A stretch of 64,000 nucleotides of DNA, taken from the NCBI GenBank assembly GCA_014695195.1, contig JACJNW010000021.1, positions 1-64,000 of the forward strand. Direction: 5' to 3'. Below, one piece after another: positions 1 to 64,000 of this stretch; positions within the stretch are counted from its first letter, which is position 1; each line of letters opens with the position of its first letter. This DNA is from Cyanobacteria bacterium FACHB-DQ100 (GTDB lineage Bacteria > Cyanobacteriota > Cyanobacteriia > Leptolyngbyales > Leptolyngbyaceae). Below the pieces are notes generated by a model that saw nothing but the letters and a program-made list of their open reading frames with translations, searched no databases and was not told where the DNA came from. Position numbers and translations under genes: made by a program.

Positions 1-112
1 TCATCAACACGCCGAACCAGCCTACGTAGAGGCGGTTGTCGGTCGAGGTCACCCAGTTGCAGAACTGCGCCCACAGGTTGGCGCTTTCGCGTCTCTGTAA
101 GGTCGTTGTCAT
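1..112 (-). CDS. psbA: Photosystem II D1 protein, N-terminal part (truncated by window edge)
   Basis: Only the first 37 codons lie in the window; the gene continues past the left edge. The start is an ATG read on the minus strand at 112. The visible peptide begins [10 protein letters not shown] and continues through a [20 protein letters not shown] stretch, which is the diagnostic N-terminus of the D1 reaction-centre subunit of photosystem II. D1 binds the P680 chlorophylls, pheophytin, QB and the oxygen-evolving manganese cluster in the thylakoid membrane. A canonical promoter and a leader hairpin lie directly upstream. Cyanobacteria usually carry several psbA copies, and which isoform this is cannot be told from the fragment. 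Confidence 0.95.
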
Positions 113-145
113 GGTTGGATAATTACAATTTGAAGAATGATGTAA

Positions 146-159
146 GTGGTGTTAACCAC
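146..159 (-). promoter_or_regulatory. psbA leader hairpin
   Basis: A perfect 5-bp stem GTGGT/ACCAC with a 4-base loop sits about 34 bases upstream of the psbA start codon, at the expected 5' end of the transcript. A small 5' stem-loop could influence mRNA stability; that role is inference. Confidence 0.45.
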
Positions 160-166
160 ACTTTAC

Positions 167-195
167 ATAGTAGAGAAAAAATTTCGATTTGTAAA
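167..195 (-). promoter_or_regulatory. psbA promoter (-35 TTTACA, -10 TACTAT)
   Basis: Read on the minus strand, TTTACA (195-190) and TACTAT (172-167) are separated by exactly 17 bases. This is a good sigma-70-type promoter and predicts a transcript start near 160 with a leader of about 50 nt, usual for psbA. The promoter core is also flanked by an inverted CTTTACA/TGTAAAG repeat (161-167 and 190-196). Confidence 0.7.
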
Positions 196-433
196 GCGTT
201 TTAACGATCGTTTCTCAGATTCTCCATCTGAAGGAGTAGATCAAGAGTACAAAAAAGTATCTGACTTCAAATGCTCTGCCCCATCCCAGAGCGGCTTCTG
301 AGCATCCGAAGGCACTCTTTAGTCAAGACTGAGAAGAGGCAGAAGCAATTGTAAACGAATAATACGAACTAAAACCGAGAGAACGACATCCGCTCTCTTG
401 TTTCAATCCGTAACGAGGTTGCGAACCCATCCA

Positions 434-2929
434 TTAAATTACGATCGCTAGCTTGCGTCCTAAATTGACGATTGCAGGGGTTATTGTGGGCGATCGATGC
501 AACCACTGGTGAAATAGCTCTTGACTCTTGGTGAAAGAAACGTTTAGTCCAAACTGTCCACTGAGCGTGATCAACCGCTCTAAGACATGAACTTGAGAGT
601 CTGAATTTTCTATTTCACGTTCGTTAAAGAGTGTCCACAACGCTCGTTCGATCAATCGCTGCAAAATTTCACGCGCCTCTGGCTGCTGAAGCTGACAGTG
701 CAGATGAACTGCTTCAGTTGCGATCGCTTCCAACTGCGCCAAAATTATCAAAGTTGAGTCCAGATCCTCTGCATCTTGCTCGAACGATCGCAGCGTTAGC
801 AGCAGTCGATGTCCGAGTGCTATTTCAGCCGCGACTTGTAGCTCCTGGGGTACAGGCAATTCATCGCGATGAAACGCCATTACAACCCCATAGTTGTCGC
901 GATAGACTTGTGTGTAAAGTTGGTCTAAGCGCGTTAGGGTCTCTTGAGTGAGCAACCTCATCATTCGATGTCGCTCCTCTGCAAACAAATCCTGCAAACT
1001 GTAAGCCACATCCCCAAACAGTTGATTCATTTTCAGGATGACTTGAGCGGCGCTACCTTGTGCAAGCTTCTCAAAAAGCTGCTCTTTCACCTGCGTATAG
1101 TTCCGCCGTCCCGCAAAGGGTTGAATACAACACTGAAAATCCCAGCCGCATAAATGCAGCACTGCAAAGACGAAATGCTGACTCTCGCGAGTAATCTCAG
1201 ACGTGAGTTGTAGCTGACCGACTGCAAGCGTTACCGATCCCAAGCGCTGAATCTGATAGTCCAACTGAGACGTGCTGTAGCAGTAAACGCGCTGTTCTCG
1301 TGCATAAGTTGTAAACAGAGAAGAGATTGCGTAGTGGGCTGCAACCTGCTCGAACGTGATTTGAGCGGGAATCACGAGTTGACGATACACTTCCGCACCA
1401 TTTTTGAAGCAATCTACATTGCTTGGAGACAATGCCAGTCGTTTAATAAAACTTTTTTCAAGCTGAAGCCCTGCTACATCTCCAGCAAGTTCAAGCGCTC
1501 GTGAGGCATACCGCAGAATTTGCACCCCCTCTGGTCGAGAAAGCTCTTCAAAAAACCAGCCGCAACTTGTGTACATCAACAACGCATGACGCTGCATTTC
1601 TAGCAGGCGTAACGCATCTAAACGATCGTCACTGCTCAATTTATGCGACTGATGCCGAGCAAGAAACTTTGGTACCGAAGCCCGATCGCGAATGACTTCG
1701 ATATACTCATCTCGCGCTTGCCAAGGATCATCAAACAGCTTTTTCCCTTCCTCTTCGTACACGCGAATCAACTGATCCCGCAGCCAATCCAGTGCTTCTC
1801 TCAGCGGTCGTCTCCATTTTTGGTGCCATAGACCGCCGCCTCCACAGCCACAGTCATCCTGCCAGCGATCAACTCCATGCGCACAACTCCAAGCGGTAAC
1901 GGGCTTCAACACCACCTCCCACGCCGGTGGATTAAGGCTAAGGTAGTGCGCGAAATTAGTGACTGTCCAATCGCGTCTTGGAAACTCCTCAATAAAAGCA
2001 TATGCCAAGCATTTCTCAGTGCCACCTTTGTGATGCCCGAAAGTTTCACCATCGGTTGCGACTGAGATTAGCTGAGTGGGACGATGATCCCCGCGTACCG
2101 CTTGGCTCAAACGACTCGCGAGATGATGAGAACTGCTCAAGGCTGAATCAAAGCCCATGTCACGAGAAATCGGACCGTCGTAGAAGAAAATATCTAGATA
2201 AGAAGAATCAGGATCACCTGACTGCAGATAACAGCGATAGGGGCGAGTGGGATCAATTTGACCTCCGCCCACTTCCATCCAGGTAGAATCATTCTCAGCT
2301 CGACAGCGTTCTGCCTGCGATGGAGCCAGAACAATAAACTTGATCCCCTCTTCGATCAAAATCTTCAGGGTTGGATAATCAACTGCGGTTTCAGCGAGCC
2401 ACATTCCTTCGGGATCGCGTCCGAAGTGCGATCGAAAATCTGCTTTTCCCCAGCGAATCTGTGTCCGCTTATCGCGATCGTTCGCCAACGGCATGATGAT
2501 GTGGTTATAGACTTGAGCGATCGCATTGCCATGCCCGTTTAAACGATCGCAGCTTTTACGATCGGCATCAACGATGCGTTGATATACCTCCACATCATGC
2601 CGCTCGATCCAACTCATCAATGTTGCGCCAATATTGAAGCTTAGATACTCAAAGTTATTGACGATCCCCAACAGTCGTCCTTGCTCATCTAGCACTCTAG
2701 CGAACGCATTTGGACGATAACATTCGTGATGAATTCGCTCATTCCAGTCGTGAAATGGAGCGGCGCTGGGTTGTCGCTCAATGGCATCCAAGTAAGGATT
2801 TTCACGAGGAGGCTGATAGAAATGTCCATGTACTGCGACATAAACACCGATCGCAGTTTCAACAGGATCGCTTACCGCAGCGGGGTTTGGAGTATTGAGA
2901 TCGGCAGCAGACAAGCGGGATGAGGTCAT
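434..2929 (-). CDS. Glycoside hydrolase family 57 protein with DUF3536 C-terminal region
   Basis: An 831-residue protein of the GH57 alpha-glucan hydrolase/transferase superfamily fused to the DUF3536 region, a combination common in cyanobacteria. The N-terminal (beta/alpha)7-type catalytic domain shows the HGHFYQP motif near residue 34, WLAET with the candidate catalytic glutamate at E180, and ATDGETFGHH with the candidate aspartate at D293. The C-terminal half is largely helical and matches DUF3536. There is no signal peptide, so it should act in the cytoplasm, probably on glycogen-like alpha-glucans; the exact activity (amylase, branching enzyme or transferase) is not decided by sequence. 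It is transcribed alone toward psbA and divergently from the antiporter gene. Confidence 0.9.
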   Translation of the reverse strand: MTSSRLSAADLNTPNPAAVSDPVETAIGVYVAVHGHFYQPPRENPYLDAIERQPSAAPFHDWNERIHHECYRPNAFARVLDEQGRLLGIVNNFEYLSFNIGATLMSWIERHDVEVYQRIVDADRKSCDRLNGHGNAIAQVYNHIIMPLANDRDKRTQIRWGKADFRSHFGRDPEGMWLAETAVDYPTLKILIEEGIKFIVLAPSQAERCRAENDSTWMEVGGGQIDPTRPYRCYLQSGDPDSSYLDIFFYDGPISRDMGFDSALSSSHHLASRLSQAVRGDHRPTQLISVATDGETFGHHKGGTEKCLAYAFIEEFPRRDWTVTNFAHYLSLNPPAWEVVLKPVTAWSCAHGVDRWQDDCGCGGGGLWHQKWRRPLREALDWLRDQLIRVYEEEGKKLFDDPWQARDEYIEVIRDRASVPKFLARHQSHKLSSDDRLDALRLLEMQRHALLMYTSCGWFFEELSRPEGVQILRYASRALELAGDVAGLQLEKSFIKRLALSPSNVDCFKNGAEVYRQLVIPAQITFEQVAAHYAISSLFTTYAREQRVYCYSTSQLDYQIQRLGSVTLAVGQLQLTSEITRESQHFVFAVLHLCGWDFQCCIQPFAGRRNYTQVKEQLFEKLAQGSAAQVILKMNQLFGDVAYSLQDLFAEERHRMMRLLTQETLTRLDQLYTQVYRDNYGVVMAFHRDELPVPQELQVAAEIALGHRLLLTLRSFEQDAEDLDSTLIILAQLEAIATEAVHLHCQLQQPEAREILQRLIERALWTLFNEREIENSDSQVHVLERLITLSGQFGLNVSFTKSQELFHQWLHRSPTITPAIVNLGRKLAIVI

Positions 2930-3431
2930 GGGTTAAGTTCCACCTAAGAAGACACTCACACTCGCAACAGCAGCACATCGGAGTGTAAGCAGAACGTATC
3001 AAACTTAAAAAAATCGCAGTAGAAGCGGTTTTCTCAAAACTAAAATCAGTCGGAGGTTTCTCGATCGCACAGAGCGGAGATGATGCTGTGTCTGACCTTA
3101 GCAAGCGCGAAAAAAACCACAACCTAACTCAAGATTGATTCTATTGGAATGGGAATCAATAAGTTGAGTTAGATTGTGACAACGCTGATGTGAAAGCAGG
3201 ATGACGAATAAAATGCGAGATTCATCGTTCTGCGATCATCTCTTCTGATTGAATCGCACTTTAGACCTGTTCCTAAAGTTCTTTAAGATCTTTATATAGA
3301 ATTTTACGATCGTGCCACCAAAGTTCATTCTTTGTGATGTAAAGCGTTGAGCAAAACACAAAGAATTATGCTGCCGTCAGCGCCGATCGTGAGTATCCTA
3401 TTGAGGACGATTTTCTCATCTAGAAACGCGA
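2930..3431. other. Divergent intergenic region with a strong hairpin
   Basis: About 500 bases between the divergent GH57 and antiporter genes without a convincing gene. It must hold both promoters. Its clearest element is the inverted repeat at 3124-3172, listed separately. The stretch 3260-3310 before the antiporter is AT-rich and suits a promoter, but I cannot name -35 and -10 boxes with confidence. Confidence 0.5.
3124..3172. repeat. Long near-perfect inverted repeat (hairpin)
   Basis: CTAACTCAA (3124-3132) pairs perfectly with TTGAGTTAG (3164-3172). After a small internal loop, ATTGATTC (3134-3141) pairs with GAATCAAT (3153-3160), closing an 11-base loop. Seventeen base pairs in total. 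It lies between divergent genes, where no terminator is needed, and no T-tract follows on either strand. Confidence 0.75.
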
Positions 3432-4526
3432 ATGTCATTCAAGAATATAGTTTTTACAGCATTGCTCGTGATGATCCCGGTGTCGATCGCGGCTCACTAT
3501 CTCCATTGGGGATCACTCGTTGTTTTCGCCACGGCAGCATTGGCAATTTTACCTCTAGCAGCCTGGATGGGAACTGCAACCGAGGAAATTGCGGTTGTTG
3601 TCGGTCCAACGTTGGGCGGTTTGATGAATGCAACGTTCGGCAATGCAACTGAGCTAATTATTGCCCTAGTTGCTCTAAATGCAGGTCTAATTGATGTTGT
3701 AAAAGCTAGTCTCACAGGTTCGATTATCGGCAATCTGCTCTTGGTTATGGGCTTAGCAATGCTGCTAGGCGGCTTGCGCTATAAAGAGCAGGAATTTCAG
3801 CCGATCGTGGCACGAGTGAATGCTTCATCAATGAATTTGGCGGTGATTGCACTTTTGTTGCCGACAGCAGTAAATATCACTTCATCAGGAATCGAGCCAT
3901 CAACGCTGCAAGTTTTGTCGGTTGCAGTTGCGATCGTGTTAATTAGCGTCTATACCCTCACCCTTCTGTTCTCGATGAAAACTCATACTTATCTCTATGA
4001 TGCGGGTGTAGCAGAAGAAGAACTTGCGGCGGCGAGCTTAGCCCATGAAACCAAAAAGCCGAATCTTGTGTTGTGGTCTGTTGTTTTACTCGTTTGTACA
4101 GTGCTGGTTGCAGTTGAATCGGAATTACTGGTCGATAGTTTAGAAATTGCTACAGAGAAGCTGGGATTGACGGCACTTTTTACAGGAGTAATTTTGCTGC
4201 CGATCATTGGAAATGCCGCTGAACACGCTACTGCTGTCACGGTAGCTATGAAGGACAAAATGGATCTATCGCTTTCGGTTGCTGTAGGCTCAAGCTTGCA
4301 GATTGCGCTGTTTGTCGCTCCGGTGTTGGTGATTGTGGGCTGGTTAATTGGACAACCGATGGATTTGAATTTTAATCCGTTTGAGTTGGTTGCAGTGGCG
4401 GTTGCGGTGTTAATCACGAATTCGATCAGCTCTGATGGTCGATCGAATTGGTTAGAAGGAACATTATTATTAGCAGCCTACACAGTGCTAGGACTCGCCT
4501 TTTATTTTCATCCAGTAATGGCATAG
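3432..4526 (+). CDS. cax: Calcium/proton antiporter (CaCA superfamily, CAX type)
   Basis: A 364-residue integral membrane protein with about ten or eleven hydrophobic segments. The two inverted alpha-repeats that define Ca2+:cation antiporters are visible: GNATELIIA at residues 70-78 and GNAAEHATAV at 260-269, with the ion-binding glutamates E74 and E264. An acidic loop around residues 190-206 separates the halves. Length and motifs match bacterial CAX proteins, which export cytosolic Ca2+ in exchange for H+ at the plasma membrane. In cyanobacteria this family has been linked to salt and alkaline tolerance. The ATG at 3432 directly precedes the first membrane segment. It appears monocistronic. 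Confidence 0.92.
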   Translation: MSFKNIVFTALLVMIPVSIAAHYLHWGSLVVFATAALAILPLAAWMGTATEEIAVVVGPTLGGLMNATFGNATELIIALVALNAGLIDVVKASLTGSIIGNLLLVMGLAMLLGGLRYKEQEFQPIVARVNASSMNLAVIALLLPTAVNITSSGIEPSTLQVLSVAVAIVLISVYTLTLLFSMKTHTYLYDAGVAEEELAAASLAHETKKPNLVLWSVVLLVCTVLVAVESELLVDSLEIATEKLGLTALFTGVILLPIIGNAAEHATAVTVAMKDKMDLSLSVAVGSSLQIALFVAPVLVIVGWLIGQPMDLNFNPFELVAVAVAVLITNSISSDGRSNWLEGTLLLAAYTVLGLAFYFHPVMA

Positions 4527-4942
4527 CTAAGTGTATTACTGAGGACGCGATCACACTTTCTGCCCGACAGCTACCCAAAGAACTTGAACGTTGCGATCGC
4601 GATACTCCGCCAAATTCAACCATTTTCGTGGTCGCTACGATCCTCGAATCAGAGAGCTTGTAAAATTTGCGTTTTTAAAGTCTACGTAAATTTCCAGTTT
4701 TTCCCGGATTGCAGGATAAAATCTGGAAAATAGTGACCATAAGCAGTAGTAAAAGATACGCAGGATTCTTGCGGATATTTGTGTAAAGATTTGGTGAGTG
4801 ACGCAGATTACACCGAGCCTGCGTGGGTTCGATTATGATTGCCCGTATTTTGACCTTGCCCCGGTCAAGCTTGCTTGAAGTCGATTGAATCCGCTGATTA
4901 AATCTATGTTCCTGAAGTCTGGGGTTAAGAGGTGCTAGAGCC
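4527..4942. other. Intergenic region, no gene recognised
   Basis: About 415 bases without a credible gene. A hairpin TTTCCAG (4691-4697)/CTGGAAA (4723-4729), extended by a T-rich/A-rich arm, lies about 210 bases before the next start codon. A short frame near 4618-4680 gives FRGRYDPRIREL, protein-like but too short to assign. Confidence 0.45.
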
Positions 4943-6226
4943 ATGATTGCTGAGTCTATTTATCAAAGTCGGGGAATTCTGCCGGAGGAACAGCGGCTCT
5001 ATGATTACCTTTTATACCTGGTTCAAAACGAATCGCCGCAAGCATTGACGGAACGGTTTCGCCTTCTATTCATTGAAGCAACTGGCCATCCGAATGCTAC
5101 TCTGCAACAAGACCTCGATCGCCTTGTGCAGTCCAAGAACTCCAGCGAAGACTTCCGTTTTATTCTCAATCGTTGCTGCCATATTCTAATCAATCGCTGG
5201 CAATCGCGACCCCAGTGCTACAGCGCGATCGCAGAACTCATCGCCCTGTTTGAATTAGCTCCGACTCGTCCAGTTACATCAGACCTTTATCGATCGCGCA
5301 TTATCAAGCAACAGCGTCATTTGATTCAAGCATTCCGAAGCACCGAGCAGTACCTCACGCTTAAGCGCTTGGCAACTGTTTTGCAGCCTGCGGAGTTCTC
5401 GATCGAAACCGAGCGCTTCGGAACACTAATCCGCCGTTACCCCTATCTATATGAACATTGCCTTGTGACTGAGGGAACACCCGCGAGTCAACAAGCTTCA
5501 ATTCGCCAGCTTCAGGTGGAACGACAAAAGCAATTTGAAATCGACCTTTCCAAGTATGTAACTTACCAAGTTCGTTGCGCTGTGAGTGATACTGCTACAC
5601 CGGGACGCGATCGCGTCATTTATCCGGTGCAAAATCCAACGCTATTAGATGAACGATCGCTCAGCGCCGCCCTACACGAATTCACCGGAAAAGTGAACGG
5701 GAATGATACCTGTCGCGAAGTAGCGCAGCGATTTTCTGCTCATTGTCAGGAAGTGCGATCGTATCGGGAATTCAAAAGAGATCTGTATGGCTATCTCACC
5801 GATGTTGTGAACCCAGCTTACGGCAAGCGGCACTTCAATCGGCAGTTTGCTAATTTGCTGAATGACATTCATTCAGAGAGCGAATCACAGCCGCTGACAG
5901 ACTTTCTGATGCTGCGGACTTGTAGCCAACTGCTGAATTTTCTTGTCGTCGAAAGCGCTCAAAATCCGCAGCATTTTGTACTCGTTGATTTGCTATCTAA
6001 CTTGGGTGCGACCTCAACCACGCGACTTCTGCTGCAAATCGTTTTGCTCTGTCAACGAATTAAGCCTTACTTAGAGAAGCGATTTTCGATTTTGTTTCAT
6101 CACTACGAAAGCTACAGTCGCGATGGCGTTCAGTGGCTAATTGCGGCAATGGAAAATCTACAGCTTGCTTTAACTACGAACTTCAGCACTTTAAATTTGT
6201 GTTTTGTGCATCAGCTTGTGCGTTAG
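4943..6226 (+). CDS. Conserved cyanobacterial protein of unknown function
   Basis: A 427-residue soluble protein I do not recognise beyond its cyanobacterial character. It appears helical and rich in Arg, Gln and Leu, with no signal peptide, membrane segment or catalytic motif that I can identify. The first 120 residues resemble helical repeat packing (FRLLFIEATGHPN, FILNRCCHILINRW), and the C-terminus contains further amphipathic helices. HIP1 sites and codon use match the neighbours, so it is probably native. The ATG at 4943 follows GTGCTAGAGCC, with only a weak ribosome-binding site. It ends 133 bases before rpsU, with a hairpin between them, so co-transcription is possible but not certain. 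Confidence 0.7.
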   Translation: MIAESIYQSRGILPEEQRLYDYLLYLVQNESPQALTERFRLLFIEATGHPNATLQQDLDRLVQSKNSSEDFRFILNRCCHILINRWQSRPQCYSAIAELIALFELAPTRPVTSDLYRSRIIKQQRHLIQAFRSTEQYLTLKRLATVLQPAEFSIETERFGTLIRRYPYLYEHCLVTEGTPASQQASIRQLQVERQKQFEIDLSKYVTYQVRCAVSDTATPGRDRVIYPVQNPTLLDERSLSAALHEFTGKVNGNDTCREVAQRFSAHCQEVRSYREFKRDLYGYLTDVVNPAYGKRHFNRQFANLLNDIHSESESQPLTDFLMLRTCSQLLNFLVVESAQNPQHFVLVDLLSNLGATSTTRLLLQIVLLCQRIKPYLEKRFSILFHHYESYSRDGVQWLIAAMENLQLALTTNFSTLNLCFVHQLVR

Positions 6227-6279
6227 CGGTTGGGATTTATGTTAATCTACACGATGGTAGGATGCTCATTCTCTAGAAT

Positions 6280-6311
6280 GCTGTGCATACTCATGTATGG
6301 ACAGCCATTTT
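6280..6311 (+). terminator. Hairpin with T-run ahead of rpsU (terminator or leader attenuator)
   Basis: GCTGT-G-CATAC (6280-6290) pairs with GTATG-G-ACAGC (6295-6305) around a TCAT loop, with a single G-G mismatch. CATTTTTAG follows. It has the shape of an intrinsic terminator and sits 55 bases upstream of the rpsU start, so it may end the upstream transcript or attenuate rpsU. Confidence 0.55.
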
Positions 6312-6359
6312 TAGTCCGATGAGAAACCCAAAACTTTTGATTCAATTGGAGGATACAGC

Positions 6360-6539
6360 ATGACCCAAGTGGTTCTCGGAGAAAACGAAGGAATCGATTC
6401 AGCGCTGCGTCGATTTAAGCGTCAAGTTTCAAAGGCTGGAATCTTAGCAGACCTGCGATCGCACCGTCATTTTGAAACCCCGCTCGAAAAGCGCAAGCGT
6501 AAAGCGATCGTCGCTCGACGCAATCGCCGCTACCGCTAA
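6360..6539 (+). CDS. rpsU: 30S ribosomal protein bS21
   Basis: A 59-residue, strongly basic protein beginning [20 protein letters not shown] and ending in [16 protein letters not shown], the characteristic bS21 pattern. bS21 binds the 30S platform near the 3' end of 16S rRNA and the anti-Shine-Dalgarno region, and takes part in translation initiation. A strong ribosome-binding site (GGAGGA at 6349-6354) precedes the ATG at 6360. The gene has a hairpin upstream and a clear terminator downstream, so it probably forms its own short transcription unit. Confidence 0.95.
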
Positions 6540-6549
6540 CGGTGACAGT

Positions 6550-6580
6550 CGATTCTTAGATTAAGAATCGATTTTTTATT
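6550..6580 (+). terminator. Intrinsic terminator of rpsU
   Basis: A perfect 9-bp stem CGATTCTTA/TAAGAATCG (6550-6558 and 6562-6570) with a 3-base loop is followed by ATTTTTTATT. It starts 10 bases after the rpsU stop. Confidence 0.9.
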
Positions 6581-6645
6581 AAAAACGGTTGACTGGGAGC
6601 ATTGCTAGGATGTGAGAAGTACGCTGCTCTTCTTTCCGTGAATTT

Positions 6646-8115
6646 ATGACTGACTCCATTTCCGACGTTGGCAAACCCTTGGATCAGGAACTAGACGAAG
6701 CGATTTCTGGGTTTGATGAGATCCAAGCTGAGCTAAATTATCGACAGGCGCAAACGACGCTACGAGAGCTAGTTGAGAATCTAGATTTAACGGCTCAGGA
6801 GCGATCGGGGTTGGAGTCAGAAATTCGCGGACTAGGGACGATGCTAGAGAAACTCGATCGTCTTGTAGTTCAGATTGCGGCATTTGGGATGGTGGGGCGC
6901 GGAAAATCTTCGCTCTTAAATGCGCTCTTAGGTCAACAAATTTTTGAGACAGGTGCAATTCATGGCGTGACGCGATCGCAGCAGTCGGCTCAATGGAGCG
7001 TTGCGAGTGAAGCGATCGCAGGCAGCGATCAAGCAGTGTTGCGCGTGAAGTTGCCGAGTACCAGTCACTCTCAAATCGAATTAATCGACACACCTGGAAT
7101 CGATGAGGTCAACGGAGAGACGCGAGAAGCTTTAGCGCGTCAAGTGGCTCAACAGGCGGATCTGCTGCTGTTCATCGTTTCAGGTGACATTACGAAGGTT
7201 GAGTTTCAAGCGCTTTCGGAACTGCGAGAAGTTGGGAAACCGATCATTCTGGTGTTTAACAAAATTGATCAGTATCCCGATGCCGATCGCATGAGCATTT
7301 ATCAAAAAATTCGGGATGAACGAGTTAAGGAACTGCTTTCACCAGATGAAATTGTGATGGCGGCAGCTTCTCCATTGATTGCAAGAGCGGTGAAACGCCC
7401 TGATGGACGAATGTCTGCCCAGATGATTAAAGCAGGACCGCAAGTTGAAGATCTCAAATTGAAAATTCTCGAAGTGCTGCATCGAGAAGGAAAATCTTTG
7501 GTTGCACTGAATTCGATGCTGTTTGCAGATGATGTTCACGATCGCTTACTTCAGCGCAAACTCGCCATTCGAGAACAAAACGCCAGTCGTGTGATTTGGA
7601 ACGGCGTAATGACAAAAGCGATCGCTACTGCCGTCAATCCAATTATGGTTCTCGACTTGATTGGCAGTGCTGCGATCGATGTAGCAATGATTATGAGCTT
7701 GTCGAAGCTCTACGGCATTCATATGACGCAGCAAGGCGCGGTGAAATTGCTTCAGCGCATTGCAGTAGCGATGGGTGGAATTTCAGCAAGTGAACTGCTT
7801 GCGAATTTGGGATTAAATTCGCTGAAGGGATTGCTAGGACTATCAATTCCGGCGACTGGGGGACTGTCGATCGCGCCTTACATTTCGGTCGCGCTCACTC
7901 AAGGAGCGGTTGCAGGTGTTTCGACTTATGCGATCGCTCAAGTGACCAAAGCTTATCTTGCCAATGATGCGTCTTGGGGGACAGAAAGCCCGAAAGCAGT
8001 TGTCACGAGAATTCTTGCCTCACTCGATGAGGACTCGATTATGAATCGGATTAAGGACGAACTACGGGCAAAGCTTGATCTTCATGCGCGACAGGCGAAG
8101 GCAAGTAAAACTTAG
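6646..8115 (+). CDS. Era/dynamin-like GTPase with C-terminal DUF697 domain
   Basis: A 489-residue protein. An N-terminal helical segment (1-75) precedes a GTPase domain with G1 GMVGRGKS at 81-88, G3 DTPGID at 148-153 and G4 NKID at 205-208. The C-terminal part (about 300-450) has hydrophobic helices (AIDVAMIMSLSKLYGI and glycine-rich segments) typical of DUF697, which probably contact or insert in the membrane. Such GTPases are widespread in cyanobacteria with poorly defined roles; related proteins remodel or sense membranes. The ATG at 6646 opens the frame. The stop at 8113-8115 overlaps a degenerate DUF433 remnant on the other strand. Confidence 0.85.
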   Translation: MTDSISDVGKPLDQELDEAISGFDEIQAELNYRQAQTTLRELVENLDLTAQERSGLESEIRGLGTMLEKLDRLVVQIAAFGMVGRGKSSLLNALLGQQIFETGAIHGVTRSQQSAQWSVASEAIAGSDQAVLRVKLPSTSHSQIELIDTPGIDEVNGETREALARQVAQQADLLLFIVSGDITKVEFQALSELREVGKPIILVFNKIDQYPDADRMSIYQKIRDERVKELLSPDEIVMAAASPLIARAVKRPDGRMSAQMIKAGPQVEDLKLKILEVLHREGKSLVALNSMLFADDVHDRLLQRKLAIREQNASRVIWNGVMTKAIATAVNPIMVLDLIGSAAIDVAMIMSLSKLYGIHMTQQGAVKLLQRIAVAMGGISASELLANLGLNSLKGLLGLSIPATGGLSIAPYISVALTQGAVAGVSTYAIAQVTKAYLANDASWGTESPKAVVTRILASLDEDSIMNRIKDELRAKLDLHARQAKASKT

Positions 8116-8237
8116 GGAGCGATCGTTCCACAAACTTGCTCAAGCGTGAGCAACGGAAACGCCTGCACAATGCCTTCAGGAGATGTGCCTAGCTGAAAGG
8201 AATAGACGATCGTCCCCGAATAGCTTCGTCTTCTCAT
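8112..8237 (-). pseudogene. Truncated DUF433 antitoxin-like remnant
   Basis: The minus strand encodes a 41-residue frame whose core, TIVYSFQLGTSPEGIVQAFP then LLTLEQVCGTIAP, matches the C-terminal half of DUF433 proteins, small helix-turn-helix proteins often paired with PIN-like toxins. The usual N-terminal half (GxPxIxGTRI region) is missing, and the C-terminus stops early where family members continue with an AxxYY-like segment. An ATG exists at 8237, but the product would lack half the domain. The TAA stop overlaps the end of the GTPase gene by four bases. I read it as a decayed fragment near an intact toxin-antitoxin pair. Confidence 0.6.
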
Positions 8238-8399
8238 TCGGATTTCTGGCGCTGGGAATTCTAACCCTTTTGTTTGTTGTGGTACTTAGGATAATTAGGC
8301 ATAAAACTCATCTTCGCTGTAATTACGATCGCAGTTCTTCAATCTACCCAACCAAAATCGAATTATATTTGACGTGATAGCAAAAGTATGATTCGAGCT

Positions 8400-8606
8400 A
8401 TGAGCCTCAACGATGTAGTAGAAACGATTAAAACCCTATCTTTTGAGGAAAAACAGGAGATTCAAGCCCTGCTAGCTCAGTATTTGCGGGAAGAGCGGCG
8501 CGAGAAAATTTACGCGAATTATCAACAAAGCCGACTTGAGGAGCAGCGCAGTGAACTGAAATTCTCTTCAAATCTCAATGAACTAAAGCAATTGCTTGAA
8601 GAGTAA
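8400..8606 (+). CDS. Antitoxin of a RelE-type toxin-antitoxin pair
   Basis: A 68-residue acidic/basic helical protein beginning MSLNDVVETIKTLSFEEKQE and ending LNELKQLLEE. The pattern (DVVETIKTLSFEEKQEIQALLAQYLREERR) is that of small cyanobacterial antitoxins located immediately before RelE/YafQ-like toxins. An upstream in-frame ATG at 8388 would add four residues; I prefer 8400 because the conserved segment starts there, but this is not certain. The stop codon at 8604-8606 overlaps the expected toxin start, the usual arrangement for translational coupling. Role inferred from partner and size: it should bind and neutralise the toxin and repress the pair. Confidence 0.65.
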   Translation: MSLNDVVETIKTLSFEEKQEIQALLAQYLREERREKIYANYQQSRLEEQRSELKFSSNLNELKQLLEE

Positions 8607-8875
8607 AGCTGGAAGTCAGTTTTAGTCCATCATTTCGACTTGCCTTCAAGAAACGAGTCAAAGGCAAGACGGATTTAGAGGCTCGATTTTTGGCAAAGCT
8701 AGAAATATTTATCGCTAATCCATTCGATCCGAGTTTGAGAACACACAAGCTATCTGGCAAGCTCAAAGATCTTTACAGCTTCAGTCTCGAATACGATGAG
8801 CGAGTCGTGTTTTACTTCACAGAAGACGGAAACGCAGTTTTTGTCGATGTCGGCACTCACGATGAAGTGTATTGA
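8603..8875 (+). CDS. RelE/YafQ-family toxin (start codon apparently lost)
   Basis: The frame encodes VKLEVSFSPSFRLAFKKRVK through DEVY, about 90 residues, the full length of a RelE-superfamily mRNA interferase. Visible family features are the FxPSFxxxFKKR opening, NPFDPSLRTHKLSGKL, and the RVVFYF...VFVDVGTHDEVY core strands ending at the conserved THDEVY. The problem is initiation: where relatives overlap the antitoxin stop with GTG/ATG, this sequence reads GAGTAAAG, giving GTA. A TGA at 8597-8599 closes the frame upstream. The first canonical alternative start is TTG at 8690, which would delete the N-terminal 29 residues. The toxin may be unexpressed, or start at GTA or CTG. Confidence 0.7.
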   Translation, partial: VKLEVSFSPSFRLAFKKRVKGKTDLEARFLAKLEIFIANPFDPSLRTHKLSGKLKDLYSFSLEYDERVVFYFTEDGNAVFVDVGTHDEVY

Positions 8876-8905
8876 TTGCTCCCTTCCTCCAAAAAATGTC
8901 GAAAG

Positions 8906-8948
8906 GGGGTTGAATGATCTACACTCGTATAGGGTAAAATTCAACCCC
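8906..8948 (+). promoter_or_regulatory. infA leader hairpin
   Basis: GGGGTTGAAT (8906-8915) pairs perfectly with ATTCAACCCC (8939-8948) across a 23-base loop. It lies between the toxin stop and infA, ending 29 bases before the infA start. No T-tract follows. Possible roles: transcript boundary, or structured leader regulating infA. Confidence 0.6.
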
Positions 8949-8977
8949 GACCTGTTCTATTTGGAGGAAATTGCCGC

Positions 8978-9211
8978 TTGTCTAAACAAGACCTAATTGA
9001 AATGGAAGGAACTGTCGTCGATTCACTCCCGAACGCCATGTTCCGGGTAGACCTCGACAACGGCTTCAACGTACTCGCACACATCTCTGGAAAAATTCGG
9101 CGCAACTATATCAAGATCCTGCCGGGCGATCGTGTCAAGGTCGAACTCACCCCCTATGACCTTACCAAAGGACGCATCACCTACCGACTGAAAAATAAAG
9201 GTGGTCGTTAG
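8978..9211 (+). CDS. infA: Translation initiation factor IF-1
   Basis: A 77-residue OB-fold protein: [20 protein letters not shown], then [20 protein letters not shown] and KGRITYR, all conserved IF-1 signatures. IF-1 binds the A site of the 30S subunit during initiation. The start appears to be TTG at 8978, preceded by TTGGAGGAAA with GGAGG about 10 bases upstream; no ATG is available that keeps the conserved N-terminus. It is the first gene of the cluster. In many cyanobacteria secY and adk precede infA, but here a toxin-antitoxin pair does. Confidence 0.95.
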
Positions 9212-9230
9212 TCGGCATTAAAAGATCTCT

Positions 9231-9260
9231 TTGACAAGCGCTATATAAAATTGATAGGAT
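9231..9260 (+). promoter_or_regulatory. Probable promoter before rpmJ
   Basis: TTGACA (9231-9236) and TAGGAT (9255-9260) are 18 bases apart, in the infA-rpmJ gap. A perfect -35 and reasonable -10 suggest a second transcription start that feeds rpmJ and the genes after it. Confidence 0.55.
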
Positions 9261-9290
9261 ATTGTGTTTGTAATGTTGCCGAGATAGGGC

Positions 9291-9404
9291 ATGAAAGTAC
9301 GAGCGTCAGTGAAACGAATTTGCGAAAAATGCCGCGTCATTCGTCGGAAGGGGCGCGTCATGGTGATCTGTGAAAACCCGAAGCACAAACAACGCCAGGG
9401 TTAA
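9291..9404 (+). CDS. rpmJ: 50S ribosomal protein bL36
   Basis: A 37-residue protein, [20 protein letters not shown] ending NPKHKQRQG. The zinc-ribbon ligands Cys11, Cys14, Cys27 and His32 are present, so this is the zinc-binding (C+) form. bL36 binds 23S rRNA near the GTPase-associated region. It keeps its usual place between infA and rpsM, and a good promoter lies immediately upstream. Confidence 0.97.
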
Positions 9405-9497
9405 CAAGACTGCGTGTGCAAGTCTGCCGAAGCGGGGAAAGCCCTCGATCGCGGCAGACATTTTCGACTGTTTATCTATGTTTTAGGGAGAATCAGC

Positions 9498-9881
9498 GTG
9501 GCGCGGATTGCGGGCGTAGACCTGCCTCGCGATAAGCGAGTGGAAATTGGTCTTCGATATATCTATGGAATCGGGCCTACCCGATCGAAAGAAATCATCG
9601 CGAAAACAGGAGTCAATCCTGATACGCGAGTGAAAGACCTGAGCGAAGCGGATGTCGCAGCCCTGCGGGAAGCAGTGGAAGGCGGCTATCAGATTGAAGG
9701 AGACTTGCGGCGGTTTGAATCGATGTCGATCAAGCGATTGATGGATATTGGTTGCTATCGCGGTCGGCGGCATCGGATGGGATTACCTGTGCGGGGTCAG
9801 CGGACTCGGACCAACGCGCGGACTCGGCGAGGCGGTCGTCGGACGGTTGCCGGGAAGAAAAAAGCCCCTGGTAAGAAATAA
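9498..9881 (+). CDS. rpsM: 30S ribosomal protein uS13
   Basis: A 127-residue protein starting (GTG)[20 protein letters not shown], the canonical uS13 N-terminus, with the H2TH-like segment [16 protein letters not shown] and the basic tail [18 protein letters not shown] that reaches the tRNAs. The frame is open upstream to 9414, but those 28 residues are not conserved; the GTG at 9498 follows a TAGGGAGAATCAGC ribosome-binding site and gives the standard length. uS13 sits in the 30S head and contacts P-site tRNA and the uL5 bridge. Confidence 0.96.
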
Positions 9882-9946
9882 TGTGCATTGCCTCCGGGCA
9901 ATCACAGCTTGTAGGAACGTAGCAGCGTAAATTTAAGAGAGTTGAC

Positions 9947-10342
9947 ATGGCAAGACAACCGCAGCGGAAAACGGGCCCGCGCAAGGCGAAAAAGAATATC
10001 CCTAGTGGAGTCGCCCATATTCAATCGACCTTCAACAACACGATCGTCACGATCTCAGATACTCAAGGCGAGGTGATTTCCTGGGCATCTGCCGGATCGA
10101 GCGGCTTCAAAGGTGCAAAGAAGGGAACTCCCTTTGCGGCACAAACCGCTGCCGAAGCAGCCGCACGTCGGGCAATGGATCAAGGAATGCGCCAACTTGA
10201 AGTCATGGTGAGCGGTCCCGGTGCGGGACGTGAAACCGCGATTCGAGCCTTACAGGGGACTGGCATCGAAATCACCCTGATCCGAGACGTGACCCCGATT
10301 CCTCATAACGGTTGTCGCCCACCCAAGCGCCGTCGCGTCTAA
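9947..10342 (+). CDS. rpsK: 30S ribosomal protein uS11
   Basis: A 131-residue protein with the conserved core [18 protein letters not shown], the [20 protein letters not shown] segment and the C-terminal [19 protein letters not shown] tail. uS11 lies on the 30S platform beside the Shine-Dalgarno helix and the E site. It follows rpsM by 65 bases and precedes rpoA by 96 bases, as in other alpha operons. Confidence 0.97.
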
Positions 10343-10438
10343 TGCGCGATTTTGCTGTCTATAATGGACTGCACGAAACGGGTTGGATGTCAAATCGAGG
10401 GATAACCCTCACAAGCAAGGAGAAAGGGAGGCTAATCC

Positions 10439-11377
10439 GTGGCACAGTTTCAGGTCGAATGTATTGATACCACGACGGATAAGGATCAAAGCCAATACAG
10501 CAAGTTCATCTTGGAGCCGCTAGATCGGGGACAAGGAACGACGGTAGGGAATGCCCTTCGTCGCGTGTTGCTGTCGAACTTAGAAGGCGCAGCCGTAACC
10601 GCCGTGAGACTCGCAGGCGTAACGCATGAGTTTGCGACGATTCCGGGAGTGCGAGAAGACGTGCTGGATATCATGCTGAACATGAAGAAGCTGGTATTCA
10701 GAACATATTCGTCCCAGCCTCAGATCGGTCGGCTTCTGGTTCAAGGTGCAGCGACGGTAACGGCTGAAAGCTTTGATTTGCCTTCGGAAGTTGAACTGGT
10801 TGATCCGGATCAGTACATTGCAACGCTTGCTCCGAACGCAACGTTAGAGATGGAGTTCAAAATCGAGAAGGGTAAAGGCTATCGGGGAGCTGGAAAGTTC
10901 ACTGATGATACCGCGCTCGACTTTTTGCAAATCGACTCTGTATTCATGCCCGTGCGGAAGGTGCAATACAGCGTTGAGGATGCTCGCCAGGGTGGAACGG
11001 CTGAAAAAGACCGTTTGATCATGGAAATCTGGACAAATGGCAGTTTGACTCCGCAAGAAGCGCTGAGTCAAGCGGCAAATATCCTGGTCGATCTGTTTAA
11101 TCCATTGAAAGACATCACGTTCGAGCCTTCGGATGGTGACGATCTCAACGATGAGCGGATCGAAAATCAAATCCCGATCGAAGAACTGCAACTCTCAGTC
11201 AGAGCCTATAACTGCCTGAAACGTGCTCAAATCAATTCGGTCGCGGACTTGCTCGACTACAGCCAAGAAGACCTGCTCGAAATCAAAAACTTCGGTGCTA
11301 AGTCTGCGGAAGAAGTGGTCGAAGCACTGCAACAACGGTTGGGGATTACCCTGCCGCAAGAAAAATCTAAATCCTAG
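10439..11377 (+). CDS. rpoA: RNA polymerase subunit alpha
   Basis: A 312-residue alpha subunit. The N-terminal domain (about 1-230) forms the dimer that nucleates polymerase assembly: EPLDRGQGTTVGNALRRVLL is the classic signature. The C-terminal domain (about 245-305) contains IEELQLSVRAYNCLKRAQI and the helix-hairpin-helix DLLEIKNFGAKSAEEVVEAL that binds UP elements and activators. The start is GTG at 10439, preceded by AGGAGAAAGGGAGG. A TATAAT at 10360-10365 in the upstream gap may be part of an internal promoter, although no good -35 accompanies it. Confidence 0.97.
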   Translation: MAQFQVECIDTTTDKDQSQYSKFILEPLDRGQGTTVGNALRRVLLSNLEGAAVTAVRLAGVTHEFATIPGVREDVLDIMLNMKKLVFRTYSSQPQIGRLLVQGAATVTAESFDLPSEVELVDPDQYIATLAPNATLEMEFKIEKGKGYRGAGKFTDDTALDFLQIDSVFMPVRKVQYSVEDARQGGTAEKDRLIMEIWTNGSLTPQEALSQAANILVDLFNPLKDITFEPSDGDDLNDERIENQIPIEELQLSVRAYNCLKRAQINSVADLLDYSQEDLLEIKNFGAKSAEEVVEALQQRLGITLPQEKSKS

Positions 11378-11386
11378 TAACAAGCT

Positions 11387-11737
11387 ATGCGTCACGGTTG
11401 CAAAGTCCCCATGCTGGGCAAACCTGCGGATCAGCGAAAAGCACTCCTGAGAGCGCTCACGACTGAACTAATCCGCAACGGTCGAATCCAAACGACCAAA
11501 GTTCGCGCTCAAGCAGTGCGATCGGAAGCTGAAAAAATGATCACCCTCGCAAAAGACGGCTCCCTTGCGGCTCGTCGTCAAGCGATGGGATATATCTACG
11601 ACAAGCAGCTTGTTCATGCTTTATTCGAGCAAGCTCCGGAACGATACGCCGATCGCAAAGGCGGATATACCCGCATTTTGAGAACGATTCGTCGTCGTGG
11701 TGACAATGCTGAAATGGCAATTATCGAATTGACCTAA
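11387..11737 (+). CDS. rplQ: 50S ribosomal protein bL17
   Basis: A 116-residue protein, [20 protein letters not shown] then [19 protein letters not shown], matching bL17 throughout, including the C-terminal [20 protein letters not shown]. bL17 binds 23S rRNA near the polypeptide exit tunnel. It begins nine bases after rpoA and ends one base before truA, so translational coupling is likely. Confidence 0.97.
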
Positions 11738-11738
11738 A

Positions 11739-12587
11739 ATGGCAACTGTTCAGCCGTCCCCCCAACGAGTCGCTCTACTGATTCAGTATTTGGGCACTCG
11801 ATTTTATGGGTGGCAACGGCAACCGAATCATCGCTCAGTTCAAGAAGAGATTGAAACCGCGATCGCTTCTGTAGTAGGGCATCGGGTGGTGATTCATGCG
11901 GCAGGACGTACCGATACGGGCGTTCATGCGGCGGCTCAGGTGGCACATTTCGATGTGGTTTCCCTGATCCCGCCACACCGATGGGCAGACGTGATCAATG
12001 CTCGACTTCCCGATGATGTGTTGATTCGAGCATCGGCAGCCGTTTCTCCGGATTGGCACGCTCGATTCTCGGCTTCCTGGAGACGATACCGCTATACGAT
12101 CTATACCGAGGCGCGACCGAATTTATTCGCTCGATCGCTGTCCTGGCACTACTACCACGCCCCGCTTGATGAATCAAAAATTCAGAAAGCGCTTGATCCG
12201 ATGATCGGTCGCCATCACATGGCAGCGTTTCAGAGGGCAAATTCGAGCCGTCCTCATGCTTGGGTCGATATTCAAGCGGCGGAATGCGTGAGACAAGACC
12301 CGTTTCTCTATATTGAAGTTCAGGCAAGTGGATTTCTGTATGGCATGATGCGGCTTCTAGTCGGACTGCTGGTAGAAGTGGGACGGGGGGATCGATCAGT
12401 GCAAGACTTTACGCGCTTGTGGACAGAAGAACGGCGCGATGAAGTTCGGTATGCGGCTCCGCCTCAAGGACTCTGCTTGCTAAGAGTGGGCTATCCGGAT
12501 ATGCCATTTCCCCCGGAACTCTGGTTTGATTCGCAGCCGAAACTGGTTTTGCCGCGATCGACTGCTTCCGAACTGACTCCTTTTTAA
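11739..12587 (+). CDS. truA: tRNA pseudouridine(38-40) synthase
   Basis: A 282-residue enzyme that isomerises uridines 38-40 in the tRNA anticodon arm to pseudouridine. The catalytic motif AAGRTDTGVHA contains the nucleophilic aspartate (about residue 58). The opening RVALLIQYLGTRFYGWQRQP and the later QASGFLYGMMRLLVGLLVEV motif are also typical of TruA. Its place inside the ribosomal cluster between rplQ and rplM is usual for cyanobacteria. The ATG lies one base after the rplQ stop. Confidence 0.96.
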   Translation: MATVQPSPQRVALLIQYLGTRFYGWQRQPNHRSVQEEIETAIASVVGHRVVIHAAGRTDTGVHAAAQVAHFDVVSLIPPHRWADVINARLPDDVLIRASAAVSPDWHARFSASWRRYRYTIYTEARPNLFARSLSWHYYHAPLDESKIQKALDPMIGRHHMAAFQRANSSRPHAWVDIQAAECVRQDPFLYIEVQASGFLYGMMRLLVGLLVEVGRGDRSVQDFTRLWTEERRDEVRYAAPPQGLCLLRVGYPDMPFPPELWFDSQPKLVLPRSTASELTPF

Positions 12588-12602
12588 CCAAACCTCAAGC
12601 TC

Positions 12603-13058
12603 ATGGAAAACAAAACCTATCTACCTCCGATCGCCGAGATCCAGCGCGATTGGTACGTTGTAGACGCAACGAATCAACGCCTGGGTCGTTTAGCGACTGA
12701 AATCGCGATGATTCTTCGCGGTAAGAACAAGCCGACCTACACACCGCATCTAGACACAGGCGATTTTGTCGTCGTGATCAATGCCGATAAAGTCGCCGTG
12801 ACGGGCAAAAAAGCCAGTCAGAAAGTGTATCGCCGTCACTCCGGTCGTCCGGGTGGAATGAAGACCGAATCTTTTGAAAAGCTGCAAGCGCGATTGCCAG
12901 AGCGCATTATCGAGCAAGCAGTCAAAGGAATGCTGCCAAAAAATTCGCTGGGTCGCCAACTGTTCACCAAGATGAAAGTGTATGCGGGTGCAGATCATCC
13001 TCATGCAGCACAGCAACCCAAAGTTTTAGAAATCAAGACGATTCCGGGAGAGAAGTAA
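12603..13058 (+). CDS. rplM: 50S ribosomal protein uL13
   Basis: A 151-residue protein with the uL13 signatures [38 protein letters not shown] and the [20 protein letters not shown] region. uL13 is an early-assembly protein binding 23S rRNA domains II and VI. It is paired with rpsI, as almost everywhere in bacteria, with three bases between stop and start. Confidence 0.97.
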
Positions 13059-13061
13059 TCG

Positions 13062-13469
13062 ATGCAAGCTACTGAAGGAAGAGTGATGTATCAAGGCACC
13101 GGTCGCCGTAAAAACGCGATCGCTCGTGTCCGATTGGTTCCAGGAGATGGCACCATCACGATCAACGGCAAGCCCGGTGATCTTTACCTGCAATTCAACG
13201 CTGAGTACCTTTCTGGCGCGAAAGCACCCTTAGAAACCCTAGGTTTGGAAAGTGAATACGATGTCTTGGTGACGGCTCACGGTGGCGGTTTGACCGGACA
13301 AGCGGACGCGATTAAACTCGGTGTGGCGCGTGCGTTATGCCAGCTTGATCCCGAAAACCGGAAGCCGCTCAAAGTCGAAGGGTATTTAACCCGTGATCCG
13401 AGAGCAAAAGAACGGAAGAAATACGGTCTTCGCAAAGCCCGGAAGGCTCCTCAGTTCTCGAAGCGCTAA
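13062..13469 (+). CDS. rpsI: 30S ribosomal protein uS9
   Basis: A 135-residue protein. [40 protein letters not shown] and the terminal [14 protein letters not shown] are uS9 signatures; the final lysine-arginine pair reaches the P-site tRNA anticodon stem-loop. I keep the ATG at 13062 because cyanobacterial uS9 proteins commonly begin MQ with a short extension; an internal ATG at 13086 is the alternative. Confidence 0.96.
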
Positions 13470-13505
13470 TTGTTACAATCGGTATAGGACACTGGAGATA
13501 AGGCA

Positions 13506-13724
13506 ATGGCAAAAAAAGGCATCCATCCGAACTGGTATCCCGAAGCAAAGGTTTACTGTAACGGTGAACATGTTGCGACGGTAGGTTCGACCAGGCCGGA
13601 ACTGCACGTTGATGTGTGGTCGGGCAATCATCCGTTTTTCACTGGAACTCAGAAGATCATTGATACTGAGGGACGAGTCGAGCGATTCTTGCGGAAGTAC
13701 GGCATGAGCGAAGAACAAAAATAG
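13506..13724 (+). CDS. rpmE: 50S ribosomal protein bL31
   Basis: A 72-residue protein with KGIHPNWYPEAKVYCNGE and SGNHPFFTGTQKIIDTEGRV, diagnostic of bL31. It retains only one cysteine (C18) of the zinc-binding set, so it is of the cyanobacterial type that lacks the full zinc ribbon. bL31 bridges the 50S central protuberance and the 30S head. It follows rpsI by 36 bases and precedes prfA. Confidence 0.95.
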   Translation: MAKKGIHPNWYPEAKVYCNGEHVATVGSTRPELHVDVWSGNHPFFTGTQKIIDTEGRVERFLRKYGMSEEQK

Positions 13725-13816
13725 GATAATTCGGTTGAAAACTCACTCGACGATCGCGTTTTGAGTTGCCGCGATTGTCTTTTCACCGAAATTTTCTATT
13801 TTTTGAGGCGAGTCCG

Positions 13817-14932
13817 ATGGCTGAAGCATACTTGATTGACAAACTAAATTCGGTTGAGCAAACCTTTAACGAATTGACGCGCCGCATGGCTGACCCGGAT
13901 ATTGCTAAAGATCCGGGTGAGTTCCAGCGCGTGGCAAAATCGCGATCGTCGTTAGAAGAAACGGTCAATACGTATGAGCTTTGGCGCAAGACGGAAAAAG
14001 ACCTTGCTGGAGCGCGTCAGCTCTTAAAAGAATCGGGCGGCGATCTGGAAATGCAAGAAATGGCAGCGATGGAAGTGGAAGAACTCCAATCCAAGCTGCA
14101 AGAATTAGAAAAGCGATTGAAAATTCTCCTGCTACCGAGCGATCCGAATGATGACAAGAACATCATGTTAGAAATTCGGGCGGGAACCGGGGGCGATGAA
14201 GCCAGCATTTGGGCGGGTGATTTGGTCAGAATGTATTCACGTTTTGCCGAACGTCAAGGATGGCGCGTCAAAATGGCGAGTGAATCACTAGCAGAGGGCT
14301 TGGGCGGATTTAAGGAAGCCGTGATGGAAATTCAGGGCGATCGCGTTTACAGCAAGCTGAAATTTGAAGCAGGCGTTCACCGAGTTCAGCGCGTTCCGGT
14401 GACAGAAGCATCCGGGCGGGTTCACACTTCGACCGCGACCGTTGCTGTGATGCCTGAAGTGGATGATGTGGAAGTTCACATTGATCCGAAAGATATTGAA
14501 ATGAAGACCGCGCGATCAGGCGGTGCAGGTGGTCAGAACGTCAACAAAGTTGAGACGGCAGTGGATTTGATCCACAAGCCGACGGGAATTCGGGTGTTCT
14601 GTACCGAGGAGCGATCGCAGCTTCAAAACCGAGAACGAGCGATGCAGATTCTCCGGGCGAAGTTGTATGACATTAAGTTGCGAGAGCAGCAAGATGCGAT
14701 CACTTCGATGCGTCGATCGCAAGTTGGGACGGGAGAGCGATCGGAGAAGATTCGCACCTACAACTACAAAGACAATCGCGTAACGGATCACCGATTGGGG
14801 CAGAACTTCGCATTGAATCCGGTGTTAGAAGGCGATCTAGAGGATGTGATAGAGACTTGTATTTCCCAGGATCAGCAGGAGCGGTTAGAGCAATTAGCGG
14901 CTGAAAGTGGGAATGAGGCAGCAATCAAATGA
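13817..14932 (+). CDS. prfA: Peptide chain release factor 1
   Basis: A 371-residue class I release factor that reads UAA and UAG and triggers hydrolysis of peptidyl-tRNA. The tripeptide anticodon PVT is at 194-196 within [15 protein letters not shown], and the catalytic GGQ at 238-240 within [11 protein letters not shown]. The PxT-type motif distinguishes it from RF2. The frame is open upstream to 13766 with a non-conserved leader; the ATG at 13817 fits the family start [10 protein letters not shown]. It closes the ribosomal cluster. Confidence 0.97.
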
Positions 14933-15336
14933 TGATTTCTGGAGACAAAGAGGCTGACTGGGTAGCCTTTAATTGCTTTAGCTTAAACGTGGTAGCTCTT
15001 TCAGCCTGGAAAACGGAAGAGCTATCGCCGATCTCATAACTGGAGACGGCACTTAAGATACCAGCTCATCCTCCGAACGATGCGGTTCCTGATTCGGCTG
15101 CTCAAAATTACTGGGCACGCTTACATCCCTGGTGTATCGTTTGCCTCTTGCCCTAAATGCAGCGAATCGTTGTTCAGCAATTTCGCACCCGCACCCAAGC
15201 CGAAGAATATCTCAAAATCATGCGACGATTACTGCCTGAAACGGTGCATCAGATTGTGTTCGACCCGGAAACAGAATAGATTAAGAAAGGTAAAGCATTC
15301 TGCGGTGCCTTCAGCGCACCCTTAAGCGATCGCACT
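14933..15336. other. Region between prfA and a membrane protein gene
   Basis: About 400 bases. The part from 15040 to 15279 holds a broken small gene, listed separately. The first 100 bases after prfA show no clear terminator and no gene. Confidence 0.45.
15040..15279 (+). pseudogene. Small cyanobacterial gene interrupted by an in-frame TAA
   Basis: One reading frame runs on both sides of a TAA at 15154-15156. Upstream it gives NYWARLHPWCIVCLLP; directly downstream, starting with ATG at 15157, it gives MQRIVVQQFRTRTQAEEYLK and ends HQIVFDPETE. Together they read as one small protein of the kind annotated as hypothetical in cyanobacteria (a WxVVRLLPxMQRxVVxRFR pattern, from memory). Either the gene is inactivated by the stop, or only the 40-residue downstream part (15157-15279) is made. 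No frame change is needed to join the halves, so a single codon change could explain it. Confidence 0.45.
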
Positions 15337-15813
15337 ATGTCTATCCTCGGCAAACCGCGTCCTCTTTGGCAAGTCATTTTATTCTCAGGCTTAACCGGAC
15401 TACTATATTACGGCTATTACAAATGGATCATTCAGGAAGAATTACGCACCTACAACGGCAAAGGCTGGTCAGGTACGGTTTGCTTATTACCATTTGTGCT
15501 TGGAGTTGCAGTGCCGCAAGCATTGACCTTGTTTGACCCGGATGCCCCCGGTTGGTTTGGATGGTTCTCGTTACTTGGAATTGCTTGGATTTATATTGTG
15601 CAGTTTCGGCTGTATCACACAGTGAATGAATTGTATGAGCGAGACGGGCTCAAGCCGCCCTTGGTCATCTGGTGGATCTTCGTTCCCGGATTAAACCTAA
15701 TCGTGGGGCTGCGGCAAATTCATTTTCTCAGCCAGTATTGGGCAAAGCTTCAGGGCGAAACAGTACGCGACCCCATTGCTGATCCGATTCCCTTTCTATC
15801 AAGTAACGCCTAA
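15337..15813 (+). CDS. Small multi-pass membrane protein of unknown function
   Basis: A 158-residue protein with four likely membrane segments: about 12-30, 45-62, 72-92 and 107-125. Between the third and fourth lies a charged stretch YHTVNELYERDGLKPP. It resembles small DUF4234-like membrane proteins only in general layout; I do not recognise a specific family. The C-terminal 30 residues are polar and probably cytoplasmic. HIP1-like GCGATCGCAC immediately precedes the ATG. It is followed by sat on the same strand 85 bases later, but no functional link is evident. Confidence 0.6.
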   Translation: MSILGKPRPLWQVILFSGLTGLLYYGYYKWIIQEELRTYNGKGWSGTVCLLPFVLGVAVPQALTLFDPDAPGWFGWFSLLGIAWIYIVQFRLYHTVNELYERDGLKPPLVIWWIFVPGLNLIVGLRQIHFLSQYWAKLQGETVRDPIADPIPFLSSNA

Positions 15814-15898
15814 TCGTTCCACATCCTGCTAAGTTTATTAAAGACCGCTTTTCTGATCGGGAAAGTGGTAATTCCACCCTTTCATCTCTCTACACCAC

Positions 15899-17062
15899 AT
15901 GAGTCATCCTAACGGAATCGCACCGCACGGCGGACAGCTAATCGATCGCATTGTCACGGGCGCTCAGCGCGAAGAATTTCTCTCTAAAGCGGACTTTCTC
16001 CCGCGTGTTCAACTCGACGAACGAGCCGTTTCTGATCTGCAACTGATTGCGATCGGTGGCTTTAGTCCCCTGACCGGATTTATGGGCAAAGCAGACTACG
16101 ATCGTGTCGTCGAAGAAATGCACTTGGCGAACGGGTTGCCCTGGTCGATTCCGGTGACGCTCTCGGTAACGGAAGAGGTCGCCGCACCGCTCAAGGAAGG
16201 TAGTTTGGTGCGGTTGGATGATCCGACTGGACGCTATATCGGCGTGTTGCAGTTGAGCGAGAAATACACCTACGACAAAGCGCGAGAAGCGGTGAAAGTG
16301 TACCGCACCGATGAGGAAAAGCATCCGGGCGTGGCAGTTGTTTACCGTCAGGGCAATGTGAATTTGGCAGGAGATGTATGGCTGTTGGAGCGCGACCCGC
16401 ATCCGTTGTTTCCGACTTATCAGATTGATCCGGCAGTATCACGGGCTGCATTCCAAGAAAAAGGCTGGAAAACGGTCGTCGGCTTCCAAACCCGCAACCC
16501 GATTCACCGCGCTCATGAGTACATCATTAAATGTGCGCTCGAAACCGTAGATGGACTGTTTCTGCATCCCTTGGTTGGTGCGACAAAAGAAGATGATATC
16601 TCGGCAGACATTCGGATGCGGTGTTACGAGATTATGCTGGAGCATTATTTTCCCAACGATCGCGTGATTCTGGCGATTAATCCAGCAGCAATGCGCTATG
16701 CCGGGCCGCGTGAAGCCATTTTCCATGCGCTAGTGCGGAAAAACTATGGCTGTACTCACTTTATCGTGGGACGTGATCACGCTGGAGTGGGTGATTACTA
16801 CGGCACCTACGATGCTCAATACATCTTTGATGAGTTTGACCCAGCAGCACTAGGCATTCAGCCTCTGAAGTTTGAACACGCTTTCTACTGCAAGCGCACC
16901 CAAGGAATGGCAACGACGAAAACCAGTCCGAGTTCAGCAGAAGAGCGCGTGCATTTGTCAGGGACGAAGGTGAGAGAAATGCTGCGTCGGGGAGAATTAC
17001 CGCCGCCTGAGTTTTCACGTCCAGAGGTCGCGACGGAATTGGCGAAAGCAATGAAGGTGTAG
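15899..17062 (+). CDS. sat: Sulfate adenylyltransferase (ATP sulfurylase)
   Basis: A 387-residue enzyme catalysing ATP + sulfate to adenosine 5'-phosphosulfate + pyrophosphate, the first step of assimilatory sulfate reduction. The nucleotide-binding signatures are intact: QTRNP at 197-201, HRAH at 203-206, and [17 protein letters not shown] later. An N-terminal PUA-like domain precedes the catalytic domain, and there is no C-terminal APS kinase domain, consistent with the cyanobacterial Sat form. The ATG at 15899 opens the conserved HGGQLIDR segment. It converges with panB across a hairpin. Confidence 0.96.
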
Positions 17063-17073
17063 ATCAACGTGGA

Positions 17074-17100
17074 GAGAGGCGTTTCGCCGAAACGCCTCTC
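17074..17100. terminator. Bidirectional hairpin between sat and panB
   Basis: A perfect 11-bp stem GAGAGGCGTTT/AAACGCCTCTC with loop CGCCG lies 11 bases after the sat stop and 21 bases beyond the panB stop. No T-tract follows on either strand, so termination may depend on stem strength. Confidence 0.7.
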
Positions 17101-17121
17101 TAAGTATCTGGTAGCACTTGA

Positions 17122-17901
17122 TTACTCCACCGGGAATTTGCCCGATCGCACCTCTTCACAATATTCCTGCACCGATCGCGTAATCAACGTATTCAAATCC
17201 AGATACGCTTTCGCAAACTTTGGCTTCCACGTTCCCAACCCCAACACATCGGAAGTCACCAGCACTTGACCATCACAACCCGCTCCCGCCCCGATGCCGA
17301 TGGTCGGAATCGTCAGCTTTTGCGTAATCGTTCGCGCTAATTCTGCGGGGATGTGTTCGAGTACAATCGCAAAGGCTCCCGCTTGTTCGAGCGCGATCGC
17401 TTCAGACAAAATTCGCTCTCCCGCTTCAGTCGATCGTCCTTGTTGCCGAAATCCCGTTTGCCGAACCGATTGCGGCGTTAATCCCACATGACCCATCACC
17501 GGAATTCCCGCTTGCACTAACCGCGAAACCGTTTCCGCCATTACTGGATAGCCGCCTTCTAGCTTCACGGCACCCGCACCCGTTTCTTTGAGAATGCGAC
17601 CTGCGGAGTGCAGAGCTTGCTGCACACTTTCTTGATATGTCAGAAACGGCAAATCTACGATCAGAAGTGCTTCTTTTACTCCACGTCGCACCGCTTTTGC
17701 GTGGTAAATCATTTCATCAAGCGTGAGCGGCAGCGTTGTATCGTGTCCGAGTGCCACCATTGCCAGTGAATCTCCGACCAAAATGGCATCAATTCCCGCA
17801 CGATCGAGAATCGACGCGATCGCGTAATCCCAAGCGGTAAGAATGGCAATCGATCGCTGTTGTTGTTTCCACTGAATCAGGTGTTGTGGCGTAACGGGCA
17901 T
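17122..17901 (-). CDS. panB: 3-methyl-2-oxobutanoate hydroxymethyltransferase
   Basis: A 259-residue enzyme adding a hydroxymethyl group from 5,10-methylene-tetrahydrofolate to ketoisovalerate, making ketopantoate for pantothenate and coenzyme A. The TIM-barrel signatures [39 protein letters not shown] (metal-binding aspartate), VKLEGG and GHVGLTPQS are present, and the catalytic-glutamate region is [11 protein letters not shown]. The length matches the family. The ATG at 17901 is followed at once by the conserved TPxxL...K segment. No other pantothenate gene is adjacent. Confidence 0.96.
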
Positions 17902-17992
17902 CGGACAATCAAAGAATAGGAGTGAATCTATCTTAATCTTTCAGTCTGAATGTTTGGGAAGAACACAAGATGATTAAATAGGTGAAGTCTTT

Positions 17993-19630
17993 TTGCCGTA
18001 CCCTGTTGTGACTGAAACTCCGAAACCTAAACGCTCCCTTGCAGGCATCGCGGGAATTGTCGCGATCGCAACGCTGATCAGCAAAGTGGTAGGACTGATT
18101 CGACAGCTAGCGATCGCGTTTGCGTTTGGAGTCGGGACAGCAAAAGCCGCTTACGATATTTCTGTCATTATTCCAAGCTTCTTTTTGATTTTGCTCGGTG
18201 GGATTAACGGCCCGTTCCACAGTGCGATGGTCAGCGCTTTAGCAAAACGTCGAAAAGAAGAATCCGCCCCGCTCGTCGAAGCAATTTCGACACTGATCGG
18301 GCTTGTTTTTCTAGTGGTGTCACTGATTGTTTTTTTCTTTGCGCCGTTCTTTATTGATTTGCTGGCAAGTGGATTAAGGCAGACCGCGCAAGGGTTAGAG
18401 ACTAGAACGATCGCAATTCAACAACTGCAAATCATGGCTCCGATCGCTTGGTTTGCCGGCATGATCGGAATTGGCTTTGGTACGTTAAACGCAGCCGATC
18501 AATATTGGCTACCGTCAATTAGTCCATTGCTTTCTAGCCTGACATTAATCATCGGCATTGGAATTTTTATCCTGACTGCGGGAACTCAAGCGACTAATCC
18601 GAACTATGCGCTGATTGGGGGAATGGTTCTCGCGATCGGCACACTGTTGGGAACGGTTTTACAGTGGCTCGCGCAATTCTGGGCGCAGCGACAATCGGGA
18701 TTAGGACGATTTCGGATTCGCTTTGTGTGGAATGATCCGGGTGTACGGGAAGTGTTTCGCGTCATGGGGCCTGCGCTGTTCTCGTCGGGAATGCTGCAAA
18801 TTAATGTGATCACGGATTTGACGTTTGCTGCCTATCTGCCAAACGCGGTTGCAGCGATCTCTAGCTTGGATTACGCCAATCTTTTGGTTCAAACTCCGCT
18901 AGGACTGCTTTCAAATATGATCCTGGTGCCATTTCTACCGATCTTTTCTCGGTTGGCTGATCCGAGTCAGGCAGATGAACTCAAGGCGCGCATTCGGCAG
19001 GGACTTTTGATTACCGCGATCGCGATGTTGCCTCTAAGTGCCTTAACGATCGCGCTTTCGACTCCGATCGTGCGAGTGGTTTACGAACGGGGAGCCTTTC
19101 AACCGGAAGCAACTCAATTAGTCGCGTCGGTATTGATGGCATATGCTGCGGGAATGTTCGTTTACCTGAGTCGAGATGTTTTAGTGAGAGTATTCTACGC
19201 GCTTGGAGATGGCGATACTCCATTCAGAATTAGTATTGTCAATATCTTTCTCAATGCGTTGTTTGACTTTCTACTTTACCGACCCTTTGGCATTGTTGGA
19301 ATCGTTTTAGCAACGGTGAGCGTGAATATTCTCTCAGTCTTCGCACTGCTATATTTTCTCGATCGTAGACTCAATCGATTACCCCTGCTGGAATGGAGCT
19401 ATCCGATCTTAGGGCTGACGATTGGCAGTTTTATTGCCGGAACCGCAAGCTGGTTTATCTCGAATGCGCTCGCGAATTTTTCCAGTCTTAACGGCTTCTG
19501 GCTTGCATTAGCGCAGATGACGATCGCGGGTTCGGTTGGGCTTGGACTCTTCGCTCTGATTGCAAGTCAGCTAAGATTACCAGAAGTAGACCTATTTACC
19601 GATCGTATTCGTCAACGCCTCCGCCGATGA
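17993..19630 (+). CDS. murJ: Lipid II flippase MurJ
   Basis: A 545-residue multi-pass protein of the MOP superfamily, moving lipid II across the plasma membrane for peptidoglycan synthesis. Fourteen hydrophobic segments are expected and the pattern fits. Signatures include ATLISKVVGLIRQ near the N-terminus, the GGINGPFHSAMVSAL segment, and VVYERGAFQPEAT before the second half. The start could be TTG at 17993 or GTG at 18008; I list the longer form. The stop overlaps the next ATG by four bases (ATGA), indicating coupling with the DCC gene. Confidence 0.93.
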   Translation: MPYPVVTETPKPKRSLAGIAGIVAIATLISKVVGLIRQLAIAFAFGVGTAKAAYDISVIIPSFFLILLGGINGPFHSAMVSALAKRRKEESAPLVEAISTLIGLVFLVVSLIVFFFAPFFIDLLASGLRQTAQGLETRTIAIQQLQIMAPIAWFAGMIGIGFGTLNAADQYWLPSISPLLSSLTLIIGIGIFILTAGTQATNPNYALIGGMVLAIGTLLGTVLQWLAQFWAQRQSGLGRFRIRFVWNDPGVREVFRVMGPALFSSGMLQINVITDLTFAAYLPNAVAAISSLDYANLLVQTPLGLLSNMILVPFLPIFSRLADPSQADELKARIRQGLLITAIAMLPLSALTIALSTPIVRVVYERGAFQPEATQLVASVLMAYAAGMFVYLSRDVLVRVFYALGDGDTPFRISIVNIFLNALFDFLLYRPFGIVGIVLATVSVNILSVFALLYFLDRRLNRLPLLEWSYPILGLTIGSFIAGTASWFISNALANFSSLNGFWLALAQMTIAGSVGLGLFALIASQLRLPEVDLFTDRIRQRLRR

Positions 19631-20049
19631 AACCTTACACTGTGATTTATGACGGGCACTGTAATCTTTGCTCGAATTTGGTTCAAGTTCTAGAACAGAT
19701 TGATAAGGGCGATCGCTTTCAATATCTGCCAATGCAGGATGAAGCGGGATTAGCTCAATTCGGCATTACCGCTCAAGATTGCGAAATGGGCATGATTCTA
19801 ATTGATAATGTGACACCCGATCGCCGATGGCAAGGAAGCGATGCTGCCGAAGAAATTGGGCGACTGCTTCCGGTGGGAAATGTATTTGTCACCGTTTACC
19901 GAAATCTACCTGGCATGAAATGGGTGGGCGATCGCGTGTACGAGCAGGTGCGCGACAATCGATATGCTTTATTTGGTCGGCGATCGAGTCCCTATCAAAC
20001 CGCTTATCCTGCTTGTGACACAGCTTGCGACCAGTATTTCTCGAAATGA
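19627..20049 (+). CDS. DCC-family thiol-disulfide oxidoreductase-like protein (DUF393)
   Basis: A 140-residue protein of the DUF393/DCC family. The N-terminal motif YDGHCNLCSNLV carries the two conserved cysteines (DGxCxLC), resembling a thioredoxin-like active site, and YLPMQDEAG follows at the expected spacing. Substrates are not known for the family. The ATG overlaps the murJ stop, and its own TGA overlaps the next gene's ATG, so the three genes appear translationally coupled. No signal peptide is seen. Confidence 0.85.
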   Translation: MKPYTVIYDGHCNLCSNLVQVLEQIDKGDRFQYLPMQDEAGLAQFGITAQDCEMGMILIDNVTPDRRWQGSDAAEEIGRLLPVGNVFVTVYRNLPGMKWVGDRVYEQVRDNRYALFGRRSSPYQTAYPACDTACDQYFSK

Positions 20050-20480
20050 ATTCTCCCTGGCAACTTCAACAGGCTCAGCGTTTAATTGATAGCTTTCATC
20101 ACTGGACAGGAAAAACGCTGATTCAAACGCCCGAAGCTTTATTTGAGGCTCCGTTTGTCGTCGTTTCTCATGGCACTGAACCTGATCCGATCTTTAACTA
20201 TGGCAATCGGCAAGCTCTAACGCTATGGGAAATGGACTGGGAAACCTTCACGCAATTGCCTTCAAGAAAATCTGCTGAGCCTGTCAGCCAAGAAGAACGA
20301 TCGCGGCTGCTCGCTCAAGCAAAAGCGCAGGGTTATATCAGTGACTATCGTGGAGTCCGCATTTCTAGCACGGGTAAACGGTTCTGGATCGAAGATGTGA
20401 TCCTTTGGACAGTGTTAGATGAATTAAACCAACCTTGTGGACAGGCAGCGACATTTTCGACGTGGAAATTTATTCTGTAA
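20046..20480 (+). CDS. MEKHLA-domain protein
   Basis: A 144-residue protein matching the MEKHLA domain, a PAS-related fold found alone in bacteria and at the C-terminus of plant HD-ZIP III regulators. Typical features: FVVVSHGTEPDPIFNYGNRQ ALxLWEMDWETF, the LPSRKSAE segment and YRGVRISSTGKRFWIEDVIL WTVLDE. It starts with the ATG at 20046, inside the DCC stop; the frame is open seven codons further upstream, but that extension is not conserved. Probably cytosolic; a ligand or partner is not known. Confidence 0.88.
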   Translation: MNSPWQLQQAQRLIDSFHHWTGKTLIQTPEALFEAPFVVVSHGTEPDPIFNYGNRQALTLWEMDWETFTQLPSRKSAEPVSQEERSRLLAQAKAQGYISDYRGVRISSTGKRFWIEDVILWTVLDELNQPCGQAATFSTWKFIL

Positions 20481-20993
20481 AGCTTGTTCATGAAGAAAAA
20501 TTGCTTAATTTAAACTGCTTTGCTTCGTGATGACTTTGGAATAGAAGCTGCGGTTCTTCACTAAGGAAATCGTCTTCAAAAAATAAATATTTTAGTGACC
20601 TTTGCTACAGAAACTACCCCGATCGTCCTACTTTTTCGGCTCAGTTTCCCGACATTCGGGAACTGCATCAATCGCATTCAAGAAATAAATAAAGAACCTG
20701 CAAATCTGTCAAAGATCTACGTCTATCTATAGGAAGAAGGACTAGAATATTGAATGTCAAGTTTGCTTCACAAAACCAGCCAGCAGAGCTTAACTAAATT
20801 ACGAGAAAGTCTTAAAAGATGGACGTAATTTCGTGAGCTTTGTTAAGATAAGTAAAGCAGATTGGATACATAACAAACTCTGGAATCGTCTCTCCAGAAT
20901 TTCACTTCATCGCCCGTATTTGCTTCATCGATCGTTGTAGACATTTCACGGACGACTCTCTACACATCTCACCAGTTCGAGGAACGTTTCAGC
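20481..20993. other. Intergenic region, no gene recognised
   Basis: About 510 bases, AT-rich, ahead of the Mo-nitrogenase-domain gene. A small stem TCTGGA/TCCAGA (20879-20884 and 20893-20898) lies about 95 bases before the start. I see no NtcA-type GTAN8TAC site and no coding frame worth listing. Confidence 0.45.
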
Positions 20994-21386
20994 ATGAGCT
21001 TTCAGAAACTCGGTGGCTCCGCGCAAGAGCGCGATCGTCACAGCAGCATTGCCATCTCCGGCTGGGTCTCTCACCCATTCGCCCCTGTCACCTCTGCACC
21101 CCCTGTCTCTCATTCGTCACCTAAGCCTTTTGCTCCCCTCGCTCCACTGCGTCGTAAGCTAGACAGCATTCAGGTTCATAATCCCAAATTTGCTCATTTT
21201 CTAGCAGATCATATTCCCGCTCAGTGCCCATTCGAGCGCGATGTTAAGCTATTCGGCCGCACACTCCTGCACATTCCTCCCATGTGCAAACTCAATCCGC
21301 TTTATGAAGAGGTTATTGCCCTCCGCTTCCGGGCATTGTGCTATTTAGCGGATGAATGCGGCGAAGATATCAGTCAATATTGCTAA
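20994..21386 (+). CDS. Mo-dependent nitrogenase C-terminal-domain protein
   Basis: A 130-residue protein whose C-terminal 80 residues match the Mo-nitro_C family: VHNPKFAHFLADHIPAQCPF ERDVKLFGRTLLHIPPMCKL NPLYEEVIALRFRALCYLAD ECGED. The N-terminal 45 residues are low-complexity, rich in Ser and Pro. Despite the name, the family is found as small stand-alone proteins in many cyanobacteria, including ones without nitrogenase, and its function is unknown. No nif gene is visible in this window. Conserved cysteines (in AQCPF, PMCKL, ALCYL, DECGE) could bind metal, which is inference. A terminator follows. Confidence 0.88.
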   Translation: MSFQKLGGSAQERDRHSSIAISGWVSHPFAPVTSAPPVSHSSPKPFAPLAPLRRKLDSIQVHNPKFAHFLADHIPAQCPFERDVKLFGRTLLHIPPMCKLNPLYEEVIALRFRALCYLADECGEDISQYC

Positions 21387-21413
21387 ACATAAATCAACCT
21401 AATTTTGCACAGT

Positions 21414-21453
21414 AGCGGTTTTGAAACGATTGCGGGTTCAGACCGCTTTTTTC
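21414..21453 (+). terminator. Intrinsic terminator
   Basis: AGCGGTTTTGAAAC pairs imperfectly with GTTCAGACCGCT and is followed by TTTTTTC, 28 bases after the preceding stop codon. Confidence 0.75.
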
Positions 21454-21897
21454 GTGCGATAAACTCCGCAAGCCATAGGTTGCAATTTATATTTCTAAAC
21501 CCTTCAATTTACATCTAGAAAACTAACTGCAATCAAGCGCTTGCATAGGCGTAAACTTTCATCTCTATCGCTTGTCTGTTGGGGACAAAATGGTATCTTT
21601 GAAATTGAAGCAACTAACAGCTTCCCTGGCAGATCAAACAGCCAAATCTAGTTAAATTCAAGAGGTCAAGACGCTGTTTAACTCTACATCTGTCTCGCTC
21701 AACGGCAACAGCACCAAGCTCGAAATCTGATATTTCCTCTTCTGGCACTTTGGGGAGTTTCTAAACAAACTGGCGCTTAAATATTAATTTAGTGTCCAAT
21801 TTGTTCAACTCTATCTAAAATGGATTTACTTGAGGAAGTCACTCGGAGAGTAGTAGCTGGGTGCTGTTGTAGTTTTAAATAGAAGGCAGATTGCAGC
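21454..21897. other. Intergenic region, no gene recognised
   Basis: About 440 bases ahead of the TIR-like gene. Only a 21-codon frame at 21591 stands out; it has no recognisable homology. The last 120 bases are AT-rich and should contain the promoter. Confidence 0.4.
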
Positions 21898-22662
21898 ATG
21901 GCGATCATTGCGCTGAAGGCGTGGTATTTGGAGCAGTATGAACCCATTCGGGAGCTAGAGAAACGTCCCCATGATTTAAGACTAAGCAAAAATAGTCTGC
22001 TGAAATCGGGCTTAAGGGCTGACTTTCTTGAGGATAGCGCTGAGGTGAAGAAATCGACCTGGTTTCAACGGTATCTCCAAGGCGAAACGGTTGAGTTTTA
22101 CATCGAAGGAAGCGGCGGCTACGCAATTTCTAATATTGATCTCTCCAGCCACGAAATCTACTTCTCAAAACAAGAAGTGATGGCAAATCTAGAGCCTGAA
22201 ATCTTCTTTTCCTATCAGACCGAGTTTACGGAATCCGGCGATCTACTCCGGGATGAACTCGAATCCGTCATTGATAGCTTGAATCGTCGATCGCGCCTCC
22301 CCATCACCCTACGAGAATCCCACCGCCTCAGCGAAGGAGCCATTCGATTGAATAGCTCCCTGATGCGATCGATTCGTCAATGTCTTTTATTTATCGGTGA
22401 TGGCACTTCGATCGCTCAAATTTCCGATACGCCTCCGCTCCTGATTCCCAGCCCTAAAGTGTGTGTCGAAACGGGCTACGCGCTGCAAAGTAAGCGATCG
22501 GAGCAAGTTCTACTGGTGCAGATGGAACGCTCCGATATGCCAGGGCAGTTTCCATTTGATCTACCGAGCCAGAATCGATTGGTGTTCAAAGACAAAACAC
22601 AATTGCGGAAGCTATTACCGAAAACGATCGAATCCCAACTCCAGCGCTTCAATCTGCTGTAG
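21898..22662 (+). CDS. Cyanobacterial protein with a C-terminal TIR-like domain (putative)
   Basis: A 254-residue soluble protein. The N-terminal 95 residues (ALKAWYLEQYEPIRELEKRP through YFSKQE) look conserved among cyanobacteria but are unassigned. From about residue 100 the layout resembles TIR-like nucleotide-binding domains: a first strand EIFFSYQTEF, a loop with LPITLRE, a strand QCLLFIGD, then PSPKVCVETGYALQ, which matches the NVxxELGYAL signature with its conserved glutamate, followed by VLLVQMERSDMPGQFPFDL. This assignment rests on motif spacing alone. If right, it may bind or cleave nucleotides such as NAD. It converges with the next gene over a hairpin. Confidence 0.5.
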   Translation: MAIIALKAWYLEQYEPIRELEKRPHDLRLSKNSLLKSGLRADFLEDSAEVKKSTWFQRYLQGETVEFYIEGSGGYAISNIDLSSHEIYFSKQEVMANLEPEIFFSYQTEFTESGDLLRDELESVIDSLNRRSRLPITLRESHRLSEGAIRLNSSLMRSIRQCLLFIGDGTSIAQISDTPPLLIPSPKVCVETGYALQSKRSEQVLLVQMERSDMPGQFPFDLPSQNRLVFKDKTQLRKLLPKTIESQLQRFNLL

Positions 22663-22697
22663 AACAAAGCTGCAGAAATCAGACCGGTAAATGCGAA

Positions 22698-22726
22698 AAC
22701 TCTGGATTGTAACAGAATCCAGAGTT
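22698..22726. terminator. Bidirectional terminator hairpin
   Basis: A perfect 11-bp stem AACTCTGGATT/AATCCAGAGTT with a 7-base loop lies between convergent genes. On the minus strand TTTTCG follows directly, on the plus strand CTTAAG. Confidence 0.75.
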
Positions 22727-22746
22727 CTTAAGATCTTTTCGCAGAA

Positions 22747-23364
22747 TTAATCTTGAGCTTCGTTCAGTGCATACCGAGCGATCGCCAGCGTCAATTTCGC
22801 CTGCTCCGTTTCCGACAGCCTCGCCCAATCGGTCGCCTTTACCGCTTGTTCTTCACCGCGCATCGAGTAAGCCAAGGGACGCGCTAACACTTGTAAGTCT
22901 TCTTCTGCCCACTGCGGCAGCGCTTCTTGTACACACTGAACCAACTGATCTGCCAGAGTTGCGGAGGAATTCGCTAGTTTCTGCGCTTGCTGAGCGATCG
23001 TGTTCAAAATCGATTGTGGCACGGTTGCAAATTTTTGCGCCAGAGAGGTTTCAAGCGTGGGAGCCGCGAACAGCGAATCTAAATGAGAGAAAAAGGCATC
23101 GGCACGATCGGCAACTTCAGCATCAGAGAGCGCATCGAGTGAGAATTTCTGCTCTAAGCTGTTGAAAAACGATTCTGCCTCCGGATCAGCCGGATTCCAA
23201 GGATAAGCGATCGCGCTATCGGGAACTTCCGCGACCTCAACTTCTACAGTGTCAGCATTGTCCGGCTGATTCCACCGCACCGTCACTGCTTCCGAATCAA
23301 GTAAGGCATCGACGAATGCTTGCTGAAGTTCATGAGAGTTAGAAGGACTTGCTTCGTGTGCCAT
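22747..23364 (-). CDS. Acidic soluble protein of unknown function
   Basis: A 205-residue acidic, alanine-rich protein starting MAHEASPSNSHELQQAFVDA. I do not recognise a domain. Residues 60-190 are predicted helical by composition (FFNSLEQKFSLDALSDAEVA, ILNTIAQQAQKLANSSATLA). There is no signal peptide or membrane segment. The frame is open five codons further upstream to 23379; I chose the ATG at 23364. It shares strand with the CHAT-FHA gene, whose stop lies 163 bases upstream, so co-transcription is possible. A link in function is only suggested by position. Confidence 0.6.
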   Translation of the reverse strand: MAHEASPSNSHELQQAFVDALLDSEAVTVRWNQPDNADTVEVEVAEVPDSAIAYPWNPADPEAESFFNSLEQKFSLDALSDAEVADRADAFFSHLDSLFAAPTLETSLAQKFATVPQSILNTIAQQAQKLANSSATLADQLVQCVQEALPQWAEEDLQVLARPLAYSMRGEEQAVKATDWARLSETEQAKLTLAIARYALNEAQD

Positions 23365-23526
23365 GACAATAATCCGCATCTGTAATTGAACTAAGGGTTG
23401 GTGTGTTTGATGGCTATAGCTTCAAGCCCAGTGTTACCAGTTCCGTAACTGACCTATCAATTTACGCTAAATTACTTAAAATCTCCAAACCTTTACGATC
23501 GACCTCCGTAATTCTAAGGGCAGATT

Positions 23527-25155
23527 TTAGTTTCTTCCATCCGCAGGCGAGACCAAGAACTCTAAAACAGAGTTCTGAGAGCCACCAAACTTAATCTGCG
23601 CCCCTGAATATAAGGGCACCTCGTAATTATGGACTTTCTGCCACCCGTTCACCGTCGAAATCCAGGTGCCATAGCGTGAAAAATCCCGCAGAAAATAGGT
23701 CGGCTGCATCGAATCAGCGCTGCGGGAAAAAATTTCCGCGTGTTTGCGCGAAACACCGGGTTCGTTCGCTAAGACCAAATCATTCTCGGTGCTCATGCCC
23801 ACGCGCATCAAGCCACCGCGAATCGTCCAAATCTTGGCGTTTTCCAGCGATCGCAGCGATGCGATCGGATGCTGCCCCCCTAGCTGGCTCGGTGTGTGGG
23901 GAATTTGCGTTAATCCTTCTTCGATCGGTTTAATCAATTCCCCGTTGAATTCCGGGTGCATATACAACACAGGCAATGTCCAGGCCTGGTGATTGAATCG
24001 AAACAAAGTCAGCAAATGTTGACGCGCAACGGCAACGGATTGATCGATCGGCATTCGATCGCTCAACGCTTGAGCAAAGGCTGCGATAAAACTCAGCGCT
24101 TCTTGATCGGTAATCGAATCTCGCATCGCTAACACTGCGGGCACTCCGTGATGCAGCAACACCTCCGCTAAGCTACTTCTCGGAATCGTCTGGTGATGTT
24201 GTTCCTCTGGTTGCGCTCCCCAACACGCATTAAACACGGCTAGTTTGACCTGACAGCGAGTGAGCACCTGTGCTAGTTCTGTCCCATTCATCGGCTGATT
24301 GGGGCGCAGAAATAGCAAGCCACCATCGGGCGCAGGAACGCCGTGACCCGCATAAAACAGGACATTATAATGACCGTTCTCCAGCCGATCGATCAGGTCT
24401 GCTGAAGTCGGTTGCAGCAGCGTATCGACGAAACAAGGAGCCGCAAGCCGACCCATTCCCGGTCGCTCTCGTAGAATTCTCGAGAGCGCGGTTGCTTCTT
24501 GCTCTAACTTCAGTCGCTTCAACTCGTCGCGCTGTCTGCCTTCAAATCCAACGTTAGGCAAGTCGGGCGCGGCATTTTGTCCTAGAACCAAGAGTACATT
24601 CAGGCTGGTTTCCGATCGCAGTTCCGGGAGTGCATCGACATCGGTGGTGGTGCGACTAAATAAAAGCTGCTGACTGAGCGAGATTGCCTGCTTTCCCGCA
24701 TCGCTTTGCATGATCTCCCAAGGCAGCGAGATCAGATCGGGATCGCGTACATCTAATCGTACCCGGAGCGCTTTTCCTTTGCCCTGAGCGATTCCCTGGC
24801 TGCGATTTAGACTGCTCTGAATCACGCCATCAAACAGCCATTGCCACAGATTAATTCCCAGATCTTGCATTAAGCGGGCGCTGCGCGGAACCGGTTGACC
24901 GATCGGCAGCTCTGCGGCTCGGATTGGCGGTGTGCTGACCTGCGAGACGTGCGGCACGTCCGGAACTCCACGCGAGGAAAACATTTCCTGCCACGATCGC
25001 CAGTGGTGCATCAACTCGTCTGTCCATAGACAATCTCGCAGCAAATATCCTCCCCGATAAGGAGCTTCAATCACATGGATTGCGAAGTGCTGGGCTTGGG
25101 AAGCGCGTAATCGCTCGATCGCAAGACTTAAACAGGGAAGTTCAGACGGTGACAT
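23527..25155 (-). CDS. CHAT-domain (caspase-like) protein with C-terminal FHA domain
   Basis: A 542-residue protein in two parts. Residues 90-415 form a CHAT domain, the clan CD caspase/separase-like peptidase fold, with the catalytic pair visible: His271 in FYAGHG and Cys311 in FNACWG. Residues 442-535 form an FHA domain (RVGMSTENDLVL 451-462, SRKH 469-472, RDFSRYGTW), which binds phosphothreonine peptides. Thus a putative protease is tied to a phosphorylation reader. The start lies 189 bases beyond the stop-proximal PP2C start, 45 bases after the PP2C stop, on the same strand: almost certainly one operon. Function inferred: phospho-regulated proteolysis or cell-death signalling. Confidence 0.88.
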   Translation of the reverse strand: MSPSELPCLSLAIERLRASQAQHFAIHVIEAPYRGGYLLRDCLWTDELMHHWRSWQEMFSSRGVPDVPHVSQVSTPPIRAAELPIGQPVPRSARLMQDLGINLWQWLFDGVIQSSLNRSQGIAQGKGKALRVRLDVRDPDLISLPWEIMQSDAGKQAISLSQQLLFSRTTTDVDALPELRSETSLNVLLVLGQNAAPDLPNVGFEGRQRDELKRLKLEQEATALSRILRERPGMGRLAAPCFVDTLLQPTSADLIDRLENGHYNVLFYAGHGVPAPDGGLLFLRPNQPMNGTELAQVLTRCQVKLAVFNACWGAQPEEQHHQTIPRSSLAEVLLHHGVPAVLAMRDSITDQEALSFIAAFAQALSDRMPIDQSVAVARQHLLTLFRFNHQAWTLPVLYMHPEFNGELIKPIEEGLTQIPHTPSQLGGQHPIASLRSLENAKIWTIRGGLMRVGMSTENDLVLANEPGVSRKHAEIFSRSADSMQPTYFLRDFSRYGTWISTVNGWQKVHNYEVPLYSGAQIKFGGSQNSVLEFLVSPADGRN

Positions 25156-25200
25156 GAATTGGCAAAAGCTGGTTAACTCCAGAACTTCAATATTAATATT

Positions 25201-27345
25201 CTATGGGGTGGAAGGAACGTTCGGTTTTGGCAGTTCTGTTGAAGCAGTACAGACTCCGAGTTGGTTGGAATCAGCGATGGAGAAGGGCGCGATCGCGCTT
25301 TCTTTCTGCAAACCGATGTCTCCGGCTTTAACGGCATTTGGCAGTTTAGCATCTGGATTTGGGGTGCAAACTTTTAGGCGTATCCAAGTCGATCGATCTG
25401 TCGTGTTCTGCTGTCGTCCCAGGACTTGTAAAACGGTTCCCGGTGGGATTTGTCCGACGAGTTCGCGAGCAGGATCAACCGGCGACCCAGATGTTCTCAA
25501 GAGTGGAAGTCCTGCGTCGCTTGCAGGGCGATCGAGACGAATGAGTGCGCCTGTGTCCAGAGCGAGGGGAGGATCGGGTACAGGCGGAACGAGCGGCGAT
25601 TCTACAACGGTGGGACGACGATTGCTCAGGGTGGGAATGAGTTCTGGGACAAATAGTGCCGCGATCGCGCCTGCTACGCTGAATAATCCCAGAAGCATCA
25701 GCAACGTTTTGAGCCAGGACGATCGGCGCGGTTGCAGTTCGGTTCGCAGTCCGGGCGGCGAGGTGGAAGGCGCAAACATTTGAGTTGGTTTTGTCCGTTC
25801 TGGTAGCTCACTGAGTTGCACGGTGGAGGATTGCCCCGTTTCACGGATTTGACAATGAATTAAACCGACGGTGACGTTATCGTGACCGTTCTGCGTGTTG
25901 GCGATTTCCACTAATCTGCGGGCAACGGTAGCAAGATCGGTTTTACCGTCAAGCATTGGAACAATTTCGCTTTGCCAGTATTCTTCGACGAGATCGTTAT
26001 CGCTCAAGCCATCCGAACACAATAGGAAAACGCAGTCTTCATCGAGAATAAATCGTTGAGTAGAGGGATGCAAAGTGTTTGAACTTCCCATGCCCAGAGC
26101 TTGTACGAGTGAGCCCGCCGAGGAGCGTTGTACCGCTTCCCGGTATAAGGTGTAGCCCGATCGAGCTTGGCGGGAGGCAACATCATCATCAAGCGTGACC
26201 TGATAACAGCCGCGTCGAGTAATACGATAAGCGCGGCTATCGCCAACGTGCGTCAGATACAGTTCGTGCGATCGTACCAGTCCCATAACGACTGTAGTTC
26301 CCATACGTTGACGCTCTTGTCGCCGTTCTGCATCGTTCTTTGCGGCGATCGCGTCATTGGCTCTCAGCACTGCTTCTTCGAGTCCCCACTCCAGATTCTG
26401 GGTTAGCGTTTGCGTGTGCTGCACGATCGTTTGAATTGCCAGGTTTGAGGCAACTTCTCCCCCTTCATGCCCACCCACGCCATCGCAGACAATCAGGAGG
26501 GAATGATTCGCACCGCTAGTTCCGCTCACTGGATAACAGGCATCTTCGTTACTTGAACGACTTGGGCCCTGATCGCTGAGCGTGGCGAGTTGAATCTGTC
26601 GAGTTTGTTGGGTACTTTGAGACGCGATCGCAGCATCTAGCACCTCGATCAAGCCTTCTGCGTTGGTAATCTGTCCTTGAATTAAATTCTGACAGACTTG
26701 ATTCAAGAATTCTGCGATCGCAGGCTGGACTTGCCAACTTGACCAAAATTTTCCCAGTTCTGCAAGTGGGACCGTGCCTCGATCTAGCTCTAGCTCTAAG
26801 ACTCTAACGGTATCCCCATCTGCAAAGATAAGATCAGAATTCAGCAGCGTAGAGGCAGCTTTTTCTACACTCAAACTGCGCCAAAGTTGTGCCAGTTGCC
26901 GCAAAAAGTGAAGCTGACGAAATCCGCGACTTGCATTCCACACTTGCTCTAATCGCGGCATCAATTGCCCGGATAAATCTTCTCCCTGTTCAGAACGCGC
27001 CCCACTGGGATAGAGCGGCGCCAATTCTAGAAAGACGATCTCGCCAACCACGGCATAGGGCTGTGGAATTGCAGGGCGTTCGGTCATCAGATGCAAATAA
27101 GGTTCGAGCGGTGGGGGGACTTCGATCGCGCTCGTCGGCAGCCCTGGTTTTGTGTCTAATGCGATTTGACCGGACTTAATCAAAAAGCGATCGTCGATCA
27201 ATTCCCCAGGTGAAGCAGTTGATCCGAGTGCCCACAGGTAACGCTTTGGAATTCGGGTGTGACAGTTGTGGCAAAACGGCTGGCTTTCAGAATTGAGCGC
27301 CTGACAAAAACAGTTGGGGCATTGCACGATCGAATCAGTTTGCAT
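25201..27345 (-). CDS. Zinc-ribbon PP2C-type Ser/Thr phosphatase with membrane anchor
   Basis: A 714-residue protein. An N-terminal zinc ribbon has CPNC at 9-12 and CHNC at 25-28. Residues 252-500 are a PP2C (PPM) phosphatase: LSDQGPSRSSNED, VCDGVGGHEGGE at 287-297, DGLSD at 445-449 and GHDNVT at 487-492 supply the metal-binding aspartates. A membrane segment lies at about 545-566, and a C-terminal SH3-like region follows (TVLQVLGRQQ...WIRLKVC). It removes phosphate from Ser/Thr residues, opposing Hanks-type kinases; none is in the window. I chose the ATG at 27345; an 18-codon upstream extension is not conserved. It precedes the CHAT-FHA gene in the operon. Confidence 0.9.
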   Translation of the reverse strand: MQTDSIVQCPNCFCQALNSESQPFCHNCHTRIPKRYLWALGSTASPGELIDDRFLIKSGQIALDTKPGLPTSAIEVPPPLEPYLHLMTERPAIPQPYAVVGEIVFLELAPLYPSGARSEQGEDLSGQLMPRLEQVWNASRGFRQLHFLRQLAQLWRSLSVEKAASTLLNSDLIFADGDTVRVLELELDRGTVPLAELGKFWSSWQVQPAIAEFLNQVCQNLIQGQITNAEGLIEVLDAAIASQSTQQTRQIQLATLSDQGPSRSSNEDACYPVSGTSGANHSLLIVCDGVGGHEGGEVASNLAIQTIVQHTQTLTQNLEWGLEEAVLRANDAIAAKNDAERRQERQRMGTTVVMGLVRSHELYLTHVGDSRAYRITRRGCYQVTLDDDVASRQARSGYTLYREAVQRSSAGSLVQALGMGSSNTLHPSTQRFILDEDCVFLLCSDGLSDNDLVEEYWQSEIVPMLDGKTDLATVARRLVEIANTQNGHDNVTVGLIHCQIRETGQSSTVQLSELPERTKPTQMFAPSTSPPGLRTELQPRRSSWLKTLLMLLGLFSVAGAIAALFVPELIPTLSNRRPTVVESPLVPPVPDPPLALDTGALIRLDRPASDAGLPLLRTSGSPVDPARELVGQIPPGTVLQVLGRQQNTTDRSTWIRLKVCTPNPDAKLPNAVKAGDIGLQKESAIAPFSIADSNQLGVCTASTELPKPNVPSTP

Positions 27346-27522
27346 TGAAAGAATGTCTCTACGAGTTGCCCGGTTCTGATGGCGTGAAGTATTTCTCACT
27401 CTAACAATTTTTGTCGATCGTAGCGGATAAGACGACGGTGATTCGAGTGGAATTCCGGGTTTCCTCGCGTTGCGATCGTCCGATTTGGAGGCACAATAAA
27501 CCAGATTTTACTGAGATGGGCT

Positions 27523-28530
27523 ATGTCTTTCGTGCACCGCCGATTCGGATTTGCTTCGCTGTTGCTGGGTTTGACCATTGCCGCACCAAGTGCGACCGCT
27601 GTACCCCCATTTGCGCCGATCGCGCCGCCTCCGGTTGCGCCATCTTTACCGCAGGAGAATCAGCCCGATTTTCGAGTGGCAGGACTTCAGCGCGATTTTC
27701 AAGGCAATCTCTGGGTGGCAACTTCACGCAGCGTTGCAAAAATTGATCCTAATACCGGAAGAGTGCTTGCACGAGTGCCATTGCCGAATCTGACGATCGG
27801 GGCGCTGGCTCAAGATCGGGTGGGTCGAATTTGGGTCGGCACCAGTGAGGGACTTTGGCGCATCGATCCAAAAACGAATCAAGTGACTGCGCTCAATCTC
27901 TTTTTGCCATCGAATCGGGTGTTAGCTTTGCTTGTCGATCAGCGAGGCTTTCTTTGGGTCGGGACTGATTCGGGATTGGCGCTGGTCAGCCCGCATGAAG
28001 GGCTGCTGATGACGACGCTGAAGAACTTACCAGGTGTGAGTGCCAACGCGCTCAGCCTCGATCCGCAGGGGCAGCTTTGGGTGGGAACGCTCGATAGCTT
28101 GGTGCAGGTCGATACAGCAACCGCCAAGATTCTTCATACGACCAACTTGGAGGAAGGAGCGGTTCAGGCTTTAGCACTCGATCGACATGGCTCCCTCTGG
28201 GCGGGCACAACGAGCGGTTTGGTGAAAATTGATCCGGCAAATCGGCGACGGGAGCGATCAATCACATCGCTGCGGGGGCGTGAGATTCTGTCTGCGGGAT
28301 TCGATGCCGTGGGCAGCATTTGGGTGGGAACCAATCGCGGATTGCTGCGCGTGAATCCCTACAATGGCGCGATCGTCGGTGAAGTACCGAATTTGCCTTC
28401 AAATCGTGTGTTGTCGCTTGCGCCTGATACTGGGAATAAGTTGTGGGTGGGAACCAGTGAGGGATTAGCCTGGGTGAGTATGACTAATTTTCAGACGAGA
28501 CCGCATTTGCTATTTTCTAGAACGTATTAA
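27523..28530 (+). CDS. Secreted seven-bladed beta-propeller (two-component-regulator-propeller type)
   Basis: A 335-residue protein with an N-terminal signal peptide (RRFGFASLLLGLTIAAPSATA, cleavage about residue 26) and a proline-rich linker. The rest is seven repeats of about 40 residues with the core LWVGTxxGLxxIDPxT, as in the sensor propellers of hybrid two-component regulators. Here no membrane segment, kinase or response domain follows, so it is a stand-alone exported propeller. It is divergent from the PP2C gene, with about 180 bases between start codons, and converges with the Mqo-like gene over a hairpin. Ligand unknown. Confidence 0.85.
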   Translation: MSFVHRRFGFASLLLGLTIAAPSATAVPPFAPIAPPPVAPSLPQENQPDFRVAGLQRDFQGNLWVATSRSVAKIDPNTGRVLARVPLPNLTIGALAQDRVGRIWVGTSEGLWRIDPKTNQVTALNLFLPSNRVLALLVDQRGFLWVGTDSGLALVSPHEGLLMTTLKNLPGVSANALSLDPQGQLWVGTLDSLVQVDTATAKILHTTNLEEGAVQALALDRHGSLWAGTTSGLVKIDPANRRRERSITSLRGREILSAGFDAVGSIWVGTNRGLLRVNPYNGAIVGEVPNLPSNRVLSLAPDTGNKLWVGTSEGLAWVSMTNFQTRPHLLFSRTY

Positions 28531-28579
28531 TCGCACGCTGTTAGCAAAAAAATTGCGCTTCTTTATTTTGCGTTGGCAA

Positions 28580-28614
28580 GGAGTAGGGGGTTAAACAGAA
28601 CGACACCCCACTCC
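28580..28614. terminator. Hairpin between convergent genes
   Basis: GGAGTAGGGGGT pairs with ACCCC-ACTCC around a loop of about 12 bases, with one bulged A. It lies between the stops at 28530 and 28626. Confidence 0.55.
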
Positions 28615-28625
28615 CCACTTCACAA

Positions 28626-29969
28626 CTAATTCAGAATTGCGATGTTTGCATTGAACCAAGTGCGATCGACCTCACAATCTAGATGCTGCTGAATTCGTAA
28701 TAAGTCCTGTTCTGCATTACCCAAGCAGGTTGTAGCGCCGGGTGAAGGTGTCACGTTAAACCGGAGGCCATTGCCTGGATCAATCTCTGCCTGCCCCAAA
28801 ATGAGCTTGCCCTGAGTTTTGTCAATTAGCTGAGGACGAATTCCACCCACTCCATGAGCAAACTCTAAATCCTCTAGCTGCAAAGATGGCACAATCTTCT
28901 GTGCATCTTTTAGAAACAGGCGACGACTGACGATCGGCACTTCAAATGCAAAGTTCTTCAAAATGTAGTTGCGAATGTCCCGCACCTTAAACAAATCCCA
29001 AAGAACAGCGCTGACACGCTGATCGAAGCGCAACACTTCCAGATAATCCACAAACGTCTTCAGGTTGTAGCGCTCTAACAAGGGCAGTGGTAGCGCCGTT
29101 GGCCCAAACCGAGTCTTTCCAGGCACAGTCACATCCGGATCGCCATGAATTGCTGCGAACGGAAGTTTATCATTCTGCACAGTGTAAACCTTGCCGTTGA
29201 GGACTTGGGGTGTAAAGTAGAAATTCCCCGCAACCGGCAAGCAAGAATATTCCAGCCCAATTCCCATACGGTGAGCAAAGAGCAGGCTATGTCCTCCGGC
29301 CGAGACTACAACAAATCGCGCCGTAATGGAGGTGTCTGCGATCGTAATGCGGTAGTTCTGTCCGACCGGTTCGATCGACTTGACCGGACTGCCTAACATC
29401 AAATCCACTGTCTTATCTGCCACTTCTTGTGCTTGCTCCACCAGGGACTGAGCCAAAGCACCATAGTTCACGGCAGTATAGTCATCAAGCACTGCAAGCG
29501 CTACCAGTTCTTCGGGTCGATCGTGTTGGTTGAGCTTAACAACGTTCGGTTCAACCTCAGCAATTTGCGCCTTTTCTAAAAGCTGCATTCCCCCAAAGTG
29601 CGGCTTAAATTCCTCGTACCGTTGCCGCAAAATTTGACTTTCTTCGGCTCCCACGCCTAGAACCATCTTGGGATAGCGGTAGATGACTTGATCGCGAATG
29701 GCTGGAGGTAGTGCAGTCGAATAGCGCACGATCATATCTGCCGATCGCCGCACCTTCAGTGCTTTTTCCAGGCTGTAATTCGTCTCGATGTCGCCGCAGT
29801 GAATTGTCTGGCTGTTATTGCTAGATTTGGAATTCACAGTTGCAATTTGCGAATACTTCTCGACCAGAGCGATGCGCTTTAGATCGGTAAATTTTGCAAG
29901 CGAATAAAGTAAAGCGGTTCCTGTAACCCCACCGCCAATCACCACGACATCGTAGACCTGCTCTGCCAT
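28626..29969 (-). CDS. Malate:quinone-oxidoreductase-like FAD-dependent enzyme
   Basis: A 447-residue flavoprotein. The N-terminal dinucleotide-binding motif VVVIGGGVTGTALLYSLAKF binds FAD. SNNSQTIHCGDIETNY resembles the Mqo signature region, and RFVVVSAGGHSLLFAHRMGIG plus GNLYF-like GNFYFTPQVLNGK also fit. Mqo oxidises malate to oxaloacetate and passes electrons to quinone at the membrane surface. Length is somewhat below the usual 490-500, and substrate specificity cannot be proved. I chose the ATG at 29969 (MAEQVYDVV); the frame is open 24 codons upstream. It follows the exopolysaccharide operon on the same strand after about 130 bases. Confidence 0.8.
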   Translation of the reverse strand: MAEQVYDVVVIGGGVTGTALLYSLAKFTDLKRIALVEKYSQIATVNSKSSNNSQTIHCGDIETNYSLEKALKVRRSADMIVRYSTALPPAIRDQVIYRYPKMVLGVGAEESQILRQRYEEFKPHFGGMQLLEKAQIAEVEPNVVKLNQHDRPEELVALAVLDDYTAVNYGALAQSLVEQAQEVADKTVDLMLGSPVKSIEPVGQNYRITIADTSITARFVVVSAGGHSLLFAHRMGIGLEYSCLPVAGNFYFTPQVLNGKVYTVQNDKLPFAAIHGDPDVTVPGKTRFGPTALPLPLLERYNLKTFVDYLEVLRFDQRVSAVLWDLFKVRDIRNYILKNFAFEVPIVSRRLFLKDAQKIVPSLQLEDLEFAHGVGGIRPQLIDKTQGKLILGQAEIDPGNGLRFNVTPSPGATTCLGNAEQDLLRIQQHLDCEVDRTWFNANIAILN

Positions 29970-30101
29970 TTCTTTAGATTGATAGATATTCAGCTTATTC
30001 AGCCTAACGTATGCAGGTTTGTATATGCTCCGGTTTCTCAAAGAACCCTTACGATCGCGCTGATTATCTTCTCATTCCCATTTGAAATGCTGCACATGAT
30101 T

Positions 30102-32276
30102 TCAATTGCGATCGCTCATTACCACTGTTTCCGGCGCAGATGAAGTAAACAGCCACTCTTTGGCATCATTCATCAAAGCGTCCTCCACGGCACGAGGTAA
30201 TTGCACCTCAACGCCATTCACCACTGCACCAAGTAAGCGTAAATTCGCGGTTTCAGTCAGTTGGTCGATCGCTTCTTCGAGTAAGCTTTGTTGCGTCACA
30301 CCGGGACGAGTCACCAACACCATGCCATCGGTCAATGGCTCTAGCAAAAGCGCATCATTACATTGGCTCAAGGGTGGCGAATCTAAAATTACCAGGTCAA
30401 ATCGCCCCCTTGCATCTTCGAGTAAACGACGGAGTTCGCTGGATTCTAATAACGATGCGGCAGACGCTTGCGGCCCCGGACTGGTCACAACATACAGGTT
30501 TTCGACATCGGGAGCGAGGCGAATACAATCGCTGATGTCGCCAAAATACCGCAGCGGCTCTAGCTGGCTATCGGGATCAGGCGTGAGATTCACTTGGTGA
30601 GCCGCAGAAGGCGATCGCAAATCCGCTTCAACGAGCAATGTCCGCTTTCCTGCCCGTGCCGAAGCGATCGCTAAGTTATACGCCGTGACTGTCTTTCCTT
30701 CATTCTCGATCGTGCTGATGGTCATGATGACGCGCAGATCTTTGGTTTCAGTTAGTCGAAGATTGCTGCGGAACCGCTCGTAATATTCTGCATAAGGCGA
30801 ATTGGGCTTCACTAAAATTGGAGACTGTCCCGGAATAAAAGATTTGACTTGCGGCAGAATGCCTAAAATTGCCACATCGCGCTGCCGAATTACCTCGCGC
30901 AAATCTTCATCCGTGTAGACTGTGCCCTCAAGCATATCGAGCAAGAAGATCACCCCTGCTCCCGCAACTAACCCAACGATCGCACCGACTGCCAGCGTAA
31001 TCGGAATGCTTTTCGGTGCTTTTACACTTGCAGGAGCGACAGACGGCGCTTGCGCCACACCCAAGCTACTGACGATTTCGACCTCGGCTGCTTTCGCATC
31101 AACTAGCTTCTGCTGCATCTGGTCATAGAGACTCTTTTGGCGTTTGACTTGATCTTCCAGCCTGGTGCGCTCTAGCTGCTTGTTGGGAATGGTGGAAAAC
31201 TGTTGTCGCAGCGCTTGCTCCGATCGCAGACTCGATGCAACCTGCTGCTGTAGCGATTCCTGCTGAGTTTTGAGATTGACCAGCGTATTTGCCAGTTGCT
31301 GTCTGGCTGGATCAAGATTGCTATCTTGGCGCACGTTGGCGACAAACGGAGTGACCTGACCATTACCGCCAACCACTTCTGCGGCTCGCTTGCGGATTTC
31401 TTCTTCGTAGGCTTGCTGTTGTTTTTGGAGCGTGACTACTTGAGGATGCTCAGGGCGCAAATCTTTGAGTAAGACCGTCATTTGCGACTCGATTTGCTGA
31501 AGCTGAGCGCGTAAACTTGCAATGATCGGATCAGCGCTCAGTGCGGAAGATACATAAGCTTGGTTTGGATCAAGTCCTAATTTTCGCTGAATGCTGTTAA
31601 TTTGGGCGTTAATGCCGTCTAGCTGGAGTCTCAGTTGTTGCTGTTGTTGCTGGCTGCTGGCGATCGACTTAATGATGTTGCCATCTTGAGCGGCAAAGAG
31701 TTGCGGCCCTTCGGTGCGATCGTATCGCATCAAGATGCTCTCAGCTTTTGCTAGATCTTGCCGGACACTGGGCAATCGCTGTTCGATCGCGCTGATAATT
31801 GCTCTGAGTCGAGCTGAATTGTTCAATCGGCTCTGCTCAATCAATCGACTAGCGAGCAGCGCCATCACGTCGCCGACCCGCTTTTGGTCCCCATCTTTGT
31901 AGGTGAGCTGAATTTCTGCTTTTGCCGCATTTGGATCTTTTGGATCACCACCCCCTTTGATCTGAATCGTCGCTGCTTTTTCCAACCGATCGGGCTTGAT
32001 GCCGACCTCTTTCGCGACTCCTTCGATCACTGCTGGCGTTAATAAAGTGTCTTTTGTAAAGGTTTCGACGGGTTGACGCACCTGGGAGCCGATCGTCGAA
32101 AAAGTAATAGGCGGTGCGTTTGCCACGAGTCGAGCCTCGCCCAAGAAATCGATCGGCGGATCGGGCTGAACGGCAACGATTCCGCCCGCACTTAGACCCG
32201 CAACCACACTGGCAGGAATCACCCATTTATAGCGATTTACGGCAAGTAAATACCGTTTGACGATCGGTGGAACCAT
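30102..32276 (-). CDS. Wzc-like polysaccharide co-polymerase and BY-kinase
   Basis: A 724-residue inner-membrane protein. A Wzz-type chain-length domain lies between membrane segments at about 18-36 and 425-447, with long coiled coils (about 150-400). The cytoplasmic part is a bacterial tyrosine kinase: Walker A STIENEGKT at 521-529, Walker A' LLVEADL, Walker B FDLVILDSPP at 626-635. The C-terminus (WLFTSSAPETVVMSDRN) lacks the tyrosine cluster that typical BY-kinases autophosphorylate. It should control polymerisation and export of exopolysaccharide with the Wza-like protein encoded just upstream, 41 bases away. It is the last gene of a five-gene operon. Confidence 0.9.
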   Translation of the reverse strand: MVPPIVKRYLLAVNRYKWVIPASVVAGLSAGGIVAVQPDPPIDFLGEARLVANAPPITFSTIGSQVRQPVETFTKDTLLTPAVIEGVAKEVGIKPDRLEKAATIQIKGGGDPKDPNAAKAEIQLTYKDGDQKRVGDVMALLASRLIEQSRLNNSARLRAIISAIEQRLPSVRQDLAKAESILMRYDRTEGPQLFAAQDGNIIKSIASSQQQQQQLRLQLDGINAQINSIQRKLGLDPNQAYVSSALSADPIIASLRAQLQQIESQMTVLLKDLRPEHPQVVTLQKQQQAYEEEIRKRAAEVVGGNGQVTPFVANVRQDSNLDPARQQLANTLVNLKTQQESLQQQVASSLRSEQALRQQFSTIPNKQLERTRLEDQVKRQKSLYDQMQQKLVDAKAAEVEIVSSLGVAQAPSVAPASVKAPKSIPITLAVGAIVGLVAGAGVIFLLDMLEGTVYTDEDLREVIRQRDVAILGILPQVKSFIPGQSPILVKPNSPYAEYYERFRSNLRLTETKDLRVIMTISTIENEGKTVTAYNLAIASARAGKRTLLVEADLRSPSAAHQVNLTPDPDSQLEPLRYFGDISDCIRLAPDVENLYVVTSPGPQASAASLLESSELRRLLEDARGRFDLVILDSPPLSQCNDALLLEPLTDGMVLVTRPGVTQQSLLEEAIDQLTETANLRLLGAVVNGVEVQLPRAVEDALMNDAKEWLFTSSAPETVVMSDRN

Positions 32277-32316
32277 AACAAAGTCCTGTTAACACTAGAA
32301 GTTATCGATTCAAAAG

Positions 32317-33561
32317 TTATCGATCCCCGTTGACCCCAGTTGGGCCAAACAGCGTATCGGCACCGTTTCTCAGCTCCCGGAAAAAGAGCAAGAAGCCTAA
32401 AACGTCGCGGAACGGCTGGGTAAAGGTATTGAGCGCATAAGTGATTCTGCCAACGAGGTTGCGCCCGAGAACAATCACGTCATTATCTTCGAGGGCAACG
32501 TTTTGAGCCATATTGCCGCTCAGAATGCTGCGAGCATCAATCTCGCGAGTCACTGCTTTTTTCTGAACCGGATCAAACCGAATCAGCGCTACTCGACGTA
32601 GATTTGCGGTGTCCGGCCCCGGTCTTGCGGCAGTGAGGGCATCTAGAAAAGTGCTGCCGTTGGGCAGCGTTAGCGTTCCGAGACCATTGTTCGCGTAGCT
32701 CAATAGCCGGATGTTGATTTGCGGTTTGGCTAACGTTGATCGTGCCATCAGGGTGCGATCGTAGGTCTGATCCTGTTCTGCAAGCTTGGGGATGACCACA
32801 ACATCGCCGTCCTGTAGCTTCAAATCCGGTAGCGCCGCTCCGTCTTGTAAAGGAGTGACTAAATCTAGCTTCTCTTCGAGAACCGATCCATCGGATAAAA
32901 GCCGTTTGACCTGTACCGATCGTAAATCTGCCTGTCCAGTCGCGCCGCCTGCAAGTAATAAAGCGGCGGACGCACGCGGTAGGGTAAGCGTATAAAGACC
33001 CGGACGCGCAATCTCGCCTGTTACGGTGACGAGAACGGGGCGTTGATTGGTGAGTGCCACAAAGACAACCGGATTAATCACAAAACGATTCACCCCTTCC
33101 CGGATGCGTTCTTGAGCTTGAGCGATCGTCAACCCTTGCAGCGGCACTTTACCGAGCAATGGGGCGGTAATATTGCCCTCTTGGTCGATCGTCGCTTGAA
33201 AATTCAGGTCGGTAAATCGCTGCACCTGCACAGAAACGGTATCGCCCGCCCCCAAACGGTAAAGACTAAACGTTTTGACAGGCGGAACGACTGGCGCTTG
33301 TGCATTCGGAGCTTGTACGTTCGGAACAGAGGGCATTGCCGATTCTCGAAGTTTTTGCCGCGCCTGCTCAATGATTTCAAGCGGGGATGGGCGTGTCGGC
33401 AAAGGAGCAGAGGGTTGAACAGGCACAGCGAGATCAGACGCAACCGCGCTTCGGGCGCTCAGCCAAATTGACAGAGCAGGAGTAACAGAGTATACACCCG
33501 TCATCAGTAGCGAAGTGATCCAGCCGCGTGCATTCGGGAGGTGGAATTGAACTAGAGGCAT
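32317..33561 (-). CDS. Wza-like polysaccharide export protein (Poly_export and SLBB domains)
   Basis: A 414-residue exported protein. A signal-like hydrophobic segment occupies about residues 14-38 (WITSLLMTGVYSVTPALSIW). The Poly_export domain follows (YRLGAGDTVSVQVQRFTDLN, IDQEGNITAPLLGKVPLQGL) and then SLBB-type beta-grasp domains (VTVTGEIARPGLYTLTLP, LLAGGATGQADL, LQDGDVVVIPK). It should form the periplasm-to-outer-membrane channel for exopolysaccharide. No lipobox cysteine is obvious. It precedes the Wzc-like kinase in the same operon. Confidence 0.9.
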   Translation of the reverse strand: MPLVQFHLPNARGWITSLLMTGVYSVTPALSIWLSARSAVASDLAVPVQPSAPLPTRPSPLEIIEQARQKLRESAMPSVPNVQAPNAQAPVVPPVKTFSLYRLGAGDTVSVQVQRFTDLNFQATIDQEGNITAPLLGKVPLQGLTIAQAQERIREGVNRFVINPVVFVALTNQRPVLVTVTGEIARPGLYTLTLPRASAALLLAGGATGQADLRSVQVKRLLSDGSVLEEKLDLVTPLQDGAALPDLKLQDGDVVVIPKLAEQDQTYDRTLMARSTLAKPQINIRLLSYANNGLGTLTLPNGSTFLDALTAARPGPDTANLRRVALIRFDPVQKKAVTREIDARSILSGNMAQNVALEDNDVIVLGRNLVGRITYALNTFTQPFRDVLGFLLFFRELRNGADTLFGPTGVNGDR

Positions 33562-33654
33562 GGGACAGCCATTCGTGTTGCGATCGTGCTCATTGTAGTG
33601 AGATGCACCCCTCTGACATCCGAGTTTTCCGCTTCAGTCTGCCTAAATTGCTGC

Positions 33655-34341
33655 CTAAATTGATCGGTTTGAGCGCAAAATCTGATTCGTCAAGGTGGAT
33701 TGTACGGTTTGTACCAGCGATTCGAGCTTGCTGCGATGGGGTTCGATGTCTTCGAGCGGCTCGATCGGTAATATCACGCTGACTGCCACCCAAGCCGCTC
33801 TCTGGTTCTGCCATTGGGCGAGACGATCGCGGATAAACCACTGAATCGGAGCTGGGTGTCCACCGTCTTCCCAGGCATACCAACGCATGACGGCATAGGT
33901 TTGTCTCGGTGTCCACGCCCGCAGAAATTCAACGGTGATCGAATGGGTTTGGATTGGGCGATGGGAATCGGTTTTCCAGCGTTGGAAGCCGTCGAGATCT
34001 GTCCATTCGACTTGCGGCTGCGCGATCGATTTCGTCTGTGGCAGAAATAGAACGGTTGCGATCGTTTGGGTTGCGTCCTGAATTTCCTGGCGCATCCACT
34101 TGTGTTCACCGATTTCGGTCGCTTGTTTGGCGATCGTTTGCCAGCCTGGAAACTCGATGCCGACTTTTTTCAGCGCTTTCAAGTTGTCGAGTACGGCAAC
34201 CGGGGGTGGGGCTGTCCAGCGCCATTGCCCATTTGAGAGATATCCAGGTAATGCGCCTACACCAACAAATCCGCTCAACATCAGCAGCAAAACAACTTTT
34301 GGCAGATTGAGCCGGAGCGATTTAGACAAAGAAGACAGCAT
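33655..34341 (-). CDS. Cyanoexosortase A system-associated protein
   Basis: A 228-residue protein with one N-terminal membrane segment (VVLLLMLSGFVGVGALPGYL) and a periplasmic remainder rich in Trp and Arg. Partner proteins of this kind, similar to EpsI/DUF3485 in role, accompany cyanoexosortase A genes. The ATG at 34341 overlaps the exosortase stop (TGATG), so the two are translationally coupled; longer starts run inside the exosortase gene and are less likely. Typical segments: WIRKWR-like QWRWTAPPPVAVLDNLKALK and FLRAWTPRQTYAVMRWYAWE DGGHPAPIQWF. Exact biochemical role unknown. Confidence 0.8.
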   Translation of the reverse strand: MLSSLSKSLRLNLPKVVLLLMLSGFVGVGALPGYLSNGQWRWTAPPPVAVLDNLKALKKVGIEFPGWQTIAKQATEIGEHKWMRQEIQDATQTIATVLFLPQTKSIAQPQVEWTDLDGFQRWKTDSHRPIQTHSITVEFLRAWTPRQTYAVMRWYAWEDGGHPAPIQWFIRDRLAQWQNQRAAWVAVSVILPIEPLEDIEPHRSKLESLVQTVQSTLTNQILRSNRSI

Positions 34342-35222
34342 CAGGATTCGGGGCTGGATGGTGCGAAAAACTTTTCCATCTGGTTTGACAGCACTATTAG
34401 TAAGCCCAGCATTGCCGCAGAGTAGACATCTCCACCCCAACCGTCATGCAGGAAATGAAACGCTGATTCTTGTCCTGTGCCGTGGAAGAACGTCAGCAAT
34501 GTATTGCGGATAATGTTAGCGGTGACGCTGATGAGAACAGTTCCAATCATGAAAGTAATACAGAAAGAACGCGATCGAAGATTGTTTGTCCAATACAGCA
34601 GCATCAGCCCCACATATAAGCTAGTGAACAGCATCTTTAATCCGGCACAATAAGGTGCAACTTCGACGAGACGATTGTTTACGAACAGATAAATATTTTC
34701 TACTCGCACAGCCATACCGAACTGATTCAAGATAAATCCTGCTGTCCCTGCGATAAAGCTCTGAAGCGGCATTGTGTAGGGGGCAAGTAGGTAAGGAATC
34801 TCGTTCGGCGTTGCGAGAAAAACAAGCAGGAGGGCGAAAGCCTGCAATCTTAAGCCAGACACTCCTTTGAGCCAGAGGCAAACGCCAGTTAGCAGAATTG
34901 GAAACGACAAATTAACCGGCTCAGGCAGCCCACTGAGATAAAACAATCCTGCGACCAGCAATAATCCAAGACCGACAAGCCTAGCTGATCCCACTTCATC
35001 CGCAAGCCGTATCCAGCGCTTGCGGTTATACCAAGCAATATTGGCGGCAAACGGCAGGCCGATTACACCATGACTGAAGTATTCGTGTTCGGTGCTGATT
35101 GATTTTCTGATCCAGCCGTCATACCAATGAACCAGCAACGGAGCATATAACGCCGCAATTAATCCCAACAGGACAATATCGCTCCAGTAGCGATCGAGAA
35201 ATGACAAGCGCCGAATTTGCAT
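34341..35222 (-). CDS. Cyanoexosortase A
   Basis: A 293-residue membrane protein with about eight hydrophobic segments. The transpeptidase-like active-site triad expected for exosortases is visible: Cys192 in VAPYCAGLKML, Arg239 in ANIIRNTLLTFFHGTG, and His259 in FHFLHDGWGG. Exosortases recognise C-terminal PEP-CTERM signals, cleave them and probably transfer the protein to a surface acceptor. Its stop overlaps the start of its partner, and its start lies three bases after the aminotransferase stop. The setting inside a polysaccharide export operon supports a role in surface protein or polysaccharide presentation. Confidence 0.88.
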   Translation of the reverse strand: MQIRRLSFLDRYWSDIVLLGLIAALYAPLLVHWYDGWIRKSISTEHEYFSHGVIGLPFAANIAWYNRKRWIRLADEVGSARLVGLGLLLVAGLFYLSGLPEPVNLSFPILLTGVCLWLKGVSGLRLQAFALLLVFLATPNEIPYLLAPYTMPLQSFIAGTAGFILNQFGMAVRVENIYLFVNNRLVEVAPYCAGLKMLFTSLYVGLMLLYWTNNLRSRSFCITFMIGTVLISVTANIIRNTLLTFFHGTGQESAFHFLHDGWGGDVYSAAMLGLLIVLSNQMEKFFAPSSPES

Positions 35223-35225
35223 AGC

Positions 35226-36398
35226 TTAAGCTGAAATCTGAACAACATTGGGAGCCGCGAGGCTCTCTTCGATCGTGCCGACGACTTGGATCACTTGCGC
35301 TTCGGTTAGGCCGGGATACATCGGTAGCGAAAGGATTTCTTGACATAACCTTTCAGAAACCGGGAAATCTCCTTCTCGATAGCCCAAGTGTTTGAATGCA
35401 GGCTGCAAATGACAGGGCAAGGGATAGTGAATTCCAGCCTGAACGCCTCGAAGCTCAAGGCGCTCTTGTAGAGCCGTGCGATCGATCAATCCCGCTTCCG
35501 ACTGCAACACGCGCAGGACATAGAGGTGATATACATGACCTTTACCGCTCTGGTTTTGGATCGGAACCAGTCCGCGTGAATGCAGGGGATAGAGCAGCGC
35601 GTTATATTGTTCCGCAATCTGAAATCGATCGCGGTTCCAATGCTGGAGATAAGGCAGCTTTACGTTCAAAACCGCAGCTTGAATCGAGTCTAAACGGCTG
35701 TTCGTGCCAAAGTCTGTATGAAAATACTTGCGGGGAGCGCCATAGTTTCTCAGCGATCGTACCTTTGTCGCGATCGCTTCGTCTTTTGTGACGACCATGC
35801 CGCCGTCGCCCAATGCGCCTAAATTCTTGCTGGGATAAAAGCTAAAGGCAGCCGCAAGCCCGATCGATCCAGCTCGAACCCCCTCGCATTCTGCCAAATG
35901 TGCCTGTGCCGCATCTTCAAAAATCACTAATTCGTAGGTATCGGCTAAATCTCTTAACCGACTGGGGGAGACCATCTGCCCATAAAGGTGAACAGGAACG
36001 ATCGCTCTAGTCCGAGGTGTAACGGCTCGCTCTGCCGCAGCTAAATCGATCAGCGCCGTTCTTGGATCGCAATCGACCAGAACGGGTGTCGCCCCACAGC
36101 GCAACACTCCGATCAGCGTCGCGACAAAGGTATTCGCAGGCAGAAGCACCTCATCGCCCTGTCGGATGCCACAGGCTTGCAGTCCCAACGCGATCGCATC
36201 GGTGCCACAGGCAACTCCAATCCCATGCGCGACTCGGCAAGCTTTTGCAAACGCCTGCTCAAATTCTTTTACCGCTTGTCCCACAATGTAGTCTCCTCGC
36301 TCAAGCACTGTATGAATGGCTTGTTCGATTTGAGACTGGATCGGTTGGTGTTGAAGCGTGAGATCGACGAATGGAATGGTAGGAGAGATGCTCTGCAT
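35226..36398 (-). CDS. DegT/DnrJ/EryC1/StrS-family sugar aminotransferase
   Basis: A 390-residue PLP enzyme. The family transfers amino groups to keto-sugar nucleotides. The PLP lysine is K191 in FSFYPSKNLGALGDGGMVVT; FEDAAQAHLA provides the aspartate that contacts the pyridine nitrogen, and GVACGTDAIALGLQ forms the phosphate-binding turn. It begins MQSISPTIPFVDLTLQHQPI, typical of the family. It is the first gene of the operon that continues with cyanoexosortase A, its partner, the Wza-like and Wzc-like genes, so its product is probably an amino-sugar precursor of the exopolysaccharide. Confidence 0.92.
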   Translation of the reverse strand: MQSISPTIPFVDLTLQHQPIQSQIEQAIHTVLERGDYIVGQAVKEFEQAFAKACRVAHGIGVACGTDAIALGLQACGIRQGDEVLLPANTFVATLIGVLRCGATPVLVDCDPRTALIDLAAAERAVTPRTRAIVPVHLYGQMVSPSRLRDLADTYELVIFEDAAQAHLAECEGVRAGSIGLAAAFSFYPSKNLGALGDGGMVVTKDEAIATKVRSLRNYGAPRKYFHTDFGTNSRLDSIQAAVLNVKLPYLQHWNRDRFQIAEQYNALLYPLHSRGLVPIQNQSGKGHVYHLYVLRVLQSEAGLIDRTALQERLELRGVQAGIHYPLPCHLQPAFKHLGYREGDFPVSERLCQEILSLPMYPGLTEAQVIQVVGTIEESLAAPNVVQISA

Positions 36399-36576
36399 AC
36401 TAAAGCTGCCAGATGGATGAGCAAGCCGAGTAGAAACCCCAGGGAATCTAAAAGTCGTTGCGCTTTATAAGAGTGACAGATCTTATTGAGCGCCAAATTT
36501 CGAGTTCTGTCTGGTTCAGAGTACCCAAGGAAAACCACTTCGATGCAGACGAGATCTGAAGAAAAGGTAAAGCTTG

Positions 36577-37206
36577 CTACTGGCGATGCAGCCAATTGAC
36601 GGTTGCAACTGAGGCGATCGTGCCCAGAAAGTGCGCCGTAACTCCGATGATGTTTGACATCGCCACAAAGACATCTAGTGGACGAATAATCCGGGCGGGG
36701 TCATAGATGGCGACTCCTTGGGGTTGGGAAATTGCTTTCGACAGCAGGACTCCTAAAGTTGTGCCGCTGCCTAAGATGGTGAACGCCATGCCGAGAAATC
36801 CAGCGATGATGCCAAGTCGTAGCACTTGCATCACGTCGCTTTTTTTGGGATGGCGCTCTGTGCTCGGATGGCGAAGTCGCCGCGCAAATAAAGTGTGCCG
36901 AAACGCCAGAAAAGCCGTGAATAGTAACGTGGCAATGCCGCAGACTGCCCAGAAGATGCCGATTCCGAGTCCTGGTGTCGTGACGCTGCCGAAGTTATCA
37001 ACGGGTGCGCCCGGAGCGATAAAATTCGCTGCGGCTTGATTAAAACTTCGTCCTGCGATCGCAAATAGCAGCAGAACTGCGGCGACGATCGCCAATCCAA
37101 GCTGCGTGATCACGCCGAGCCATCCAATTAAGCGTAGGACTTTACCAATCTGCCTTAACTTATGATCATTGTCCTCGATCGTAGGGGGTTGTGTGGTGGG
37201 GTGCAT
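36577..37206 (-). CDS. DUF3611 family membrane protein
   Basis: A 209-residue protein with four likely membrane segments (about 25-47, 80-102, 128-150, 180-200), matching DUF3611, a family of cyanobacteria and plastids with unknown function. IGKVLRLIGWLGVITQLGLA and LRLGIIAGFLGMAFTILGSG T are characteristic. It lies directly downstream of a MerR-type regulator on the same strand, with an inverted repeat in the 83-base gap, suggesting regulation by it. No transport motif can be pointed to. Confidence 0.85.
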   Translation of the reverse strand: MHPTTQPPTIEDNDHKLRQIGKVLRLIGWLGVITQLGLAIVAAVLLLFAIAGRSFNQAAANFIAPGAPVDNFGSVTTPGLGIGIFWAVCGIATLLFTAFLAFRHTLFARRLRHPSTERHPKKSDVMQVLRLGIIAGFLGMAFTILGSGTTLGVLLSKAISQPQGVAIYDPARIIRPLDVFVAMSNIIGVTAHFLGTIASVATVNWLHRQ

Positions 37207-37221
37207 TTTGCGCTCCTTTGA

Positions 37222-37249
37222 CTTGCTTCTAGTTCACACGCTAGGCAAG
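37222..37249 (-). promoter_or_regulatory. Imperfect dyad, possible MerR-regulator site
   Basis: CTTGC-TT-CTAG and CTAG-GCAAG form an interrupted inverted repeat around TTCACACG, between the MerR-type gene and DUF3611. Its 28-base span and position just before a target gene fit a MerR operator lying in the promoter spacer, but -35 and -10 boxes are not clear. Confidence 0.35.
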
Positions 37250-37289
37250 AGGAGTAGGCTTAACGACTCTCTCTAGAACGATCTATCAA

Positions 37290-37709
37290 TTAATTCATAT
37301 CTGCTTCAAGGTTGGGGCAAATTTTGGTGTGGATTAGTTCTGGTGCGGGCTGCTCTTGCCATTGAGAAAGAACGCTTTGCAGTTCAGCCCGGAGCGTATG
37401 GAGTTGTTCGATTTGCGCGGTGATTTGAGCCACTTTGTCTTCGATTTGTTCTTTGACTTTTTCGCAGGGCAAAATTCCCTGATCGTGTACCGCCAAAATT
37501 TCTTTCACCTCAATCAAGCTCAATCCTAGAGACTGCGCTCTTTTGATAAAAGCAAGACGCTCAATCACTTGAGGCATAAATAAGCGGTAGCCGGACTGCG
37601 ATCGCTCGACAGTCGGTGTGAGCAGTCCGATATCGTCGTAGTAGCGAATTGTTTTTACAGGTAGACCGCTTTTTGCAGCAGCTTCACCGATTTTCAGAAC
37701 AGAATTCAT
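37290..37709 (-). CDS. MerR-family transcriptional regulator, probably metal-responsive
   Basis: A 139-residue regulator. The winged helix-turn-helix (LKIGEAAAKSGLPVKTIRYY DDIGLL) is followed by a dimerisation helix about 80-118. Cys82 in GILPCEKV lies where MerR and ZntR place their first metal ligand, and Cys131 is in the C-terminal loop KICPNLEADMN. The pattern suggests a heavy-metal sensor of the MerR/CadR type with fewer cysteines than mercury sensors; the metal is not certain. MerR proteins bind the spacer of their target promoter and unwind it upon induction. The gene precedes DUF3611 and follows a small membrane protein by three bases. Confidence 0.88.
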   Translation of the reverse strand: MNSVLKIGEAAAKSGLPVKTIRYYDDIGLLTPTVERSQSGYRLFMPQVIERLAFIKRAQSLGLSLIEVKEILAVHDQGILPCEKVKEQIEDKVAQITAQIEQLHTLRAELQSVLSQWQEQPAPELIHTKICPNLEADMN

Positions 37710-37712
37710 TGT

Positions 37713-38021
37713 TTAGCGTGGCTTTTTAGGCATCGATAAAGGGGGGAGTGATCGCGCGGATGAGGTTTCAGGTAGAGCGCGAACGGGGACTTGTCCGGAT
37801 CGAGCAGAGGGGGTGACTCGAATGTGTTCAGGTCGTCGAGACAGCGACCACCAGCGGAGAATGAGCGCGATCGTTACGGTGCTGAATCCGAACACGGCGA
37901 GCGAAGTGCTGTGGTCAATGCCGCCGATCGCAACGTTCATCATGCCTGCGGTGAGAATAAAGGCAGAAATGGGTTCTTTACGATAAATCGTTCTTAGAAC
38001 GTGGAACCATAGAGCGTTCAT
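37713..38021 (-). CDS. Small membrane protein of unknown function
   Basis: A 102-residue protein with two probable membrane segments, about residues 18-36 (AFILTAGMMNVAIGGI) and 40-58 (LAVFGFSTVTIALILRWW), and a basic, proline-rich tail (SRRPEHIRVTPSARSGQVPV). I do not recognise the family. It ends three bases before the MerR-type start on the same strand, so the two may be co-transcribed. The amino-terminal MNALWFHVLRTIYRKEPISA looks conserved-like. Confidence 0.6.
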   Translation of the reverse strand: MNALWFHVLRTIYRKEPISAFILTAGMMNVAIGGIDHSTSLAVFGFSTVTIALILRWWSLSRRPEHIRVTPSARSGQVPVRALPETSSARSLPPLSMPKKPR

Positions 38022-38062
38022 AGCGTTTTCCGGGTTGCGCTTTATCTTATTTTAAAACGATC

Positions 38063-38090
38063 GACTGAGAGACCGTAGAGTCTCTCAGTC
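38063..38090 (-). terminator. Terminator hairpin downstream of the HLIP gene
   Basis: A perfect 11-bp stem GACTGAGAGAC/GTCTCTCAGTC with a 6-base loop. On the minus strand it is followed by GATCGTTTTAAAATAAG. It begins 64 bases after the HLIP stop. Confidence 0.7.
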
Positions 38091-38154
38091 TTGCTCTGAA
38101 TCTATTCTTAATAGGCTGAATTTTGGCTGAGATTTCAGCAAAACTCCAAAATTT

Positions 38155-38325
38155 CTAAATCAGACCTAACCAGGTCAACAGCCCTTGTCCGGTGACGTAT
38201 TCTACAATCAGCGTCGCGACAAATCCAATCATTGCTGCACGTCCGTTCAAGCGTTCTGCGTAATCATTGAAGCCGAACTTTGGATTCTCTAGCTTAGGAG
38301 TTGTGGTGGGTTGAATTTGAGTCAT
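38155..38325 (-). CDS. High-light-inducible one-helix protein (HLIP/Scp)
   Basis: A 56-residue protein with the chlorophyll a/b-binding motif NDYAERLNGRAAMIGFVATL within one membrane helix. HLIPs bind chlorophyll and carotenoid, quench excess energy and protect photosystem II assembly intermediates in the thylakoid membrane. The start is the ATG at 38325; an 11-codon upstream extension is not conserved. No HLR1-type TTTACA repeat is evident upstream, although TAGAAT may be the -10 box. A strong hairpin follows. Confidence 0.93.
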   Translation of the reverse strand: MTQIQPTTTPKLENPKFGFNDYAERLNGRAAMIGFVATLIVEYVTGQGLLTWLGLI

Positions 38326-38447
38326 GATCAAAAAGCCTCTGCTTAACGTGGAGTGCAAACCCGTTTAGAAAGCGGATCTAAACAGTTCTTCATCTTATTC
38401 TAAACTCGTCCTGCATTGGACTACGATTCACATGGAGATTGCCGATT

Positions 38448-38463
38448 AAGCTATAGATAGCTT
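38448..38463 (+). promoter_or_regulatory. Palindrome upstream of ald
   Basis: AAGCTAT-AG-ATAGCTT is a perfect 7-bp inverted repeat with a 2-base centre, 17 bases before the ald start codon. It could be an operator overlapping the promoter or transcript start. Confidence 0.35.
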
Positions 38464-38480
38464 GTCGATCGAGGTTGATC

Positions 38481-39572
38481 ATGGAAATTGGTGTGCCGAA
38501 GGAAACGAAGGATCAAGAGTTTCGCGTGGGATTAAGTCCAAGCAGTGTCCGGGTGCTAGTTGAACAAGGGCACTCGGTGTTTGTAGAGTCGCATGCGGGA
38601 ATCGGATCGGGATTTAGCGACGCAGATTATACACAGGCAGGCGCGACGATCGCGACGCATACCCAGGAGGCTTGGGATCGAGAGCTTGTGATCAAGGTGA
38701 AAGAGCCGTTAGTTTCCGAATATCATTACCTTCAGAAAGGCAAAATTCTGTTTACGTATTTGCATTTAGCTGCCAATCGCCGCTTAACCGAACATTTGCT
38801 TGATTCTGGTGTAAGTGCGATCGCTTACGAAACGGTTGAACTTCCAGATAGACGCTTGCCGTTGTTAACGCCGATGAGCATTATCGCGGGGCGACTATCG
38901 GTGCAATTTGGAGCGCGATATTTAGAGCGGCAACAGGGCGGGCGCGGTGTGTTACTCGGCGGGGTTCCGGGAGTGAAACCGGGACGAGTGGTGATTCTGG
39001 GTGGGGGAATTGTTGGAACCGAAGCGGCAAGAATGGCGATCGGAATGGGCGCACAGGTGACAATTTTGGACGTGAATGTTGATCGATTGTCTTATCTTGA
39101 AACCATCTTCGGTTCACGAGCAGAGCTACTTTATAGCAATTCGAGCCACGTTGAAGAACTTGTACCACAGGCGGATCTACTGATCGGGTCTGTGCTCATT
39201 CCAGGACGAAAAGCTCCGACTTTGGTATCGCGGGAATTGGTCGGTCAGATGCGATCGGGTTCAGTAATCGTGGATGTTGCTGTAGATCAAGGGGGATGTA
39301 TTGAAACATTGCATCCAACTTCGCATACAGAGCCAACTTATGTTGAGGAAGGCGTAGTGCATTATGGAGTGCCGAATATGCCCGGAGCTGTTCCCTGGAG
39401 TGCAACTCAGGCACTGAATAACAGTACATTGCCTTATGTGATTAAGCTAGCGAACAATGGAATGACAGCGCTCGATCATGATTCTGCGTTAGCGAAAGGC
39501 TTAAACGTGCAGAATCATCATTTGCTCCATCCAGCCATACAAGAAGTGTTTCCAGATTTAGCGCGAGTCTAG
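38481..39572 (+). CDS. ald: Alanine dehydrogenase
   Basis: A 363-residue NAD-dependent enzyme interconverting L-alanine and pyruvate plus ammonium. MEIGVPKETKDQEFRVGLSP is the diagnostic N-terminus; GRVVILGGGIVGTEAARMAI is the Rossmann motif, and LTPMSIIAGRLSVQFGARYL contains the conserved region around the active site. The length matches the family. I use the ATG at 38481; a TTG two codons earlier is possible. The stop overlaps the end of the convergent glycosyltransferase gene by four bases. A palindrome lies in the promoter region. Confidence 0.95.
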   Translation: MEIGVPKETKDQEFRVGLSPSSVRVLVEQGHSVFVESHAGIGSGFSDADYTQAGATIATHTQEAWDRELVIKVKEPLVSEYHYLQKGKILFTYLHLAANRRLTEHLLDSGVSAIAYETVELPDRRLPLLTPMSIIAGRLSVQFGARYLERQQGGRGVLLGGVPGVKPGRVVILGGGIVGTEAARMAIGMGAQVTILDVNVDRLSYLETIFGSRAELLYSNSSHVEELVPQADLLIGSVLIPGRKAPTLVSRELVGQMRSGSVIVDVAVDQGGCIETLHPTSHTEPTYVEEGVVHYGVPNMPGAVPWSATQALNNSTLPYVIKLANNGMTALDHDSALAKGLNVQNHHLLHPAIQEVFPDLARV

Positions 39573-41212
39573 CGACAATCGTAGCCAACATAAGGAATGC
39601 CAATGCGGTATTGCTGGTTTGGATTACGATCGCACCCCCGCTCCTGAACCGTCACTTGAGTCGGAAAATCACGCATTCTTAAACCAGGTGCGATCGCCCA
39701 AAACTTCTGAATCGGAGGAGCTTCAAGCCTTAGCGTTGCTAATTTTCGCCAGAAGGTGTCGTAGCCTTGCGATCGAGAAATTAGCGCAAATCTTGAGGGC
39801 TGACACAGTTGCGGCTGTTGTTTTTCTTTAGTTTGAATTGCTAAAGCAAAGCCTAATCCTAAAGCAATGTCTTGAAAATCGTTGTAGCTCATAACGATAG
39901 CACTACAGTCCTTAGACAAGATATTGTTAGCAACACGATCGGGCGTAAACGGCTTGAGAAACACTAAGTTAGACACCACGAAAACGCAGCTTAAACCACC
40001 GATAAAATACAGCAGCAATGGTTTTTCATACTTAGAAGGCTGCAACTTCCAAAAGCTTGCTCCGATCAATGCACAAACTGCTGGATAGTAGATGAAATTG
40101 TATCGGGGCACTTGAGTAATGTCTTTGCCAAGAATGTAGACGATCGCCACAAATTCAAGAATGACGGCAATGACAAAACTTGCAAGCACTAATGTTTGCC
40201 AATGCGTTTGTGGATCGTTCCACAGGAGCTTTAGTCCTTTTACAATGCACCAAACAATCCAGCCTGCCAACAACAGCATTGCGGTCGCGCATAGCACAAT
40301 CATCCAAACTGGCTGATGCTCCACCGGAAACGCTACCACCATGACAAGCCAACCTGCAACAAACTGATATAGCGGAACTAGAAAGCTCCACCATGCAGCA
40401 GTAGAGGTTTCTAGCCAATCTGTTTCAGGACGACTGATATGACTGATAAAAGTTGGGAGCCAGGGAAAGCAGATTGCAACCATTCCCAAGCCTGCAAGGA
40501 CGATCGCACCCCAAGTCTGCCACCAGAACGTTAAGGGTTGCCTCGATTTCAATCGAATTTGCAGCACCAACAGCGCGAAAAACTGAGCGACGATCGCTAA
40601 TACTAAAAAATAATGGACGTAAAAGCCAACACCATTTACAACGCTCCAACCCATCCAGATTTTAGAAGAGTGCTTCTGTTGAAGCAAATCTTGTTGAATC
40701 CGAATCAATCCAGTGAGTGCCACGATTACAAACAATATCGGAATGGTATAGTGACGCGCTTCTTGAGAGAGATAGATCGCAAACGGTGATACCGCCATGA
40801 CCAGAGCCGCGATCGTTCCCGCGCTTGGAGAAAACGCCACTCGATTCAGCCCATATGAGAGCGCGATCGCAGCAACTCCCGCAACTGCACTTAGTGATCG
40901 CGCTCGCCATACCCAATCGCCCGGAACCCATTGCAGCCATTGATGCAGCCAGCAAAAAAATAGCGGCGGATGAACCGACTGTACCGAAACTGTTTGAGCA
41001 ATGTTCGCGCAGGTTGTAGGATTCAGTTGAAAAAACTGATCTAACACCGCAACGGTAAAAAACTGCTCTACTGGCACTTCAAGATAATTCCGCCCCATGC
41101 TAAAGATTGCGGTAATCACCTCATCCATCCAGAGCGGTTTTGCGTCAAGATTCCAAAACCGCAGAACCGCACCAATTAGTAGCGCCGTGATTAAGCCAAG
41201 CCAATGAGCCAA
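39569..41212 (-). CDS. GT39-like membrane glycosyltransferase (ArnT/PMT superfamily)
   Basis: A 547-residue protein with about ten to twelve membrane segments. The first luminal loop contains WNLDAKPLWMDEV, matching the acidic motif of GT-C glycosyltransferases that use polyprenyl-phosphate sugars, and the cyanobacterial form has SVHPPLFFCWLHQWL. It should transfer a sugar to a protein or lipid on the outer face of the plasma membrane; donor and acceptor are unknown. The C-terminal 120 residues are mostly non-membrane with paired cysteines (KDCSAIV, QLCQPS, RGCDRN). Its gene converges with ald and diverges from coaE. Confidence 0.8.
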   Translation of the reverse strand: MAHWLGLITALLIGAVLRFWNLDAKPLWMDEVITAIFSMGRNYLEVPVEQFFTVAVLDQFFQLNPTTCANIAQTVSVQSVHPPLFFCWLHQWLQWVPGDWVWRARSLSAVAGVAAIALSYGLNRVAFSPSAGTIAALVMAVSPFAIYLSQEARHYTIPILFVIVALTGLIRIQQDLLQQKHSSKIWMGWSVVNGVGFYVHYFLVLAIVAQFFALLVLQIRLKSRQPLTFWWQTWGAIVLAGLGMVAICFPWLPTFISHISRPETDWLETSTAAWWSFLVPLYQFVAGWLVMVVAFPVEHQPVWMIVLCATAMLLLAGWIVWCIVKGLKLLWNDPQTHWQTLVLASFVIAVILEFVAIVYILGKDITQVPRYNFIYYPAVCALIGASFWKLQPSKYEKPLLLYFIGGLSCVFVVSNLVFLKPFTPDRVANNILSKDCSAIVMSYNDFQDIALGLGFALAIQTKEKQQPQLCQPSRFALISRSQGYDTFWRKLATLRLEAPPIQKFWAIAPGLRMRDFPTQVTVQERGCDRNPNQQYRIGIPYVGYDCR

Positions 41213-41277
41213 GAGAACCTCGATCGAGACTTCAGCCCGAACTTTACACTAGATCAAGAAATTTGAGGACACCTTGC

Positions 41278-41877
41278 ATGGGATTGACCCGCAGGATCGG
41301 AATTACGGGCGGAATCGGGATGGGTAAAACCACAGTTTCAAATTATCTCGCTGCTGCACATCGTTTACCGATTCTAGATGCAGATTTGATTGCGCGGGAT
41401 GCAGTCGCACCGGGATCGCCGATTCTGGCTCAAATCATTGATCGCTATGGCGCTCATCTCCTCCGAATCGATGGTACGCTCGATCGAGCAAAACTAGGCA
41501 CGATCGTCTTCTCTAATCCCACTGAACGCATTTGGCTAGAGCAGCAGATCCATCCGTATGTGAGGCAAATGCTTGAAGCCGAGTGCGATCGTCTTGCTCA
41601 AACTCACCCAACGATCGTGCTTGTGATTCCGCTCCTGTTTGAAGCCAATATGACCGATTTAGTGAGTGAGATTTGGGTGATTTGTTGCTCGGAGTCGCAG
41701 CAAATTCAACGACTGATGCAGCGTGAAAAGTTGAGCCTAGAGCAAGCCCAAGCGCGAATTCAAAGCCAAATGCCGATCAAGCAAAAGCGAGATCGGGCAA
41801 ACGTCATTCTTGATAATTCCACAACGCCTGAAGCCCTAATGCGCCAGGTCGATCGGGCTTTATCGCCAACAAGTTGA
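41278..41877 (+). CDS. coaE: Dephospho-CoA kinase
   Basis: A 199-residue P-loop kinase performing the last step of coenzyme A synthesis, phosphorylation of the ribose 3' hydroxyl of dephospho-CoA. The Walker motif GGIGMGKTTV lies at about 11-20, with LDADLIARDAV and VLVIPLLFEA also characteristic, and R-rich QRLMQREKLS at the lid. The ATG at 41278 gives the family start (GLTRRIGITGG); a TTG five codons earlier is unlikely. It starts 65 bases from the divergent glycosyltransferase start. Confidence 0.95.
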   Translation: MGLTRRIGITGGIGMGKTTVSNYLAAAHRLPILDADLIARDAVAPGSPILAQIIDRYGAHLLRIDGTLDRAKLGTIVFSNPTERIWLEQQIHPYVRQMLEAECDRLAQTHPTIVLVIPLLFEANMTDLVSEIWVICCSESQQIQRLMQREKLSLEQAQARIQSQMPIKQKRDRANVILDNSTTPEALMRQVDRALSPTS

Positions 41878-41932
41878 CAACCGACCATCATCGACCGCTA
41901 GACTGTTCAAGACTGAATCGGAAAAATTTCTT

Positions 41933-42508
41933 ATGGCAGCCACCTTACAACAAATTGCAGGTTATCTCGACCTTAAAGCGTGGAAATATCGCATTGACGA
42001 GGAAGGCAGCCGGATTCTGACCGGAGTGTACGGTGAGAATTTAGAAGATTTTTTGATTGTGATCCAACTCGATGAAGAAGGCGAATTCTTCGAGATGTTC
42101 GCACCACGGGTGTTGTCAGGAGTCAAAGACCATCCGCATAAAGCGGCAATTCTACAAACAATGCTGGCAATTTCTTGGGAAACCAAGATGTTGCAGTGGG
42201 AATACGATCCCTCAGACGGCGAGATTCGTGCAATCATCGAGTTTCCGCTAGAAGATTCTACTTTGACCGAGCGCCAGTTCAACCGATGCTTACATAGCCT
42301 CGTAGAGTTAGTGGATGAACTCGCTTTACCGCGCTTGAAGGCAGTGATGGAAACCGGCGAAGATCCTGGCGATCTTGAAGAAGGCGAACGCTTGTTACTA
42401 GCGCTACAGGAAGAAGCACCAGGACTACTGACCGTTCTAGAGCGAGCAATGGAAGCACGAAAGCGACGGGGGCGACGCTTGCCCTCAGAAGGAAAAGACG
42501 AATCCTGA
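41933..42508 (+). CDS. YbjN/CesT-like protein, cyanobacterial type
   Basis: A 191-residue acidic protein. The first 140 residues have the alternating strand pattern of YbjN-like (type III secretion chaperone-like) folds: LDLKAWKYRIDEEGSRILTG, EDFLIVIQLDEEGEFFEMFA and LQTMLAISWETKMLQWEYDP. The tail (about 140-191) is charged and helical, ending RKRRGRRLPSEGKDES. YbjN-type proteins are thought to bind other proteins; the partner here is not known. It follows coaE by 55 bases on the same strand. A small GTTTCTT/AAGAAAC hairpin follows the stop. Confidence 0.6.
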   Translation: MAATLQQIAGYLDLKAWKYRIDEEGSRILTGVYGENLEDFLIVIQLDEEGEFFEMFAPRVLSGVKDHPHKAAILQTMLAISWETKMLQWEYDPSDGEIRAIIEFPLEDSTLTERQFNRCLHSLVELVDELALPRLKAVMETGEDPGDLEEGERLLLALQEEAPGLLTVLERAMEARKRRGRRLPSEGKDES

Positions 42509-42555
42509 AGTCAGGATCAGGAAACGTGGTATAACAATTAAGGTTTCTTAATAAG

Positions 42556-42659
42556 AAAACACAATACTTTAATAATCTGAAATCGGGTTGCCGTCGCTTG
42601 GAGCCTGATTTTCGTGCGGCAAATGTTTGATCGAGCATTTGTCTCAACGATTGTGTTTT
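42556..42659 (+). promoter_or_regulatory. Candidate structured leader RNA of desA
   Basis: AAAACACAAT (42556-42565) pairs perfectly with ATTGTGTTTT (42650-42659), enclosing 84 bases. Inside, AATCGGG (42581-42587) pairs with CCTGATT (42604-42610, one G-U), and TTGCCG (42588-42593) pairs with CGGCAA (42617-42622); the two helices cross, so they either form a pseudoknot or compete. AAATG/CATTT (42621-42640) adds another small stem. The element ends 32 bases before the desA start. Role inferred. Confidence 0.45.
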
Positions 42660-42690
42660 TTACAGTCCTTTCCGGAGAGAAAGATCGTTC

Positions 42691-43728
42691 ATGACAGCAT
42701 CGCTCACGCCCGATTATTCGACTCTGACGAGTCCCGAAACAAAACTTCGATTGAAAGACATTATCAAGACGCTACCGCGTGAGTGCTTTCAAAAAAATAT
42801 GCAAAAAGCCTGGACAACCTTAATCGTCAATGTTTTGATGGTGGGCTTAGGCTACTGGAGTATTCAGGCTTCTCCCTGGTTTCTCCTGCCGTTTGCCTGG
42901 ATTTTTACCGGAACGGCACTCACTGGCTTTTTTGTAATCGCGCATGACTGTGGACATCGATCGTTTGCCAACCGTAAATGGGTAAACGATCTCATTGGTC
43001 ACATTTTTATGGCTCCGTTGATCTACCCGTTCCATTGCTGGCGGATTTCACACAACCAACACCACAATCACACCAACAAAATGGATGTGGATAATGCGTG
43101 GCAACCGTGGCGACCGGAAGTGTATGACAGTCTCGACCCGATTACAAGAATCGCTTACAAAACGACTCGCGGACGGCTCTGGTGGTTAGCATCGGTTCTG
43201 CACTGGGCGATCGTTCACTTTAACCTAGCGAACTACAAGCCGAAAGATCACGGCAAAGTGAAATTGTCGATCGCGGTTGTCGTTGCGTTTGCGGCGATCG
43301 CTTTTCCTGCTTTGTTTCTAACGGTTGGTGCGTGGGGTTTTGTTAAGTTCTGGCTGATGCCCTGGTTGGTTTATCACTTCTGGATGAGTACCTTTACGCT
43401 GGTTCACCACACCCTACCGGACATTCAATTCAAAGAGCCAGAAGAATGGGATGCCGCCCAAGCGCAATTGTTCGGCACCGTGCATTGTGACTATCCCAAG
43501 TGGATTGAATTCCTCTGCCACGATATCAATGTCCACATTCCGCATCACCTTTGTACAGCGATTCCGTCCTACAATCTGCGGCTGGCTCATCATAGCTTGA
43601 CCCAAATTTGGGGGACTCAGCTAAGGCAGTACAAGTTCTCCTGGGGTTTGATGAAAGAGATCACCGATCGCTGTCATCTGTACCACCCAGAGTACGCTTA
43701 CCAATCGTTCCGCTCCTACAAAAAGTAG
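42691..43728 (+). CDS. desA: Acyl-lipid delta-12 fatty acid desaturase
   Basis: A 345-residue membrane di-iron desaturase that introduces the delta-12 double bond into oleoyl groups of membrane lipids using ferredoxin. The three histidine boxes are present: HDCGH at 85-89, HNQHH at 121-125 and HIPHH at 282-286. Four membrane segments flank them. The overall sequence, including [10 protein letters not shown] and [14 protein letters not shown], matches DesA rather than the delta-9 or delta-6 enzymes. In cyanobacteria desA is often cold-induced, which makes the structured leader of interest. A strong terminator follows. Confidence 0.93.
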
Positions 43729-43753
43729 CAGTCAGGAAGAGAATTAAATGCAG

Positions 43754-43782
43754 AACTCCGATCAAACGATCGGAGTTTTTTG
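43754..43782 (+). terminator. Intrinsic terminator of desA
   Basis: A perfect 10-bp stem AACTCCGATC/GATCGGAGTT with loop AAAC is followed by TTTTTTG, 25 bases after the stop codon. Confidence 0.9.
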
Positions 43783-44256
43783 TTAACAGGCTTTTTGTTA
43801 ACAGCCAGTTCTATAAGCCGCACTAATATCCACCGCAGGATGCCGGCAGTTCGATCGAGGGATAGAGGAAACATTCAACCCCACGGGAGGCACGATCGCG
43901 CGGCGGCAAATTGTATTCTATGAGCATAAGTTAACAGCCTATACGGAAGCTAAATATGTCAAGTCGGGGAGCCAAAAAGCTCCCCTTATTATTTGGATGC
44001 TTTAAAGAAAACAGAAATTCTATTGAGAATTACAAAATTCATAATATTGAAATCTTAATAGTGAAAAATATCAGGTTCCGTGAATATTCAGGTTTAATAT
44101 TTAAGCTTGTGTAAAATAATGCAGATAGTGCTAGAGAATTCCACAGGATTCTGTTAGAAATACTGAGCTGTTCTACAGCAATGACGATTCTGCGAAGTGA
44201 CAAGGTTACGGGGGCATCGACCAATTTCTCTCCGTTCTACTGAAAGGTCTCCTCGT
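43783..44256. other. Intergenic region with an orphan terminator
   Basis: About 470 bases with no convincing gene. The first 180 bases are GC-balanced and end in a terminator-like hairpin (43966-43993) without any upstream gene of its own; a 42-codon frame (NPTGGTIARRQIVFYEHKLT ...) reads through the hairpin but is unrecognised. The last 250 bases are AT-rich and should hold the promoter of the PEP-CTERM gene. Confidence 0.45.
43966..43993 (+). terminator. Orphan intrinsic terminator
   Basis: A perfect 7-bp GC-rich stem GGGGAGC/GCTCCCC with loop CAAAAA is followed by TTATTATT. The nearest upstream gene already has its own terminator, so this may end a small RNA starting after 43783. Confidence 0.6.
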
Positions 44257-45282
44257 ATGACAACTGATCCGCATGGTTCCCAGAATTTTCCTGAGCCGCA
44301 TTCCACCCCGGCAGCGCCTACAAACGCGAAGCTGCCCCAGTTTATGATCGTGCGAAATCATTCCTCGCAACGCCGTGTTTCAGCGCGGCGATCGTCTTTA
44401 GCTCGATTAAGCATCGGCATTACCAGTAGCTGGCTTGTCGGTAATATTGCGCTCCCGGCTTATGCTGCTACTTTCATCAACAATTCAGGCATTCAATTTG
44501 AACAAGACACAACCCTCGAGTCTAACTTTGTCGAATCTCACGGGGCGTATCAATCCACCTTCGGCGTAATTAACCTGGACACAAAAGAGAAAACGCCGTT
44601 GCTAACTGAAACCCAGCCCTCTGACGGGTCTGAAACAATCTTCAAGCCTTCCTCTTTCCGCAGCCACCTTGGAACGGCTACCGACTTCAAGGGCACGCCT
44701 GGCAATGCAGTTCCGAAGCCCGTGGCGCAGTACAAATTTAGAGCAAACCAGCGATACGTGCTGTATCTAGAATCTACTTACAAAGGTCGTCCGACTGGCG
44801 TAGTTTACTCAAACAATGTCCTGAATCCTAATCGCGAGCAGCAGGTGCAATTTGCTGGGGGAGTGAATGATTTGTGTACGAGTGGAATCACGATCGGCTG
44901 GGACGATACTGGCTCAAGGCTGGTGCGAAACCGCCAGCAGGAAGACCGGGATTTTGATGACTTTGTGGTGCAGATGAAGAATACAACCTGCGGAATTGGC
45001 AGCGATCAGATCACGCCGCAGCCAGAGCCACCGCCATCCGTGGTTGCTGAGTTACCGCCTGCTCCTTCTTCGGGAGGAGTCAGCCCGCTCTGGGCAACAC
45101 CGCTCTTGCTGCTTCCCCTTGTTTTTGGTTCCGATCGAGGTGGGTCTAACCCAGACACTCCATCAGGCTGCTCAGGCGGAAATTGTAAGCCTATCCCAGA
45201 ACCGCTGACGATTTTGGGATCAGGAAGCGCGATCTCAATGGCAGCATTGATGGAGCGACGCAGAAAACGCAAGCGTAAGTAG
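44257..45282 (+). CDS. PEP-CTERM sorting-domain protein (putative exosortase substrate)
   Basis: A 341-residue exported protein. An N-terminal hydrophobic segment at about 50-72 (SIGITSSWLVGNIALPAYAA) acts as signal sequence after an unusually long basic leader. The middle (about 75-250) is a beta-rich domain with DUF4114-like features (GVVYSNNVLNPN, GWDDTGS, DRDFDDFVVQM). The C-terminus is a PEP-CTERM signal: PEP at 314-316, a hydrophobic stretch, then MERRRKRKRK. It faces the cyanoexosortase B genes across a perfect hairpin and is a natural substrate candidate. I chose the ATG at 44257, in-frame codons upstream lacking conservation. Confidence 0.82.
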   Translation: MTTDPHGSQNFPEPHSTPAAPTNAKLPQFMIVRNHSSQRRVSARRSSLARLSIGITSSWLVGNIALPAYAATFINNSGIQFEQDTTLESNFVESHGAYQSTFGVINLDTKEKTPLLTETQPSDGSETIFKPSSFRSHLGTATDFKGTPGNAVPKPVAQYKFRANQRYVLYLESTYKGRPTGVVYSNNVLNPNREQQVQFAGGVNDLCTSGITIGWDDTGSRLVRNRQQEDRDFDDFVVQMKNTTCGIGSDQITPQPEPPPSVVAELPPAPSSGGVSPLWATPLLLLPLVFGSDRGGSNPDTPSGCSGGNCKPIPEPLTILGSGSAISMAALMERRRKRKRK

Positions 45283-45286
45283 GAAT

Positions 45287-45315
45287 ACTGGCGCGGCGCA
45301 TTGCGCCGCGCCAGT
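45287..45315. terminator. Bidirectional GC-rich hairpin between PEP-CTERM and exosortase B genes
   Basis: A perfect 14-bp inverted repeat (ACTGGCGCGGCGCA at 45287-45300, TGCGCCGCGCCAGT at 45302-45315) with one central base, practically a 12-bp stem with loop CATTG. It lies 4 bases from each stop codon. No T-tract follows on either strand. Confidence 0.8.
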
Positions 45316-45318
45316 TGC

Positions 45319-45999
45319 TTAAGATTCAGGCGGATAGTTGTTTTGCCACCATTGCACCCATTCAACCCAAGCTTGTTCGAGTTCTGGTTCAGAACTCGTC
45401 GTTGAAGTGGAGTTTATGGGCGTTGACATTCTCACCCAAAGGCAGCGCAAATCTCGCAGCGGAACCTGTCCTAGAAACCAAGGCAGCGCCCGGCGAGCTA
45501 GCACATCGAAACGATTCTGGGCGTTGCGGAGCTGGCCATTTGTGATGGTTGTTTCTCGCGTTGCTGGAATGCAGCCCGTGATGAAAAATTGCTTCGATCT
45601 CTGATAAACTGCGTGCGTCCCAACGCTGGATTGAGTGGGCGTAAGCGGAATGCGCTCCATCTCAACCGTACTGTCTTTAACAATATCCGAGACTGAGGAG
45701 TAGTTGCGAAGATAGCGCATTTCGATATTGATCGGCTGACCGTTGCGGAGATAGAGGTAATGCCGTCCTGAAACGGTCAAATCATCCACGCTGGTCGCGA
45801 GAGAAGGCGTGTAGAGCTTTTGTTGCCCGAGCGGGCTAGCTTGCACGAATTGCCAGCGAGACAGAGGAATAGAAGTGGGAAATGTGTAGCTCGGTGGCAG
45901 CGGTTTTTGTGCAGGGGTGAGCACCAACTTGAGCAACACCAAACCGCTGCTTACGAGCGCTGCGCTTAACCAAAAATTACGAGTTTTCACCCAGTTCAA
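45319..45999 (-). CDS. Cyanoexosortase B system-associated protein
   Basis: A 226-residue protein with one N-terminal membrane segment (FWLSAALVSSGLVLLKLVL) and a periplasmic domain (PTSIPLSRWQFVQASPLGQQ, YLRNGQPINIEMRYLRNYSS). It is the usual partner of cyanoexosortase B. The likely start is TTG at 45999, whose TTGA overlaps the exosortase stop; a longer in-frame start at 46056 would lie inside the exosortase gene, and GTG at 45990 is another option. A single cysteine pair (TGCIPA, LRCLWV) may form a disulfide. It probably assists the exosortase or its substrate; the mechanism is unknown. Confidence 0.78.
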   Translation of the reverse strand: MNWVKTRNFWLSAALVSSGLVLLKLVLTPAQKPLPPSYTFPTSIPLSRWQFVQASPLGQQKLYTPSLATSVDDLTVSGRHYLYLRNGQPINIEMRYLRNYSSVSDIVKDSTVEMERIPLTPTQSSVGTHAVYQRSKQFFITGCIPATRETTITNGQLRNAQNRFDVLARRALPWFLGQVPLRDLRCLWVRMSTPINSTSTTSSEPELEQAWVEWVQWWQNNYPPES

Positions 46000-46832
46000 G
46001 CTTGCACCTCCTCTTCTTCTTCTGCCCGATCGACTTGCTCTAACAGCACGTAGCACAGTAAGCCAAACAGCGAAACAGAAATCAATGAAAAAATCAGCGA
46101 TCCGGTTCCAAGATGCCAGTAGTCGAATGCGTCTCGATTGTTTTGCGCGACTAAGACTGCCATCAGCGCAACTCGAATGCTGTTAACCACAAAAGCGATC
46201 AGCACAGCCGCGATCGACACAATCAGCGATCGCATCCAGCCGATCGGAAACACCAGCACAAACAGAATACCGAGCGATAAGTGTTGCCAAATCAACTGAA
46301 GTCCAGAGCAGCCGGGATAAACTTCAACGCTCCCGGTCGGTAAATGCAGCAACACTCCTTCTTGAATGACGCGAAAGCCTGCATACCAGAGCAAACTACC
46401 GCTAAATTCTGCGGTGAGCGAAGAGATATCGAACTGCGACAGAATGGTGGTCGTGGGGATAGCCATTAAGCCCAGAGTCAAGAGTTCGCGCCAATAACAA
46501 TTGAGCGTGAAGCCAGAAGCAAGTAGCGCGACGCTGATTCCAGACATTAGCGGCAGAAACCGCATAAATGAGTCGTACTCATTGACAGTGAGGCTTCTAA
46601 GTAATATCCAGGCAATGCAGGCAAGCCCGATCGCGCTAGCGATGGGAGTGCTCTTGAAGTTGAGTTCCTGCCGTCTGCGCCAAATCATAAACCAAGCGGC
46701 TGCCCAACAGACGATCGAAGCTTCCAAAAATTGCCCCTGATGACCGGTTCTCCAGATCAGTTGGAAATGGATGGTCGTCAGGGCGACTGCGATCGCTAGC
46801 AGTAAGTAACGGGTGTTGAAAAACCCTTTCAT
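45996..46832 (-). CDS. Cyanoexosortase B
   Basis: A 278-residue membrane protein with about eight hydrophobic segments. The exosortase active-site residues are present: Cys175 in VYPGCSGLQLIWQ, Arg220 in FVVNSIRVALMA, and His240 in DAFDYWHLGTGSL. It differs clearly from the cyanoexosortase A at 34.3-35.2 kb, with the family-typical PGCSG in place of PYCAG. It should process PEP-CTERM proteins; a candidate substrate gene lies 700 bases away, convergent. I use the ATG at 46832; one at 46865 is possible. It overlaps its partner's start by four bases. Confidence 0.87.
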   Translation of the reverse strand: MKGFFNTRYLLLAIAVALTTIHFQLIWRTGHQGQFLEASIVCWAAAWFMIWRRRQELNFKSTPIASAIGLACIAWILLRSLTVNEYDSFMRFLPLMSGISVALLASGFTLNCYWRELLTLGLMAIPTTTILSQFDISSLTAEFSGSLLWYAGFRVIQEGVLLHLPTGSVEVYPGCSGLQLIWQHLSLGILFVLVFPIGWMRSLIVSIAAVLIAFVVNSIRVALMAVLVAQNNRDAFDYWHLGTGSLIFSLISVSLFGLLCYVLLEQVDRAEEEEEVQA

Positions 46833-47025
46833 GGGGTACGACTTTATTAAAGACTGCAAAATCAAAAAAGCTAGGGCTTACGATACTTAGTCTTGCGGAT
46901 GATTTCTAGTCGCTCAGGATAGATTGCCTAAGTAGAGGAATCGTTAAGGGAGAACTTTAAAGCAATGTGATACCCATTCAAACAACAAATGTGGCCGATC
47001 ACCGATTCGTTGCAGTCGCGATCGT

Positions 47026-47049
47026 AGCGACGCAATTCATCGCGTCGCT
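47026..47049 (-). terminator. Hairpin downstream of ppc
   Basis: A perfect 8-bp stem AGCGACGC/GCGTCGCT with an 8-base loop, about 40 bases after the ppc stop. No T-tract follows. Confidence 0.4.
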
Positions 47050-47090
47050 GGATATAGAAGCACAATACCAACGAGAAAATTAGCTCCCCA

Positions 47091-50000
47091 TCAGCCCGTA
47101 TTTCTCATTCCTGCCGCAATTCCGTTGATGGTTAACAACGCGCCGCGTAGGAGTTCACCTTTGCTGTAGCGCGATCGCACCACCCCTGAAGCTGCCAGCG
47201 TTTTATGCTGCCGCAGGCGCTTCAACAGAGACACTTGCAAAAAGCCCAGAGGAACGATCGTGCCATTGCGTAACTGCACCGATCGCTGAAGCTCTGGATC
47301 GCCGTCTAATAAGCGATTGTGTCCGGTGATCGTCAGCACTAGCTCACGCGTGAGCAGATACTCGTTGCGAATCTGCTCGAACACGGGAGCAAAGCGCTCT
47401 CGATCTTCAGGCTGCGTCAGTTCATCAACATAGTGACCCGCAATTTGCAGATCGACTTTAGAAAGCGTCATTTCTACTCTGGAAATCGCCATCTTGAAAA
47501 AGGGCCATTTGTAGTAGAAGTGCCGTAGAAGCTGCATATGTTTTTCTGGAGCTTCATCAAGAAAGCCTTGCAGCGCTGTACCCACACCGTACCAGGAGGG
47601 CAGCAAAAACCGGCTTTGCGTCCAGCTAAACACCCAAGGAATCGCCCGCAGACTAGCGAGATCTTTCTTTCCACCCCGACGCGCTGGACGAGAGCTAATT
47701 TGAAGCTGACTAATTTCCTCGATCGGCGTGACTTGATGGAAGAAATCAATAAAGTCCGGTTGTTCGTAGATGAGCGCGCGGTAGTGAGCGCGCGATCGTG
47801 CCGCTAACTCTTCCATCACCTGCTGCCACGGCGCAATCTCATCAAACTTATTGTGTAACAGACTGCCCTGAATTACGGCGGTCGTTACCGTTTCCAAGTT
47901 GTAAATCGCGAGTTCAGGCAGCGAATACTTTGATGCCAGCACTTCACCTTGTTCGGTGATTTTGATCCGACCATTCACACTATGTCCGGGCTGCGCCAAA
48001 ATTGCTTCGTAAGCGGGGCCGCCTCCACGTCCCACGGAACCCCCCCGACCGTGGAAGATCCGCAGCACGACACCATGCTCATCTGCAATACTTTGTAGCG
48101 CTTGCTGCGCTTTGTGAATCTCCCAATTGCTGCTGAGGAATCCGGAGTCTTTGTTGCTGTCAGAATAGCCCAGCATCACTTCTTGCAGTGCGGTTTTAAC
48201 TCCGATCGACTCGAATCCACCCGCTAACAATGCCTTATAGAACGGTAAGTCAAACACGCCGCGCATTACACTGGGTGCTTTTTGCAAATCCTCAACCGTT
48301 TCAAACAGGGGCACAACTTGAATCGCTCCAACTCCGGTCACAGGATCGTAGAGTCCCGCTTCTTTGGCAAACAGCAGCACTTCCAGCAAGTCGCTGACAT
48401 CGTGACTCATGCTGATGATGTAGGTGTGGCAAATGTCGATACCAAATTCCTGTTGGAGTTTGCGAACCATGCGGAAGGTTTCGATCGTTTCGCGAGTGCG
48501 ATCGGAAAAAGGCATCTCGGTTGGAATTAACGGTCTGCGCGTCTGGAGCTCGGTGACCAGCCATTGGCAGCGTTCCGCTTCGGTCATGTCGTTGTAGGCT
48601 TTCGGCAGAACTTGCAGGTACTCCACAATTTCATTCATCGTTTCGGAATGACGCGGACTTTCCTGCCGAATGTCCAGATGCGCCAAATTAAACCCGAAGA
48701 TTTCGACTTGACAGATCAAATGATCGAGATCGCGACAGCTTAATCCAGTTGCAGACAAATTGCCTTGAATCAGGCGCAGTTCAGCCAGGAAATCGTCGCC
48801 CGATCGATAAAATGTGGCTTCATCATATTCGGGAATTTCCTGCTGAAGTCCGTCGCCGTTTGAAAGGATATGATTGCGATCGAGCGTATTTTCAAGTCGC
48901 TTGCAAATATAAGCAAGCTTGAGGCGATATGGTTCTTGGCGAAAGCGGATGGATAAACGATCGTACACATCCGGCATTCGCTGTTGATCCTGTTCTAATG
49001 ATTCGAGCAAATCCGGTAGCACATCGCTCCAATGCAGCGACAGACTCAGCAAGTCACTCAGCGACTGAATTGATTGAACATAGCGCTCCAGCACCATACG
49101 TCTTTGATAACAGGCAGTTTGCCAAGTGACTTGCGGTGTAACCGAGGGATTGCCATCGCGATCGGCTCCCACCCAAGAGCCAAACTGACAGAAATTGCGG
49201 CGCGGCATCTGCATTTTGGGGAACGAGCCGTGAACCGCCTCTTCTAATCGCTGATACAGATGCGGAATCGCGTCGAAAATCACTTCTCGGAAGTAATGCA
49301 GCGCGTGATCCACTTCATCTAAAACCGTGGGCTTAAACTGATGCAGTTCATCGGTGCGCCACCACAGGCGGATTTCTTCGGTGAGCTGATCGCGCAGGGC
49401 ATCGGCTTCCCAAGACGAAGAAAGACCGACCGCTTTCAAGCTGTCTTCGACGCTATCGAGTTGGCGCAGGATCTTGGCGATGCGGCGCTGTTTATCGCGA
49501 ATCGTGTGGCGCACAATCTCAGTCGGGTGCGCGGTAAAGACCAGCCACACATCGAGCTGATTAATCAAACGCTGAATCTGCTGCGGTGGGACATTTAACT
49601 GCTTTAAGCGCGGAAACAACCAGTGAAACGTGCCAATTTCACGCCGAGAAGCCGATTCGTGCAGACTTCTTTCTAAAAAGTCGGCTTCGGGTCGTCCGGC
49701 ATCTTCCTCGGTGGCATACGCCTGCCGTTCATGTTTCGGATCGGGCTGAGCATGTCCCTCACGCGCCATGCGATATTGCAACTGCTGATCGCGCTGTTCG
49801 TAGTGTTGCTCAACGATATTGATCAACTGAAAGTAGAGCGCGAAAGCGCGCGCCGCCCGAATCGCCTCATTTAGATCGAGCTTTTCCACGACCTGCAGCA
49901 CTTCAGACCCGGTAAAGGTCGTCGCTTGTCCCTCTGGAGAACACATCTGCCGCAGTTGATTCAACAGATCGACCAGTTCTTGCCCGCACTCTTGGCGCAA

Positions 50001-50138
50001 CACCGCTTCCCAAAGGTCTTCAACAATCTTGAGTCGATGACGCAGAAATAAATCAGACATCAGCGTGGTGACATCTTCAGAGGTCGCTGTGGTGATGCTG
50101 GCTGAAAATTCGTCAGAAGAGGGTCGGGTCGAACTCAT
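47091..50138 (-). CDS. ppc: Phosphoenolpyruvate carboxylase
   Basis: A 1015-residue enzyme carboxylating phosphoenolpyruvate to oxaloacetate, the anaplerotic entry to the partial TCA cycle and amino-acid synthesis. Signatures include [20 protein letters not shown] with the catalytic histidine, [36 protein letters not shown], and [19 protein letters not shown] for phosphate and substrate binding. It ends with the conserved MRNTG carboxyl terminus. The length is typical of cyanobacteria. It appears monocistronic. Confidence 0.98.
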
Positions 50139-50200
50139 ACAGTATTCCAGAGGGGTTCAACAATTTTAGGAGAGAAGGGTAAGCTTGGGGAGACGATCGC

Positions 50201-50407
50201 TCACGAATTTGGCGGGAAATCCAAATGGGGAAGTCGATCGCCCCGAAATAGTTCTTCGCTCATCGTGCCGAGTTCTTGAAGGGTTTGCGCGATCGCGTGT
50301 CCTCCAATCAAAGCGACCAAAACGGGAATCGTCGCAACACTTAAGGCGACATCAGGATCAACAAAAGAATCAATAAAGCCGAAAATGTGATCGAAGTCAG
50401 AGTTCAT
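50201..50407 (-). CDS. Small conserved membrane-associated protein of unknown function
   Basis: A 68-residue protein beginning MNSDFDHIFGFIDSFVDPDV with one hydrophobic segment, ALSVATIPVLVALIGGHAIA, and a polar tail, LQELGTMSEELFRGDRLPHL. I believe related short proteins occur in other cyanobacteria, but I know no function. It lies 62 bases upstream of ppc on the same strand, so it may share a transcript with ppc. HIP1 elements lie inside, as in its neighbours. Confidence 0.6.
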   Translation of the reverse strand: MNSDFDHIFGFIDSFVDPDVALSVATIPVLVALIGGHAIAQTLQELGTMSEELFRGDRLPHLDFPPNS

Positions 50408-50774
50408 TAGATTGTAGATTCCAACGCGAAGTAAACCAGTGTCTAGAGTAACAGTCTAAACGGTGCATCATTTCTCCAGGTGTTTCTAAAGCGATAAAGT
50501 CTCGAATTCAGCCGGATCTTGGATCTGAAAAGCTAGCCAGCAACGCGCGGACGGAGCCGCAGCACTTTAGAGTTATCGAGTAGAGTCTGAAAAAAATGCG
50601 TCGATCGAACAGTTTGTGCTTACCATAGCTAAAAAAAGTGTATCAAAATCAAAAGTTAAGCTTAAATGCTGCAAGGTCGGATCGAGGGCAAAAAACTTAG
50701 ACCATGAATCAAGCGAGCTTTGATTCGTGGTGTGCCGCTGAGTGTTGAACATCATACAGGGAAGCAGAATTCGG
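50408..50774. other. Divergent intergenic region
   Basis: About 350 bases between the small protein gene and the DUF1574 gene. An 11-bp stem with one G-T pair (CCATGAATCAA at 50702-50712, TTGATTCGTGG at 50720-50730) lies about 45 bases before the DUF1574 start. The region 50620-50690 is AT-rich. No gene is seen. Confidence 0.45.
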
Positions 50775-53700
50775 ATGGGGAATCGATCGCCGTATACAGT
50801 CTCTTCGTCACCCAGAGCCGTTGGATCACGGTTGCCGTTGCTGCCGTGGCTCTACCGTGTGATCGGCATTCCTAAGATTCAGCTACAAGTGCGGCTCCGC
50901 GGAAATAATCTCTATATCCTAGCGGAAGGGCGCAACTGTCCGGATCGATCACTGATGTTTGAACACCTGGTTCGGGCACTGGCAAAAACCGAGATCGAAA
51001 CGCTTCTACCGCCTTCGCAGCCGAAAGTTTATCAGGTGATTCTTTACGGTCGTCGCGCTGGAGAACCGCGCCCAGAGTGGGCAGAGGTGATCCACGTTGC
51101 CCAGATCGATCGCTATTTAGAGGATCTACAAGGCGCGAAAACCGAGAGTGAAACGACGGTCGCAATCGAGCTTGCCAATTTGGGCCTGGCAAAGCGCGGC
51201 AGACCGGATGCGATCGCGCGTTATTTGAGCGAAGCATTAGCTGCGTTAGGCGTTGCGGTGCGTGCCAGCGTCAAATCGGCAGCGCTGCCCGAAGAACCCG
51301 AACTGCCTCAAATGGCAAATCTAGCCTCGGTCTTGAGCAGTACGGCTTCACTGACACCGCAAGCGCTGCTGAATCGTCTGTGGGTCGTCTGCGAATCGGT
51401 CTACAGTCCCGACACATCGCTGCTGAGTGAAACAATCGCCCAAAAGCTGCGGGACTTAGAACTGGATGGATTTCGCGATGCGATCGTCTTTAGCCGCGTT
51501 CGGGGAGAAGCGGAGCCAGAATGGGTGCTGCGGGTCGATCTGACTCCACCCCAGGAAATGCTGCAGGACTGGGCACGTTGGGGCGATGTCGAAGCGCTGA
51601 CGCGCTTGATGAATAGTGCCGTGCGGGATCAAGGGGTAGACCTATCTGCCACCTTGATGGACAAGACGCTGCACGTGACGGCTCAACGTCTGAATGCCCC
51701 CGAAAAAGAGCGAATTTTCGCCGCGATCGCACCGCTGATCGACACGATCGCGCCGCAAGGCATTCGAGCGATGGCAGTTTACGGACTGAGCGGCACGCCC
51801 AATCCGATGCCGCACTTGTCGATTCCCGATGCGCCGGTTTGGGTGCAGTGGATGGATTTACCCGCCGCAGAGCATCCCGCTTTGTCTGAATCGACGCGCC
51901 TCCTTGCCCAAGAGGGCGACTTGAGCGCGATCGCGTTTTTGCTGACTCGCTTGCTCAATCCGCATCTCGATACGCAGTTAGCCACAGGCGGAATTCGGCT
52001 GCAAATCCGACAGAAAGAAGATTTGCTGCACATTATGACCGATGCACCCATTTGCCCGTCGCAGAGTCAAGTGGGCGCAAAAGTCGTGAAATTTATTCGG
52101 GCATTAAAGCTGCCGGATGTGCAAGGCGTGCGAGTTTATGGGCGACGATCGGGACAAAAGCGCCCCCTGTGGAGCTACGGCGCTGATTTTGCCTCTCGCG
52201 ATCTCAATAGCACCCGTCGGACACGATCGACCCCCGAAGCGACTCCAGAATTTGCGACTTCGGATGCGTATGTGGGCGACCTGCTAACTAGAGAACCCGG
52301 AGCGCTCACGGTTCCAGAGTATGAAGATGTCGAGCCAACGCTCTGGGAGCAAGTGGCTGAGGCAATTCAGGGGGGAATGGCGCGGACTCGACTGTTTACG
52401 ATCGAATCCGAAACCGCACCAAATACCGCTCGCGCTGCCCATACGTCTGCTCCGAATGACGCAAGAGTGGCGATCGTCTGGGCAGTCTTAGGGATTTTGC
52501 TGACAGTTCAAGCGGATTGGCTGCTGGGGCAATGGGTCAAACCGCTGATTGCCGCGAAACCGACTCCGAGCGCTTCGCCTGCTCCTTTGCCACCAGAGCA
52601 ACTGACGTTACCGCAATTGTCTCTGCAAAAATCCGCAGGATTTGATACCCTTGGTTCCGGCTTTACGCAATCGACCCAGACGTTACTGACACCCGGATCA
52701 GGCTCAACAGCGCTTTTAGCCTCGCCGTTGAAGCCGAAAGCTGCGATCGATACCTCGCGATCGCCGTATCCTACGTTCAATGCTCCGCAAATCGATGAAA
52801 AGTTCGTGTTGTATCGGCAGTACGTCGCGCAGTATGGTGCGCCTGACGTGCTGATTGTTGGAAGTTCAAGAGCAATGCGCGGGGTTGATCCAGTTGCACT
52901 AGAACAGGCTCTTGCAACTCAGGGCTATTCTGGAATGCGAGTGTTTAACTTTGGCATCAATGGCGCAACGATTCAGGTTGTAGATCTAGTTGTACGGCGA
53001 TTGTTGGCATCGGAAAAACAGCCGAAACTGATTTTGTTTGCCGATGGGCTGCGGGCATTTAACGAGGGGCGACCCGATGCGACGTATAACGCGATCGTGT
53101 CCTCTCCGGGCTATCGCAAGCTGCCCGAAGTTGCAAGCGATGCGGCTCCCAGTCCCACGCAAGCCTTCACAAAACCTCTAGAGACGATCGTTCGCACTCC
53201 TACCACGGTTGCCGATCGCTATCAATCTTTTAATGACCAACTTTTACAGCAAACGGGTCAGCTTTCGACGATTTGGAGTCAACGCGATAAGCTGCAAACC
53301 CTGATTAAGCGCAGTTTATCGTTTAGTTTTAGCCCGATCGCGACTTCAGAAGCTGATCCAGAATCGACGATCGTTCAAGATGGACAAGGCTTGATCGATA
53401 TCAATGGCTTTTTGCCGATTTCTTTGCGCTTTAATCCAGTCACGTACTATCAAAAATACGCCAGAGTTCCGGGAGAAAGCGATGCGGACTACGCCAATTT
53501 CAACTTAGACGGCGCACAAACTCAGGCATTGCGATCGCTAGCGCAGTACACCAAGTCACAGGACATTCCTTTGGTTGTGATTAATTTGCCGCTGACTGAG
53601 AACTATCTCGATTCCTATCGACGTGAGCGAGAACAGCAGTTTCAGCAATATCTGATGCGAATGTCTGGGGAACTTGGCTTTACGTATCGCGATCTGCTTG

Positions 53701-53819
53701 AGAATTGGAAGAATACACCTGACTTCTTCTCTGATCCAAGCCACCTCAATCGTTACGGTGCTCATGCTGTTTCGACGCATCTTGCGAAAGATCCGCTCAT
53801 TCCCTGGAGGAAACGCTAG
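50775..53819 (+). CDS. DUF1574 SGNH-like protein with four N-terminal repeats
   Basis: A protein of about 1014 residues. The N-terminal 500 residues contain four degenerate copies of a domain of roughly 60-70 residues with the pattern NLYILAEG...P..........LPxVxxVxVYGRRxGxxxPxW. A membrane segment (VAIVWAVLGILLTVQADWLL) follows near residue 580, then a proline-rich linker. The C-terminal 330 residues are a DUF1574/SGNH-type hydrolase fold: the nucleophile block DVLIVGSSRAMRGVDP, FNFGINGAT, and the DPSHLNRYGAHAV histidine block. It may acylate or deacylate cell-surface sugars, an inference. I chose ATG 50775; an in-frame start at 50742 is possible. Confidence 0.8.
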   Translation: MGNRSPYTVSSSPRAVGSRLPLLPWLYRVIGIPKIQLQVRLRGNNLYILAEGRNCPDRSLMFEHLVRALAKTEIETLLPPSQPKVYQVILYGRRAGEPRPEWAEVIHVAQIDRYLEDLQGAKTESETTVAIELANLGLAKRGRPDAIARYLSEALAALGVAVRASVKSAALPEEPELPQMANLASVLSSTASLTPQALLNRLWVVCESVYSPDTSLLSETIAQKLRDLELDGFRDAIVFSRVRGEAEPEWVLRVDLTPPQEMLQDWARWGDVEALTRLMNSAVRDQGVDLSATLMDKTLHVTAQRLNAPEKERIFAAIAPLIDTIAPQGIRAMAVYGLSGTPNPMPHLSIPDAPVWVQWMDLPAAEHPALSESTRLLAQEGDLSAIAFLLTRLLNPHLDTQLATGGIRLQIRQKEDLLHIMTDAPICPSQSQVGAKVVKFIRALKLPDVQGVRVYGRRSGQKRPLWSYGADFASRDLNSTRRTRSTPEATPEFATSDAYVGDLLTREPGALTVPEYEDVEPTLWEQVAEAIQGGMARTRLFTIESETAPNTARAAHTSAPNDARVAIVWAVLGILLTVQADWLLGQWVKPLIAAKPTPSASPAPLPPEQLTLPQLSLQKSAGFDTLGSGFTQSTQTLLTPGSGSTALLASPLKPKAAIDTSRSPYPTFNAPQIDEKFVLYRQYVAQYGAPDVLIVGSSRAMRGVDPVALEQALATQGYSGMRVFNFGINGATIQVVDLVVRRLLASEKQPKLILFADGLRAFNEGRPDATYNAIVSSPGYRKLPEVASDAAPSPTQAFTKPLETIVRTPTTVADRYQSFNDQLLQQTGQLSTIWSQRDKLQTLIKRSLSFSFSPIATSEADPESTIVQDGQGLIDINGFLPISLRFNPVTYYQKYARVPGESDADYANFNLDGAQTQALRSLAQYTKSQDIPLVVINLPLTENYLDSYRREREQQFQQYLMRMSGELGFTYRDLLENWKNTPDFFSDPSHLNRYGAHAVSTHLAKDPLIPWRKR

Positions 53820-53845
53820 GCATGAGCGGAAAGTTCTGACTTTGT

Positions 53846-55612
53846 TTAGCGCTTCTGGCGTGAGGCAAGCGCTAAAAAGCCGTCGAACTGAACTTGATCG
53901 CCAGTAATCGTACTCGCACCGCTAATGCTGCGAATGCTGGCTAATGTATCTTGCACTTGCGTTAAAAATGGATTTCCCGCCATCGATCGACCCATGAACG
54001 CGGGTAACACTCCATTGTTCACAAACGCCATGAATGCGCCTTGATTCACATAGAAATAGCCCAAATTCGCATTGGGAAAGGGCGCGATCGCAGCCTGGAA
54101 ATTCGCGCTTTGGGTGAGATTCCGTTGTGGCTTCGGGTTAAATTCACTCATAGAACCGCCCCCGAACAGCATGATTAGCGTGTTGTCATCTGTCCAACCG
54201 TGACTAAATAAGTTCAATGATCGACCGTTAGCAACGGCTCCATAGTTAGCGAAGGGCTGTCCAGCAATCTCGCCTTGCTGTACCAAGGGCTTGCCGAGTC
54301 GGGGTGTGATAAATGTATTGAATTTTTTCAGGGCTGCTTCAGCCGCCGGACGATCGCTCGTTTGCATCATCATTCCCATCGCAATATCCAAGTTGGGAGA
54401 CATCGCTGGAATGAAGCCTTTGCTCGTCGGGTAAGCAAATAGAACATATTCACCGTTCATCCAGGGGAGAACATCACGATCGTCCACCCCAATAAAACTT
54501 TGCAGCGTTTGTCGCACTTGGTCTAGGCTTTTTTTCCAAGTGGGTTGAGTTTCTAGCGCGGTTGTCAGAACACGCCAGTAAACGGCTAGATTTTGACTGT
54601 TTGACATCATGTAATTGACTTCGGGCAGTCGCTCTAGAATCTGATTGCGCGTGATGAGCGAGGATCGCAAGTCTTCTGGAACAGCTTGTTTAAGGTTGAC
54701 GGCAAGTTGCAGGCGCATTCCAGTCGGTTCTGCCCAGACATACCCCTCAGCAGTGTCGTAAAACTGCGAGAGCGGATCAATCTGATTGGGATCGAACGCT
54801 GGCGGTACGGGGCTATTTGGATTGATTTTGCGAAGCTCTTCGAGTTGGGCTTGACTGATTTGAGTGATCGCTTTGATGGCTTCGGTGTACTTGCCATATA
54901 GGGTCGCGATCGCCCGACTCGATTTCGGATTGTTGGCAATGCGCTGAAACTTGGGATGATCTACCAATTTGCTCTGAGCATCGAGCATCTCTTGAATGGC
55001 TGCGGCAGAATCCGAACTGACGAAATAACCGGGGAGAACCGCGATCGCCACCTTGGGAACTTCAAACGCATCAGGTGGAGCAAGTTTGAGATCCTGGTTA
55101 GGTTTAGAAGGGGTAAAGTAAATCGGCTTTTCCGGTTCAAACTCTAGAATGGTTGCACCTTTGTACTGAATTTCTTTCGGTGCTTTGGTGCGAGAAGCCT
55201 TGATGCGATCGACATACTGATTTAATGCCGCCTGATCTTTAACTGACGAAACCATCAAAACGCTCTTTGCTGACAGTAACGCCACGCCAAACTGATCCCC
55301 CAACCACGGCTGGACATCCTTAGCAAAACTCATTCCTGCTTCAGCCGGATAAAAGATTCCTCCCGGAAACGCTAGATCAGTTGGAAATAGATTGAACTGG
55401 CTCAATTGTTGCCAGCGATCGTCTTGGGTATTGATCATCACAACGCCCAATGTTTCTACTGGTAGAATCCCAGCAATCGAGGTCGATTGTGTGAGCGGCG
55501 CAGCAACCGGCGCAGGTTGAGCAAACACTTTCGATGGCGCGATCGGTAGCTCCGGCGCAGCAACCAGATTGAGAGCAGCAAGCATCGTAAACAAAGAACG
55601 TTTTAGCAACAT
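53846..55612 (-). CDS. DUF3352 exported protein
   Basis: A 588-residue protein with an N-terminal signal sequence (RSLFTMLAALNLVAAPELPI A) and an extracytoplasmic region matching DUF3352, a family frequent in cyanobacteria with unknown function. Conserved stretches include LPVETLGVVMINTQDDRWQQ, the PGGIFYPAEAG region and LPWMNGEYVLFAYPTSKG. No enzymatic motif or membrane anchor is evident apart from the signal. It converges with the DUF1574 gene, leaving only 26 bases between stops. Confidence 0.85.
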   Translation of the reverse strand: MLLKRSLFTMLAALNLVAAPELPIAPSKVFAQPAPVAAPLTQSTSIAGILPVETLGVVMINTQDDRWQQLSQFNLFPTDLAFPGGIFYPAEAGMSFAKDVQPWLGDQFGVALLSAKSVLMVSSVKDQAALNQYVDRIKASRTKAPKEIQYKGATILEFEPEKPIYFTPSKPNQDLKLAPPDAFEVPKVAIAVLPGYFVSSDSAAAIQEMLDAQSKLVDHPKFQRIANNPKSSRAIATLYGKYTEAIKAITQISQAQLEELRKINPNSPVPPAFDPNQIDPLSQFYDTAEGYVWAEPTGMRLQLAVNLKQAVPEDLRSSLITRNQILERLPEVNYMMSNSQNLAVYWRVLTTALETQPTWKKSLDQVRQTLQSFIGVDDRDVLPWMNGEYVLFAYPTSKGFIPAMSPNLDIAMGMMMQTSDRPAAEAALKKFNTFITPRLGKPLVQQGEIAGQPFANYGAVANGRSLNLFSHGWTDDNTLIMLFGGGSMSEFNPKPQRNLTQSANFQAAIAPFPNANLGYFYVNQGAFMAFVNNGVLPAFMGRSMAGNPFLTQVQDTLASIRSISGASTITGDQVQFDGFLALASRQKR

Positions 55613-55744
55613 AATCGGTGGGATTAACGTAATAATTAAAATCCTGCCTGAGAGGCTAGGATCACTAAGATCGTTGAGTAATCTTTACATTAGGGTTCCC
55701 AAACACCCGACCTCATCCTGCTGCGAACACTGGGAGAAACCATT

Positions 55745-56635
55745 TTGACGACTCTTGAGACATTTGAAATTGAAACCGCAGAAACGCTGGTCAGATTAGC
55801 AGTCTTGCTAATTTTTGTGGTCGCTGTTGCGTTCTTTGTGGCAGCAGAACTGGCGATCGTGTCTGCCTCAAAAGGCGAAATCGACTCGCTCGCCCGTCAA
55901 AGCGATCGCCCTGGAACTCAAAAAGCCGCTCAACTGGTTCAGAAGGCGCAAAACAATCTCGGACAGTATCTCTCTGTAACGCAAACTGGAACGACGGCTG
56001 GAAGCCTCTTACTTGGATGGTTAGGAGAAGGCGCAACCGTTCATTGGATTGAACCCTGGATCAGTCTGCTGCCGATCGGACATCTTTCTGTGATGATTAC
56101 AACGCATACGATCGCAACCACGATCGCGTTTCTGATTGTGACTTATGTTGAAATCGTATTAGGTGAACTGGTACCAAAAGTATTGGCGGCTCATGCTCCA
56201 GAAAAAACTGCGCTGTTGCTAATTCGTCCGCTTCAGATTTGCTCTTATTTATTTTTTCCAGCTTTGGTCATTCTCAATGCAACGGTACGATTGTTAACTG
56301 GACGGATTACCAATCGCGATCGCATTACCGAAGATGAATTTATTCGTAAAGATGAGTATTCTGTGCTGTTAGCTGGAACGGCTGATCTCACAATCGTCAA
56401 TCAACAATTGCATCTCAGCTTGCCTGCGAGTGATGCCTATCGAACGGTGGCAGGGTTTATGATTCATCACTTAAATCGAGTTCCGGCAACGGGAGATCGA
56501 CTCCAGTGGGGTGAATTGGAGTTTGAAGCCACCCGCGTGGTAGAAAATCAAATAGAAACGCTTTTATTGCGTCAGGTGACCCGCCCCCTAGAAGGTACAC
56601 CCGAAAAAACCCTAGCCGCTAGTTCTTATGAGTGA
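55745..56635 (+). CDS. CNNM/DUF21-type membrane protein lacking the CBS pair
   Basis: A 296-residue protein. The DUF21 (CNNM) membrane domain occupies about residues 15-195 with the typical FFVAAELAIVSASKGEIDSL, TGTTAGSLLLGWLGEG and ELVPKVLAAHAPEKTALL motifs. The usual tandem CBS domains are absent: after NRDRITEDEF the sequence goes straight into the short CorC/HlyC domain (VLLAGTADLTIVNQQLHLSL, DRLQWGELEFEATRVVENQI). The family, called HlyC/CorC, is linked to Mg2+/Co2+ transport or homeostasis. The start is TTG at 55745, after GGGAGAAAC. Its end overlaps the YgfZ start by eight bases. Confidence 0.82.
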   Translation: MTTLETFEIETAETLVRLAVLLIFVVAVAFFVAAELAIVSASKGEIDSLARQSDRPGTQKAAQLVQKAQNNLGQYLSVTQTGTTAGSLLLGWLGEGATVHWIEPWISLLPIGHLSVMITTHTIATTIAFLIVTYVEIVLGELVPKVLAAHAPEKTALLLIRPLQICSYLFFPALVILNATVRLLTGRITNRDRITEDEFIRKDEYSVLLAGTADLTIVNQQLHLSLPASDAYRTVAGFMIHHLNRVPATGDRLQWGELEFEATRVVENQIETLLLRQVTRPLEGTPEKTLAASSYE

Positions 56636-57545
56636 AACAATCAATTCTGGTGTCGTGTTTTACGATCGCACCCCCTGGGGACGCATCACGGTGTCAGATA
56701 CCGATCGTCTCAATTTTCTCCACAATCAAAGCACTAATACTTTCAAACTCAGAAAGCCGGGTGAAGGCTGTGATACGGTTTTTCTCACCTCGACGGCAAG
56801 AACGATCGATCTCGTAACCGCTTACATTCTCGAAGATTCCGTTTTACTGCTGGTTTCACCGGGAATGAGCGAGAAAATTATGGCGTTCCTCGATCGCTAT
56901 ATCTTCTTCGCAGACAAGGTGAAGCTCACCGATGTGACTGAACAAACCGCAGCGTTTAGCCTGCTGGGTGCAAAAAGTCATGACATCGTAAAAGCACTGG
57001 GCGCAGAGGATTTAATCAATCAGCCTTATGGAACGCATTGCCTCGTTGATCAGATTCGGATTGCCGTCGGTAGTGGTTTGGCAACCGAGGGCTATACCTT
57101 AATCTGCGATCGTAGTCTCAACCTGAAGCAAAAACTAATTGACCTTGGCGTAACCGAAATCGATGATTCTGCCTGGAACACGCTCCGGATCGAACAAGGT
57201 CGCCCGCTGCCTGGAACTGAACTCACCGAGGATTACAATCCGCTTGAAGCGGGACTCTGGCACACGATTTCTTTTAACAAAGGCTGTTATATCGGACAAG
57301 AAACGATCGCCCGTCTTGACACTTACAACGGCGTGAAACAACAGCTTTGGGGAGTGAAGCTCAATCAACCGGTAGAACCGGGAACCCCCGTCAGGATTGA
57401 GGATGAAAAAGTGGGCATCGTTACAAGCGTTACAGGGTCGATCGGGCTTGCGTACATCCGCACAAAAGCAGGCGGTGCAGGCTTAAACGTCGATTTAGGT
57501 GAAATTATTGACCTTCCCTATTTGACTCGTGAGAAGCAGGCTTAA
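56628..57545 (+). CDS. ygfZ: YgfZ/GcvT-type folate-binding protein
   Basis: A 305-residue protein related to the T-protein of glycine cleavage. The YgfZ signature KGCYIGQE lies at 218-225 with the conserved Cys220. YgfZ binds tetrahydrofolate and helps iron-sulfur cluster enzymes such as MiaB; the cyanobacterial homologues are assumed to do the same. FLHNQSTNTFKLRKPGEGCD TVF resembles the N-terminal substrate-binding region. It overlaps the preceding gene by eight bases, so both probably belong to one operon. Confidence 0.88.
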   Translation: MSETINSGVVFYDRTPWGRITVSDTDRLNFLHNQSTNTFKLRKPGEGCDTVFLTSTARTIDLVTAYILEDSVLLLVSPGMSEKIMAFLDRYIFFADKVKLTDVTEQTAAFSLLGAKSHDIVKALGAEDLINQPYGTHCLVDQIRIAVGSGLATEGYTLICDRSLNLKQKLIDLGVTEIDDSAWNTLRIEQGRPLPGTELTEDYNPLEAGLWHTISFNKGCYIGQETIARLDTYNGVKQQLWGVKLNQPVEPGTPVRIEDEKVGIVTSVTGSIGLAYIRTKAGGAGLNVDLGEIIDLPYLTREKQA

Positions 57546-57566
57546 CTGCTCCTCACTCAGTCGAGA

Positions 57567-58088
57567 TCACGCTTTCTTATTCACCCGAATTGCCACAACG
57601 CTACTTGCGAAGTTGTAAGTCGGCCCATCAAGCTCGATTAGCGTTCCCACTTTGACTTTTTCGCCACCCAGCACAGGCGTTCCATCTACCACTGGAACTT
57701 CATTTGTCAGCGTCAGCAGCATATCGGTCGTCAACGCCAGCTCCGGACGAGGATCAGGGAATACCTTCAGCGTACCGTCAGGCTGTGGAGTGGCAACGGT
57801 ACGCGGTAAAAACCGAATCTGCTTCAAGGTTGCCGTTCCTGAAGGCTGCTTTCGCACCAGAATATTCGTCGTCTCGCCAGGCTTGACAAAACTCTTCGGA
57901 TCACTGGCACCTAATCCGCGCACCATTACATCCACCTCGACAGGCTGACGTGCCCCTTGCGCCACTGACCCCGATGCCCCTGGAAAAATAAAGATTCCGA
58001 ACACCACCAGCAGCAGAACGATCGCCGCACCCACATCTAGGATGCTGACTTTACCAAAGAGCCGACCTTGGGAATCCACAATAGCCAT
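57567..58088 (-). CDS. DUF4330 protein
   Basis: A 173-residue protein: a short cytoplasmic N-terminus with DSQGRLFGKVSILDVGAA, one membrane segment (IVLLLVVFGIFIFPG) and an extracytoplasmic beta-rich domain (VEVDVMVRGLGASDPKSFVK, TLKQIRFLPRTVATPQPDGT). This is the DUF4330 pattern, known in cyanobacteria and Firmicutes; no function is established. It converges with ygfZ and ends 21 bases from it. Confidence 0.85.
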   Translation of the reverse strand: MAIVDSQGRLFGKVSILDVGAAIVLLLVVFGIFIFPGASGSVAQGARQPVEVDVMVRGLGASDPKSFVKPGETTNILVRKQPSGTATLKQIRFLPRTVATPQPDGTLKVFPDPRPELALTTDMLLTLTNEVPVVDGTPVLGGEKVKVGTLIELDGPTYNFASSVVAIRVNKKA

Positions 58089-58279
58089 AATAATGCTTAG
58101 TCTAGATGTCGTCTGCGTTGCCCCTGCTTAAAATCAAACACAATCAACGCCAGTCAAGATTAGCACGACTCCGTGAAGCGATCGAGCAAAATTCTAGTTC
58201 TCCCGCAACTAAATTTGATCGAATTGCGTCTTGACCAAAATGTTGACCAAAGCGCCTCACGCATTTTTTCTACCGCTCT

Positions 58280-59110
58280 ATGATTACAAAAACTTTGCGT
58301 CGCCGTTGGCTGTATCCAGTCTTATCGATCGCCATGGCTACCGGAATTTTCTTCGGTCAGCCGCTGATTGCTCAAGCTATCTCCTGGGGAGATTTGCTCC
58401 GGGGGGGAGTCCAGATTTTTCAAGGCGTCCAGCTTTCCCGCCTCAGCGATAACCAAGAAGCCGAACTCGGTCGCCAAATTAACGACGAACTTACCCGCTC
58501 TCAAGTCAGAATTGTGAGCGATCGCGCCTTAACTGCTTATGTCAATGAGATCGGTCAACGGCTCGCAGCCAGTAGCGATCGACCCAATATTCGCTATACG
58601 TTCCAAGTCGTCGATCAAAACAGCATTAATGCGTTTGCCACCATGGGCGGTTATGTCTACGTGCACCGAGGGCTATTAAACGCGGCAGACAATGAAGCTC
58701 AACTCGCCAGCGTCATCAGTCATGAAATTGGGCATATTACCGGAAAACACGCTCTAAACCAAATGCGTCAGGCGGCTGTTCAACAGGGATTACTCGCAGC
58801 CGGGGGACTCGATCGCAGCACAGCCGTGAATCTCGGTGTTCAGCTTGCTCTACGCTTACCCAATAACCGCCGCGATGAGTACGATGCGGATGCACGCGGA
58901 TTACGCACCTTTAGCCGTGCGGGATATGCTCAATCCGAAATGGTCGCCTTTATGCGAAAACTGCTTAGATCAGCTTCGCCTCCCACCTTTCTTGCCAATC
59001 ACCCTGCGACTTCCGATCGCATTACCCGTCTGCAACAACTGATTAGTGCTAGCCCCAGTCCCGGACGTGCGGGAACGGATGCTGCCAGCTATCGATCGCG
59101 CCTCCGCTAA
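58280..59110 (+). CDS. M48-family periplasmic metalloprotease
   Basis: A 276-residue protein with a signal peptide (WLYPVLSIAMATGIFFGQPL IAQA). The zinc site is HEIGH at 148-152 with the third ligand Glu200 in the EYDAD motif, the arrangement of M48 (Ste24/HtpX/BepA-like) peptidases. NSINAFATMGGYVYVHRGLL is characteristic of the BepA/LoiP subgroup. It should degrade or refold misassembled outer-membrane or periplasmic proteins. Length is typical of cyanobacterial members, which lack the TPR tail of BepA. A terminator-like hairpin follows. Confidence 0.92.
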   Translation: MITKTLRRRWLYPVLSIAMATGIFFGQPLIAQAISWGDLLRGGVQIFQGVQLSRLSDNQEAELGRQINDELTRSQVRIVSDRALTAYVNEIGQRLAASSDRPNIRYTFQVVDQNSINAFATMGGYVYVHRGLLNAADNEAQLASVISHEIGHITGKHALNQMRQAAVQQGLLAAGGLDRSTAVNLGVQLALRLPNNRRDEYDADARGLRTFSRAGYAQSEMVAFMRKLLRSASPPTFLANHPATSDRITRLQQLISASPSPGRAGTDAASYRSRLR

Positions 59111-59119
59111 AACCAAAGA

Positions 59120-59145
59120 ACTCGGAGCGATAGAACGCTTCGAGT
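59120..59145. terminator. Hairpin between convergent genes
   Basis: ACTCGGAGCG pairs with CGCTTCGAGT (one G-T pair) around ATAGAA. It lies between the stops at 59110 and 59162, with TTCATT after it on the plus strand. Confidence 0.65.
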
Positions 59146-59161
59146 TTCATTGAATCTAAAC

Positions 59162-59917
59162 TTATAGCCTTAATGCCTGTTGTCGCCCGCGTTTTCGAGG
59201 TTCAACAGGCATCACAATTTCATCCAACATTAAAGTCCGCACCTGATTCGTGTAGACGTTGACCTGATACACTCGCTGAGCATCAATCTCTAACGCGGTC
59301 AGCCACCCGCTTTTTGGATGGTATGCGCCGGTGTCGATGTCGATCCAACCTTGTCCACAGGCAACTGCGCCCGGTACAACTCCCTGAAACGTAAACGTGA
59401 TCGTGTGCCCAGTAATAATTGTTTTATCGGGAAAATAGGGCTGTCTCGAACTATGGAACTCATCCCGAATCCAGCAAAACTCTGAATGCCCTTGCTGCTC
59501 GATCGGGAGATCAGGATTAACGCCCGCATGAACCAACCAAACATCTCCTAAGTCTAAATAGGTTGGCAAGGTGCGAATCCACTTAACGTGTTCAGCGAGC
59601 AGATCCATTGCGTTATAGCTCGAAACCGTCGCTCGTCCCCCACTTTGTAACCATGCTTGAAGTGCAGGCGGATAAACTTGTTCATTCGGAAACGCTTCGA
59701 GCAGCAGATGCTCGTGATTGCCGAGCAGCGATTGATAGGAGCTATTTTTGACAAATTCAATCACCTCGCAGCTTTGGGGGCCGCGATCGATTAAATCTCC
59801 GAGAAAATAGACCTGATCTTGCGATCCAGGCGCGATCGCGTCGAGCAAGTTCATCATCCCTTCGTAGTGACCATGCACATCTCCAATCACAATTCGACGG
59901 GTGGGTTGCTGACTCAT
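59162..59917 (-). CDS. PPP-type calcineurin-like metallophosphoesterase
   Basis: A 251-residue bacterial PPP-family phosphatase. The three conserved motifs are present: GDVHGHY, GDLIDRGPQS and GNHEHLL, followed by further metal-ligand histidines (VHAGVNPDLP, TGHTITF). Such enzymes hydrolyse phosphoserine/threonine or diadenosine polyphosphates. The length and DIDTGAYHPKSGWLTALEI match the ApaH-like protein phosphatase group. The ATG at 59917 follows GAAGGAC; a seven-codon extension upstream is less likely. Confidence 0.9.
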   Translation of the reverse strand: MSQQPTRRIVIGDVHGHYEGMMNLLDAIAPGSQDQVYFLGDLIDRGPQSCEVIEFVKNSSYQSLLGNHEHLLLEAFPNEQVYPPALQAWLQSGGRATVSSYNAMDLLAEHVKWIRTLPTYLDLGDVWLVHAGVNPDLPIEQQGHSEFCWIRDEFHSSRQPYFPDKTIITGHTITFTFQGVVPGAVACGQGWIDIDTGAYHPKSGWLTALEIDAQRVYQVNVYTNQVRTLMLDEIVMPVEPRKRGRQQALRL

Positions 59918-60173
59918 GCGATCGTCCTTCGGAAACACTTAAGACTAGAAATTAGACACTGAAATACGAGAACAGTGGCTTGAGTATATGCCACAATTAT
60001 GAGCCGTCCACCCCAGAGATGAACGATACTCATAAAATCCTCATGTTTTCTAGGATGCTATCCTCTTGCCTCTATGTTGCATCAGAGTTGCATCAGAAAT
60101 TTGTTGATCGTAAAGTCGGTGCCCAAGCGGATGAGAAAGCACGGCAATATTGGGAAGGAACGTCCTAGCCTTT

Positions 60174-60896
60174 TTATCTCCCCAGCGCTTTGAGAAATTG
60201 CTGAAAGCCGGCAAATAGTCCAGGCTTTGTGGCTTGTCCCAAGACTCCTGCAAAGATTTCGTCCAGTCTTTCGGAGTCTGGCCGCTCTTGCTCTTCAGCA
60301 ATCAGTTGATACTCGCCGTCGGGAGCATACCAGACTTGCCAAGGAGATGGGTAACAGCGCAAAATTGCCGATTGATCATCGAGCGGGCGCAAATAATAGC
60401 AAGGCTCGATCGTATCTAAAAATCGCAGTCTCAATTGTCGTCCCGCATATCCAATCCCGATCATTGCCACATCTTCGAGTCTGGGATTGAGCAAGATCAC
60501 CGGACGTTCGCCTGCAGCATTACAAATCTGCTCGACGGGATTCACTTCTACCGAACTCGGCGCAACGAAAACATAGAGTTCGTCTTCAGGCTCGACTTGT
60601 TCCTCAACTGGAGTAGTTTGACGCGAACCTGCCACATCTAAGCTACGAATTTTAAACGGAACGTCTTGCCAATCTCGCTTTGCCAGCGCTGCAAATCCAG
60701 CATCCGTGAAAAATAGCTTTAATCCTTCACCTCGATCGCGAAAAATTGAAATAAATTTCTCTGCGATCGGCATCGCTTTTAGTTCTGGAAACACAAGCTC
60801 AACTTGTAAGCGGGTGTATCCTGCTGCAAGTGCAGCTTGTGTCGCGCTTTGGGCTTGAGCGATCGCGTCATCTAAGGTATCTGGCAGTCCAGTCAT
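60174..60896 (-). CDS. DUF1995 family protein
   Basis: A 240-residue soluble protein, MTGLPDTLDDAIAQAQSATQ then TRLQVELVFPELKAMPIAEK, matching DUF1995, shared by cyanobacteria and plastids. The family is linked in plants to chloroplast proteins (LPA3 type) that help assemble photosystem II, though this cannot be shown here. PVILLNPRLEDVAMIGIGYA GRQLRLRF and CYYLRPLDDQSAILRCYPSP WQVW are typical. I use the ATG at 60896; the frame is open 26 codons upstream but that would overlap the divergent aldolase start. Confidence 0.85.
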   Translation of the reverse strand: MTGLPDTLDDAIAQAQSATQAALAAGYTRLQVELVFPELKAMPIAEKFISIFRDRGEGLKLFFTDAGFAALAKRDWQDVPFKIRSLDVAGSRQTTPVEEQVEPEDELYVFVAPSSVEVNPVEQICNAAGERPVILLNPRLEDVAMIGIGYAGRQLRLRFLDTIEPCYYLRPLDDQSAILRCYPSPWQVWYAPDGEYQLIAEEQERPDSERLDEIFAGVLGQATKPGLFAGFQQFLKALGR

Positions 60897-60972
60897 ATCA
60901 GGTTGTCTTAAAACAGCAGTATTCCAGCAAGGCTTATCGTACAATGCCTTTATTCTAGAGGAACGACGGCTC

Positions 60973-61872
60973 ATGCTGACTTCGACACGGGAATTGCTGG
61001 AAACAGCGCGACGGAATATTTACGCGATCGGCGCGTTCAACGTCTACAACCTCGAAGGAGTCAAGGCAGTGATCAGCGCTGCCGAAGTGAGCCGCAGCCC
61101 CGCAATGCTACAACTGCATCCCAGCGCGCTGAAATACGGCAATTCTCCGCTGGTGGCGATGTGCCTGGAAGCAGCAGTGGCGGCGACGGTTCCGATTTCT
61201 GTTCATCTTGATCACAGCACTTCGGTTAAAGATATCGATCTCGTTTTACAAGAAGGTGTGCGGTCGATTATGGCGGATGGTTCCCCAATGCCGTATGAGA
61301 AAAATCTGGAATTCACCCGCGACATGACCCGATTGGCGCACTCCTACAGCGCGATCGTCGAAGCCGAAATCGGACGAATCAGTGGCACCGAAGATGGATT
61401 AACGATCGCCGAAAAAGAAGCGAAAATGACCGACCCACAGCAAGCGGTTGAGTTTGTACAAGCGACAAACGTTGACGCGCTGGCGGTGACGATCGGCAAT
61501 GTTCACGGCGAGTATAAAAGCCCCCCTCGTCTAGATTTTCCCCGGTTGGAGCGCATTCGCAATTTATTAGACATCCCGCTGGTTCTGCATGGCGCATCGG
61601 GCTTACCTGCGGAAATGATTGCCCAATCGCTTCAACTCGGTGTCTGTAAGTTCAATGTCAATACCGAAGTGAGACAAGCTTATATGCAGGCATTAAAAGA
61701 TGAAATTTGCGGTCAGGGCGACAAGGATTTATTAGAGGTGACTAGAGAAGCGATCGCGGCAATGCAAGAGGTGATCATTGATAAATTAGAGCTTTTCGGC
61801 TCTGTTGGCAAAGCTCACTTGCATGAAACGCCTTACGCTACCGTTTTAGCCGCTGCTGCACACCGAAACTAG
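60973..61872 (+). CDS. Class II (zinc) aldolase of the fructose/tagatose-bisphosphate family
   Basis: A 299-residue enzyme. The zinc-dependent aldolase features are clear: catalytic Asp80 and zinc-ligand His81 in HLDHST, further zinc ligands His178 in GNVHGEYK and His206 in LHGASGLP, and KFNVNTEVRQAYMQAL for phosphate binding. The N-terminal AIGAFNVYNLEGVKAVISAA is typical of the GatY/KbaY/FbaA group. It is shorter than the main Calvin-cycle FbaA of cyanobacteria (about 359 residues), so it may be a secondary aldolase with unproven substrate. It is divergent from DUF1995. Confidence 0.88.
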   Translation: MLTSTRELLETARRNIYAIGAFNVYNLEGVKAVISAAEVSRSPAMLQLHPSALKYGNSPLVAMCLEAAVAATVPISVHLDHSTSVKDIDLVLQEGVRSIMADGSPMPYEKNLEFTRDMTRLAHSYSAIVEAEIGRISGTEDGLTIAEKEAKMTDPQQAVEFVQATNVDALAVTIGNVHGEYKSPPRLDFPRLERIRNLLDIPLVLHGASGLPAEMIAQSLQLGVCKFNVNTEVRQAYMQALKDEICGQGDKDLLEVTREAIAAMQEVIIDKLELFGSVGKAHLHETPYATVLAAAAHRN

Positions 61873-61924
61873 CCTGTAGCAAAATGAGCAGAGGCGATCT
61901 AACCGCTTTTTGGATCTATTGGAT

Positions 61925-62530
61925 CTAATCGCTTCTTGAATGACTGACAATCAGCGCAATTAACTGATCAACGATGCGATCGCGGGACAAATCAATCCAA
62001 GTTTCACCATGCAGCATTTTTTGCAAAATTACCCAAGATACCAGCGAGCCAAAGAAGATTTGGGCGATCGCTTCCGGGTCGTCAATCTTTAATTCTGGAT
62101 GATGCCGGAAGTATTCACAAAGTAGTTTCTTACCGCGTTGTGCCACCGTTTCAACAAATAGCGTTGCTAGCTCTGGAAATCGCTCTGATTCACCAATGAC
62201 AATCCGCAGGAGCGAGACATACTGACTGTTATCCACCACTTGCGTAAAGTAGATTTCTGCTAATTTCCGCAGCAGCGTTTCAGGGTCAATCTGGTGCGGA
62301 TCAAGTTGAAATACCACCTCGAATCGGGTGAGCGTTTCGCCTTCAATTAATGACCGGAACAAACCTTCCTTGTCCTGGAAGTGGCTATAAATTGTTTGTT
62401 TGGAAACACCTGCTTCAGCAGCAATGCGATCCATACTGGTTCCTGCATAGCCCGATCGCAAAAACACAGCCATTGCACCTTTGAGAATCTGATTCCGTTT
62501 TGCAGATTGGCGTTCACTCGTCACTGGCAT
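61925..62530 (-). CDS. TetR/AcrR-family repressor
   Basis: A 201-residue regulator. The N-terminal helix-turn-helix (RNQILKGAMAVFLRSGYAGT SMDRIAAEAGVSKQTIYSHF) is textbook TetR; the remainder is the ligand and dimerisation domain (TetR_C-like VVDNSQYVSLLRIVIGESER FPELA), close to AcrR/CecR relatives. It is divergent from an HlyD-ABC export operon, with a perfect palindrome in the shared promoter, so it most likely represses both itself and the pump and is released by a toxic ligand. Confidence 0.92.
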   Translation of the reverse strand: MPVTSERQSAKRNQILKGAMAVFLRSGYAGTSMDRIAAEAGVSKQTIYSHFQDKEGLFRSLIEGETLTRFEVVFQLDPHQIDPETLLRKLAEIYFTQVVDNSQYVSLLRIVIGESERFPELATLFVETVAQRGKKLLCEYFRHHPELKIDDPEAIAQIFFGSLVSWVILQKMLHGETWIDLSRDRIVDQLIALIVSHSRSD

Positions 62531-62560
62531 TGGTTAACTTTTTCAACGGATAATCGTTTA

Positions 62561-62585
62561 ATCATACTAGACCGTCTAGTATGAT
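62561..62585. promoter_or_regulatory. TetR operator (25-bp perfect palindrome)
   Basis: Half-site ATCATACTAGAC (62561-62572) and its exact reverse complement GTCTAGTATGAT (62574-62585) flank a single C at 62573. It lies between the divergent TetR and HlyD genes, 30 and 47 bases from their starts. Confidence 0.85.
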
Positions 62586-62632
62586 GTGTATTCTGCAAAT
62601 AGAACTTTGCACTCAGAATCTTGCCTTGTCTT

Positions 62633-63928
62633 ATGACTCAGATACTTCCCCAGCCAGCGAATCAAGCTCCGAGTGCGCCGACGACAAAGCCCTCTCGACG
62701 ATCGAAGAAAATGCTGATCCTTCCGGGGTTGATTGCGATCGCAGGGATTGGCTTTGCAACCTGGCGATTGATGCCGCAACCTGAAGCGACGACTTTGCCG
62801 CTGAGTGGACGGATTGAGGCAGACGAAACTGAGATTGGGGCGAAAACGGCGGGGCGCGTGACGGCGGTGAAGTTCCGCGAAGGCGATGAAGTGCAGAAAA
62901 ATCAGGTGGTGGCACAGCTCACCGATGAGGAAGTGAATGAGCAATTAAGCGCCGCTGCCGCGCAAGTGGCAGCAGCGCGGCAGGAAGAGCAACAAGCTCG
63001 ATTAGACATTGCTGTGGCAGAAAGCAAGATTCAAGAAGCGCAATTAAATCTGCAACAGTCCCAAGGCGATGCGCGGGGACGAATTAATCAGGCATCTTCG
63101 ACTGTAGCAGCAGCGCGAGCGCAGTTAGCGCAAGCAAACGCCAATGTCAAACAGGCACAAGCCCAGTTGAAAGAAGCCCGATCGAGAGCGAGTCTTGCCG
63201 TTAAAGATCGCGATCGTTTTGCTCAGTTAGTCACGCAAGGAGCGATCAACAAACAACAGTTTGACCAAGCCCAAACGAATGTTGAAACAGCTCAGGCTGC
63301 GGTAGATACGGCACTGGCAACCCTACAAGCGCGTCAAGAAGCAGTGACGGCTGCAAGCGAACAATTGAGCGCGGCTCAAGGTGGATTTACTCAAACCCAA
63401 AGCACCGGATTAAATCCCGACATTCGTAGCGCTCAGCTAGCTGGACTCGAACAACAACGCGATCAATCGCGATCGCGATTAATCGCAGCCCAAGCGAAAG
63501 TGAGAAATGCGTTAGCCAATCAGCAGCAAATTCAAAGACGATTAGATTCGTTTGTCGTGAGAAGTCCGATTCATGGCGTTGTGACCGCTCGACCTATTGA
63601 ACCTGGGGCTGTTGTGGCTACCGGAAAAACATTGTTGACCGTAATTGACTTGAATACGGTTTATCTGCGCGGCTACATTCCGCAAGGTGACATCGGTAAA
63701 GTGCGGGTGGGTCAACGCGCTCAGGTGTTTCTTGACTCGAACCCGAAGCAGCCATTGAGCGCGAGAGTTGCGGCGATCGATCCAAAAGCTTCTTTCACAC
63801 CAGAGAACATTTATTTCCGCGACGATCGGGTCAAACAAGTATTTGGGGTGAAGATTACGATCGATGATCCGAGGGGATATGCCAAGCCCGGAATGCCTGC
63901 GGATGGGGAAATTATGCTTAAGGAGTAG
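62633..63928 (+). CDS. HlyD-family periplasmic adaptor (YbhG-like)
   Basis: A 431-residue membrane-fusion protein. One N-terminal membrane segment (MLILPGLIAIAGIGFATWRL) is followed by a lipoyl half-motif (SGRIEADETEIGAKTAGRVT AVKF), a long coiled-coil hairpin (about 95-300, very rich in Ala, Gln and Arg) and the second lipoyl/beta-barrel region (SPIHGVVTARPIEPGAVVAT GKTLLTVIDL, YLRGYIPQGDIGKVRVGQ). It links an inner-membrane ABC pump to an outer-membrane channel. I chose the ATG at 62633; TTG at 62621 is also in frame. The ABC gene begins two bases after its stop. Confidence 0.9.
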   Translation: MTQILPQPANQAPSAPTTKPSRRSKKMLILPGLIAIAGIGFATWRLMPQPEATTLPLSGRIEADETEIGAKTAGRVTAVKFREGDEVQKNQVVAQLTDEEVNEQLSAAAAQVAAARQEEQQARLDIAVAESKIQEAQLNLQQSQGDARGRINQASSTVAAARAQLAQANANVKQAQAQLKEARSRASLAVKDRDRFAQLVTQGAINKQQFDQAQTNVETAQAAVDTALATLQARQEAVTAASEQLSAAQGGFTQTQSTGLNPDIRSAQLAGLEQQRDQSRSRLIAAQAKVRNALANQQQIQRRLDSFVVRSPIHGVVTARPIEPGAVVATGKTLLTVIDLNTVYLRGYIPQGDIGKVRVGQRAQVFLDSNPKQPLSARVAAIDPKASFTPENIYFRDDRVKQVFGVKITIDDPRGYAKPGMPADGEIMLKE

Positions 63929-63930
63929 AC

Positions 63931-64000
63931 ATGACTTCAGCCCTTGAACTCACTCCAAATGTTTCTTACAGCGCAACAGATTCGATCATTCGAGTGCATC
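63931..64000 (+). CDS. Start of the next efflux gene, probably ABC ATP-binding subunit (truncated)
   Basis: Only 23 codons lie inside the window: MTSALELTPNVSYSATDSII RVH. The ATG at 63931 is preceded by AAGGAG inside the end of the HlyD gene and starts two bases after its stop, so the two are translationally coupled. In operons of the TetR-HlyD type (CecR-YbhGFSR) the next gene encodes the ABC ATPase, followed by two permeases. Identity is therefore inferred from position; no Walker motif is in view. Confidence 0.5.
   Translation, partial: MTSALELTPNVSYSATDSIIRVH

Follow-up and report, generated by a model that had tools for sequence, protein, structure and literature searches.

We analyzed a 64,000-nucleotide stretch of contig JACJNW010000021.1 from Cyanobacteria bacterium FACHB-DQ100 (hereafter, the window). 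It contains, on the reverse strand, genes for a CHAT-FHA protease, a PP2C phosphatase and a 205-residue protein (P205), and a divergent propeller gene (Table 1). The original prediction had joined protease, phosphatase and propeller in one membrane-tethered module, in which phosphorylation would recruit or release the protease, had pointed to the conflict and cell-death roles of CHAT proteases, and had named P205 as a possible further member or substrate. The genes themselves are confirmed; the module as first drawn is wrong. Promoter and terminator scans returned sites no commoner than in shuffled sequences.

Table 1. Features of the CHAT-FHA locus in window coordinates
Feature	Position	Strand	Basis
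CHAT-FHA protease gene, 542 aa	23527..25155	(-)	HetF-related CHAT and C-terminal FHA
CHAT (caspase-like) domain, residues 99-393	23977..24861	(-)	Pfam PF12770, 73.5 bits, cut-off 24
Catalytic His271 codon (AGHG)	24343..24345	(-)	invariant, 129/129 distinct sequences
Catalytic Cys311 codon (NACWG)	24223..24225	(-)	invariant, 129/129 distinct sequences
FHA domain, residues 451-524	23584..23805	(-)	Pfam PF00498, 41.9 bits, cut-off 20.7
P205, helical partner, probable remote PatU homologue, putative CHAT-FHA target	22747..23364	(-)	co-occurrence, PatU profile match
P205 Arg174 codon, predicted P1 residue	22858..22860	(-)	120/123; opens variable-length loop
PP2C, membrane-anchored, zinc ribbon, frequent upstream neighbour	25201..27345	(-)	Pfam over cut-off, orthologues
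Propeller	27523..28530	(+)	divergent; Reg_prop, 6 counted stretches

The catalytic His271 and Cys311 of the CHAT domain are found at the positions originally claimed and are kept in all orthologues counted (136 sequences retained after exclusion of ORFs shorter than 480 residues, 129 of them distinct when identical proteins are counted once and the window's own is included). The predicted FHA domain is likewise present. Phosphothreonine reading by the window's own protein is doubtful, as position 454, which corresponds to the phosphothreonine-binding arginine of Rad53-type FHA domains, is a methionine here. Arginine occupies this position in 105 of the 129 sequences and is replaced in 24. CHAT-FHA is a core gene present in a single copy per genome, with an orthologue in 145 of 291 genomes of the class (E <= 1e-60). 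Its conservation within the window's family, where 41 of 42 genomes carry it, is far above chance; two of these 41 loci (G009 and G010) contain internal stops.

The PP2C open reading frame (25201-27399, reverse strand) lies 45 bases from CHAT-FHA, a spacing correctly given in the original prediction. Most orthologues align from an inner ATG (residue 19), and the likely gene is thus the shorter one listed in Table 1. The four cysteines of the zinc ribbon and the hydrophobic anchor are present as predicted, and 74 of the 77 orthologues have a hydrophobic segment C-terminal to their PP2C domain; the proposed SH3-like tail stays below threshold (14.5 bits, cut-off 27). Asp286, Asp306, Asp387, Asp463 and Asp507, the metal-binding residues, are present in 77/77 sequences. 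Residues 50-260 gave a colinear hhalign match to a kinase (E 0.027, probability 1.8%), and a degenerate kinase in this region may be regarded as a lead only.

CHAT-FHA and PP2C are often adjacent, as the original prediction had expected: of 119 non-redundant loci whose flanks were long enough, 76 have PP2C directly upstream of CHAT-FHA and 43 do not (the sample comprised 71 named loci and the CHAT-FHA loci from 74 of 145 genomes). The phosphatase is spread more widely than the protease, with matches in 240/291 genomes at E <= 1e-50, paralogues included. No kinase was identified among the recurrent neighbors of CHAT-FHA loci; the organism's own genome contains 22 Hanks kinase matches. It is likely that PP2C represents the phosphorylation link of CHAT-FHA. 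The arrangement resembles known FHA-PP2C-Hanks kinase circuits in that an FHA domain adjoins a phosphatase that appears active from its sequence, but differs from them in the loss of the phosphothreonine-binding arginine from the window's FHA domain and in the lack of a kinase among recurrent neighbors. By description, the window's enzyme can be likened to PrpJ (All1731), a membrane PP2C of Anabaena that is needed for heterocyst glycolipids according to PMC6161253. HltA is a different PP2C, which carries a GAF domain (PMC9430166).

The propeller is divergent, as predicted. Seven blades had been proposed; Reg_prop counts six stretches, and the translation shows seven repeats of the form W-[VA]-[GA]-T. 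The gene adjoins the operon in only 4 of the 71 named loci, all from the window's own genus. We therefore reject it as a member of the module and regard it as a genus-level bystander.

A membrane-tethered cell-death or conflict module composed of CHAT-FHA, PP2C and propeller now appears very improbable. Residues 180-411 of the predicted CHAT-FHA model match the activated SAVED-CHAT structure 8tl0 (Z 19.2), suggesting a shared caspase-like fold, and the frequent adjacency of PP2C would also suit such a module. Dedicated partner proteins are found with conflict CHAT proteases too, as in the Craspase TPR-CHAT. A PADLOC scan of seven window proteins returned weak matches: SAVED_CHAT for CHAT-FHA (E 0.016), PDC-M21C for PP2C (E 1.6e-5), which could be counted in favor of the module, and HEAT-ARM_XIII for the propeller (E 0.0016). 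Conflict CHAT proteases differ from CHAT-FHA, which has an FHA domain, a core distribution and, among these seven proteins, no strong defense-family match. Its place in the core genome, as a single copy, sets CHAT-FHA apart from a conflict system, and its nearest relative is a developmental protease, HetF (see below). The analysis yielded nothing that clearly favors a conflict or cell-death role.

The suggestion that P205 may be a further member or a substrate has become the main point. Among the 291 genomes of the class, 144 contain both CHAT-FHA and P205, 1 contains CHAT-FHA only, 2 contain P205 only and 144 contain neither (raw counts that ignore kinship). The three exceptions have probable causes: in G206 the contig stops 135 bases past CHAT-FHA, in G076 an eroded CHAT-FHA remnant lies between retained PP2C and P205 genes, and the G294 assembly is 72% complete. 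The two genes are usually neighbors on one strand. P205 adjoins CHAT-FHA in 119 of 143 genomes and is a non-neighbor in 24; at the level of loci, 33 of 122 lack it directly downstream, and 3 of these have it just upstream instead. We found no constant neighbor of P205 at the 25 loci initially scored as unlinked (largest group 6/25), one of which, in G044, was later found to be linked across a contig break. Both genes are absent from G025, a genome rated 100% complete, while its congener G024 has them 0.55 Mb apart. Distance-matrix correlations over 58 loci did not discriminate between partners (CHAT-P205 0.62, CHAT-PP2C 0.55, P205-PP2C 0.57). The real partner of CHAT-FHA is the downstream P205, and the pairing is near-obligate.

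P205 is an unannotated protein, for which no Pfam or NCBIfam family scored over its cut-off. We placed its start at Met6 of a 210-residue ORF, because this methionine is kept in 118 of 123 aligned sequences (identical proteins counted once, those below 120 residues excluded, 123 distinct ones kept). The predicted model is mostly helical (mean pLDDT 69.9) and has no clear match in the PDB, the best being a Cmr5 protein at Z 4.4; we do not read these weak matches as a new fold. In the alignment, the C-terminal half is the conserved part of the protein. Arg174 is followed by Gly in 64 and by Ser in 26 of the 120 sequences that have it. Since P205 contains no conserved Thr column (the best reaches 28%), a contact between phosphorylated P205 and the FHA domain is not favored, and nor is P205 as the phosphothreonine ligand of that domain. 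Identity with CyDiv (All2320), described in PMC4748335 as a 197-residue protein with a C-terminal transmembrane segment, was judged unlikely from that description, as no comparable hydrophobic stretch occurs in P205 from the window.

We compared CHAT-FHA to HetF. A profile of its CHAT domain aligned nearly full length with 11 HetF-type proteins at 173-212 bits. On nine other CHAT loci of its own genome the same profile gave partial matches of 12-65 bits in four and no match at E <= 1e-3 in five. By these profile scores, on which the relationship rests, the CHAT domain of CHAT-FHA is closest to that of HetF. A CHAT tree was set aside: its branches are long, 4 of 23 inner branches are well supported, and the own-genome CHAT proteins sit on branches of 8 and fall into both groups. 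CHAT-FHA is a relative of HetF and not HetF itself, because it scores 155 bits against HetF model NF045509, over the CHAT part only, where the equivalog cut-off is 1200. According to the Fig. 4 legend of PMC8406250, the HetF domain layout includes a transmembrane part. None was found in CHAT-FHA, whose most hydrophobic 19-residue stretch reaches 1.05 on the Kyte-Doolittle scale. HetF has transmembrane and TPR parts, in place of which CHAT-FHA has its C-terminal FHA domain.

According to PMC12288457 and PMC7377430, HetZ is bound and kept in check by PatU3 unless the latter is cleaved by HetF, itself a CHAT protease. We took PatU to be the gene directly downstream of hetZ and aligned the proteins from 66 of 70 loci, excluding ORFs below 260 residues. 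PatU itself has no NCBIfam match at E <= 1 and no Pfam match over cut-off. P205 matched the PatU profile at E 2.2e-5 when 21 sequences were used and at E 2.7e-6 when 66 were used, compared with best values of 1.4e-3 for 37 control alignments (neighbor ORF clusters minus that of P205, including some antisense ORFs and CHAT-FHA itself) and 0.051 for 100 column shuffles. By this match, which is of medium strength and reliable only across some 100 columns of the C-terminal part, P205 appears to be a remote PatU homologue. P205 Arg174 aligns with PatU Arg189, an arginine in 63 of 66 sequences. P205 lies beside CHAT-FHA (119/143 genomes) and not beside hetZ, and ends before the PatU C-terminal domain, so that the last ~100 residues of PatU have no counterpart.

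The apparent links could simply reflect a shared core range, in which one lineage retains HetF, PatU, HetZ, CHAT-FHA, P205 and the HetZ relative HetZ_rel_2. Indeed, all pairs correlate strongly, CHAT-FHA also with HetF (137 genomes with both, 8 and 10 with one) and with PatU. The discordant genomes, however, sort by pair: those with HetF but without CHAT-FHA have PatU in 10/10 and P205 in 0/10, and those with CHAT-FHA but without a HetF match have P205 in 8/8. PatU is still present in four of these eight (G172, G245, G268 and G289), of which the latter three are 91, 83 and 69% complete. Discordance among the 291 genomes amounts to 3 for CHAT-FHA/P205 and 7 for HetF/PatU, versus 17 for CHAT-FHA/PatU and 21 for HetF/P205. 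The joint absence from G025 of genes that are not neighbors in its congener argues in the same direction, and we consider shared range alone improbable. HetZ_rel_2 follows CHAT-FHA as well, occurring in 51 of 52 genomes with the protease versus 4 of 55 others (107 of the 291 genomes sampled, 27 chosen as informative and 80 taken half with and half without CHAT-FHA). It is missing from one CHAT-FHA genome, G245, and is retained without intact CHAT-FHA in G025, G051, G128 and G076.

These comparisons lead us to favor, if only slightly, the reading that CHAT-FHA and P205 form a protease-target pair and a sister copy of the HetF/PatU pair. P205 would be cut by CHAT-FHA, the probable site being the bond that follows the near-invariant Arg174 at the start of the loop, and would thereby lose its last helix. 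P205 may bind HetZ_rel_2, which cleavage would then set free. Through its FHA domain and the neighboring membrane PP2C, the protease would be coupled to Ser/Thr phosphorylation. The site presupposes that CHAT proteases cut after basic residues, as do orthocaspases, which PMC6426788 describes as caspase-like proteases of the basic-residue type. The likeness to HetF/PatU3/HetZ comprises the same CHAT subclade and His/Cys dyad, a PatU-like helical partner and a HetZ-family regulator distributed like CHAT-FHA. Unlike in the HetF system, the protease is often found beside a PP2C, and protease and partner are usually same-strand neighbors.

P205 may instead be a dedicated partner on which CHAT-FHA depends, binding it as activator, inhibitor or substrate adaptor, with joint retention and loss as the consequence. 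The near-perfect pairing suits any obligate complex, and the conserved C-terminal half of P205 could form an interaction surface. G076 retains P205 beside an eroded CHAT-FHA, and P205 may therefore act alone for a time. We nevertheless regard this as rather unlikely, as homology to PatU, itself the cleaved protein of the sister system, suggests a target, and the conserved Arg followed by Gly or Ser at the loop start would fit a basic-residue caspase-like site.

Extending the protease-target reading, we tentatively propose, with more doubt than confidence, that filamentous cyanobacteria hold two complete paralogous switches, one made up of HetF, PatU and HetZ, the other of CHAT-FHA, P205 and HetZ_rel_2. 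All three components, protease, target and regulator, would have been duplicated and kept as separate sets, with both proteases cutting at the same conserved arginine. The second set would be under membrane-PP2C Ser/Thr control and serve general filament life rather than heterocysts. Judging by named genera, we take CHAT-FHA carriers to include many without heterocysts.

In HetF and PatU3, bacteria have a caspase-like protease and its target with a role in development, and HetF/PatU links cell division to cell differentiation; CHAT-FHA/P205 looks like a sister copy of this pair. The previously unannotated P205 gains a partner and a testable function, with a cleavage site predicted in both PatU and P205. 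If true, a second set in filamentous species without heterocysts would make it possible to ask about the role of such a switch before heterocysts evolved, and could connect Hanks-type phosphorylation with proteolysis in multicellular bacteria.

We compared the proteins encoded in the window to curated families and to a 291-genome sample of its class. CHAT, FHA, PP2C and Reg_prop domains all scored above their Pfam cut-offs, and the 205-residue protein P205 matched no Pfam or NCBIfam family above cut-off. The original prediction, which grouped a caspase-like CHAT-FHA protease, a PP2C phosphatase and a propeller into one module, had placed these genes and the catalytic residues correctly. His271 and Cys311 are conserved in 129 of 129 distinct CHAT-FHA sequences. 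The C-terminal part of a 254-residue ORF nearby may resemble TIR-like nucleotide-binding effector domains.

Gene layout around the CHAT-FHA gene
Feature	Coordinates	Strand	Remarks
Mo-dependent nitrogenase C-terminus family protein	20994-21386	+	143.8 bits
254-aa ORF	21898-22662	+	No convincing family match
P205	22747-23364	-	205-residue protein, third in transcription order
CHAT-FHA	23527-25155	-	Second in transcription order, after PP2C
PP2C	25201-27345 (from inner ATG)	-	First in transcription order
Propeller	27523-28530		Divergent from the PP2C, CHAT-FHA and P205 genes

Within the window's family, 41 of 42 genomes carry an orthologue of the protease, as do 145/291 of the class sample (E <= 1e-60); named relatives occur in Leptolyngbya, Planktothrix, Trichodesmium, Okeania, Arthrospira, Microcoleus and Spirulina, and also in the unicellular Chamaesiphon. 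Judged from its sequence, CHAT-FHA is a relative of the developmental protease HetF and not HetF itself, because 11 HetF-type proteins score 173-212 bits with the CHAT-FHA CHAT-domain profile (206.6 bits for the one in the same genome, L213), and the NCBIfam HetF model reaches 155 bits on CHAT-FHA, far under its cut-off of 1200. Among nine other CHAT loci fetched from this genome, the same profile gave four partial matches at 12-65 bits and nothing in five (E <= 1e-3). A structure model of CHAT-FHA (mean pLDDT 68.7) aligns with activated SAVED-CHAT across residues 180-411 (Z 19.2) and, further, with FHA domains (Z about 15). In the FHA domain, Ser469 is conserved in 129/129 and His472 in 127/129 sequences. 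The position that we take to be the phosphothreonine-binding arginine of known FHA domains is Arg in 105/129 and Met in the window protein and its closest relatives; what is presumably the usual Asn position holds Tyr or Phe in 119/129. Phosphothreonine reading is plausible for most family members and doubtful for the window's own protein.

The pairing of CHAT-FHA with P205 is our strongest result. P205 was found in 144/291 genomes by protein search and in 146/291 by profile search. Both genes occur in 144 genomes, CHAT-FHA alone in one (G206), P205 alone in two (G076, G294) and neither in 144, as raw genome counts that ignore kinship and carry no species-tree correction. The G206 contig stops beside the CHAT-FHA gene, and in G117 a contig end cuts P205, which was recovered by the profile. 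In G076 the remains of an eroded CHAT-FHA lie between retained PP2C and P205 genes; in this locus (L125, G076:C16:51552-62064) the remnant consists of the FHA end only (E 7.5e-13), and P205 is intact. P205 lies directly downstream of CHAT-FHA by coordinates in 118 of the 143 genomes with both genes in protein searches, and G044 adds one linked case, in which a contig break falls between the end of CHAT-FHA and the P205 gene that follows it closely. The two are not neighbours in the remaining 24, whose fetched P205 loci contain no CHAT-FHA (at least 1.4 kb upstream covered). They are also absent together: G025, rated 100% complete, has neither, and its congener G024 has both, 0.55 Mb apart. In family f31 both g130 genomes carry the two genes as non-neighbours, and the four g60 genomes from the PP2C homologue search have neither. 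Within-family absences in f1 (G025), f11 (G051, plus G128 at only 62% completeness) and f31 (g60) represent at least three separate cases.

We next consider what P205 is related to. Its profile search returned a second, weak match (E 2.8e-4) in G243 of family f32, whose HetF proteins exceed the curated HetF cut-off. This 332-residue protein is PatU by position, because it is encoded directly downstream of HetZ (NF037963, 656 bits, cut-off 550); published work places patU immediately after hetZ and describes it as divided into patU5 and patU3 in Anabaena 7120 (PMC7377430). Several f32 genomes carry internal stops within the matching region. Comparing the P205 profile (123 sequences) with that of PatU gave E 2.2e-5 with 21 PatU sequences and E 2.7e-6, probability 88.6%, with 66. 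Among controls, alignments built from 37 other clusters of neighbouring ORFs gave at best 1.4e-3 (next 0.034), 100 column shuffles 0.051 and reversed PatU 0.42. Visual comparison and a permissive alignment show features common to both proteins, in this order: a (Y/F)PW motif, a segment with P...L, LV..V...P, a conserved Arg with Gly/Ser as the next residue, and a last helix with Q...LSL.A. Confident alignment is limited to the last 100 columns. P205 Arg174 (120/123) aligns with PatU Arg189 (63/66).

PatU3 is reported to be cleaved by HetF and to bind and limit the regulator HetZ (PMC12288457; PMC7377430). HetF occurs in 147/291 genomes (E <= 1e-100), PatU in 150/291 and both in 145. HetF/PatU and CHAT-FHA/P205 segregate by pair: HetF-positive, CHAT-FHA-negative genomes have PatU in 10/10 cases and P205 in 0/10, and CHAT-FHA-positive genomes with no HetF match have P205 in 8/8, four of them without PatU. 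The HetZ relative HetZ_rel_2 (NF037965) was present in 51/52 genomes with CHAT-FHA and 4/55 without (107 of 291 tested), counting sub-cut-off matches in G048 (two pieces) and G098 (partial). The four, G025, G051, G128 and G076, look to have recently lost or eroded CHAT-FHA, and HetZ_rel_2 is therefore able to persist without it. HetZ itself gave no or only weak cross-matches in G076 and in the four genomes that have CHAT-FHA and lack HetF and PatU (G048, G055, G278 and G282). Together, these patterns place the protease, PatU-like and HetZ-like proteins in two sets, each with its own distribution. G076, rated 100% complete, retains HetZ_rel_2 but lacks matches to HetF and PatU and a full match to HetZ. 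In family f11, HetZ_rel_2 adjoins patU (G051:C15:6586-10886, there also hetZ; G107:C234:3168-7724), a physical link of the two sets. In the window's family f1, at G000:C28:1049400-1050290 and in five further genomes tested, the HetZ_rel_2 match breaks off around position 300-319 of the 367-position model, as if the C-terminal part had been lost. A second HetZ_rel_2 copy lies within an 809-residue open frame, possibly a fusion, at G266:C3:3790026-3791123.

Recurrent neighbours in 135 non-redundant loci are P205 (98), PP2C (82), NdhM (50), an FHA-PrsW protein encoded on the opposite strand (38) and peptide deformylase (23), the last three clusters each named from one member. With enough flank, PP2C lies directly upstream of CHAT-FHA in 76/119 loci and P205 directly downstream in 89/122. 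PP2C homologues occur in 240/291 genomes (E <= 1e-50, paralogues included), many without CHAT-FHA, and the role of PP2C is therefore wider. The propeller was found in 4/71 named loci. The five Asp of the PP2C core are conserved in 77/77 sequences and the zinc-ribbon Cys residues in 73-74/77. Residues 50-260, from zinc ribbon to PP2C domain, give a weak, colinear alignment to Hanks kinases (E 0.027, probability 1.8%), and a kinase of the same genome (L232) has a similar four-Cys pattern; the window PP2C may possibly be a phosphatase joined to an inactive kinase. The FHA-PrsW protein, in which an FHA domain is joined to an intramembrane metalloprotease of the PrsW type, is a second FHA-bearing protease adjoining CHAT-FHA; its domains were demonstrated for one cluster member (L040:5614-7005, -), which is convergent to P205.

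We found no description of the CHAT-FHA/P205 pair in the open-access literature searched; a published list of filamentous-only genes (PMC2821919) includes hetZ and patU3 alongside several unnamed genes. The main rival to P205 as a target is that it serves instead as an adaptor or inhibitor of the protease. Beyond the observed pairing and homologies, we infer that P205 may be the target of CHAT-FHA, which would cleave it at a putative site, and that P205 would restrain HetZ_rel_2; through the FHA domain and PP2C, the protease would respond to phosphorylation.
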